A DNA stretch of 36,417 nucleotides. Origin: Synechococcales cyanobacterium bin59.metabat.ball.084. GTDB lineage: Bacteria; Cyanobacteriota; Cyanobacteriia; Cyanobacteriales; Chamaesiphonaceae. The position numbers and the translations under genes are program-made. How positions within the stretch are numbered: position 1 is the first letter of the stretch; every line of letters begins with the position of its first letter. This document shows, one piece after another, positions 1 through 36,417 of this stretch. The notes beneath the pieces are model-generated. The model was not told the DNA's origin. It saw nothing but the letters and a program-made list of their open reading frames with translations, and ran no database searches. The stretch lies in contig JAAFHZ010000034.1 of NCBI GenBank assembly GCA_013297675.1, forward strand, positions 1 through 36,417, given 5' to 3'.

Positions 1-133
1 GATATAAGCTGGCCAAGTTACCAATTTCGGCAGCATTTAAAGATTTAATTCCCTGCTTTTCTACTCGTTGTAACAAAGCTTCAAGTTCTTGCCACTTGGC
101 GGCACGGCTTGTGATCCAGCGTTGAATGTTCAT
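1..133 (-). CDS. SpoIIM-like (DUF95) membrane protein, N-terminus only
   Basis: Reading leftward from the ATG at 133, the frame stays open for 44 codons to the window edge. The start, MNIQRWITSRAAKWQELEAL, followed by a segment ending NAAEIGNLASLY, is the pattern I know from the N-terminus of cyanobacterial stage II sporulation protein M-like integral membrane proteins. The membrane part would lie outside the window. No role is established for this family in cyanobacteria. It is divergent from menH. Family assignment is by remembered similarity of a short segment, so it is moderate. Confidence 0.6.
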   Translation of the reverse strand, partial: MNIQRWITSRAAKWQELEALLQRVEKQGIKSLNAAEIGNLASLY

Positions 134-246
134 AGGTAGTGACTTGAAAACGAGTAGATAATGTATACTGGCTGCTGAATATCATCACGCGCATCGAGGC
201 TGTACCATCGCAATCCACAATTAATGCAATCTAGTCGGGCAATACT

Positions 247-1002
247 GTGTATATAGAATATTGGGGTGATAGAACATTACCCAGCCTACTGCTGTTGCAT
301 GGTTTCATGGGCAGCAGTGCTGATTTTCATCCGGCAATTTGCACTCTATCTCAATACTTTTACTGTATCTGTGTAGACTTACCCGGTCATGGCCAAACCC
401 CGATAGATGATCATAATTTTGTCAGCACTGCCGAGCAGATTTTAGCGATCGCCCCAGATAACTGCTATCTCTTGGGCTATTCCCTGGGCGGACGGCTGGC
501 GCTATATTTGGCTTTGCATTACCCCGATCGCTGGCCAAAGGTCATCTTAGAATCAGCCAGCTTTGGTTTGCCCACTGCCCAGATGCGCCAAGAGCGCCAG
601 TGCCAAGATCAGGCGATCGCCCGCAAATTGCGCCAACCGGATCTAGACTTTGCAGCTTTCCTTCACAACTGGTACCAGCAGCCAGTTTTCACTGGTATCG
701 AAGCTCATCCTAACTTTTCTGAATTAATGGTTAGTCGATCGCACAATAACCCGCTATCATTAGCTCGATCACTAGAAACCATGGGTCTGGGCCAACAACC
801 ATATCTAGGAGAACTCCTAAAAACCAATACAATCCCTCTATTAATATTAGTTGGGGAACAAGATCCCAAATTCGTTGAAATTGGCCGCCAAATGCTCAGT
901 CTCTGCCAACAATCTGCATTAAAAGTCGCTCCTAATTGTAGCCATAATATCCATTTTCAGCGGCTAGATTTATGGCTTAAAACTTTGCTGGAGTGGATAT
1001 AA
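247..1002 (+). CDS. menH: MenH, 2-succinyl-6-hydroxy-2,4-cyclohexadiene-1-carboxylate synthase
   Basis: An alpha/beta hydrolase of 251 residues. It should eliminate pyruvate from SEPHCHC in the phylloquinone (vitamin K1) pathway, supplying the photosystem I quinone. Visible features are the oxyanion segment LLLHGFMGSS (15-24), the nucleophile elbow GYSLGG with Ser79, Asp206 in VGEQDPKF and His233 in NCSHNIHF, so the catalytic triad is complete. The start used is GTG at 247. No clear Shine-Dalgarno is seen. The next gene, menE, starts four bases after the stop, which supports the assignment over a generic hydrolase. Confidence 0.9.
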   Translation: MYIEYWGDRTLPSLLLLHGFMGSSADFHPAICTLSQYFYCICVDLPGHGQTPIDDHNFVSTAEQILAIAPDNCYLLGYSLGGRLALYLALHYPDRWPKVILESASFGLPTAQMRQERQCQDQAIARKLRQPDLDFAAFLHNWYQQPVFTGIEAHPNFSELMVSRSHNNPLSLARSLETMGLGQQPYLGELLKTNTIPLLILVGEQDPKFVEIGRQMLSLCQQSALKVAPNCSHNIHFQRLDLWLKTLLEWI

Positions 1003-1006
1003 AATT

Positions 1007-2233
1007 ATGAACTTAAATTCACAAATACACTACTGGCTCACTCAAGAAAATAGATTAATTAATAGCGATTACTCACAATCAAACCTTATACTTGCACTAG
1101 GTCGTCAAAAACAACAGATCCAAAATCAACCACATCATATTATTTCCACCAAAGACCCCGATCGATTCATCATTGAATTTCTGGCCGCAGTAAGTTTAGA
1201 AATCCCGGTATTTCTTGCTGATCCGCGCTGGGGGGCAGTAGAACAACAGCAGTTTAAAAACTCGATCGCTCTAGGCACTCCACAACCGGGCACCATCATG
1301 ATTCCAACCGGCGGCACCAGTGGACAATTAAAATTAGCAATTCACAATCCGGCCACCCTCTCCGCCGCAGTACAAGGATTTCAAGAATTTTATGGCGTAG
1401 CCGAAATCAACTCCCATTGCCTGTTGCCCCTGCATCACGTCAGCGGTTTAATGCAACTGTGGCGATCGATCATCACTAACGGCCATTTCACTACTAGTCA
1501 ACAAATTCCAGAAATCCCAAACTCGTTTATTTCCCTAGTTCCCACCCAACTCCAGCGCTGGCTGCCCGATCGATCGGACTGGCTGCGATCTTTCCAAACG
1601 GTAATTATTGGTGGTGCCCCAGCAGCCACAAACTTATTAGCTGCGGCTCGTGCTGCTCAAATCCCTCTATCGCCCAGCTACGGAGCCACCGAAACAGCAG
1701 CCATGGTAGCCGCTTTGCCGGTGGCAGATTTTCTGGCTGGAGCGGTAGGGTGTGGTCAGTGTTTACCCCATGCTAATCTGCGAATTCGGCCAGAAAATGG
1801 ACGAATTGAGATTAAATCTCGATCGTTAATGCTGGGCTACTATCCAAATCTGAGAGCACCTCAAGAATATTGGCTCACCGACGATTTGGGAGAGTTAGAT
1901 GAATCAGGAAACTTACAAATTATTGGCAGAGAAAGCCAAAAAATTATCAGCGGTGGGGAAAAGATTTTCCCAGAGCAAGTAGAGGCCGCCATTTTGGCCA
2001 CTGGACTAGTGACAGATGTTTGCGTTTTAGGGATACCTGATGCTGAATGGGGCGATCGAGTAGTAGCCTGTTACGTTGGAGCCGTTGATCTATTAGTACT
2101 ACAAACAGCCGTGGCCGATCGATTAGCTGCTTTTAAACGTCCCAAGGCTTGGTTTGCCCTGCCAGAAATCCCCCGCAATAGTCAGGGGAAAGTCGATCGA
2201 ATAAAACTCCGCCAGCAAATTGCTTCCTGGTAG
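1007..2233 (+). CDS. menE: MenE, 2-succinylbenzoate-CoA ligase
   Basis: A 408-residue ANL-superfamily adenylating enzyme that activates o-succinylbenzoate to its CoA thioester before MenB cyclisation in phylloquinone synthesis. It has the phosphate-binding loop IPTGGTSGQLK (about 99-109), the SPSYGATET motif (222-230), TDDLGELDESG (291-301), GRESQKIISGGEKIFP (307-322) and the catalytic C-terminal lysine in NSQGKVDR (Lys395). It is shorter than most ANL enzymes because the N-terminal subdomain is compact, as is usual in cyanobacterial MenE. It is four bases behind menH, in one transcription unit. Confidence 0.92.
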   Translation: MNLNSQIHYWLTQENRLINSDYSQSNLILALGRQKQQIQNQPHHIISTKDPDRFIIEFLAAVSLEIPVFLADPRWGAVEQQQFKNSIALGTPQPGTIMIPTGGTSGQLKLAIHNPATLSAAVQGFQEFYGVAEINSHCLLPLHHVSGLMQLWRSIITNGHFTTSQQIPEIPNSFISLVPTQLQRWLPDRSDWLRSFQTVIIGGAPAATNLLAAARAAQIPLSPSYGATETAAMVAALPVADFLAGAVGCGQCLPHANLRIRPENGRIEIKSRSLMLGYYPNLRAPQEYWLTDDLGELDESGNLQIIGRESQKIISGGEKIFPEQVEAAILATGLVTDVCVLGIPDAEWGDRVVACYVGAVDLLVLQTAVADRLAAFKRPKAWFALPEIPRNSQGKVDRIKLRQQIASW

Positions 2234-2286
2234 CAGGCAAGATAATATGGGCATCCTGGTAACAATATCTACCAAAAATTTTTAGC

Positions 2287-2748
2287 ATGAAAAACGTTTT
2301 CTTGGCAGCGCTATCTATTAGCGCTCTGATTTGCCAAACTGCCACACCAGCCGCCGCTCAATTCGGTCAAGGTCAAGCAGCATCTTTTGCCCCTACAGTT
2401 TCTTTCGAGAACGGCAACACTCTCTGGAGTCTAGAAAATCGCGCCTTTGTCAGCGACAGTCTTTCTTTGCGCACTATCGCTGGTTTTGCTAGCAGCAATT
2501 CCAATGGCAATAAGTACAGCACCTCTTTAAACTACAACTTCAATTTGGATGACGAAGCCAAAACCTTCAGCCCCTTTGTCGGTATTGGTGCCGCCTACTA
2601 TGCTAGTGGTACTAACCAAATAGCTGGCTTTGCCCAAGCCGGAATCGACCTCAACTTTGAAGGGCTGAGCGTCACCGGGAGCCTTGCCTTACCTTTCAAC
2701 GGTGAAAGAGGACTGGCCACCTCGATCGGCCTTGGTTTAAAATTCTAA
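2287..2748 (+). CDS. small outer-membrane beta-barrel-like protein
   Basis: A 153-residue protein with a clear Sec signal peptide (MKNVFLAALSISALICQTAT, likely cleaved after PAAA). The rest is a run of alternating polar and hydrophobic strands rich in Gly, Ser and Asn. It ends in GLGLKF with a C-terminal phenylalanine, as in BAM-inserted outer-membrane proteins. The length suits a small barrel of about eight strands or a porin-like surface protein. I do not recognise a named family. It lies 53 bases after menE and its stop codon directly touches that of rbcR on the other strand. Confidence 0.6.
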   Translation: MKNVFLAALSISALICQTATPAAAQFGQGQAASFAPTVSFENGNTLWSLENRAFVSDSLSLRTIAGFASSNSNGNKYSTSLNYNFNLDDEAKTFSPFVGIGAAYYASGTNQIAGFAQAGIDLNFEGLSVTGSLALPFNGERGLATSIGLGLKF

Positions 2749-3741
2749 CTAGCTCTCAACTATCACAGTCGGAGCCGCTTCTCGATTTTTCTTGCCATTC
2801 ATCGTCTCATTGTTCCAAGTGTAAGAAGTAAATTGGGGCAAAATTTCGCTGCAAAAAGCATCAGCAGCCTTCGATCGGTAGCGGTTGGGGTTAACAATTG
2901 CCGATAGGGTCCGCTGAATTTTTAACCCCTCAATTTGGGCGCGGTACATCAAACCCATTTGCAGCTCTTTTTCGATCGCCGAAAGTGAGACGAACGCTGC
3001 GCCCAAACCAGCCTGCACAGCATTTTTAATTGCTTCGATCGAGTTTAGCTCCATCTCAATTTTGAGCCGCTTGGGGTCAATATCGCAGCGGGTCAAGACC
3101 TGATCGATTACTTTGCGAATAGTAGATTGAGAATCTAAAGAAATAAACTTTAATTTATAAATGTCTTCTTTGGGAATACTACCCAGTTTGCCTAGGGGAT
3201 AACTGCTGGGAACAATCAACGCCAGCTCATCTTCAGCATAGGGCACCACGTCTAAAGAATCATTCAGCTCGGCGGGCACTTCGCCGCCAATAATAGCCAA
3301 GTCTACCTGACCATTAGCCACACTCCAAGCTGTCCGGCGAGTGGAATGGACATGGAGCTGTACCGAAACATCGGGGTATTTTTCCCGAAAAGCGCCAATC
3401 ATCCGAGGCAATAAATAAGTGCCCGTAGTCTGAGAAGCCCCAATAATTAGAGTGCCGCCCTGTAAGTTTTGTAAATCTTCGATCGCTCGACAAGTCTCTT
3501 GGCAAAGAGTTAGAATTTTGTCTCCATAATTTAATAGCAAATGCCCCGCTTCGGTTAACTGTGCCCTGCGGCCACCTCGATCGAACAATGGAACATCTAA
3601 CTGGCGTTCGAGATTTTGCACCTGTAAACTAACCGCAGGTTGTGAAACATAAAGGCTGTCGGCGGCGCGTTTAAAACTGCCTTCGGCGGCGATGGCTTTA
3701 AGGATGCGTAGCTGATCGAGAGTAAACGGCAGATCGGACAT
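2749..3741 (-). CDS. rbcR: RbcR, LysR-type regulator of Rubisco/CO2-responsive genes
   Basis: A LysR-type transcription factor of 330 residues. The winged helix-turn-helix is at about 5-64 ([20 protein letters not shown]) and the co-inducer domain follows ([15 protein letters not shown]; later [15 protein letters not shown] and [20 protein letters not shown]). The start [20 protein letters not shown] is strongly conserved in cyanobacterial RbcR and plastid Ycf30, so I place the start at the ATG at 3741 and not at the upstream in-frame codon at 3774. RbcR orthologues control rbcLXS and carbon-fixation genes; no such target is in this window. It is divergent from the tRNA nucleotidyltransferase gene. 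Confidence 0.9.
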
Positions 3742-3816
3742 ATTAACGGTTACTAGAGAGCTACAGAGCCGCACGCAGCACTGATTCTTTGATTATCCCC
3801 GAAAGAATGACCTTTG

Positions 3817-3822
3817 TATAAT
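3817..3822 (+). promoter_or_regulatory. candidate -10 box for the tRNA nucleotidyltransferase gene
   Basis: A perfect TATAAT lies about 57 bases before the TTG start at 3879 in the rbcR/cca divergent spacer. No good -35 sits 16-18 bases upstream; a TTGATT at 3789-3794 is 22 bases away. It is therefore only a candidate. Confidence 0.3.
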
Positions 3823-3839
3823 AAAAACTAATAAGCAAA

Positions 3840-3869
3840 TTCTCTTACCGCAGGTTCTCTTACTGCAGG
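3840..3869 (+). repeat. 15-base tandem duplication in the 5' leader of cca
   Basis: Two adjacent 15-mers, TTCTCTTACCGCAGG (3840-3854) and TTCTCTTACTGCAGG (3855-3869), differ at one base. The second ends nine bases before the TTG start, so its AGG may act as the weak ribosome-binding site. Confidence 0.75.
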
Positions 3870-3878
3870 TGTCACATT

Positions 3879-5090
3879 TTGAAATATCCTTTGCCGTTTA
3901 GCCTAGAAAGATTGCCCCCAGAGACTTGTGTAGTGGGGGGAGCGGTACGGGATGCGCTGCTGGGCAGAACCCGCACGGTTATCGATATCGATTTGGTGGT
4001 GCCAGTAAATGCGGTAGAGCTAGCCCGTGGTATTAGCCGTGATTATCAAGCTGGCTTTGTGATGCTCGATGCGGAAAGATCGATCGCCCGCCTAGTTTTT
4101 AATGATATGACAGTAGACTTTGCCCAACAAATGGGCGGTAGCTTAGCAGCCGATTTGCATCGTCGGGACTATCGGATGAATGCGATCGCCTACCACATCA
4201 AAGAGCAGCGCTTGATTGATCCCCTCAATGGCCATGGTGATTTACAGGCTAAGCTAGTGCGGATGGTTTCGGCACAAAATTTAGCTGATGATCCCTTGCG
4301 GTTATTGCGGGGGTATCGACAGGCGGCGCAGCTAGGATTTGAGCTGGAATCAGAAACCGCCCGGGCGATTCAGAGCCTTGCTCCTCGTTTGCATACTGTG
4401 GCTGCCGAGCGCACCATGACCGAGCTACGCTATCTTTTAGCCGTTAGTCATCAAGATGCTCGGGTGCTGACTGCGGCGGTGGAGCTACTCCAGGTTTGGT
4501 TGCCGGGAATTCAGCGAAAGACCTTGGCGGCAGAGCTGCAAGCTATTACGGCTGCGCTGCGCTCGATCGAAGCTGAAGTGCCCCAGCTTTGGCAAGAATT
4601 AAATCTTCCCCTCCGCCCAACTTTGCCGACCACAATTGCCGATATTACTTTGTGCTGTGGTCTGCTGGGATCATTGCCTAGTAAAGAAATATTAACTAAT
4701 CTGACCGCCAGCGTTGCCGAAATTACGGCGATCGACATACTACAAAAAACTACCTCGATCTCTTGGCCAACCAGTGCCGTAGATGTTTTTAATTTGTTTC
4801 AATCTACTGGCAAGCACTTTTCTGGCTTCGTCGTACTTAAGCTGGCTGCTGGCTGGACTTTGACGACTTTAATGCCGCTGATCGATCGGTATTTTGACTT
4901 ACAAGATCCCCTATCACATCCAGTGTTATTAGTCAATGGCACTGAATTGATGACAGCCCTAAATTTGCCTGCTTCGCCAGCGATCGGGCAACTATTGGCA
5001 GAAATTCAGCTTGGGCAGGTACGTGGAGAAATTGTTACGAAACAAGAAGCTATATCCTACGCTAGGTCAAAGGTTGCGGAATGTAAGTAA
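3879..5090 (+). CDS. cca: tRNA nucleotidyltransferase / poly(A) polymerase family (class II)
   Basis: A 403-residue class II nucleotidyltransferase that repairs or builds the 3' CCA of tRNA. The head domain has VVGGAVRDALLGRTR (18-32) and the catalytic pair in DIDLVV (Asp36, Asp38). Motif B is RRDYRMNAIAY near 100, and the neck segment ADDPLRLLRGYRQAAQLGF follows. No HD domain is seen. Some cyanobacteria split the activity into CC-adding and A-adding enzymes, and I cannot tell which form this is. The reading uses a TTG start at 3879 because there is no ATG before the catalytic motif. It is divergent from rbcR. Confidence 0.82.
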   Translation: MKYPLPFSLERLPPETCVVGGAVRDALLGRTRTVIDIDLVVPVNAVELARGISRDYQAGFVMLDAERSIARLVFNDMTVDFAQQMGGSLAADLHRRDYRMNAIAYHIKEQRLIDPLNGHGDLQAKLVRMVSAQNLADDPLRLLRGYRQAAQLGFELESETARAIQSLAPRLHTVAAERTMTELRYLLAVSHQDARVLTAAVELLQVWLPGIQRKTLAAELQAITAALRSIEAEVPQLWQELNLPLRPTLPTTIADITLCCGLLGSLPSKEILTNLTASVAEITAIDILQKTTSISWPTSAVDVFNLFQSTGKHFSGFVVLKLAAGWTLTTLMPLIDRYFDLQDPLSHPVLLVNGTELMTALNLPASPAIGQLLAEIQLGQVRGEIVTKQEAISYARSKVAECK

Positions 5091-5279
5091 TCTTGCGGGT
5101 AGATGGATTTAGCCGAAAAAATCAGGGTATAATTTAAGTGAACTTATAAATTAATTGCTCTGAGTACAGAATTTTTAATCTCTTAAGTTTTATCGGAAGC
5201 TTTGCCCTCACACAGCAAGCTTTCCCAGCGAAAACAGGGAACGCTAAAACCACCAGTTCGACTATCTACGCTGACTGCA

Positions 5280-5975
5280 ATGAACATCCCTTTTTTACCG
5301 CTTCGTCCCCGGCTTAATCTGTTTCCCAAACCTGCTTTTTGGCTTAAAGCCTTGTGCTTACTGCCTTTGGCTATGCCCATAGTACGAGTAGTCCTATCTG
5401 GTTTCTCTTGGTTTGGCTGGTTAAGTTTTCCGTTTAGTTGGCTCGCTGCCACTGGCATCATTACAATACTACACATATTACTTCCTATGGCAATTGTGGC
5501 TGGCATCTATTGGGGTGTCCGCTCGATGTGGTCGGCCAAAACGACTTTTTCTCAGGCTTTGTGGTTTGCCATTTCTACAATGCTGATTGCAGTGGTTTCC
5601 TTCTGTGGAACTGTGGCGATCGCGGCTGTGGCTGAATCTACAATTTGCCGGATGCCCACTGCTACAATCTTGGTGGGTGGTAGCTGTAGCAATCATTTTG
5701 CCAATGCAGATCTGACCGATGTAGTTTCTAGTATGGAGACATACAACCTCCGCTATTACACATGGATGTTGTGGCTGATGTTAATTGCTTATTGCTATCA
5801 GGCCGAGGCTTATTTTTGGGAAAGAACTTTACCCAGAATTGATGCCTTTGATACTTATCAGCAAGAAGATGACATGGGTTCGACTGAACGCTTTGCTCAC
5901 GAAGACATGCCTAGTTTAGATACCATCAGGCCAATTACAGATGGCGATGTTTTAGATGGTTCGCCCAATCTGTAA
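5280..5975 (+). CDS. unrecognised membrane protein with four hydrophobic segments
   Basis: I do not recognise the family. From the ATG at 5280 the protein has 231 residues. Hydrophobic segments at roughly 20-50, 54-80, 93-119 and 161-181 look membrane-spanning. The tail is acidic and soluble (TYQQEDDMGSTERFAHEDMP). The frame is also open upstream to a TTG at 5202, giving 257 residues. I prefer the ATG because the extra 26 residues are polar and neither site has a clear ribosome-binding site. It stands alone between cca and the convergent permease gene, with a strong hairpin after it. Confidence 0.6.
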   Translation: MNIPFLPLRPRLNLFPKPAFWLKALCLLPLAMPIVRVVLSGFSWFGWLSFPFSWLAATGIITILHILLPMAIVAGIYWGVRSMWSAKTTFSQALWFAISTMLIAVVSFCGTVAIAAVAESTICRMPTATILVGGSCSNHFANADLTDVVSSMETYNLRYYTWMLWLMLIAYCYQAEAYFWERTLPRIDAFDTYQQEDDMGSTERFAHEDMPSLDTIRPITDGDVLDGSPNL

Positions 5976-5998
5976 ACGAAAATCAGCGTAATTTTAAA

Positions 5999-6030
5999 GC
6001 GGAGTGCAGGGAATTAACCCTTCACTCCGC
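5999..6030. terminator. convergent hairpin, probable bidirectional terminator
   Basis: GCGGAGTG (5999-6006) pairs with CACTCCGC (6023-6030). The stem continues through AGGG/CCCT after one mismatch to a six-base loop, AATTAA. The permease stop codon (6014-6016) lies in the loop. On the minus strand the stem is followed by a T/A-rich stretch (TTTAAAATT), so it can end the permease transcript as well as the one coming from 5280-5975. Confidence 0.65.
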
Positions 6031-6844
6031 TTGCTACATCTGTGGGCACGATGTACTTTTGCACCAACAAAAACAGAATTAGTACTGGGACGATCGAAGT
6101 AATTGCTCCGGCGGCCACCAGTCGCCAGTTAGAGCCAAAAGCTCCGCTAGAGAGCTTAGAAACTGCTAGGGGCAATGTATAAAACTGATCATCTTTAATT
6201 ACGATCAGCGGCCACAAAAAATCACTCCAGGCACCAATAAAAACAAAAATAGACAGGGTAATTAGGGCTGGACGAATGGCTGGCAGCATAATATTCCACC
6301 AAATTCCTAAATCATTGCAGCCATCGATGCGGGCGGCTTCTTCTAGCTCTTGGGGCACACCGCGCAAAGCTTGGCGCAGTAGATAAATGCCAAAGGCCGA
6401 AACGATGTTGGGTAGAATAATGCCCAAATAGCTATTTACCAAATTTAACTGCACCGCAATAATGTACAGCGGAATCATCACGATCTGAAACGGGATCATC
6501 AAGGTAGACAGCACCACAGCCCAAATGGCTTTTTTGCCCCAAAAGTTTAACCGTGCTAAAGGATAAGCAGCCAAGCTGCAAAATAGCAAGTTGCAAACCA
6601 CGCTAGCGATCGCCACAATCAGGCTATTGATCAAGGCCAAGCCAAAGTTACTGCTCTGAAACACCTCACCAAAGTTATCTAGGGTCGGAGCGCTGGGCAA
6701 GAGCTGAGGCGGTGATTGGAAAACGTTTTCGCTGTTAGATTTTAAAGCAGTGCTGCTCAGCCATAGCAACGGAGCCAGAGTAATCAGGGCGATCGCACTC
6801 AGTACTGAGTAGTTAGCCAGGGTTTTCCAGTTGAATTTTTTCAT
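6014..6844 (-). CDS. carbohydrate-type ABC transporter permease (MalG/UgpE family)
   Basis: A 276-residue inner-membrane permease with about six hydrophobic segments. It has the cytoplasmic EAA loop that contacts the ATPase: ELEEAARIDGCNDLGIWWNI, then LPAIRPAL. This is the MalG-like subunit of CUT1 sugar importers, which normally work with a second permease, a binding protein and an ATPase; none is in this window. I chose the ATG at 6844 because it forms an ATGA overlap with the purK stop, implying translational coupling. An upstream TTG at 6859 lies inside purK. The substrate is unknown. Confidence 0.85.
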   Translation of the reverse strand: MKKFNWKTLANYSVLSAIALITLAPLLWLSSTALKSNSENVFQSPPQLLPSAPTLDNFGEVFQSSNFGLALINSLIVAIASVVCNLLFCSLAAYPLARLNFWGKKAIWAVVLSTLMIPFQIVMIPLYIIAVQLNLVNSYLGIILPNIVSAFGIYLLRQALRGVPQELEEAARIDGCNDLGIWWNIMLPAIRPALITLSIFVFIGAWSDFLWPLIVIKDDQFYTLPLAVSKLSSGAFGSNWRLVAAGAITSIVPVLILFLLVQKYIVPTDVASGVKG

Positions 6845-7962
6845 GAATGGGGATACCAAATCGCTTCAATTTGTTCAGCTACGGCGATCGATCTTGCCCT
6901 GTCAGCAGTATCTAAAATCACCGTCACATGACCTAGCTTGCGACCAGGACGCACTGCTGGTTTGTGATACCAATGTAGATAAGCCCCCGGAATTTCGGAA
7001 ATCTGGTGGCGTTGGGCTAAATAGTCTGAGGTAGATTCTTCGTAACCCAATAAATTCACCATTACTGCTGCTTTGCAAGTCAAACTAGGATCTCCTAGGG
7101 ACATACCAGCTACGGCTCTTAAATGCTGGGCAAACTGGGAGGTAGCGCAGGCTTCGATCGATAAATGGCCAGAGTTGTGAGTCCGTGGAGCCAGTTCATT
7201 CACCAATACGTCACCAGCAGCAGTATAGAAAAATTCAATCCCCATAATTCCCACCGTACCCAGGTTCTCTAAAATAGTACAAGCGATTTTAGCAATTTGG
7301 GTTTGGGTGGTGCTGCTGAGTTCTACGGCAGTGTAAACTCGCTGGCAGACTTGTTTAACCTGGACAGTTTCCACCACCGGGTAAACGGTAATTTCACCAG
7401 TGATCGATCGGGCGGCCATTACCGCTAACTCGCAGGTAAAAGGCACAAACTCTTCAATTAAGCCACTCTCTGGAAACTGCTGTTGCAAAGCTTGTAAAGT
7501 AGCCGCATCGCGCACAATAAAAGTCCCTTGGCCATCGTAGCCATGGCGACGGGCTTTAAAAACTAAGGGGAACTGCCAGTCGGCAGCGGCGAGATCGTGA
7601 CCGAGGCAAAACTGGGGCACCGGTAAGCCCAAGTTTTGCAGAAAGCAGCGCTGATCATACTTATCCAGCAGCGGCGTAAGAGAGCTAAGGGGTGGGCGGA
7701 AAACTGCCCCAGGAATTTTGCCAAGAGCGACCAGATCTACAAATTCGTTTTCAAAGGTAATCCAGTCGCACTCTTGAGCTAGCTGAGCTGTGGCAGCCAA
7801 ATCATCGATCGGGGCAAAAATAGTGTGATCGGCCAATGCCACAGCGGTATCGGTGGAGTTGGGGGTCTGGATGGCAATTTTTAAATCTAAACTGGCCGCC
7901 GCACTAGCCATCATGCCTGCCAATTGACCGCCGCCGATAATACCTACTCGCTGCAAAACCAT
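6841..7962 (-). CDS. purK: PurK, N5-carboxyaminoimidazole ribonucleotide synthase
   Basis: An ATP-grasp enzyme of about 373 residues that carboxylates AIR with bicarbonate and ATP in purine synthesis. The N-terminus has QRVGIIGGGQLAGMMA. The ATP-grasp core includes FKARRHGYDGQGTFIV and MGIEFFYTAAGDVLVNELAP, followed by RTHNSGHLSIEACATSQFAQ, which is diagnostic for PurK. A GTG at 7965 and an ATG at 7962 are adjacent; the GAGGTG just before favours either one, and I use the ATG. Its stop overlaps the start of the sugar permease by four bases, an odd pairing with no metabolic link that I can see. Confidence 0.93.
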   Translation of the reverse strand: MVLQRVGIIGGGQLAGMMASAAASLDLKIAIQTPNSTDTAVALADHTIFAPIDDLAATAQLAQECDWITFENEFVDLVALGKIPGAVFRPPLSSLTPLLDKYDQRCFLQNLGLPVPQFCLGHDLAAADWQFPLVFKARRHGYDGQGTFIVRDAATLQALQQQFPESGLIEEFVPFTCELAVMAARSITGEITVYPVVETVQVKQVCQRVYTAVELSSTTQTQIAKIACTILENLGTVGIMGIEFFYTAAGDVLVNELAPRTHNSGHLSIEACATSQFAQHLRAVAGMSLGDPSLTCKAAVMVNLLGYEESTSDYLAQRHQISEIPGAYLHWYHKPAVRPGRKLGHVTVILDTADRARSIAVAEQIEAIWYPHS

Positions 7963-8071
7963 CACCTCGGGTGCTGAAGAACTTTGTCATTGTACGTTAT
8001 TGGGTGTTGTCACTGGCAGGTCAGTGGGCAGTGAAGAATTAATGTGAGCTGGCAAATTTTTATAATACATA

Positions 8072-8100
8072 TTGACTAAAAAAGCCTGGTAGTATATAAT
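8072..8100 (+). promoter_or_regulatory. near-consensus housekeeping sigma promoter
   Basis: TTGACT at 8072-8077 and TATAAT at 8095-8100 are separated by exactly 17 bases. This gives a predicted start near 8107 and a leader of about 68 bases before the ATG at 8175. It is the best promoter match I see in the window. Confidence 0.75.
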
Positions 8101-8174
8101 TACTGTAATTGATTGAATTACTGCGTGCTCTGCCTGCTTTATCCAGTTCTAACCATAATTGCTAGGAGTTACCC

Positions 8175-8654
8175 ATGAAACTTATCGAAGCTAAAGTAGC
8201 CGGTCAACCGCGTATTGTCAGCACCCGACGCGGTGATCGATCGGTGATGGACTGTCGGACTGCCGATGGTCAATCTTTGACCGTATGGCGACCAGCCGGA
8301 GACGTGGAATTAATGGCCAGAGCCAATGGGGAGCGAGTAACTTTGGCTCAAGATAGCAAAGGTAAAATTTCGCTGGTAGAGACTGCTCGCAGTCGCGCCG
8401 ATCGAGAGTGGCAGCGCCCCACTAATGTGAATCAAGATTTGACTAAAAATTTAGAAACCGAGCTGGGCTTGACTGATCATCGATCGCACCGCACTGCTGA
8501 AATTGCCGATTACATCGAGCGTTTGGGCAAGCTCTATAATTACTGCCACGGGGTGGCCAGTCGCCAATTAGCCCATACCGAAATGGATACCCCCCAAATC
8601 CAGGAGGTATCTACCACGCTATTTGTGCAAACTGTTCGGCATTTTGGCCTGTAA
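8175..8654 (+). CDS. conserved cyanobacterial hypothetical protein
   Basis: A 159-residue soluble protein with no signal peptide or membrane segment. The first 70 residues are basic and strand-like (MKLIEAKVAGQPRIVSTRRG, then DGQSLTVWRPAGD), resembling a small OB-type barrel. The second half is helical (HRTAEIADYIERLGKLYNYC). I recall similar proteins in other cyanobacteria but know no function. The start is firm: AGGAG at 8164-8168 is six bases before the ATG, and a strong promoter precedes it, so it is probably well expressed. It is transcribed alone. Confidence 0.7.
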   Translation: MKLIEAKVAGQPRIVSTRRGDRSVMDCRTADGQSLTVWRPAGDVELMARANGERVTLAQDSKGKISLVETARSRADREWQRPTNVNQDLTKNLETELGLTDHRSHRTAEIADYIERLGKLYNYCHGVASRQLAHTEMDTPQIQEVSTTLFVQTVRHFGL

Positions 8655-8684
8655 TGATTGAGGTCTTCGATCAGATTACGTTGA

Positions 8685-8709
8685 ACGTTGGCTTCTACGA
8701 AGCCAACGT
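8685..8709. repeat. perfect 11-bp hairpin
   Basis: ACGTTGGCTTC (8685-8695), loop TAC, GAAGCCAACGT (8699-8709). It lies between two convergent genes, but neither side has a T-tract. It may be an imperfect terminator or an RNA 3'-end stabiliser. Confidence 0.6.
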
Positions 8710-8768
8710 AGCACCGGACAATTTAGCATTGTGAGCAACCATCAATCACTTTTCAGATCACAAACTAT

Positions 8769-9248
8769 CTAACAACCCAACGAATCCCTTGTATCAGCTC
8801 CAGTCTTGGGGTTCACTCCATCGGCCTGCTTACAAAGCTGCAACACCTGTTCTTTGCCCAACAAAGCCCCGGTAAAATCAGCGCCTTGGATATTCACATT
8901 TTTAAACCTCGATCGCAGCATAATACTGTCCACCAAAATTGCATCGCTCAAATCAGTGCCATTGAACTTTACCTGATCAATCAATGCCTGAGTGAGATTG
9001 GCTCCATGCAAATTAGTGTTCACCAGCGAAGAAGTACTTAACACCACCCCCATCATATCTGCACCCGAAAAATTGGTGCTTTCTAAATTGGCATTAGAAA
9101 ACTCTGCTTTTTGCAGCTTCTGACCCGAAAAGTCTTTCCGTGCCAGCTCCGCGTTGCTAAAGGATAAGGGTGGTGCTGGCACGGCAAAAGCAGCACCGGG
9201 CAATATCCACAGACAACAAGCTAAGACCAAGGAAAAAAATTTGAACAT
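8769..9248 (-). CDS. exported pentapeptide-repeat protein, thylakoid lumen type
   Basis: A 159-residue protein. It starts at the ATG at 9248, giving a good signal peptide ([20 protein letters not shown], then FA). Frame extension to 9407 has no signal and is disregarded. About 18 consecutive A(D/N)LXX-type pentapeptides follow (for example [20 protein letters not shown]), building a right-handed quadrilateral helix. The end, [20 protein letters not shown] plus a final C, resembles the conserved two-cysteine tail of plant thylakoid lumen pentapeptide proteins (TL15/TL17 type), which may form a disulfide. The location is therefore probably the thylakoid lumen or periplasm. Function is unknown. 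Confidence 0.8.
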
Positions 9249-9408
9249 AAAATATAAAGTTTTGTTAAATATTACCTTTGTTATTGTAAGGCACTTTTTC
9301 GGTAAATCACCGGCTTGATCAGGTCTGGCCAGCAGATACCATTCCTTTACAGAGATCATTGGGAAATAAAAACACGGTTTTGCTTTGGTTGTCCGACAAG
9401 AATTCAAA

Positions 9409-9444
9409 ATGCACGCCTTAAATCAAGTGATTTAAGGCGTGCAT
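9409..9444 (-). terminator. terminator of the RTX protease gene
   Basis: A 17-base arm (9409-9425) is the exact reverse complement of 9428-9444, with two bases between, so a real loop would use about four. Read on the minus strand, the hairpin starts 28 bases after the stop of the 9472-13611 gene and is followed by TTTTGAATTCTT. It also lies upstream of the pentapeptide gene and would insulate it. Confidence 0.8.
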
Positions 9445-9471
9445 CGTAATCAAATAAAGTGGAACGCTGCC

Positions 9472-12400
9472 TTAAACTACAACAAAATCTTGGGCTGCCA
9501 AGAGAGGATTGCTGTTAAACTGAGCTACCGCCAAGGGGCTAGCCACTTGATCTCTGTAATACAGTAAGCCGCTACTAGAGTTGTAGACCAAGATGCCGGA
9601 GTTGTTAGCTAGCTCTTCATCGCTAGTTACCACCGCAAAGTCGCTAGCTTGGCTGAAGCCATTACCCGTTGAACTTTGCAGCGCTCGGAAAGTATTTCGA
9701 TCGAGTGCAATCTGATCTGTTCCACGCTGGAAATCTAAGACAAAATCCGCTGGTCCTTGGTTGCTAACGCCAAAAATATCCAGTCCATCACCCCCAATGA
9801 GAGTATCTTGACCAGCACTACCAAACAGAGTATCGTTGCCAGCGTCTCCAAATAAAGAGTCATCTCCTTGGCCACCATCTAGTAAGTCTTGGCCAAAACC
9901 GCCATTCAGCGCATCACGGCCATCCCCACCAAACAAGGTATCGTTATCATCGGCTCCATAGAGCAAGTCATCGCCCACATCACCAAACAATTGATCGTTG
10001 CCCTGAGAGCCATCGAGAATATCATTCTCAAAGCCACCATTCAATAGGTCATTACCCTCACCGCCAAACAAGGTGTCATCACCATTAGCGCCATAAAGTG
10101 AGTCATCGCCCAAATCGCCAAACAAGAAATCACCGCCGTTTTCTCCATCTAGCACATCATTACCGTAGCCACCATTCATTGAATCACGGCCATCGCCACC
10201 AAAGAGGGTATCATTGTCATTGGCTCCGTAAAGCGAATCATCACCTAGTTCGCCTCTGATGAAATCATCGCCATTTTCTCCATCAATAATGTCATTGCCA
10301 TCGGTGCCAAAAAGCTGATCTTGACCGTTTCCACCTCGGATAAAATCATCCCCATCGTTGCCGGTGATCGTGTCGTTACCATCTAGACCGTTCAATAGAT
10401 CATTGTCACCGAATCCATTAATCTGATCGGCTGCTGCGGTACCAGATAGATTATCTTGACCAGGAGTACCATTGATTACTGAGCCAGGGTTAGGGCTAGG
10501 ATTGAAGCTATCATCATCACGGATCGTTAATGAGACTTCAGCAGCGGGAACCGTAGCAGTACCCGATCGATTAGTTAACTGCAAACCAAAGGTTTCATCG
10601 CCTTCAATATCTCGATCTGGAGTGAGATCAATTTCTACTTGCTTGGAGCTTTCGCCGGGAGCAAAAACGACTTGAGCGGTCGCAAAACCATTTACAAAGT
10701 CAGCAGCCTGGACTGGTTTGTTACCCGTAGCAAGGATTTGGTATTCGATCGTATCGGTACCGCTGAGGTTTCCAAAACGTTCGAGAGTAACTACCACCTT
10801 AGCGGGCTGGTTGGGATTGCCCTCTAAGAAACTGGGGTTATCAGCAGTAATCGAAACCCCGATCGAACTGTCATCATCTTGAATGTTAATTCCGGCAGTA
10901 GTTTTAGTAGTGCCATCGGCAAAGGTTGCGTCACCACTCGTAGATAAATCCACGAAAACCTGTTCATCGCCTTCAGCGTTGGTGTCACTCAGCACTTCAA
11001 TATCGATATTACCAGAGGTTTGACCTGCGGCAATCGTAAGTTGGCCAGTTTTAGTGACAAAATCTTCTCCGGCAGTAGCATTGAGCGCTCGGGTGCTATA
11101 GTCAATAACCACGGGTTGGGTGCTAGCTGCTGACAAATTAACGGTAAAGCTAGCTGTTTTGCTACCGCTGTTGCCCTCCACTGTTGTCACCACTCGATCG
11201 GTCAAGGATAGCACTGGTGCAATGGCCAAAGTGTCTAGGGCCAAGCGCACATCATTAAACTCGATAAACTCAGTATTCAACAGCGTTGTATCGGAGCCAA
11301 CGTTTACCACGTTGCCATTTTTGGTGATGGCTCCTGCTAAGGCTTGTGTTTTGTTGATCTTTACTGTGTCGCTGCCATCACCACCATCGATTAAATTTGT
11401 CCCGCCATTTAAAATAAAACGATCGTCGCCGCCATTTCCTCTTAAAACATTGTTACCAATGCTAACCGTAATGGTATTGGCCAAATCATTACCATTGATT
11501 TCTCGACCAGTGAATTGACCAAGGTCAGATTCGGTAAAGTCAGATTGATTAACGCTAAAAGTAATTACTTCTGTGGTGCCGTCTGCTGATTGTGCCCGTA
11601 CTTCCTGTTGGCCACTGGTAATTTTGTAATTGAGGCTAGTGGTGGGAGTGCCGTTGTTAAAAATCAGGTCAAAAGAAACTTGGTTTTCGGCAGTACGTCC
11701 AACAGTGAGCCGATCAATGGTGCCATCATAGCTCAGTCGCCCCAGGGCATCTACCACTAGTTCGGCCGGGGTAATGGTATCAACAACTACTCCAGCCAAT
11801 TTTACATCAATGCGATCGATGGTATTTCGATCGACGGTAGCTGTACTAAATTGAGTTACCAGATCTGCCGGGTTATTGAGCTGCACGGCGTCATCGGAAT
11901 CGATAATATCTAGAGCAGTTAAATCGGCACCACCAATCCCAAAGGCTCGCACCTCTGCAACCGATTGCAGGCTATCACTAGCACCAGAGCCAAAACCATC
12001 GGAAAGGAAGTAGGCAATATTGGTAGCATTGTTATTGCGAGATTGAAAAAACTGCTGTGCTTGGTTCAGGGCATCACCAAATTCTGTCCCGCCGCCCGCT
12101 GATAAGCCATTAATAGTAGAAATCGCCGTAGCAGCATCGATCGGTCCGGTGAGAGTAGCGAAGCTGTTAAATTCAATCACAGCAAATTCGCTTCTAGCAG
12201 CAAGCCCGTTGCTGATTAAGGCTTGAGTAAGAGTTTGATATGCCTGTTTTGCTTGATCAAGTGGTTCACCTGCAATACTGCCGGAGGTGTCAATAATGTA
12301 AGCAAAATTGAAGAGTGTACCCTGTTTTGCACCTAAGCTCAGACTGTAGTTTATATCGCCATCAAAAGTCCAGGCTGGAGATTTAACTGTAATTGTGCCA

Positions 12401-13611
12401 ATGTTTTTACCTTGAGCATCTAAAACTGCTTTCTCTGGAGTAATCTCTGGACCATCTTTAATTTTCGCAGAATTTTTGGGATCAATTTGCAGTGGCACAA
12501 AAAACAAGTTACCGTCATCATCTTGTTTGTCTCTATTCGCATCCTCGAATTCAAACACCCCAAATTCGATCTCTTTGAGACTGTCCTTAGCATCGGTTTT
12601 GCTGCCGCCAGTATGGTCGAAGGTAAAAAGCTTGTTAGTAGGATCGGTGATGTTGTAAGTGTAGTTAGTAAAAACATCCGAGAACAAGGCTTGGTCAACA
12701 CCGTCACCACCTTCTAAGCGGTCATCGGCACCACCACCAAACAATCGATCGTCACCACTTCTGCCCAAAATCCGTTCTTTGCGATAAGACCCAATAATGG
12801 CATCATTGCCAGTACCGGTAGAAAATAAATTGCTATCAGAACCTAAAATGGCATTTTCTGGCAAGTCATTGGCGTTAGTGGTACCAGAGTCGGCGGCTAT
12901 TTGGTTAACAATAGTATCATAGACACTTTTGGTGAGCAGCACGCCGCCGTTGGAAGTAAAGCCACTACCAACACCAGTTGTATGAACGCCTAAAACCCGA
13001 GGGCTGCTATCTCCAGCCAAAGTATGCCAAACACCACTACCACTTTGGCCAGGTTCTGTATCAACATTATTACTATAAAAGAAACGGCCTGTTGAGTTAT
13101 TTGCACTGGCAACAGTGCCGGTACCTGTTCCTGGTGAAAGTACTAATGTTGTGCCGGTGAAACCTGCTCCCGAAGGACTATTGGGGCCGCCGGGATATCC
13201 AGCAGTGTTAATAGTTAGTCCAGTAGCCACACTCGCATCCTCGAAGGCAAGAAGACCAATGGTATTGGCTGCCAAGATGGGAGCGTCACTTGTGTTAAGC
13301 AGTGCTATATCGTTGTTAGAATTGGTATTAACATCATAACTTTTTGGAAAATATCGATTTGTAACATTGGGTGCTGCGGTGCGAGTGGTCAGATTAGCAC
13401 TGACGGTTGTTGCGGTGGAACTAGAAGTAATACCTTGAAAAACACTATGGCCAGCCGTTAGGACATGATTGGGTGCAATCGTGATCCCGCTGCTAGGAAC
13501 AGGTAAGGGACTACCAGGGTAAGTAGCATCCACACCGACCACCGCATTAAGAGGAAAGGTGGTAAAAGCTGTAGTTTGTGTCCGAGTATCGCCGCCGGAA
13601 GTTAGAGACAT
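9472..13611 (-). CDS. giant secreted serine protease with VWA, Calx-beta and RTX domains
   Basis: A 1379-residue mosaic. Residues 1-240 are a trypsin/V8-like peptidase with a complete triad: His55 in LTAGHSVF, Asp101 in SNNDIALL, Ser190 in GQSGSGVW. A short RTX block (about 262-305) follows. A VWA domain (about 434-600) has an intact MIDAS: DTSGS 441-445, Thr509, Asp538. A second RTX patch is near 723-750. Two Calx-beta-like modules (about 798-913 and 917-1033) have acidic ends (GDEQVFV..., QDDDSS). GGxGxDxLx calcium-binding repeats run 1044-1280, then a typical C-terminal cap. There is no N-terminal signal peptide, so type I secretion is expected; no TISS genes are in the window. Likely an extracellular, calcium-dependent protease or adhesin, perhaps self-processing. 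Confidence 0.88.
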   Translation of the reverse strand: MSLTSGGDTRTQTTAFTTFPLNAVVGVDATYPGSPLPVPSSGITIAPNHVLTAGHSVFQGITSSSTATTVSANLTTRTAAPNVTNRYFPKSYDVNTNSNNDIALLNTSDAPILAANTIGLLAFEDASVATGLTINTAGYPGGPNSPSGAGFTGTTLVLSPGTGTGTVASANNSTGRFFYSNNVDTEPGQSGSGVWHTLAGDSSPRVLGVHTTGVGSGFTSNGGVLLTKSVYDTIVNQIAADSGTTNANDLPENAILGSDSNLFSTGTGNDAIIGSYRKERILGRSGDDRLFGGGADDRLEGGDGVDQALFSDVFTNYTYNITDPTNKLFTFDHTGGSKTDAKDSLKEIEFGVFEFEDANRDKQDDDGNLFFVPLQIDPKNSAKIKDGPEITPEKAVLDAQGKNIGTITVKSPAWTFDGDINYSLSLGAKQGTLFNFAYIIDTSGSIAGEPLDQAKQAYQTLTQALISNGLAARSEFAVIEFNSFATLTGPIDAATAISTINGLSAGGGTEFGDALNQAQQFFQSRNNNATNIAYFLSDGFGSGASDSLQSVAEVRAFGIGGADLTALDIIDSDDAVQLNNPADLVTQFSTATVDRNTIDRIDVKLAGVVVDTITPAELVVDALGRLSYDGTIDRLTVGRTAENQVSFDLIFNNGTPTTSLNYKITSGQQEVRAQSADGTTEVITFSVNQSDFTESDLGQFTGREINGNDLANTITVSIGNNVLRGNGGDDRFILNGGTNLIDGGDGSDTVKINKTQALAGAITKNGNVVNVGSDTTLLNTEFIEFNDVRLALDTLAIAPVLSLTDRVVTTVEGNSGSKTASFTVNLSAASTQPVVIDYSTRALNATAGEDFVTKTGQLTIAAGQTSGNIDIEVLSDTNAEGDEQVFVDLSTSGDATFADGTTKTTAGINIQDDDSSIGVSITADNPSFLEGNPNQPAKVVVTLERFGNLSGTDTIEYQILATGNKPVQAADFVNGFATAQVVFAPGESSKQVEIDLTPDRDIEGDETFGLQLTNRSGTATVPAAEVSLTIRDDDSFNPSPNPGSVINGTPGQDNLSGTAAADQINGFGDNDLLNGLDGNDTITGNDGDDFIRGGNGQDQLFGTDGNDIIDGENGDDFIRGELGDDSLYGANDNDTLFGGDGRDSMNGGYGNDVLDGENGGDFLFGDLGDDSLYGANGDDTLFGGEGNDLLNGGFENDILDGSQGNDQLFGDVGDDLLYGADDNDTLFGGDGRDALNGGFGQDLLDGGQGDDSLFGDAGNDTLFGSAGQDTLIGGDGLDIFGVSNQGPADFVLDFQRGTDQIALDRNTFRALQSSTGNGFSQASDFAVVTSDEELANNSGILVYNSSSGLLYYRDQVASPLAVAQFNSNPLLAAQDFVVV
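9877..10281 (-). repeat. three 135-base super-repeats inside the RTX region
   Basis: Residues 1111-1155, 1156-1200 and 1201-1245 are three copies of a 45-residue unit, each made of five RTX nonapeptides. Each contains DDSLYGA or DDLLYGA, then DTLFGG(D/E)G, then NGG(Y/F). A partial fourth copy begins at 1246. The nine-residue phase is kept. Confidence 0.8.
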
Positions 13612-13770
13612 AATAAATGAGTGCTAATGTTTACTGGTTGGATCTATTAACTAGGGTGGTAGACGCACTATTGACGACACCACAAAAAGCTAGTTTTTTG
13701 CGGTACGTTTCTTTTGACAATGATATAGTAATGATAGATTTTAATCAACCTCCGGTTAAAAAGCTGTAAA

Positions 13771-14883
13771 CTACTTGGGCAAAGGTTCGATGCAAAGCTT
13801 GTTACCTTGTATTGTATATATCTCTTGATTATGTAACTGAGCATTTTGGGCATCAACTTTTTTTTGAGAATACAGCAAACGAGGTTTGTTGATATCTTGA
13901 AAATCGAATACCTCGATTTGTCCGGGAATTTCATAATCAGGTGTATACGGATAATTTCTGACCAATAAATTTCGATAGACATGTACCATACCTGATCCAC
14001 TCAGACTATGTTTAGAGCCATCTTTAATGCTGACAATTAGTGCCTTTCGTTGACTTTCTGCTAAACGCCAATTCTGATCGCTCCCAGTAGCAGCAATTAA
14101 TTGATCTGAAATACTAATACCAAGCACCAGAAAACCAGTTTCGATTTTGCGCGGCAATTGCTTAGGTTGCTTTAAGTCCAGCACGGATAATAGACTCACA
14201 CTATCATTATTAATACCTATCAGCGATGTATTAGCCACTACCAATATATTATTTTTTATAGCGACTTTTCCGGATGGAACATTGATCGATCGAGTGGTTT
14301 TACCAGAAACCAAAGCTGTGTAGCTAGAAAAAACGCTTCTGGTATCATAATAATTAACCGGAAAGGCCACGCTTCCCTGATCGGCAGACACATTAAAACC
14401 AGCAACTTCCCCAGATTTGGGCTGATCGATACGTTGAATAGAAGCTGGTTTGCGGACATCGGTACGGTAGATAGCGCCGCCATAAGCCGAATTGCTATTG
14501 GGTGGCATCAAAGGATACATTAAGCGATCGGCTGCTGTTGGTTGAACTTTATTAAAAAATGCTCCGATGATTAAGTTATTACCATCTAGCGCCATACTGT
14601 ACCCGAATCCACTGCCGATTTTTGCCACCGGAGAATTTGGGGGTGGAGCTATGTCATGACTCTTTAACCAACGACCTTGAGGGTTCCGTTGATAGACAGT
14701 CACGAGGTTTTTGCTCACATCTGTGAACGCTAAATAATTTTGGCTGACGACTAGAGAACGGAAAGAACCATACCCCTGCTCATTTCCTGATAGTGTCAAA
14801 CATGTTTTAGAAAATGCCATTGGTGAAAAGCAGTGAATAATAGTAAATACTGATGTTGGTATTATGAGAGTTCTTTTTTTCAT
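13771..14883 (-). CDS. exported FG-GAP-like repeat protein, paralogue 1
   Basis: A 370-residue protein with a Sec signal peptide (MKKRTLIIPTSVFTIIHCFS, likely cleaved after MAFS). The remainder is repeated beta-strand units, including GSGFGYSMALDGNNLIIGAF, which fits the FG-GAP/integrin-alpha beta-propeller pattern, and RIDQP, GFNVSADQGSVAF, ALVSGKTTRSINV. Its sequence parallels the protein at 15363-16475 along its whole length, so the two are tandem paralogues. I know no function; an extracytoplasmic binding or surface role is plausible from the propeller fold and from the neighbouring secreted protease. The ATG at 14883 begins a normal signal peptide, so the start is secure. Confidence 0.7.
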   Translation of the reverse strand: MKKRTLIIPTSVFTIIHCFSPMAFSKTCLTLSGNEQGYGSFRSLVVSQNYLAFTDVSKNLVTVYQRNPQGRWLKSHDIAPPPNSPVAKIGSGFGYSMALDGNNLIIGAFFNKVQPTAADRLMYPLMPPNSNSAYGGAIYRTDVRKPASIQRIDQPKSGEVAGFNVSADQGSVAFPVNYYDTRSVFSSYTALVSGKTTRSINVPSGKVAIKNNILVVANTSLIGINNDSVSLLSVLDLKQPKQLPRKIETGFLVLGISISDQLIAATGSDQNWRLAESQRKALIVSIKDGSKHSLSGSGMVHVYRNLLVRNYPYTPDYEIPGQIEVFDFQDINKPRLLYSQKKVDAQNAQLHNQEIYTIQGNKLCIEPLPK

Positions 14884-15362
14884 AAAGCTTTACTATTTTG
14901 TTGCGAATCTTTTTTTAGTACAGAATAATGTGACAGATAGATCTGTTGCTTTACCATTATATTTGAATAAACCTACTATTTAAAGGATTTTTACAGTTTT
15001 TTCCTAAACCCTTTTGTAAGGTGACTATGGCTAATGATTTTTTAAAGATATTGTGATGAGATTAGTCTAGTACCATCACCACCACACCATTGAAATCAGC
15101 CAAGTGACAAGCATCAGCAACCCGGAGAATATCTAAGCTAGCTCCGGGTTTCACATAGTTAGGCTCATTATCAAAGAAATGCCATAAAGCAATATTGAGA
15201 TCTTGAATAAACATGCTTTTGCAAAAACTAGCTCGATCGAAATCTGCTTTTTACCTATAGTGCAGAGTCCCTCGATCATGGTCAAACACAATTACTTCTA
15301 AACCGCCCTAAACTGCAAACCGCCGGGCTGTTGAAAACAAATAATTACAATTAATTAAAACA
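14884..15362. other. spacer of 479 bases between the paralogues
   Basis: AT-rich sequence with poly-T runs near 14911, 14998 and 15036. Apart from the short frame at 15062-15214 I see no gene, tRNA, terminator with a good stem, or insertion sequence. The CCCGGAG/CTCCGGG inverted repeat near 15120-15157 is inside that short frame. Confidence 0.6.
15062..15214 (-). CDS. possible 50-residue protein or gene remnant
   Basis: An ATG at 15214 opens a 50-codon frame: it begins MFIQDLNIALWHFFDNEPNY and ends FNGVVVMVLD. Composition is protein-like, with tryptophan, few rare residues, and no low-complexity stretch. I do not recognise it. There is no clear ribosome-binding site. It lies between the two propeller paralogues on the same strand. 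It could be a small gene, the end of a lost gene, or chance. Confidence 0.25.
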   Translation of the reverse strand: MFIQDLNIALWHFFDNEPNYVKPGASLDILRVADACHLADFNGVVVMVLD

Positions 15363-16475
15363 CTAATTCTGTGGAGTTGCACAAATCCTAGCGTCATTGT
15401 CGCCAGAAGTACTAAAGTTAACGGCCTTAAACAGAAAATTTTTAGTCAAGAAGCTTTGCGTAATGTTCATTCTATTGGTGCTAAGTATTTTAGGAGGGGT
15501 AACACTGAGATCAAATAAGCTTATTCTCCCTTGTATCTCAGTGTCATCTGTGGTGGGGTGACTGCTGACAAGTGAATTTTCATAAGCAGAAATGCTACCA
15601 GGTCCAGCAAATAAATTAGAGCTGCGGTTTAGGAGATCAAAAACTAGAATTTTCGCCTCAGAAGTTTCTCTAGAAGTTGAAATCAAGTATTTTTGCTCAG
15701 ATACAATTAAAAACTTATCAGTGAGTTCGATTGCGGAAATTCCCTGTAGAGGAACTCTAATTATCTCTGGTGCTAAATCAGGATTTCTTAAGTTAAACAC
15801 AGAAATATGTCCTTGCTGTTTGCTAATACTTCCCCCAACTACTAAACGGTTTTTATGAAGAGCAATTTCTCCACCAACATTAATAGTGCGGCGATTATTT
15901 CCAGATAAGAGAATAGTGTATTTTGAGAGCTGACCTTGATTGTTATATCCAAGCACCCCAAACGCAATTTTACCAGCATCGGCAACAACAGAAAAACCAC
16001 TCAATTCTTTGGCAAGTGATCGATCTATTCGTTGCAATGGAGTATCAGATCCGATAGATGTACTATACACAGCACCCGTATAGGCTACTCCATTATAACC
16101 AGAGGGCTGAAATGGATAAAACATTTTTTCTTGATCTTGAGGGTTTTGTTTAGAAGCATAAGCCCCAATTACTAAAGTGCCCTCAGTAAGTGCTAAGCTA
16201 TAACCAAAACCACTGCCAACTTTATCAATCAAAGAATTTTTAGGCGGCAAGATAGTGCGAATTTTTATCCATCGTTGAGCAGCAGTGCGCTGATAAATAA
16301 TGACCCGGTTGGCTCCAGGATCTCCAACTGCTAGGTATTTCTGATTAGCAGTTAGCGATTCTCCAACCCTATAGCTATCTCTTATCTGTTTGTCAAGACA
16401 GGTTTCAGCAAGTGTTAATTCTGGTAGAGCACAGGCAGCAAGGCAACCTGCCAGCAATAGTAGCGCTAACTTCAT
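15363..16475 (-). CDS. exported FG-GAP-like repeat lipoprotein, paralogue 2
   Basis: A 370-residue protein from the ATG at 16475, chosen because it begins a signal sequence directly (MKLALLLLAGCLAACALPEL). LAGC and LAAC are both possible lipoboxes, so it is probably a lipoprotein. An ATG at 16502 would add nine residues. Repeated strand units match paralogue 1: GSGFGYSLALTEGTLVIGAY, LQRIDRS, GFSVVADAGKIAFGV, LLSGNNRRTINV. A final cysteine is in the tail DARICATPQN. Function is unknown. A lipid-anchored copy beside a freely exported copy suggests division of location. Confidence 0.7.
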   Translation of the reverse strand: MKLALLLLAGCLAACALPELTLAETCLDKQIRDSYRVGESLTANQKYLAVGDPGANRVIIYQRTAAQRWIKIRTILPPKNSLIDKVGSGFGYSLALTEGTLVIGAYASKQNPQDQEKMFYPFQPSGYNGVAYTGAVYSTSIGSDTPLQRIDRSLAKELSGFSVVADAGKIAFGVLGYNNQGQLSKYTILLSGNNRRTINVGGEIALHKNRLVVGGSISKQQGHISVFNLRNPDLAPEIIRVPLQGISAIELTDKFLIVSEQKYLISTSRETSEAKILVFDLLNRSSNLFAGPGSISAYENSLVSSHPTTDDTEIQGRISLFDLSVTPPKILSTNRMNITQSFLTKNFLFKAVNFSTSGDNDARICATPQN

Positions 16476-16752
16476 GATAAATCTACAAAAGGGAATATGC
16501 ATAGGTTAATATAGTAGACTTATTATAGCTTCTATTGAAGCATTTAAGTATAAAAATCTATTTTAGGGGTAGCAATTTTAAGCGGGACAAAATAGCAGAA
16601 ATATTGCACTTGCTCTTATCCCCCAGCCCCTGCTTGGGCGTGCAGGGAGAAGCTTTGATTGATGCCGCCCAGATCCTTCTGCCAATGCGGGGTGAAGTAG
16701 ATTTCAGAATAAATTACTAGCTTGCCAAGAACTAACCCCCTGATACCACTCA

Positions 16753-17994
16753 CTACGTAGTATATTCGGCATTAATTTTCACATAGTCATAACTCAAATC
16801 ACACCCCCAGGCTGTGCCGATGCCACGACCTTGACCCACCCCAATTTTAATTAATACCGTGTCAGTTTGTAGATATTCACCTGCTGCTGCTGTCTTTAAA
16901 TAGTTACTGGCTGCTGCCCGATCGAACTCCAAAGGCTGACCATGTTCCATCAACAAAAAGTCTCCCATCTGAATTCGCAGCTCATTCTGGTCAAAAGCCA
17001 CCTGCGCCCGACCTGCTGCCATTGCTAATCTACCCCAGTTGGGATCTCGGCCAAAAATTGCTGATTTTACCAACGGTGAACCAGCTACGGTTAAAGCAAT
17101 TTTGCGGGCTTCTACGTCAGTGTGGGTGCCGCTAACTTGGATTTCTACTAAACAAGTTGCGCCTTCTCCATCTCGCGCTACGGCCTTAGCCAAATATTGA
17201 CAAACCTCTGTTAGCATTGCTTCTAATTGATCTGCCGATTCCCCGGCTTCAATGATTGCCTGAGTGCGAGATTGGCCATTGGCCAGAGCAATTAAAGAAT
17301 CATTAGTACTAGTGTCACAGTCTACAGTTACTTGGTTGAAAGACTTGTCTACCGCTCTTACCAGCATTTGCTGCCAGAGGTTAGTAGATACTGCTGCATC
17401 ACAGGTAATAAAAGCCAGCATAGTGGCCATATTGGGCTGAATCATTCCCGAACCCTTAGCCATACCGCCGATGCGCACTGGACGACCATCGATGGTAGTT
17501 TGCAAAGCGATCGATTTACTCACCAAATCTGTAGTCATGATCGATCGAGCAGCTAAGTCTCCCCCTTCATCATTAGCGGCCTCAACTAACTTGGGCAGCC
17601 CAGCGATCAGCTTATCCATCACAATTCGCTTACCAATAACCCCGGTGGAAGCCAGTAAAATAGCATCGGCAGAAATCTGCATCTGGTTAGCCAGAGCTGT
17701 GGCGCAGGCGACGGCATCTTGCCAGCCTGCTTCTCCAGTGGCGGCATTGGCCTGACCGGAGTTAATTAATACGGCGCGGATGTTATGTTTGGCAGCGAGC
17801 TTTTGGCGGCAGTATTCTACGCAGGCGGCTTTAACTTGACTGGTGGTAAAGACTCCAGCCCCGATCGCTTCGGTTTCTGAATAAATTAAAGCTAAATCTG
17901 GCAAGCCAGAAGCCTTTAGTCCAGCGGTAATACCGGCGGCGCGGAAGCCTTTGGGTGCGGTGACTCCACCAGGAACAATGTGCCAATCTGCCAT
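16753..17994 (-). CDS. argJ: ArgJ, bifunctional ornithine/glutamate acetyltransferase
   Basis: A 413-residue enzyme of the cyclic arginine pathway. It transfers acetyl from N-acetylornithine to glutamate and, if bifunctional, also uses acetyl-CoA. It is made as a proenzyme that cuts itself before a threonine, seen here in GSGMIQPNMATMLAF with cleavage expected between Ala190 and Thr191. Other family marks are GGVTAPKGFRAAGI (9-22), LINSGQANAATG (76-87), the oxyanion-hole STGVIGKR (116-123) and FGRDPNWGR. Length is normal. The gene stands alone here with no other arg gene beside it. Confidence 0.95.
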   Translation of the reverse strand: MADWHIVPGGVTAPKGFRAAGITAGLKASGLPDLALIYSETEAIGAGVFTTSQVKAACVEYCRQKLAAKHNIRAVLINSGQANAATGEAGWQDAVACATALANQMQISADAILLASTGVIGKRIVMDKLIAGLPKLVEAANDEGGDLAARSIMTTDLVSKSIALQTTIDGRPVRIGGMAKGSGMIQPNMATMLAFITCDAAVSTNLWQQMLVRAVDKSFNQVTVDCDTSTNDSLIALANGQSRTQAIIEAGESADQLEAMLTEVCQYLAKAVARDGEGATCLVEIQVSGTHTDVEARKIALTVAGSPLVKSAIFGRDPNWGRLAMAAGRAQVAFDQNELRIQMGDFLLMEHGQPLEFDRAAASNYLKTAAAGEYLQTDTVLIKIGVGQGRGIGTAWGCDLSYDYVKINAEYTT

Positions 17995-18149
17995 GATGCG
18001 CTCTCAAACTCAACTTTCTCAGCATACACCAGAGAAACGCGATAAGTCTGGTATTGGGGCTATATCTCAAGGAATTTTTTATGAGTGGTTAGGATATGAC
18101 TGGCCAGGTGCGAAGCTGTCAAAGCAATGTTGCCCCACTAAAAGCCGAT

Positions 18150-18920
18150 TTATCTTTTACCGCCGCTGAGCCTTTCGCCTATAGCCAGCAGCATAAACTG
18201 AGGCAAAGCCAGCATCCTCCGCCAGCGGCTAGGCTCTTGTCCTAACCGATATAACCATTCTAAATTCAGCTTTTGGAAGATTTTGGGCGCACGCTTTTTA
18301 GTCCCAGACCATACATCAAAACTTCCACCAATACCAATCCAAATTGCCTGGGGACAAATATGGCGGTTTTGAGCAATCCAGACTTCCTGACGCGGAATAC
18401 CCAAGGCCACCATAATAATTTTGGGCTGCTGCTGCTGAATTTGAGCAATTAATTCCTGCTGTGCCGCTTCCGAAATATAGCCATCAGCTTGAGCCACGAT
18501 CGACAGCTCCGGCAACTTATTTCGCCAAAAGGCCACAGCTTTAGGCAACACCTCTGGCCTGCCACCATACAAAGCCACCGGACAAGCTGCTCCCCGTTCT
18601 CCGGCCAGCATCAATAGCTTTGCCCCCAAATCGATCCCAGCACAGCGCTGTTGATTAATGCCATGAAGCTTCAGCGCCAACACAATGCCCGCCCCATCAG
18701 CCGCGATCAGATCGGCCTGCTGCAAAATTTTGGCTAGCTCTAGATTTTGATTAGCCTGCATCACCATCTCGGCATTCATGGTGATAACGTGAGTGTTGAT
18801 GCCTCGATCGAGTCGATCGACCAACCAGCCCCAATAGTCCGGCGAGAGGTTTACCGGCTGGCCTAAAATTTGATGTTTGCTCAGAGTCACAAGATTTTCA
18901 AGATGGCAAATTACTGCCAA
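18150..18920 (-). CDS. WecB/TagA/CpsF-type glycosyltransferase (GT26)
   Basis: A 256-residue frame matching the GT26 family, which adds N-acetylmannosamine or a similar sugar to a lipid-linked acceptor at the membrane in envelope polysaccharide synthesis. Motifs are THVITMNAEMVMQAN (43-57), ADGAGIVLALKLHG (74-87, with the presumed base Asp75), VALGIPRQEVWIAQN and GIGGSFDVWSGTKKRAP. The C-terminal basic helix (LEWLYRLGQEPSRWRRM) is the membrane-docking tail. The start is uncertain: TTG at 18920 or GTG at 18890, neither with a ribosome-binding site; the family usually begins close to the second. Confidence 0.87.
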   Translation of the reverse strand: MAVICHLENLVTLSKHQILGQPVNLSPDYWGWLVDRLDRGINTHVITMNAEMVMQANQNLELAKILQQADLIAADGAGIVLALKLHGINQQRCAGIDLGAKLLMLAGERGAACPVALYGGRPEVLPKAVAFWRNKLPELSIVAQADGYISEAAQQELIAQIQQQQPKIIMVALGIPRQEVWIAQNRHICPQAIWIGIGGSFDVWSGTKKRAPKIFQKLNLEWLYRLGQEPSRWRRMLALPQFMLLAIGERLSGGKR

Positions 18921-19090
18921 CAGCTTACAACAAGGTTTGAGCGACCACCAAAATTAGGGTTTATCCAAAATCAAAATATCTCAATCAAAATGAAACAATA
19001 AAAACCCGCCCACCCCACAAGTCAATTACAGCCGAATCCCCCATGAAATCGATCGAATCCACAGATTCCACCAAAACCCCATGAAATTGA

Positions 19091-19993
19091 TCAAGCCCGA
19101 GAATTCTGCATCACCGCCGTAGCCGCGATCGCGTTAGCTACACTAAAAGACCCTACCACTGGCTGATAAGCCCCCGCCCAAGCCGCCACCAACCGATCGG
19201 CAGACTGAATCAACTGATCAGCACCCCGACTACCATTGGCATACCAACTAGTCGGAATACAACTTAACCCCCGATAGGTACCCACCAATACCCCCGTAAT
19301 TGCCAAAGTTAAAGCAGGTTGGCCTGGAATTTGAGCCGCCCGCTGCACCGCTAACTGTAAACTGTGGGGCGTAGATAAAAAACAATAGGTAGCCATCGCT
19401 GCTGGCAGCAAATAGGACTGGTTACTGAGGGCAATTTTAGCAATTAACTCAGTAATACTAGTAGGTGTCGGTGCACCATCAGCAGTGAGTGCCAAATATT
19501 CCTGAATAGATAGTAACTGTTCCGTCAAAGCATCTTTACGACTAGGCAAAGTTGCTAACACGGCAGGAATCAATCGATCGAGCGTGACTCGTTCCCCCAA
19601 CAGCAAAGCAATCATCGTTCCCAAAAACACCAAAGTAGCGGTGTTCTCGGGGTCTAACTCATTACGCCTGCCAATTAAACGCAGAGTTTGTTGAAGCTGA
19701 GGAATATCTTCTTGTAAATACATTGCTACCGGCACAATCGCGATCGGTAGTCGTTCTGGAGTGGTGAGCCGCCCCGTAGTCGTCAGCCAGTCTTCTAGCT
19801 TCAAACCCCGACAGTGAATCAAGCTTTCCATACTGGCTTCTGCTAACAGCGCATAACCTTTGAAAGTATCTCGCTCTCGCTGTCGCAGCTCATCACCATT
19901 AATACCCTGTTCTGCCATCGCTAACCGCACCTGTTGGGAAATATACATTCCTGCCAAGCCGCCTTGAATTTTGTTGAGTACAGATTGCTGCAT
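19091..19993 (-). CDS. degenerate ADP-ribosylglycohydrolase-like protein
   Basis: A 300-residue all-helical protein. The opening KIQGGLAGMYISQQ and the closing ITGVLVGTYRGLSCIPTSWY follow the first and last signature segments of the DraG/ADP-ribosylglycohydrolase fold. The acidic metal-binding motifs of active members (a TDDT-type pair near the N-terminus and a DxDT-type motif late in the chain) are not visible. It is thus probably a non-catalytic or repurposed member. It starts nine bases after the GH116 stop and is likely co-transcribed. Assignment is by pattern and moderate. Confidence 0.6.
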   Translation of the reverse strand: MQQSVLNKIQGGLAGMYISQQVRLAMAEQGINGDELRQRERDTFKGYALLAEASMESLIHCRGLKLEDWLTTTGRLTTPERLPIAIVPVAMYLQEDIPQLQQTLRLIGRRNELDPENTATLVFLGTMIALLLGERVTLDRLIPAVLATLPSRKDALTEQLLSIQEYLALTADGAPTPTSITELIAKIALSNQSYLLPAAMATYCFLSTPHSLQLAVQRAAQIPGQPALTLAITGVLVGTYRGLSCIPTSWYANGSRGADQLIQSADRLVAAWAGAYQPVVGSFSVANAIAATAVMQNSRA

Positions 19994-20002
19994 TGCTTAT
20001 AC

Positions 20003-22450
20003 CTATTTTTTATTATCTAACATCAAATACACCCCCCAAATCGCCATCGCTCGGAGGTAGTGACTAGCCCGAAATGTGCCGTTGGCAGTAATTGCTTCTG
20101 GAGTACGGAATTGTAAACCGTTATTGTAGATCTGATTCACCACAGTTTTCGTCAGTCGCATTGCTTCCTCGGTCATCCCCATTTGGGCTAAGAAGGCCGC
20201 AATCCCAAAGTTGATCCCTGTCCAGACTTCCAACGGATGAGTATCCTGAGCGTTTACCGGAGAACCATCGATCAATACGCCGTTAGCTGCCCCGATTTTG
20301 CCCTCATTAAAGTTCAAAAAACAAGATTGATAAATGGTTTGCAGGGCAGTTTTAGCACAGTCGATCGGCACCACATTTGGCAACCCAACTAAAGAAGCAC
20401 AAAATTGTCCACAGAGCTGGTCGGCCATAATCACAGCCGAACCGCTCTTGGTATCAATTTTATAATAGCTACCATTCCACAACTGCTCTTGGTACAAAGG
20501 CTTAGCAGCAGTCAGCCATTCTTGATACTCCGTGAGAATTTCTTGGTCTTGAATCCGGCCAGCAGCTTGCAGAATTTTACCGATCGCCAAAGCCGCTTCC
20601 AGAGCTGCAATCCACAAGCCTCCACAGTAGGCGCTAATTCCCTGTAACCGCCAATCATCAAAAGTCTGATCGGGGGCACCACTATTTTCGGGGATACCAT
20701 CATTATCTAAATCAAAGCGCTTCAGATAATCTAAAGCTGATACCACCGCTGGCCAGCAGTCGGCCAAGAATTCTACATCTTGTTCGCCGGTAAATACATA
20801 GGCGCGATGCACCTGTAACACAAAATCGCTACCCAAGTCTTTCCATAAGTTACAGTCTTGATAGCAAGTATAGTTAGTCTTAATCCAAGGATGCTCATTG
20901 GGTGCCCCCAGATCATGGGGCGTAGCATCAGCAATTTTACGCGGGGCAGACATCGCTGCCGGGTCACTAACTTCTGGCCGATCGGCGTAACCAAAAGCAG
21001 TTTGCACATAGTAACCAATCAATCTCAGCTTATCGTCACTAGTAGGAATTGCCCTGGCAAAGTCCATCAAAATCGCTTTCTCTAATTTTGGCCACAGTAA
21101 CAAAGGCGCAAAACCCCCATAGAGCCGCACATCCAAGCTTTCATACCAGCGATAATCTAAGCATTCCAACACCCCAAAGTGACCCACCGGGTTATCTTCG
21201 TCTGCTGCCGTCCACAAAGTACCGCCGTCGGTCATCAGATACAGTTCATTAAACAAAGCCATCTTGAACCAGTCGGGCAAGTCCGATCGATCTAAAATAG
21301 GCTGCTGCCACTGGACAATTTGTGCCTGCCAGCTATCGTAGTGTTTCAGGGCGGTACGGACGATCGACCACACATTGCGACCATTGCGACCAAAAAAATC
21401 GGTATAGCGCCGATAGTAGTTAATGTTTTTAGCAAATTCCGTCACTGGCAAATCCCAAGCCAAAATAAACGGAATCTTTTTGGTCTTGCCCGGTTTGAGG
21501 GTAAAACGCACCGCGATCGCCGCCCCAATTTGTTCTCCCGGAGCCGCTGCCGTCTCATCATCTCGATCTAGCAAAGATCCATTAGCCGCAAAGCTATCCC
21601 ACACTTCTGAACCATCACTATTGGGGTGCCAACGACTGTCATAAAAAATATCTAAAGCCGGGTTAGTAACTGTGGCAATCGCCCATTGACCTTCCCCTTC
21701 CCGAGGCATATTGTCATCCATCCGCACTCGATCGAGCAAACAACCCACTCTAAAATTATCCGAGATCCACTGGTTGTAGTTGCCGGTGCTATCACCCCAC
21801 CGAGGAGTATAGTCATAAACTGGACTGCCATCATCCCGCACGGTGATTTCGCTGCTGACGGTGCTATTGGTAAACCAGCCCGCAATATTCTGCCAAGTCA
21901 GCATAATGCTGACAGTGATTTCTTGGTCAGTGGGGTTGTGGGCTGTCCATTCAAATACGGCCACCGGATAGGAGGTCTCTTGATAGCTATGTGCCCAAAC
22001 CGGTGATAGCTGCTCACAGGTAAGCTGGGTAGCAAAGACATTTTTATAGCTATACCAACTGCGAGGATACAGCGCCTCGTAGTTACCTGTAGATTGACCG
22101 TCTTGAGTTGCTGGGTACCATTGCCAACGCTGTAAGCTGCCATCGGCAGGCGGATTAGGAGAAAGAGCATAGGCAGTGGCTTGATCAACCGTCTGCTCAA
22201 AGATGCTAAATTGACAGGCGGGCAAATGACCAAAGGTATGTTCACCGCCGTCTAGGTGCCAAAGATTAAAGTCGCCCTGGTGCGATCGACCAATACAGCC
22301 CGCCCCAAACCCCCCCAAAGGCATTCCATGAAAAGGGCCATCGTCAATATTACTGGGGTAACGGACAGTGTAAGGGTTTTCCCAGGTTCGATCGAAAGGA
22401 CGTTGCCAAGTAGCACTGGGAATATGGGGTCGAGCAGGAGGATTAAGCAT
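20003..22450 (-). CDS. GH116 (GBA2-type) beta-glucosidase/glucosylceramidase
   Basis: An 815-residue cytosolic-looking protein with no signal peptide. It has the GBA2 N-terminal beta domain (FHGMPLGGFGAGCIGRSHQG, 40-59) and the (alpha/alpha)6 catalytic domain. The expected nucleophile is Glu402 in LFNELYLMTDGG. The acid/base aspartate lies in GAPDQTFDDW (591-600), followed by SAYCGGLW. A calcium-like LDNDGIPENS segment precedes it. The family cleaves beta-glucosides or beta-xylosides; in cyanobacteria the natural substrate is not known, with glucosylglycerol-type or glycolipid glucosides possible. It heads a two-gene unit with the ADP-ribosylglycohydrolase-like gene. Confidence 0.88.
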   Translation of the reverse strand: MLNPPARPHIPSATWQRPFDRTWENPYTVRYPSNIDDGPFHGMPLGGFGAGCIGRSHQGDFNLWHLDGGEHTFGHLPACQFSIFEQTVDQATAYALSPNPPADGSLQRWQWYPATQDGQSTGNYEALYPRSWYSYKNVFATQLTCEQLSPVWAHSYQETSYPVAVFEWTAHNPTDQEITVSIMLTWQNIAGWFTNSTVSSEITVRDDGSPVYDYTPRWGDSTGNYNQWISDNFRVGCLLDRVRMDDNMPREGEGQWAIATVTNPALDIFYDSRWHPNSDGSEVWDSFAANGSLLDRDDETAAAPGEQIGAAIAVRFTLKPGKTKKIPFILAWDLPVTEFAKNINYYRRYTDFFGRNGRNVWSIVRTALKHYDSWQAQIVQWQQPILDRSDLPDWFKMALFNELYLMTDGGTLWTAADEDNPVGHFGVLECLDYRWYESLDVRLYGGFAPLLLWPKLEKAILMDFARAIPTSDDKLRLIGYYVQTAFGYADRPEVSDPAAMSAPRKIADATPHDLGAPNEHPWIKTNYTCYQDCNLWKDLGSDFVLQVHRAYVFTGEQDVEFLADCWPAVVSALDYLKRFDLDNDGIPENSGAPDQTFDDWRLQGISAYCGGLWIAALEAALAIGKILQAAGRIQDQEILTEYQEWLTAAKPLYQEQLWNGSYYKIDTKSGSAVIMADQLCGQFCASLVGLPNVVPIDCAKTALQTIYQSCFLNFNEGKIGAANGVLIDGSPVNAQDTHPLEVWTGINFGIAAFLAQMGMTEEAMRLTKTVVNQIYNNGLQFRTPEAITANGTFRASHYLRAMAIWGVYLMLDNKK

Positions 22451-22621
22451 AGTGAAGCATCACAAGGGCGGTTCGCGGCTTGATCATTGTACATTGTACT
22501 GGTTTAGAGCAGCCTAACCTGATCTTCAAAGATGACTGTCTATGGTTCAGGGTAAAATCCAACGAAAACTTTAAAAAGAAGTAAAATCAGATTGTGAAGC
22601 CAAAAATGCAGAATTACAAGT

Positions 22622-23215
22622 ATGCCATACAGCAATTTCACGGTAGAAGAAGTAAGAGATAAATTTACACTAAGAGTTCGGTATTCTGCTTTCTTACCCG
22701 AGTTAGAGCCGATCCCTCCCAGTGAATACTTAAAGCTGGCTTTATCCAAAGGTTTGACATATCAAATCAAGGGTTCCGAAAAAGCCAGATCTGAGTTTAT
22801 TATTGCACCAATTCTTTTAGAGCTGAGAGATCTATCAAATAGCTCGGTCAGTGTATTTTCGGGGGAGGAGTTTACAGTCGATCGGGAACTAGGACTTAGT
22901 GGAATATGTGATTTTTTAATCAGCCGGACAGATGATGAGTTGGTAATCGATGCACCGGTGATTGCCTTGGTTGAAGCTAAAAAAGGCGTATTGAGTGATG
23001 GATGGGGTCAGTGCATCGCTGAAATGGTTGCTGCCAAGAAGTTTAACGAAACGAAAGGAATCCCCATCGAACACACCTACGGTATCGTTACTAGTGGTTC
23101 TCTCTGGCACTTTTTTCAAATGGAGGGAGATTTGGTTTCGATCGACCCAGTAGAATATTCACTCGCACCAGTAGAGAGACTACTGGCAATCTTAAATTGG
23201 ATGATTAGGATTTAG
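22622..23215 (+). CDS. PD-(D/E)XK nuclease-like protein, orphan
   Basis: A 197-residue protein with the layout of a PD-(D/E)XK nuclease core: an early helix with Glu58 (ARSEFIIAPILLEL), Asp97 in SGICDFLIS, and the E-x-K pair Glu118/Lys120 in ALVEAKKGVLSDGWGQCIAE, with Gln130 on the next helix. These positions would bind magnesium and cut DNA or RNA. No methyltransferase or toxin partner is adjacent. Cyanobacteria carry many such small proteins of unknown role. Start is the ATG at 22622. It precedes the zinc cluster but lies upstream of its Zur box. Confidence 0.7.
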   Translation: MPYSNFTVEEVRDKFTLRVRYSAFLPELEPIPPSEYLKLALSKGLTYQIKGSEKARSEFIIAPILLELRDLSNSSVSVFSGEEFTVDRELGLSGICDFLISRTDDELVIDAPVIALVEAKKGVLSDGWGQCIAEMVAAKKFNETKGIPIEHTYGIVTSGSLWHFFQMEGDLVSIDPVEYSLAPVERLLAILNWMIRI

Positions 23216-23260
23216 GACTTTGATAAATCGTACTAGACACCATTGACCTTTCAGACTAAA

Positions 23261-23277
23261 ATGATAATCATTATCAT
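23261..23277 (+). promoter_or_regulatory. Zur/Fur-type operator upstream of the zinc-uptake operon
   Basis: ATGATAAT-C-ATTATCAT is a perfect 8-1-8 palindrome and matches the cyanobacterial Zur consensus TGATAAT-N-ATTATCA. It ends 27 bases before the ATG of the metal-binding lipoprotein gene. Fur boxes look similar, so the metal is inferred from the genes. Confidence 0.88.
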
Positions 23278-23304
23278 TCTTGCAACTTGGGTCAGTATTA
23301 AATC

Positions 23305-24327
23305 ATGACAGCGATCGATTCCTTCACCCCCATACAGTATCTCTATCGCCAACGATGGAAAGTGGCTTCTGTCCTGTTATGCTGCCTAAGTAGCTGCACT
23401 CCAGCTTCTGCACCTCCAACTGATAAACCATTAGCCTCAACGCCCCCAACCAATGAATCGGTTGCTAGTAGCAAACCACCATTAGTAGTAGCGACTACCG
23501 ATGTACTTTGCAACTTGGTCAAAACCATTGCTAAAGAAACCATCAAATTAAAATGTTTAGTCACAGCCGGTGCTGACCCTCACACTTATGCGGTGACTCC
23601 TGCCGATCGACAGGCGATCGAAACAGCTAGCTTATTGCTTTATGCTGGACATGGTTTTGAACCAACAATTATTAAGGCGATCGAGGCCACTAAAAACACC
23701 GCACCAAAAGTTGCTGTCAACGAAGTAGCTGTCCCCAAACCGCTGCAAATGGTCGAAGATGGCAAAACCGAAAGTGATCCACACGTTTGGCATGATGCTC
23801 AAAACGGGATCAAAATAGTGGAATCGTTACAGGCAGCCTTAGGCAAAGCTATCCCGGCTCAGGCAGCAACTTATGCTGCTAACGCTAAAACACTCACCAC
23901 CGAACTCGCCCAAATTGATAGCTGGGTTAAAGAGCAAATAGCGACGATTCCAGAAAAATCGCGCAAGCTGGTAACTACTCATGATGCCTTGGGCTACTAT
24001 GGCAAAGCTTATGGTATCCCGATCGAAGGCGCACTACAAGGTCTCAGCACCGAAGAAAAACCTACTCCTGTGCGGGTCAAAAAATTAGTAACCGAAATAA
24101 AAACATCGGGTGTACCAACCGTTTTTGCCGAAGCTACTAACAGTTCTAAGCTACTAGATACCGTGGCCGGTGATGCTAAGGTCAAGGTTTCTACCAATCC
24201 ATTATTTGCTGATGGCTTAGGTGAAGCTGGCAGTACCGGAGATACTTATCCAAAAATGTTGATCTCTAATACCAAGACAATTACCGAAGGATTGGGTGGA
24301 AAATTCCAAGATTTTGCAGCCAAATAA
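23305..24327 (+). CDS. znuA: ZnuA-like zinc ABC transporter substrate-binding lipoprotein
   Basis: A 340-residue cluster A-I metal-binding protein. A lipoprotein signal ends in LSSC (VLLCCLSSCTPASAP), then a Pro/Thr-rich linker. Metal ligands expected for the family are seen in TAGADPHTYAV, SDPHVWHDAQN and LVTTHDALGYYGKAYG, with a late acidic segment VFAEATNSS. The usual ZnuA histidine-rich loop is nearly absent (only VEDGKTESDPH), so Mn binding cannot be ruled out from the protein alone. The Zur box and zinc-related neighbours favour zinc. No permease or ATPase gene follows; these must be encoded elsewhere. First gene of a four-gene operon. Confidence 0.85.
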   Translation: MTAIDSFTPIQYLYRQRWKVASVLLCCLSSCTPASAPPTDKPLASTPPTNESVASSKPPLVVATTDVLCNLVKTIAKETIKLKCLVTAGADPHTYAVTPADRQAIETASLLLYAGHGFEPTIIKAIEATKNTAPKVAVNEVAVPKPLQMVEDGKTESDPHVWHDAQNGIKIVESLQAALGKAIPAQAATYAANAKTLTTELAQIDSWVKEQIATIPEKSRKLVTTHDALGYYGKAYGIPIEGALQGLSTEEKPTPVRVKKLVTEIKTSGVPTVFAEATNSSKLLDTVAGDAKVKVSTNPLFADGLGEAGSTGDTYPKMLISNTKTITEGLGGKFQDFAAK

Positions 24328-24351
24328 TGTTTAATTTATTAGGAGCCTGTG

Positions 24352-25398
24352 ATGGTCAATACAACGACGATACCCAACCCCGAGTTGGTTTTACCCAAAA
24401 GGGGTTTGCCGGTGACGATAATTACTGGGTTCTTGGGCAGTGGTAAAACTACGTTACTCAATCACATTTTGAGCAACCGCCAAGACTTAAAAGTGGCGGT
24501 ACTAGTTAACGAATTTGGTGACATTAATATTGATAGTCAGTTGCTAGTGTCGATCGATGAAAGCATGATGGAACTGAGTAATGGCTGTATTTGCTGCACA
24601 ATTAATGAAGACCTGGTAGAAGCAGTTTACAAAGTTATGGAGCAAAATATTGACTATTTAATTATTGAAACTACCGGCATCGCTGACCCGGTACCGATCG
24701 CTATTACTTTTTTGGGCACAGAGCTGCGAGATATGACTAGGCTAGACTCAATTTTGACGGTGATTGACGCGGAGACATTTACTATGGATCATTTTGGGAG
24801 CGAAGCCGCTCGCCAGCAGCTTATATATTCTGATATTACTATTTTGAATAAAACAGACTTAGTTGATCCAGAGCAGCTCGATCGAGTAGAGGGATACATT
24901 GCCAATATGAAAGCTGGAGCTAGGATTCTTCGCTCACAGCGTGGTCAGGTGCCGCTGCCGCTAATTTTGGGGGTAGAGATGTCTACTCCAGTTAAAAATA
25001 GGGAACTGCTGGCACAACAGCCAGCAAATCATGACCATCACGATCACTCTGCTCATAGTCATGCAGAACACAATCATGCTGGAGATCACCATCATGCTAA
25101 TCATTTAGAAAATGATGGCTTTTCATCAGTTTCTTATACTAGTGATCGGCCATTTGATATTACTAAATTTGATAATTTTGTGCATCACTTAATGTCCAAG
25201 TCAATTTTTAGAGCCAAAGGTATTCTTTGGTTTACATCTAGCAATCAGCGCCACATTTTTCAACTCAGCGGTCCGCGCTTTGAAGTTAATGCTGAAGAGT
25301 GGCGTAATGAAGATCGCAAAAATCAAATGGTTTTTATTGGCCGCAATTTAGATGGTGATGACCTGAAAGAAAAGCTTAATGATTGCTTATCAACATAG
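24352..25398 (+). CDS. COG0523/CobW-family GTPase with histidine-rich loop, putative zinc chaperone
   Basis: A 348-residue G3E P-loop GTPase. Walker A is GFLGSGKT (26-33). The metal-binding CxCC motif is GCICC (78-82). NKTD is near 160, and the CobW C-terminal domain carries FRAKGILWF. A loop near 226-251 holds more than ten histidines (HDHHDHSAHSHAEHNHAG), a likely metal store. This family delivers zinc or other metals to client enzymes; the subgroup linked to Zur is tied to zinc shortage. AGGAG at 24341-24345 sits six bases before the ATG at 24352, so I prefer this to the GTG at 24349. It lies 24 bases after znuA. Confidence 0.92.
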   Translation: MVNTTTIPNPELVLPKRGLPVTIITGFLGSGKTTLLNHILSNRQDLKVAVLVNEFGDINIDSQLLVSIDESMMELSNGCICCTINEDLVEAVYKVMEQNIDYLIIETTGIADPVPIAITFLGTELRDMTRLDSILTVIDAETFTMDHFGSEAARQQLIYSDITILNKTDLVDPEQLDRVEGYIANMKAGARILRSQRGQVPLPLILGVEMSTPVKNRELLAQQPANHDHHDHSAHSHAEHNHAGDHHHANHLENDGFSSVSYTSDRPFDITKFDNFVHHLMSKSIFRAKGILWFTSSNQRHIFQLSGPRFEVNAEEWRNEDRKNQMVFIGRNLDGDDLKEKLNDCLST

Positions 25399-25477
25399 CT
25401 GTTTTCTCTCGATTCCTATCAGATTTTGGCATGACTTAAAGTCGCCCAAAATAAACTTTATTACTACTTAACCCCAC

Positions 25478-26752
25478 ATGTTCAGAATTTCACTCAAACT
25501 TTTAACTGTTTTAATTACGCTGCTTCCAGGACATATCGCTCTTAGCAATATAACCAGTCAAGCCGCGATGGCTAACGAAAATAGAGATTCGACAGATCCA
25601 CTTCTGCTGCCAGATACAGCTAACCTACGATCTCAGGTGCCAGCACCTGAAGAGAAAAAGCCAGAGGAGAAACCAGAAGGGAAAAAAGAAACTAATGCTT
25701 TTTCTTTAAATACCAAGCTTCAAGGGCAAGTAATTTTTGGTTTAACTAGTGGTCTATCCGGCGATATTAGCCGGAATGCAGCTTTTGGCCAACGGACTCG
25801 TCTAGAGCTAGTAACTGAGTTGGGTACTGGGACACTCACCACCCGTTTACAAATCGATGGCATGGGAACTCCTAATTCGACGGTGCCTGCGGGTGTTATC
25901 GATACTCCCGAAGGGGCTTCTTCTTTTGGTGTGAGTGAACCGAGCAGTCAAGTGAATCTTGATTTACTAAAGTACGAAATGCCGATCGGAGAAAATACCC
26001 AGCTTATAGTAGCTGCTAATGCTGGTGGTGCAGATGATTTCACTGATTCAATCAATCCGTACTTTGATGGAGATGGTGGCAGTGGTTCAATTTCACGTTT
26101 TGGCAACCGACCATCTATTTACTACTTGGTATCTGGAGCTGGTGCAGGGATTAGACATAAATTTAGCCCCACTGTTGAAGGTAGTTTAGGGTATTTATCT
26201 AGCAACGCGGCGAACCCTGCGGTGGGCAGCGGCTTGGGTGGAGGTAGCTACGGTGCAATTGCCCAAGTTACTTTCAATCCTAATGAAAATACTAAAGTAG
26301 GATTAACCTACGTAAACTCTCGCGATACAGCTCCCGGCACTGGCAGCACAAATGCTAACCCTAGCGGCTCTAATAACATGTTTGGATTACAGGGATCATT
26401 TAAGGTCAATCCTAAGCTGGCCTTGGGTGGCTGGGTTGGCTACAACAAAAACAGTAGTACAGCCGGAGATAAAGATATCTTGAACTGGGCTGTAACCGCA
26501 GCCTTCCCAGATTTAGGCGGCTCTGGTAACTTGGGTGGCTTATTGGTTGGGCAAGAGCCTCGGGTCACTGGGGCAACCGGTACCGCTCTTGCGGACAGCG
26601 GATCTTCGCTACATTTGGAGGGATTTTATCAGGTTAAGCTGAGTGAAAATTTCAGCATTACTCCTGGTTTGATTTACTTAACCGCCCCAGATCAAAATAG
26701 CTCCAATAGTGGTGCTTTAATTGGCACCGTTCGCACTACTTTTAGCTTCTAA
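25478..26752 (+). CDS. cyanobacterial OprB-like outer-membrane porin lacking the SLH domain
   Basis: A 424-residue exported porin with a signal peptide, then a charged linker ([18 protein letters not shown]), then a barrel domain starting [20 protein letters not shown] and ending [10 protein letters not shown], a C-terminal phenylalanine. The barrel resembles the OprB-type porins common in cyanobacteria. Those usually have an SLH domain and coiled coil after the signal; here the linker takes their place. Its position between a zinc-chaperone gene and folE under a Zur box suggests zinc passage through the outer membrane. It follows the GTPase gene by 79 bases, so an internal promoter is possible. 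Confidence 0.82.
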
Positions 26753-26771
26753 CAATACTTGGTTTTTAACT

Positions 26772-27404
26772 ATGACTCTTTCGACTAACGACATGCGATC
26801 TAAGACCATCAAAACTACTGCCGAAATGCCGGTGACAGAAGCGGAGATGATGCAGGCAGTACGGGCATTATTATTGGGTATGGGTGAAGACCCCGATCGA
26901 GAAGGGTTAATTGATACGCCCAAACGAGTGGTGAAATCTTTAAAGTATCTTTCTTCTGGCTACCAACAATCTTTAGATGAACTGTTGAATGGCGCAGTTT
27001 TTCATGAAGAAGCCAGTGAAATGGTGCTGGTGCGAGATATTGACTTGTTTAGCTCTTGCGAACACCACATTTTACCGATTATTGGCCGCGCTCATGTAGC
27101 CTACATTCCCAATGGCAAAGTAATTGGTCTTTCTAAAATTGCCCGAATTTGTGAGATGTACGCGCGGCGCTTACAGGTGCAAGAGCGCCTTACAGCCCAG
27201 ATTGCTGACGCTCTGCAAGGTTTGTTACAGCCAATGGGTGTAGCAGTGGTTATTGAGGCTACTCACATGTGTATGGTAATGCGCGGGGTACAGAAGTCTG
27301 GCTCTTGGACAGTGACTAGCGCGATGAAAGGCGTATTTGGTGAAGATGCTAAAACTCGCCAAGAGTTCATGAACTTAATTCGTCATAGCCCAAATTTTCA
27401 TTGA
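26772..27404 (+). CDS. folE: GTP cyclohydrolase I, zinc-dependent type IA
   Basis: A 210-residue enzyme that makes 7,8-dihydroneopterin triphosphate from GTP, the first step to folate and pterins. Zinc ligands of the type IA enzyme are present: Cys96 and His99 in SSCEHHILP, and Cys167 in [10 protein letters not shown]. Other marks are [10 protein letters not shown] and [21 protein letters not shown]. The ATG at 26772 is preferred; the frame extends to 26721 but would overlap the porin. It lies 19 bases after the porin stop. Its place in a Zur-controlled operon suggests a second, starvation-induced copy, but the genome's main folE is not visible here. Confidence 0.93.
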
Positions 27405-27431
27405 TATAGATAAATCCCTCAATTTTTCTAT

Positions 27432-27453
27432 GGTGGCAATTGCCACCTTTTTT
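27432..27453 (+). terminator. rho-independent terminator of the znuA-folE operon
   Basis: GGTGGC-AATT-GCCACC (27432-27447) is followed directly by TTTTTT (27448-27453), 27 bases after the folE stop. Confidence 0.85.
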
Positions 27454-27545
27454 AGTGAAGCTCTCAATTCATTCGATCTCTTTGTTACCAATTTTTTATT
27501 CAGACATTGCTAAATCTAAGCTTGCTTTACCTATCATCACAGCTC

Positions 27546-28571
27546 CTAGAGATGTCTATGCTTCGTCAAACAATTGGTAAGTTGTTGATGTAGTTGTAGT
27601 TTATTCAGCTTGCGTCCAATAATTACTAACTGGTTAGATGGCAATTCCGTTGTCATCCAAACACTATCATCAATGTGAAAGCGATGGCCGCTGAGTTGAA
27701 AAACGTGACGAGCGGGGCTTTCGTCAAACCACAAAATCCCCTTGGCTCGAAAAACCGTATCTGGTAGTTGATAGTCTAGGAACTGCTGAAATTTTTTGAG
27801 TGAAAAAGGCCGATCGCTTTTAAACGAGATTGATACAAACCCATCAGCATTTAGATGATTCGTTGTAGGGTCTTTTTTAGGTGCAGCTAAAGCTTGGAGC
27901 GAGGAACCTACCTGAGCAAAGCTTACATCTAAAATTAAGGGCAGAGGAACGATGCCGAACTGCGATCGCAAAACTTTTGCATAGTCTTTGATCGAATAAA
28001 TATATGATTCCAGGCTGTCTACGTGAGCCTCAGAGACCAGATCGGTTTTATTAACTAATACAATATCACTATAAAGTAGCTGACTTTTGGCAGCTTCGCT
28101 GTAATATTGCTCAGGTGTAAAAGTCTCAGCATCTATCATAGTGAGAATCGAATCTAACCGGGTTAGATCTCGCAAATCTGTACCCAGAAATTGCAGCACG
28201 ATCGGCAGCGGGTCTGCAACTCCAGTGGTTTCAATTATCAAATAATCAATACTGTCACTTTCCCCAGGTTTATATTGCTGAAGTATTTTATAGACAGCCT
28301 CCGTCAAATTGTTATCAATAGTACAGCAGATGCAACCATTGGTCAACTCAATCATATCTTCTGTGACAGTGACTAGAAGCTGACTGTCAATGTTAATATC
28401 ACCAAACTCATTGACTAAAACGGCAATTTTTAGACCATGATTATTACTCAGAATGTGGTTGAGTAGTGTGGTTTTGCCACTGCCTAAAAATCCAGTAATG
28501 ATCGTAACAGGCAGTCCCTGACTAGGGATTTCTAGGGCATTGGAGGTTCTTGACTGGGTGATATTAATCAT
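27546..28571 (-). CDS. COG0523-family GTPase, second paralogue, without histidine-rich loop
   Basis: A 341-residue G3E GTPase closely similar to the one at 24352-25398: GFLGSGKT (27-34), NEFGDINIDSQLLV, GCICC (79-83), IETTGVADPLPI, LVNKTDLV, and FRAKGILWFDESPARHVFQL in the C-terminal domain. In place of the histidine-rich loop it has only a short AAPKKDPTTNHLN segment. It may therefore load a different client or act without storage. It is the last gene of the minus-strand zinc operon, 14 bases after the DUF1636 gene, and converges with folE. Confidence 0.9.
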   Translation of the reverse strand: MINITQSRTSNALEIPSQGLPVTIITGFLGSGKTTLLNHILSNNHGLKIAVLVNEFGDINIDSQLLVTVTEDMIELTNGCICCTIDNNLTEAVYKILQQYKPGESDSIDYLIIETTGVADPLPIVLQFLGTDLRDLTRLDSILTMIDAETFTPEQYYSEAAKSQLLYSDIVLVNKTDLVSEAHVDSLESYIYSIKDYAKVLRSQFGIVPLPLILDVSFAQVGSSLQALAAPKKDPTTNHLNADGFVSISFKSDRPFSLKKFQQFLDYQLPDTVFRAKGILWFDESPARHVFQLSGHRFHIDDSVWMTTELPSNQLVIIGRKLNKLQLHQQLTNCLTKHRHL

Positions 28572-28585
28572 ACTGGCTTCTTAGC

Positions 28586-28969
28586 TTAAATAAAATTTGG
28601 CAGGGGCGGAATTCTGGCTAGAATGCCTTTTCTGAGGATTTCAGGACGTTCTATGCGCGGAATTAAGCCATCGGTACTGACATAATATAGTTTTGCTAAC
28701 TGCAAAATACTAATTGCACTTTGTAGCGGCGGCAAATCACCGAACATTAGGGTGGTTTTGCGAGGAGCGGCATAAGCAATTACACAGCGACGGTTACAAG
28801 CGCTCAGGCATTCAACGGCTTCGATCGAATACTCTGTCGTCAGATCCCACGCTGGCTGTAAATTTTGCAATTGGTCTAACAGGTGTTGCCCACCCCGCTG
28901 ACCGAGCAGCTCGCGCTGGGTTGATGAATAGGAGCAAGATTTACAGACAAAAATAGTGTGTTTGGTCAT
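28586..28969 (-). CDS. DUF1636 family, cysteine-rich metal or Fe-S protein
   Basis: A 127-residue small protein. Cysteines lie in FVCKSCSYSS and VECLSACNRRCVIAY, a CxxC plus CxxxCxxxC arrangement that resembles thioredoxin-like [2Fe-2S] ferredoxin domains, and DUF1636 members are so described. DUF1636 genes recur next to COG0523 genes in bacteria. The role is unknown; metal sensing, storage or electron transfer are possible. It lies eight bases after thrS and 14 before the GTPase, within the seven-gene operon. Confidence 0.8.
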   Translation of the reverse strand: MTKHTIFVCKSCSYSSTQRELLGQRGGQHLLDQLQNLQPAWDLTTEYSIEAVECLSACNRRCVIAYAAPRKTTLMFGDLPPLQSAISILQLAKLYYVSTDGLIPRIERPEILRKGILARIPPLPNFI

Positions 28970-28977
28970 AAGGCTAC

Positions 28978-30825
28978 CTAAATTTGTTGTTTGCTAATAA
29001 TTGCCTGTTGCATTCGTTCCTGAAGTGCTGCAGTAGTCAAAGAGCCATGATCTCCAGACTTTCGAGTACGAATACTAAGTGTGTTGCTAGCCATCTCCCG
29101 TTCACCAATTACCGCAACTATAGGGATTTTAGCTAGCTCGGCATTGCGAATCTGTCTACCTAAGCGCTCTTTGCTTTTATCAACTTCAACTCGATAACCT
29201 AGCTGCTTAAGCTGTGTAGCGACTGATACTGCATAGTCATAAAAATCATCAGCTACTGGCAGCAGCCGCACCTGCACCGGAGCCAGCCACAAGGGAAAAT
29301 CTCCAGCATAGTTCTCAATTAAAATCCCAAAAAATCTCTCCAATGAGCCAAAAATAGCTCGATGGATCATAATTGGTCGCTGACGAGTATCATCTGCCGC
29401 TGCATATTTCAAGTCAAAACGCTCGGGCAAATTAAAATCTACTTGAATTGTTGAACACTGCCACTGACGATCGATCGCGTCCCGAATTTTAATATCAATT
29501 TTAGGGCCATAAAATGCGCCACCACCCTCATCGACAGTATATTTCCATTCTTTAGCATCCAAGGCTCCAATTAACGCATTGGTAGCCAAATCCCATATCT
29601 CATTATCCCCAACCGATTTATCTGGGCGGGTAGAAAGATACACCTCATACTGGGTAAAGCCAAAATCTGACAATACTTGTTCGGTTAGATTCAACACACC
29701 CAAAATCTCAGAGGTAACTTGATCGGGTAAACAAAAAATGTGGGCATCATCTTGGGTAAAGCCTCGCACTCGCATTAGTCCATGGAGTGCCCCTGATCGC
29801 TCATAGCGATACACAGTACCCAATTCGGCTAGTCGAATTGGCAACTCGCGGTAAGAATGCAGTTGGTTTTTGTAAGCCAGCACATGAAAAGGACAGTTCA
29901 TCGGCTTGATTTGATAATGCTGAGACTCAATCTCCATTTGGTCAAACATGCTTTCTCGGTAAAAGTCAAAGTGGCCAGAAGTTTTCCAGAGATCAAGGTT
30001 GGCAATATGAGGAGTGTAGAGCAGCTCATAGCCGCTATCTAAATGTGCCTGCCGCCAATAGTCTTCGATTAACAGCCTAATTCTGGCTCCTTTGGGGTGC
30101 CAAAATACCAGTCCTCCACCAGCATCATATTGAATGCTAAATAGATCTAGGTCTTTTCCTATCTTGCGATGATCACGGCGTTTAGCTTCTTCTTTTTGAG
30201 TTAAATAAGCTTGCAGTTGCTCTGCGGTTTCCCAAGCAGTGCCATAGATGCGCTGTAGTTGAGGCTTGGTTTCATCCCCGCGCCAGTAGGCTCCAGCCAA
30301 GCTCTCTAAAGCAAAGGCATCAGCAACGATCTCGCCAGTGTGACTCAAATGTGGTCCAGCACACAAATCCCACCAATAATTAGGATTTTTGGATTTTACT
30401 GGGTCGAGAGCAGTATCTGTATCAAGATCATTTGTGTGACCTATAAAGTAACGGGTAATAGTTTCATCAACAGCAATTCCATCCAAAATTTCTAGCTTGT
30501 ATGGTTCATTCTCTCGCTCAATTTCTTTCCGAACTTGCTGCCGATCGATGACTTCTCTTACAACGGGCAAATTGGCTTTAATGATCCGACGCATTCTTTT
30601 CTCAATCTTAGTCAAATCATGAGGAGTGAAAGGCTCTGCTCGATCAAAATCATAGTAAAATCCAGTATCTGTCCATGGTCCGATCGCCACCTTGGTTTCA
30701 GGGAAAATCGCCTGCACTGCCATGCCCAAGACATGAGCGCAAGTGTGACGAATTCTTAGTAGCGATTGAGGATCACTAGAAAAAAGACCTGGCTTCATTA
30801 ATAACTGCTTAATTTCACTACTCAT
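28978..30825 (-). CDS. thrS: threonyl-tRNA synthetase, probable zinc-starvation copy
   Basis: A 615-residue class II synthetase. It has no N-terminal TGS domain. The editing domain retains its HxxxH and CxxxH residues (His27/His31 in RHTCAHVL; Cys155/His159 in LCAGPH). The catalytic zinc site is complete: Cys311 in MNCPFH, His362 in DDAHIFC and His488 in MIHRAIFG. A C-terminal anticodon-binding domain is present (RLLPVADDF onward). Because zinc reads threonine directly in this enzyme, a copy under a Zur box next to COG0523 genes is probably the stress paralogue, though I cannot see whether another thrS exists. Its ATG overlaps the previous stop by four bases. Confidence 0.92.
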   Translation of the reverse strand: MSSEIKQLLMKPGLFSSDPQSLLRIRHTCAHVLGMAVQAIFPETKVAIGPWTDTGFYYDFDRAEPFTPHDLTKIEKRMRRIIKANLPVVREVIDRQQVRKEIERENEPYKLEILDGIAVDETITRYFIGHTNDLDTDTALDPVKSKNPNYWWDLCAGPHLSHTGEIVADAFALESLAGAYWRGDETKPQLQRIYGTAWETAEQLQAYLTQKEEAKRRDHRKIGKDLDLFSIQYDAGGGLVFWHPKGARIRLLIEDYWRQAHLDSGYELLYTPHIANLDLWKTSGHFDFYRESMFDQMEIESQHYQIKPMNCPFHVLAYKNQLHSYRELPIRLAELGTVYRYERSGALHGLMRVRGFTQDDAHIFCLPDQVTSEILGVLNLTEQVLSDFGFTQYEVYLSTRPDKSVGDNEIWDLATNALIGALDAKEWKYTVDEGGGAFYGPKIDIKIRDAIDRQWQCSTIQVDFNLPERFDLKYAAADDTRQRPIMIHRAIFGSLERFFGILIENYAGDFPLWLAPVQVRLLPVADDFYDYAVSVATQLKQLGYRVEVDKSKERLGRQIRNAELAKIPIVAVIGEREMASNTLSIRTRKSGDHGSLTTAALQERMQQAIISKQQI

Positions 30826-31553
30826 GATGCTTTCCTATTGCCAAAACCTTTGCCAAATCCATAAGATACCTGTTTGAAATTAACCTGTCCAGAAGCAGGA
30901 GAATAAACTGTATAGCTAGCTAAATTTGGTGTTAGGCCGACGTTTCCGACTCCCACCACAAATTTGTTACTAGTCTCCATGGTTGTTGTGGGAGTGGCAC
31001 CATTAAGAGTTATCACTGTAGAAGTACTAGATCCATCTGCGATTTGATAGTTAAATTGCAGACCCGATCGACCGCAAAATAAATAATTAGCATCTAGTCT
31101 CCCCAGTCGATCACACATCACCAGAGGCGAAGTATCTGGGCGCAAATCGTCGGCAACGCTCACGCTGCTGCCATGAGTCAATAGGCAATCTAGCTCCATA
31201 AATCCAAACTCCAGCGATCGAATCCAAGTCACAGTTTCTCGTGAGACGGCATCCCAAAGAGTTTTAACCATCTCGGCTCCATATTTTTCAATCAACGCCG
31301 TGGGTTCTGGTTTTTGACCATAGGCATGCAAAATCAAACATTGTTCTTCCCACCAACCCGTACAAATTTGGGGAGTTGGTTCACCTTTGCGAGGATTTTG
31401 CAATCTTTTCACCAAGGCTTCACTAGTAGCATTTGGCCCGACCAAATCGCCCAAGATGTACAACTCATCTACTTGATGCTGCTGAACGTCTTGTAGCACT
31501 GCTTCATAGGCGGTCAAATTGCCCACTAATCCACTTAAAATCGCCCATTTCAT
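30822..31553 (-). CDS. metallophosphatase-like pseudoenzyme
   Basis: A 243-residue protein with the calcineurin-like phosphoesterase layout but mostly lost ligands. The D-x-H motif is replaced by SGLVGN (7-12), GNHD by GWWEE (66-70), and GHTH by CGRSG (160-164). Only GDLVG with Asp36 and THGSS with His127 remain. Homology to the next gene upstream is visible in LGDLVG, LLTHGSS and LFCG at matching spacing. It is probably a non-catalytic partner or regulator. It starts two bases after the active-looking paralogue and overlaps thrS by four bases (ATGA), so it is tightly coupled to both. Confidence 0.72.
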   Translation of the reverse strand: MKWAILSGLVGNLTAYEAVLQDVQQHQVDELYILGDLVGPNATSEALVKRLQNPRKGEPTPQICTGWWEEQCLILHAYGQKPEPTALIEKYGAEMVKTLWDAVSRETVTWIRSLEFGFMELDCLLTHGSSVSVADDLRPDTSPLVMCDRLGRLDANYLFCGRSGLQFNYQIADGSSTSTVITLNGATPTTTMETSNKFVVGVGNVGLTPNLASYTVYSPASGQVNFKQVSYGFGKGFGNRKAS

Positions 31554-31555
31554 AG

Positions 31556-32368
31556 CTACCTCTCACATACATGGCTAGGATCATCGGCACGTTCAGCAAA
31601 CTCTAAACCCTGTGCTAATCGCCAAGCAAAAATTGGCGGCAAGCCTTTTTCGATAATATCTGCACAGGTTTTTTGGTAGTCGTATTCTATTTCTCGAATT
31701 GTCACTAGCTGATCATCAGTATCATAGAGTACATAAGTTGCATGAGGTCGCCCGTGACGTGGCTCACCTACAGAACCAGCATTCACAATGCGTCGTACCG
31801 ATGGGGTAAATTGATAGTGGGCATCTTTTTGTCCTTGCTGCTCTACTTTAACCAGCATTTTTGTTTGATCCAAAGTCCGCACGTAAGGCACATGGGTATG
31901 GCCGCAGAATAACACATTAGAGCCAGTTGATAATACCCGCTCCAAAGCAGTAAAAGCATTCACATCGGGCAATAAATATTCATGCTGACCATTGGGGCTA
32001 CCATGGACAAAGCTCATATTTTTTTCTTTGATAGTTAGAGGTAGCTGAGCTAGATATTCGCGGGTTTCTGGGTGAATTTGTTGATCTGTCCAGGCATGAG
32101 CGGCCTTGCCCCGACTCTCGGCTAATAGCGAAGGGTAGCTACAATCACAGGCATTTAAGCCTTCTACAATATCTTCATCCCAACAGCCTTGACAGGTGGG
32201 GATATCTAAAGACCTGATCATTTCTACTACGGCATTTGGGTGCGGTCCATAGCCTACTAAGTCCCCGAGACAAAATATTTGTTCGGCTTTGTGGTCATCA
32301 ATATCTGACAATACGGCGTTGAGCGCTTCGTAGTTGCCATGAATACAAGACATAACAGCAATTTTCAT
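31556..32368 (-). CDS. calcineurin-like metallophosphoesterase with altered metal site
   Basis: A 270-residue YfcE/MJ0936-like phosphoesterase. Present ligands are His10, Asp36 in CLGDLVGYGPH, His122 in FVHGSPN, and His157/His159 in LFCGHTHVPYV. The first motif reads SCIHGN, with Cys8 where aspartate is usual, and the GNHD motif reads TCQGCWDE (Cys59, Cys62). Several further cysteines are nearby. The protein may still hydrolyse phosphoesters, perhaps with a different metal; the substrate is unknown. It starts within the previous stop codon (TAATG), and the pseudoenzyme follows two bases later. Confidence 0.78.
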   Translation of the reverse strand: MKIAVMSCIHGNYEALNAVLSDIDDHKAEQIFCLGDLVGYGPHPNAVVEMIRSLDIPTCQGCWDEDIVEGLNACDCSYPSLLAESRGKAAHAWTDQQIHPETREYLAQLPLTIKEKNMSFVHGSPNGQHEYLLPDVNAFTALERVLSTGSNVLFCGHTHVPYVRTLDQTKMLVKVEQQGQKDAHYQFTPSVRRIVNAGSVGEPRHGRPHATYVLYDTDDQLVTIREIEYDYQKTCADIIEKGLPPIFAWRLAQGLEFAERADDPSHVCER

Positions 32369-33123
32369 TAGACTGGCTCCAACATATTTTCTTTGATTTT
32401 GGATTGGTAATAGGCGATCGCCTCATCACTAAGGCAGCATTCAGCTAAGGTGTCACCGATCGACTGCCGATCTAGACTAACTCCAATTATTTCTAAGCCG
32501 CTAAAGCGACTGGGGCGACCGTCTAACCACAGGGGCAAATTTAGCTCTCGGTAGCGGTTTTTGTGACCTGCTACAAAGTCAAAATAAAAAGAGCGGCCAT
32601 CAGACAAATCAAAAATTCCTTTGGCGCGTTGCACTAAACCATAAGCACCTTGGGTTAGCTCTGCCCATAGCGTATCAATGCTGGCGGGATCAATGACTTG
32701 GTAAGAAAGATCCGATCGCCATAAATCTTTTGACTCAGTTGAGGATACTAATTGACCAGTCTCTACTACATCAGCCCACTGGTGCCATTCAGTATTTAGG
32801 TTGAGTAGGTTAGGCGGGACGATCGCTACTTTTTGAGCATCCAAGCCAGTCAATAGCGATTCAGCCGTAGCAAGGGTTAGATGAAATCCTATTTCAATAT
32901 AAATAGTGGCATCAGAATAATGCAATTTATCGACTTGCTGATCGGTAAATACTGTCAACTGAGGAAACTCGGTGAGCAGATGAAAACTATCGATCGGGGT
33001 AGCCTCGGCCTTGGGACAAAAGTACCCTACCGAATCAACAGCTCCAGCTAACTGCTGAGTAATCCAAGTGGTTTTACCCACTCCTGCCGCCCCAGCTACG
33101 GCAACAATTGATGGCTTGTTCAT
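32368..33123 (-). CDS. P-loop GTPase distantly related to COG0523, no CxCC motif
   Basis: A 251-residue protein. Walker A is GAAGVGKTTW (11-20). A C-terminal segment (QRAKGIFDLSDGRSFYFDFV) matches the CobW C-terminal domain. The central GTPase motifs are poor: there is no clear NKxD, and the GCICC metal motif of true COG0523 proteins is absent. It may bind nucleotide and partner with the real chaperones. Its start overlaps the stop of the upstream 52-residue gene (ATGA), and its stop overlaps the next start (TAATG). Confidence 0.7.
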   Translation of the reverse strand: MNKPSIVAVAGAAGVGKTTWITQQLAGAVDSVGYFCPKAEATPIDSFHLLTEFPQLTVFTDQQVDKLHYSDATIYIEIGFHLTLATAESLLTGLDAQKVAIVPPNLLNLNTEWHQWADVVETGQLVSSTESKDLWRSDLSYQVIDPASIDTLWAELTQGAYGLVQRAKGIFDLSDGRSFYFDFVAGHKNRYRELNLPLWLDGRPSRFSGLEIIGVSLDRQSIGDTLAECCLSDEAIAYYQSKIKENMLEPV

Positions 33124-33278
33124 TTTTTCAGACCATTAACTATCAAACTTGGGACTTGATCAATGCGATCAGCAGTAATCTGCCAAACTTCTTCCCATTG
33201 CTGGGTAATAATACTTTTCCATTGCTGACCATATCGAGAAGATAGAGGGGAGCTTAAACGAATCGATGATTTTGACAT
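33120..33278 (-). CDS. 52-residue protein, first gene of the Zur-controlled operon
   Basis: A short frame from the ATG at 33278 to a TGA at 33120-33122 that overlaps the next ATG by four bases. It begins MSKSSIRLSSPLSSRYGQQW and contains three tryptophans (QQWKSIITQQWEEVWQ), then a helix-like tail ending VNGLKK. No signal peptide, no membrane segment, no cysteine or histidine, so it is not itself an obvious metal binder. I do not recognise it. The ATGA coupling and the Zur box 26 bases upstream argue that it is translated. Confidence 0.6.
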   Translation of the reverse strand: MSKSSIRLSSPLSSRYGQQWKSIITQQWEEVWQITADRIDQVPSLIVNGLKK

Positions 33279-33304
33279 GAGCAGGAAACCTAATCAAAGC
33301 TTAG

Positions 33305-33319
33305 TGATAATGATTATCA
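33305..33319 (-). promoter_or_regulatory. Zur/Fur-type operator of the seven-gene operon
   Basis: TGATAAT-G-ATTATCA is a perfect 7-1-7 palindrome identical in arms to the box at 23262-23276. It lies 26 bases upstream of the ATG at 33278. Confidence 0.88.
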
Positions 33320-33430
33320 TTCTTACTACCCTACCTGATACTTGGATTATTTACCAGCTCTTTTCAAGAAAATTCGGAAGGCTATTAGCTTAAAGCCCTT
33401 ATACAGACTTGACTTTAGAATAAATCCGTT

Positions 33431-33457
33431 TTGAGAATGATTATCATTCTCAAAATT
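33431..33457. promoter_or_regulatory. second Zur/Fur-like palindrome, 27 bases
   Basis: TTTTGAGAATGAT-T-ATCATTCTCAAAA is a perfect 13-1-13 palindrome. Its core GAATGATTATCATTC is closer to a Fur-like sequence than to the other two boxes. Its centre is 132 bases from that of the first box. It may strengthen repression or control something to the right that has been lost. Confidence 0.75.
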
Positions 33458-33550
33458 ATGTTACTTTGAGAACAATCCTAAAATCAAGATTATTTCTGAT
33501 AAGGTTGGCAGCATACATACATATTTCAATACTATTCAGATTCAATTTAA

Positions 33551-33840
33551 GAAAAAACACCACCTGCAGACGGTGAGCCAATTAGATGGATGCTATTAAC
33601 TAGCTTACCAATAGAAGCTTTGGAGCAAGCTTGTCAATATGTATACTGGTGTAATTTACGTTGGTTGATTGAAAGATTTCACTACACATTAAAAAGTGGT
33701 TGTAAAATTGAAAAATTGCAATTAGAAACTAAAGAAAGACTGCTCACACATTAGCAACTTCTTATATAGTAGCATGGAGGCTATGCGTAATTAGCCTCTA
33801 CGATGTCCTCCGCATAAGCAATACATCGAGATTTGCGTAG
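33551..33840 (+). pseudogene. IS4/Tn5-type transposase remnant, frameshifted
   Basis: From 33560 the frame reads PPADGEPIRWMLLTSLPIEA and then WLIERFHYTLKSGCKIEKLQ, the YREK-like C-terminal region of IS4-family (Tn5-like) transposases. It ends at a stop at 33752. In another frame from 33742 the match continues (HTLATSYIVAWRL) to a stop at 33838. The N-terminal half and the end are missing, and no terminal inverted repeats were found. This is an old, dead insertion sequence. It accounts for most of the 620-base stretch right of the zinc operon that has no intact gene. Confidence 0.85.
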
Positions 33841-33902
33841 TGGATAGCCCATTTTAGGAGAGAGCAAGTGCAACAATGTCCCGCTGAAAATTAGTACCCA
33901 AT

Positions 33903-34220
33903 TTAGGCAGTATTAGTGTTAACTTCTATGGTTTGGTTGAACGATCGAATAATTGCCACGATTGAATCTGCATCCTGATCACCAAAAATTTCATCCAGTC
34001 CATTTTGATGAAAATCAGTTTTTGGGCGGCGTATACGCTGAAAAAAAGCGGCTTGTTCGAGGGTGTAGCGCATGTAGAAGCAGCTAGCGCGGGGGGTGCT
34101 GTATACCAAGTTTTCGGCATGGGTGGCATGGTCGAAGATTTGGGGAAAGTCGAGTTTCAGGAAGTCGAAGTTGCTGGCCCTGTCGGCAGGGGAATTGAGG
34201 ATATTTCGGCTGGTGATAAT
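33903..34220 (-). pseudogene. remnant of a type I restriction R-subunit-like N-terminus
   Basis: On the minus strand the frame from about 34220 has no proper start but reads SPADRASNFDFLKLDFPQIF and then YSTPRASCFYMRYTLEQA. This resembles the DUF4145-type N-terminal domain of HsdR/DEAD-box restriction subunits (the pattern of an aromatic-rich opening followed by PRxACFYxRxTLE). The match then ends abruptly, and an unrelated tail (FGDQDADSIVAIIRSFNQTI) runs to a stop at 33903. It looks like a fusion of fragments after deletion. It overlaps the last codons of the Uma2 gene. No hsdM or hsdS is in the window. Confidence 0.6.
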
Positions 34221-34221
34221 G

Positions 34222-34794
34222 TCAAGTTAGTAATGTGGTGTCTTCGTAGACATCGCCGATCGACAGTTCTAGGTTGATGCTATGGAGGGTGATTTGAGGT
34301 TGAGCGGTGCTGTGGGTGGCAAATGTCCAGATGTTGTTTTCTTGCCGCCGAAATATTTCAAGACGTTGGTGCTTGCTGTTGACTAAAATGTATTCTTCCA
34401 GGCTGGGCAGAGTTTGGTAATCGTTAAATTTGTCGCCTCTATCGAAGGCTTCAGTCCCGTCGGAAAGGACTTCGACAATCAGTTTGGGGAAACTTTTGTA
34501 GGTACTGGTTTCGCGGTCTTCAGGATGGCAGGTAACAAGTAGATCGGGGTAGTAGAAACAGTTTTTGGTTGCGATGCTGACTTTGATATCGGCGAAGAAA
34601 GTGCGGCAGTTGCTGCCGCGCAGGTGGTTGCGAATCAGGCTGAAGAGGTTTCCGGCAATGATGTTATGGGTGTCGGTGGTACCTGCCATGGCATAAATTT
34701 CGCCGTCAATGTATTCGTGTTTGATGGGGCTATCTTGCTCGTATTTTAGGTATTCTGCGGGGGAGAGAAAAGACTGGTTAGGACTGGCGATCAT
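34222..34794 (-). CDS. Uma2-family nuclease-like protein
   Basis: A 190-residue PD-(D/E)XK protein of the Uma2 (DUF820) family, which is greatly expanded in cyanobacteria. It has the opening FLSPAEYLKYEQDSPIKHEY with IDGEIYAMAG, the aspartate of NCFYYPDLLVTC, and LIVEVLSDGTEAFDRGDKF with the ExK-like region. It ends in a typical strand/helix segment. Uma2 members are often close to mobile DNA, but function is unclear. The ATG at 34794 has no ribosome-binding site. Its stop codon runs into the restriction remnant. Confidence 0.88.
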   Translation of the reverse strand: MIASPNQSFLSPAEYLKYEQDSPIKHEYIDGEIYAMAGTTDTHNIIAGNLFSLIRNHLRGSNCRTFFADIKVSIATKNCFYYPDLLVTCHPEDRETSTYKSFPKLIVEVLSDGTEAFDRGDKFNDYQTLPSLEEYILVNSKHQRLEIFRRQENNIWTFATHSTAQPQITLHSINLELSIGDVYEDTTLLT

Positions 34795-34896
34795 GGGGTT
34801 GGGTGGGGACTTTTTATAAGTTTAACATTGCAATCAATTCTTAATTCATACTTTTCTGATTCTAACGGAGAGGACTGCTTCTGACCAGAATAATAT

Positions 34897-35226
34897 TTAC
34901 GAAAGCAAAGCGATCGCCTGCTCCAGCAAATCAGGATCTGCACTATTTAACCAAATAATCTCAGGAATCCCCCGAAACCAAGTGCGCTGGCGTTTAGCAA
35001 ACTGGCGAGTATGAAGAATAGTTAACTCGATCGCCTCTGCCAAACTAATTTCACCCTTCAGATACTGACGCATTTCGGCATAGCCCAAAGTATCTAAATT
35101 AGGTAAATTCCAACCATATTCAGCAATTAAATCGCGCACTTCTTGCTCCCAACCCAGCTCAATCATCTGGCTAGCTCTTTGCTGAATACGCTGTTCTAAA
35201 TTAGGGCAATCTAGACCGACTATCAA
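34897..35226 (-). pseudogene. miaA: 3'-terminal fragment of miaA (copy 1)
   Basis: About 109 codons of the C-terminal third of tRNA dimethylallyltransferase, which adds an isopentenyl group to A37 of tRNAs. It reads GLDCPNLEQRIQQRASQMIE, then NLDTLGYAEMRQYLKGEISL and [15 protein letters not shown]. The N-terminal part with the P-loop and catalytic residues is missing; the frame closes with TAA three codons before the homology begins (35227-35235), so it is 5'-truncated. It nearly repeats the sequence at 36289-36417. It cannot encode a working enzyme. Confidence 0.88.
34911..35039. repeat. direct repeat, left copy (miaA 3' end)
   Basis: Matches 36289-36417 at 128 of 129 positions with no gaps (the sole difference is G at 34938 versus T at 36316). 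The true length is not known because the right copy runs off the window. Confidence 0.95.
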
Positions 35227-35409
35227 TAATTACCTTACAACAATCTCAGGCATTAATTTTTCTATCGCTTGCGCAGATGATTTTCGCCAGTCAGGTTGTT
35301 TCCCAGTATTTAATGATAAGTATACCCAGTGAACAAGTACCCTAAAACTCCTCAGTATCAATCTATAATTTAAAATACAAGCTCTTCACTCATCGTAGGC
35401 TAAAAACCG

Positions 35410-35676
35410 ATGGTCGCTCAATTCATGGTTCAACCTTCCGCCCTCATGCGCTCTGGCATCACCATGAACCAGATGGGAGAAGTCTATCTGTTTAAATTCA
35501 ACGACGAGCTGCAATCCAGATTTGAAGATCTTCAGCAGCAAAAAAAACAGCAAAACCTTACTCCTGATGAACAAGCCGAACTGGCTGGAATCTCTGATCT
35601 GTCTAGAATATTCACTTTAATTAATGCCCAGCTCGCAGTCCAAGCCAAATGGTGTCCAACGCAACCAGAAGACTAA
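35410..35676 (+). CDS. small partner gene of the HNH endonuclease
   Basis: An 88-residue soluble, helical protein (MVAQFMVQPSALMRSGITMN at the start, FEDLQQQKKQQNLTPDEQAE in the middle) with no signal. It overlaps the start of the HNH gene by 28 bases, so the two are co-translated. An in-frame ATG at 35425 is an alternative start. I have seen small cyanobacterial genes of this kind before HNH genes, but a function (antitoxin, DNA-binding or none) is not known. Lies inside the interval between miaA copies. Confidence 0.65.
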   Translation: MVAQFMVQPSALMRSGITMNQMGEVYLFKFNDELQSRFEDLQQQKKQQNLTPDEQAELAGISDLSRIFTLINAQLAVQAKWCPTQPED

Positions 35677-36095
35677 TTCGCCAGCGAGCAAAATCGCTCT
35701 GTGAATATTGCCATTCGCCCGAGTACCTTAGCCCTGATCGCTTCACGATCGATCATCTTCTACCCCAATCCTTGGGTGGATCTAATGATGAGATTAATCT
35801 AGCTTTGGCTTGCCACCGCTGCAACACCCGTCATTACAACTTTACCACCGCTATTGATCCCCTAACCCAGGTGACGAGTCCTCTCTATCATCCTCGTCAG
35901 CAGTTGTGGGGAGATCATTTTATCTGGACTGCTGATGGGTTAAGAATTTTAGGTATTACTTCGATCGGTCGAGCCACTTGCCACCGATTAGATCTCAATG
36001 ACGATTTCCATGATGAAGGTGCAATAGTAGATGCTCGTTGGTTTTGGGTTCAAGGTGGTTGGCATCCACCAATAGACGACCCTAAAGAAGTATGA
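35649..36095 (+). CDS. HNH endonuclease
   Basis: A 148-residue nuclease. The zinc-binding cysteines lie in SLCEYCHSPEY and LACHRCNTRHYN. The HNH core is in RFTIDHLLPQSLGGSNDEIN (His in TIDH, Asn in SNDEINLA). The C-terminal half (RILGITSIGRATCHRLDLND and the tail WHPPIDDP) is conserved in cyanobacterial HNH proteins of this size. It may be a homing endonuclease or a defence nuclease. Start at 35649, inside the upstream small gene. Downstream on the opposite strand is the 3' end of the second miaA copy. Confidence 0.85.
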   Translation: MVSNATRRLIRQRAKSLCEYCHSPEYLSPDRFTIDHLLPQSLGGSNDEINLALACHRCNTRHYNFTTAIDPLTQVTSPLYHPRQQLWGDHFIWTADGLRILGITSIGRATCHRLDLNDDFHDEGAIVDARWFWVQGGWHPPIDDPKEV

Positions 36096-36265
36096 TTATT
36101 ACAAATTCCTGACCTAGAAATTTTGTTCCAATTATCATCGCTTACCATGCATTCCTCTTTTAGCAAAGGTGTTGCCAACAAATCGGAGTGTCAGATGCTT
36201 CTGGCAATCATCAAGTCCCTGATATGTCAGAACATCAGTAGTGAATTAAATCATTAATTTTTGAT
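36096..36265. other. spacer between HNH and miaA copy 2
   Basis: 170 bases with no convincing gene. A 36-codon frame at 36147-36257 is the longest. No terminator with a T-tract is seen. Confidence 0.5.
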
Positions 36266-36417
36266 CTACTGGGATTGAGAAATCAAATCGATCGCCTGCT
36301 CCAGCAAATCAGGATCTTCACTATTTAACCAAATAATCTCAGGAATCCCCCGAAACCAAGTGCGCTGGCGTTTAGCAAACTGGCGAGTATGAAGAATAGT
36401 TAACTCGATCGCCTCTG
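36266..36417 (-). CDS. miaA: miaA (copy 2), C-terminal part, 5' end beyond the window
   Basis: The minus frame enters from the right edge and ends at the TAG at 36266-36268. It reads [20 protein letters not shown], then [18 protein letters not shown]. It is likely the intact tRNA dimethylallyltransferase gene, but the catalytic part lies outside. It differs from copy 1 in its last residues (DLISQSQ against ALLS). Confidence 0.85.
36289..36417. repeat. direct repeat, right copy (miaA 3' end)
   Basis: Partner of 34911-35039, offset by exactly 1378 bases. It continues past the window edge. Confidence 0.95.

Follow-up and report, generated by a model that had tools for sequence, protein, structure and literature searches.

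Described Zur-regulated operons

The thrS2 operon of Anabaena sp. PCC 7120 includes the gene of the threonyl-tRNA synthetase ThrS2 and flanking genes, among them an adjacent COG0523 gene. Zur represses it, and a shortage of zinc induces it (PMC4787780). EMSA of the region upstream of all4725 is described in a further report (PMC10957091). Paralogues of ThrRS, HemB and HisI share Zur regulons with COG0523 genes, and the CxCC motif is common to COG0523 proteins (PMC2770081).

The zinc operon of the window

The window is the whole stretch of DNA analysed (36,417 nt; contig JAAFHZ010000034.1 of Synechococcales cyanobacterium bin59.metabat.ball.084). It carries a zinc operon on the reverse strand. 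The first conserved gene (32368..33123) encodes a P-loop G3E-like GTPase of 251 aa. This protein has a weak match to the CobW_C domain (E 2e-4; 21.5 bits for a cut-off of 22), and the CxCC motif common to COG0523 proteins is absent from its sequence. The following genes encode a metallophosphoesterase of 270 aa (31556..32368; conserved beside the GTPase), a phosphoesterase-like protein of 243 aa (30822..31553), a second threonyl-tRNA synthetase, ThrS2 (28978..30825), a Cys-containing protein of 127 aa (28586..28969; homologue found beside the GTPase in loci L119 and L122) and a CobW/COG0523-type protein of 341 aa with GCICC (27546..28571). Past the operon, the opposite strand encodes FolE, a porin, another CobW-type protein and a ZnuA-like protein.

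The predicted promoter carries a perfect palindromic Zur box, TGATAATCATTATCA (33305..33319), with the consensus found at orthologous loci; this predicted site marks the operon as putatively Zur-regulated. A second Zur-like palindrome, TGAGAATGATTATCATTCTCA (33432..33452), is perfect over 21 bases and lies 127 nt upstream of the first. A transposase-like fragment (33590-33754) is found just upstream of this second palindrome. Farther on, two near-identical copies of a gene-end fragment that looks like MiaA (34897-35226 and 36266-36415) are about 1.4 kb apart; the latter runs off the contig end.

The 52-codon frame

An ATG-started open frame of 52 codons, here called ORF52, is present at 33120..33278 on the reverse strand; its translation is MSKSSIRLSSPLSSRYGQQWKSIITQQWEEVWQITADRIDQVPSLIVNGLKK. 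The preliminary description placed it at the head of the operon, 26 nt past the Zur box and with an ATGA overlap into the next gene. The coordinates agree: the frame starts at 33278, the box ends 26 nt before it, and the TGA of ORF52 and the ATG of the GTPase gene overlap at 33123-33120. The composition, given as tryptophan-rich, basic and devoid of Cys and His, also stands (three Trp, net charge +3, no Cys or His). Thr codons are only two. No clear or strong Shine-Dalgarno sequence precedes the start of ORF52 or that of the GTPase gene. The lack of a strong Shine-Dalgarno sequence is not unusual in cyanobacteria.

The overlap had been taken as a strong sign of translation. This does not hold: the GTPase gene begins with ATGAAC, which forces a stop at this point on every frame that is open in that register. 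The stop/start overlap typical of a coupled leader cistron is therefore present but nearly automatic, and weak as evidence. The start codon is directly followed by A in 59 of 83 GTPase loci (own locus counted).

Absence of homologues

No homologue of the ORF52 protein was found in 60 relatives, 390 genomes of the class and 391 genomes of the order (overlapping sets, roughly 800 genomes). Searches of Pfam, NCBIfam, PHROGs and PDB gave nothing above chance, and those of viral contigs and plasmid collections gave no match. The class-wide matches at E 0.003-0.05 were rejected: this is the chance level for 390 genomes, identities are low, and many matches contain stops or lie inside long unrelated frames.

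GTPase orthologues are present in 79 of 149 genomes; the sole other genome of the genus is without the gene. At about 100 orthologous GTPase loci, a set in which some genomes count twice, neither tblastn nor inspection by eye revealed a frame homologous to ORF52. The Zur box of these loci mostly lies 15-66 nt before the GTPase gene, so most have no room for such a frame. No ORF52-like partner gene adjoins the GTPase in any relative examined. The preliminary description regarded the frame as a missed conserved gene, possibly a regulator or a partner of the GTPase. It proposed a search for conserved small frames upstream of orthologous GTPase genes and named their absence as the result that would refute it; this absence is what was observed. 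In the genomes searched, conservation is contradicted, and the regulator and partner roles are left unsupported. Since the closest GTPases are only 54% identical, a gene that evolves fast and occurs only in close relatives outside the sampled set is conceivable. The frame is real but appears restricted to its lineage; nothing points to a conserved function, and the evidence that it is translated is modest.

Duplication of the promoter

The promoter, the leader and the first eight codons of ORF52 (33254..33460, reverse strand) are duplicated in the same genome (contig C1, about 84.4-84.6 kb). A DNA search of the genome identified the second copy at C1 84397-84556, with 80% identity over 159 nt. 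It spans the leader, the Zur box, which is degenerate there, and the codons of MSKSSIRL. The ATG start is kept. Only these eight codons can be compared for amino-acid constraint; they show two synonymous changes and no non-synonymous ones. A weaker similarity reaches across the upstream second Zur box (G000:C1 84397-84620; L066 about 3398-3620), whose counterpart is also degenerate. The C1 region is a second, decaying version of the zinc operon promoter with two degenerate Zur boxes; either copy may have been the donor. The last 134 nt of the ORF52 region have no source that could be found.

The C1 copy ends at the boundary of a decayed IS3-like element (boundaries set from its other copies in the genome). 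This element is followed by part of an oxidoreductase gene. In many relatives, the oxidoreductase gene is divergent from the GTPase gene and lies beside the Zur box of the latter; the present genome has it intact at C1:95 kb, where it has a Zur box to itself. The second promoter copy cut by an IS and the position of the oxidoreductase gene indicate that rearrangement has affected the zinc promoters in this genome. What is new at this locus is the second occurrence, at another place in the genome, of both Zur boxes together with the leader and the eight initial codons, which an IS cuts there.

Gene turnover upstream of the GTPase in relatives

In some genomes, complete or nearly complete genes encoding FolE, HemB, ThrS2, ZnuA, CobW-type or SCO5389-family proteins precede the GTPase gene. 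Others carry stubs: HisI in L010 (NCBIfam E 4e-4), HemB in L138 (E 0.002) and the N-terminus of ThrS2 in L141 (72% identity over residues 18-49). These three stubs appear to record that zinc-enzyme paralogues have decayed more than once at a single site. In L192, an internally shortened SCO5389-family frame of 48 aa starts 155 nt before the GTPase gene, with the Zur box at -205. In cyanobacteria, the interval between Zur box and GTPase has thus repeatedly gained genes that then decayed or were kept.

Proteins of the SCO5389 family (PF20704, 'KH_NucS_shadow') are encoded directly upstream of the GTPase in L008, L060, L195 and L192, which suggests a link of this family with zinc starvation. A likeness, seen by eye, between ORF52 and the 139-aa SCO5389-family ORF of L008 gave no alignment. 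As ORF52 matches none of the stubs, it could be a stub that is no longer recognisable, a chimera that joins the duplicated start to other DNA, or a frame that has newly opened.

Alternative explanations

That ORF52 opened by chance in a new 5′ leader that is not translated, with the GTPase initiated independently, is somewhat unlikely. Such frames are expected in 1.2-2.7% of leaders of this length: when the box-to-GTPase spacer is shuffled with its dinucleotides kept, 1.2% of the shuffles contain a frame of 52 or more codons in the ATGA register, and 2.7% contain one if every register is allowed and the frame ends within 30 nt. Across about 370 kb of the same genome, 93 genes possess free spacers of 184 nt or longer; besides that of ORF52, one of the 92 comparable spacers holds such a frame (48 codons or more). 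ORF52 is unusual by these measures, yet not conclusive as a gene. The automatic ATGA also agrees with chance. By codon usage, ORF52 falls between genes and non-coding frames: its score is at the 85th percentile among spacer ORFs, at the 92nd among shadow ORFs and at the 35th among the N-termini of true genes. A score above 85% of spacer ORFs argues against chance, as do the ATG kept in the C1 duplicate and the purely synonymous changes there, but this score is also compatible with non-coding sequence: the likelihood ratio estimated from these distributions is only about 2. The structure predicted by AlphaFold, a long single helix (pLDDT 76), was given no weight as support for a protein; an out-of-frame control yields the same kind of helix, which agrees with a chance frame.

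It is quite improbable that ORF52 is what truncation or decay past recognition has left of an earlier gene under Zur control. Stubs of HisI, HemB, ThrS2 and SCO5389-family genes do recur at the equivalent position in other genomes, but ORF52 has no Pfam match, its other frames match at chance level only, and it does not align to the SCO5389-family protein. A genuine functional orphan, i.e. a small protein with an amphipathic helix working with the zinc machinery, for example with the GTPase, is very improbable: the long predicted helix, its helical moment (p about 0.03) and the place in the operon would suit it, but they are set against the lack of homologues in the roughly 800 genomes, the similar fold of the control frame and the lack of an adjoining partner gene in relatives. 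The preliminary description also proposed a leader peptide. By position, ORF52 could be a leader cistron. A regulatory leader peptide acting by attenuation is almost certainly wrong, although the frame follows the promoter and has three Trp codons. No terminator-like site was found in the leader between box and GTPase, and no alternative terminator structure follows a codon run; searches of the leader gave no riboswitch or other RNA family and no unusual fold (z-score +0.94); and the Thr codons are few for an operon that holds ThrS.

Proposed origin

On balance, ORF52 is probably a lineage-specific leader cistron, apparently a recent and local product of a promoter rearrangement and not a conserved gene, and is perhaps translated and coupled to the GTPase. 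The rearrangement would have placed the Zur-box promoter, together with its leader and a new start codon, about 180 nt upstream of the GTPase gene. In relatives, this gene lies almost directly after its Zur box; here the resulting frame stays open up to its start. Under zinc shortage, with Zur released, transcription probably starts close to the box; ORF52 may then be translated first, and the ribosomes handed on to the GTPase gene across the ATGA overlap. ORF52 may be kept open for this coupling and not for its peptide. A narrower version, namely a young coding frame from the duplicated Zur promoter, kept open to relay ribosomes to the GTPase after the promoter moved away, is unlikely.

The leader cistron of rearranged origin is favoured by the lack of a homologous ORF in relatives, the promoter duplicate cut by an IS, the synonymous-only changes, the gene insertions and decayed stubs of independent relatives, a rarity by chance of 1-3% and a codon score above that of most non-coding frames. 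Against it stand the fit of the same score to non-coding sequence, the lack of a clear Shine-Dalgarno sequence and the 134 nt without source. A decayed older Zur box was also sought just before the GTPase start, and no remnant above chance was found (p 0.24). If translated, ORF52 would be a modest case of a leader frame born after a promoter was rearranged. It is also a caution that an ATGA overlap and a fitting position are not proof of a gene.

Comparison with known systems

The shortened SCO5389-family frame of L192 also lies between Zur box (at -205) and GTPase; it is recognisable as a known family, whereas ORF52 has no similarity to the SCO5389 family. Zur-regulated clusters of COG0523 genes with zinc-enzyme paralogues (PMC2770081) have a likeness here, but the first GTPase of the present operon is without CxCC. 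The operon matches the thrS2 operon of Anabaena sp. PCC 7120; its control by Zur is predicted from the boxes only. The passages considered of the Anabaena reports (PMC4787780; PMC10957091) name four flanking genes but do not mention a frame of 52 aa at the head, whereas ORF52 leads the operon described here.
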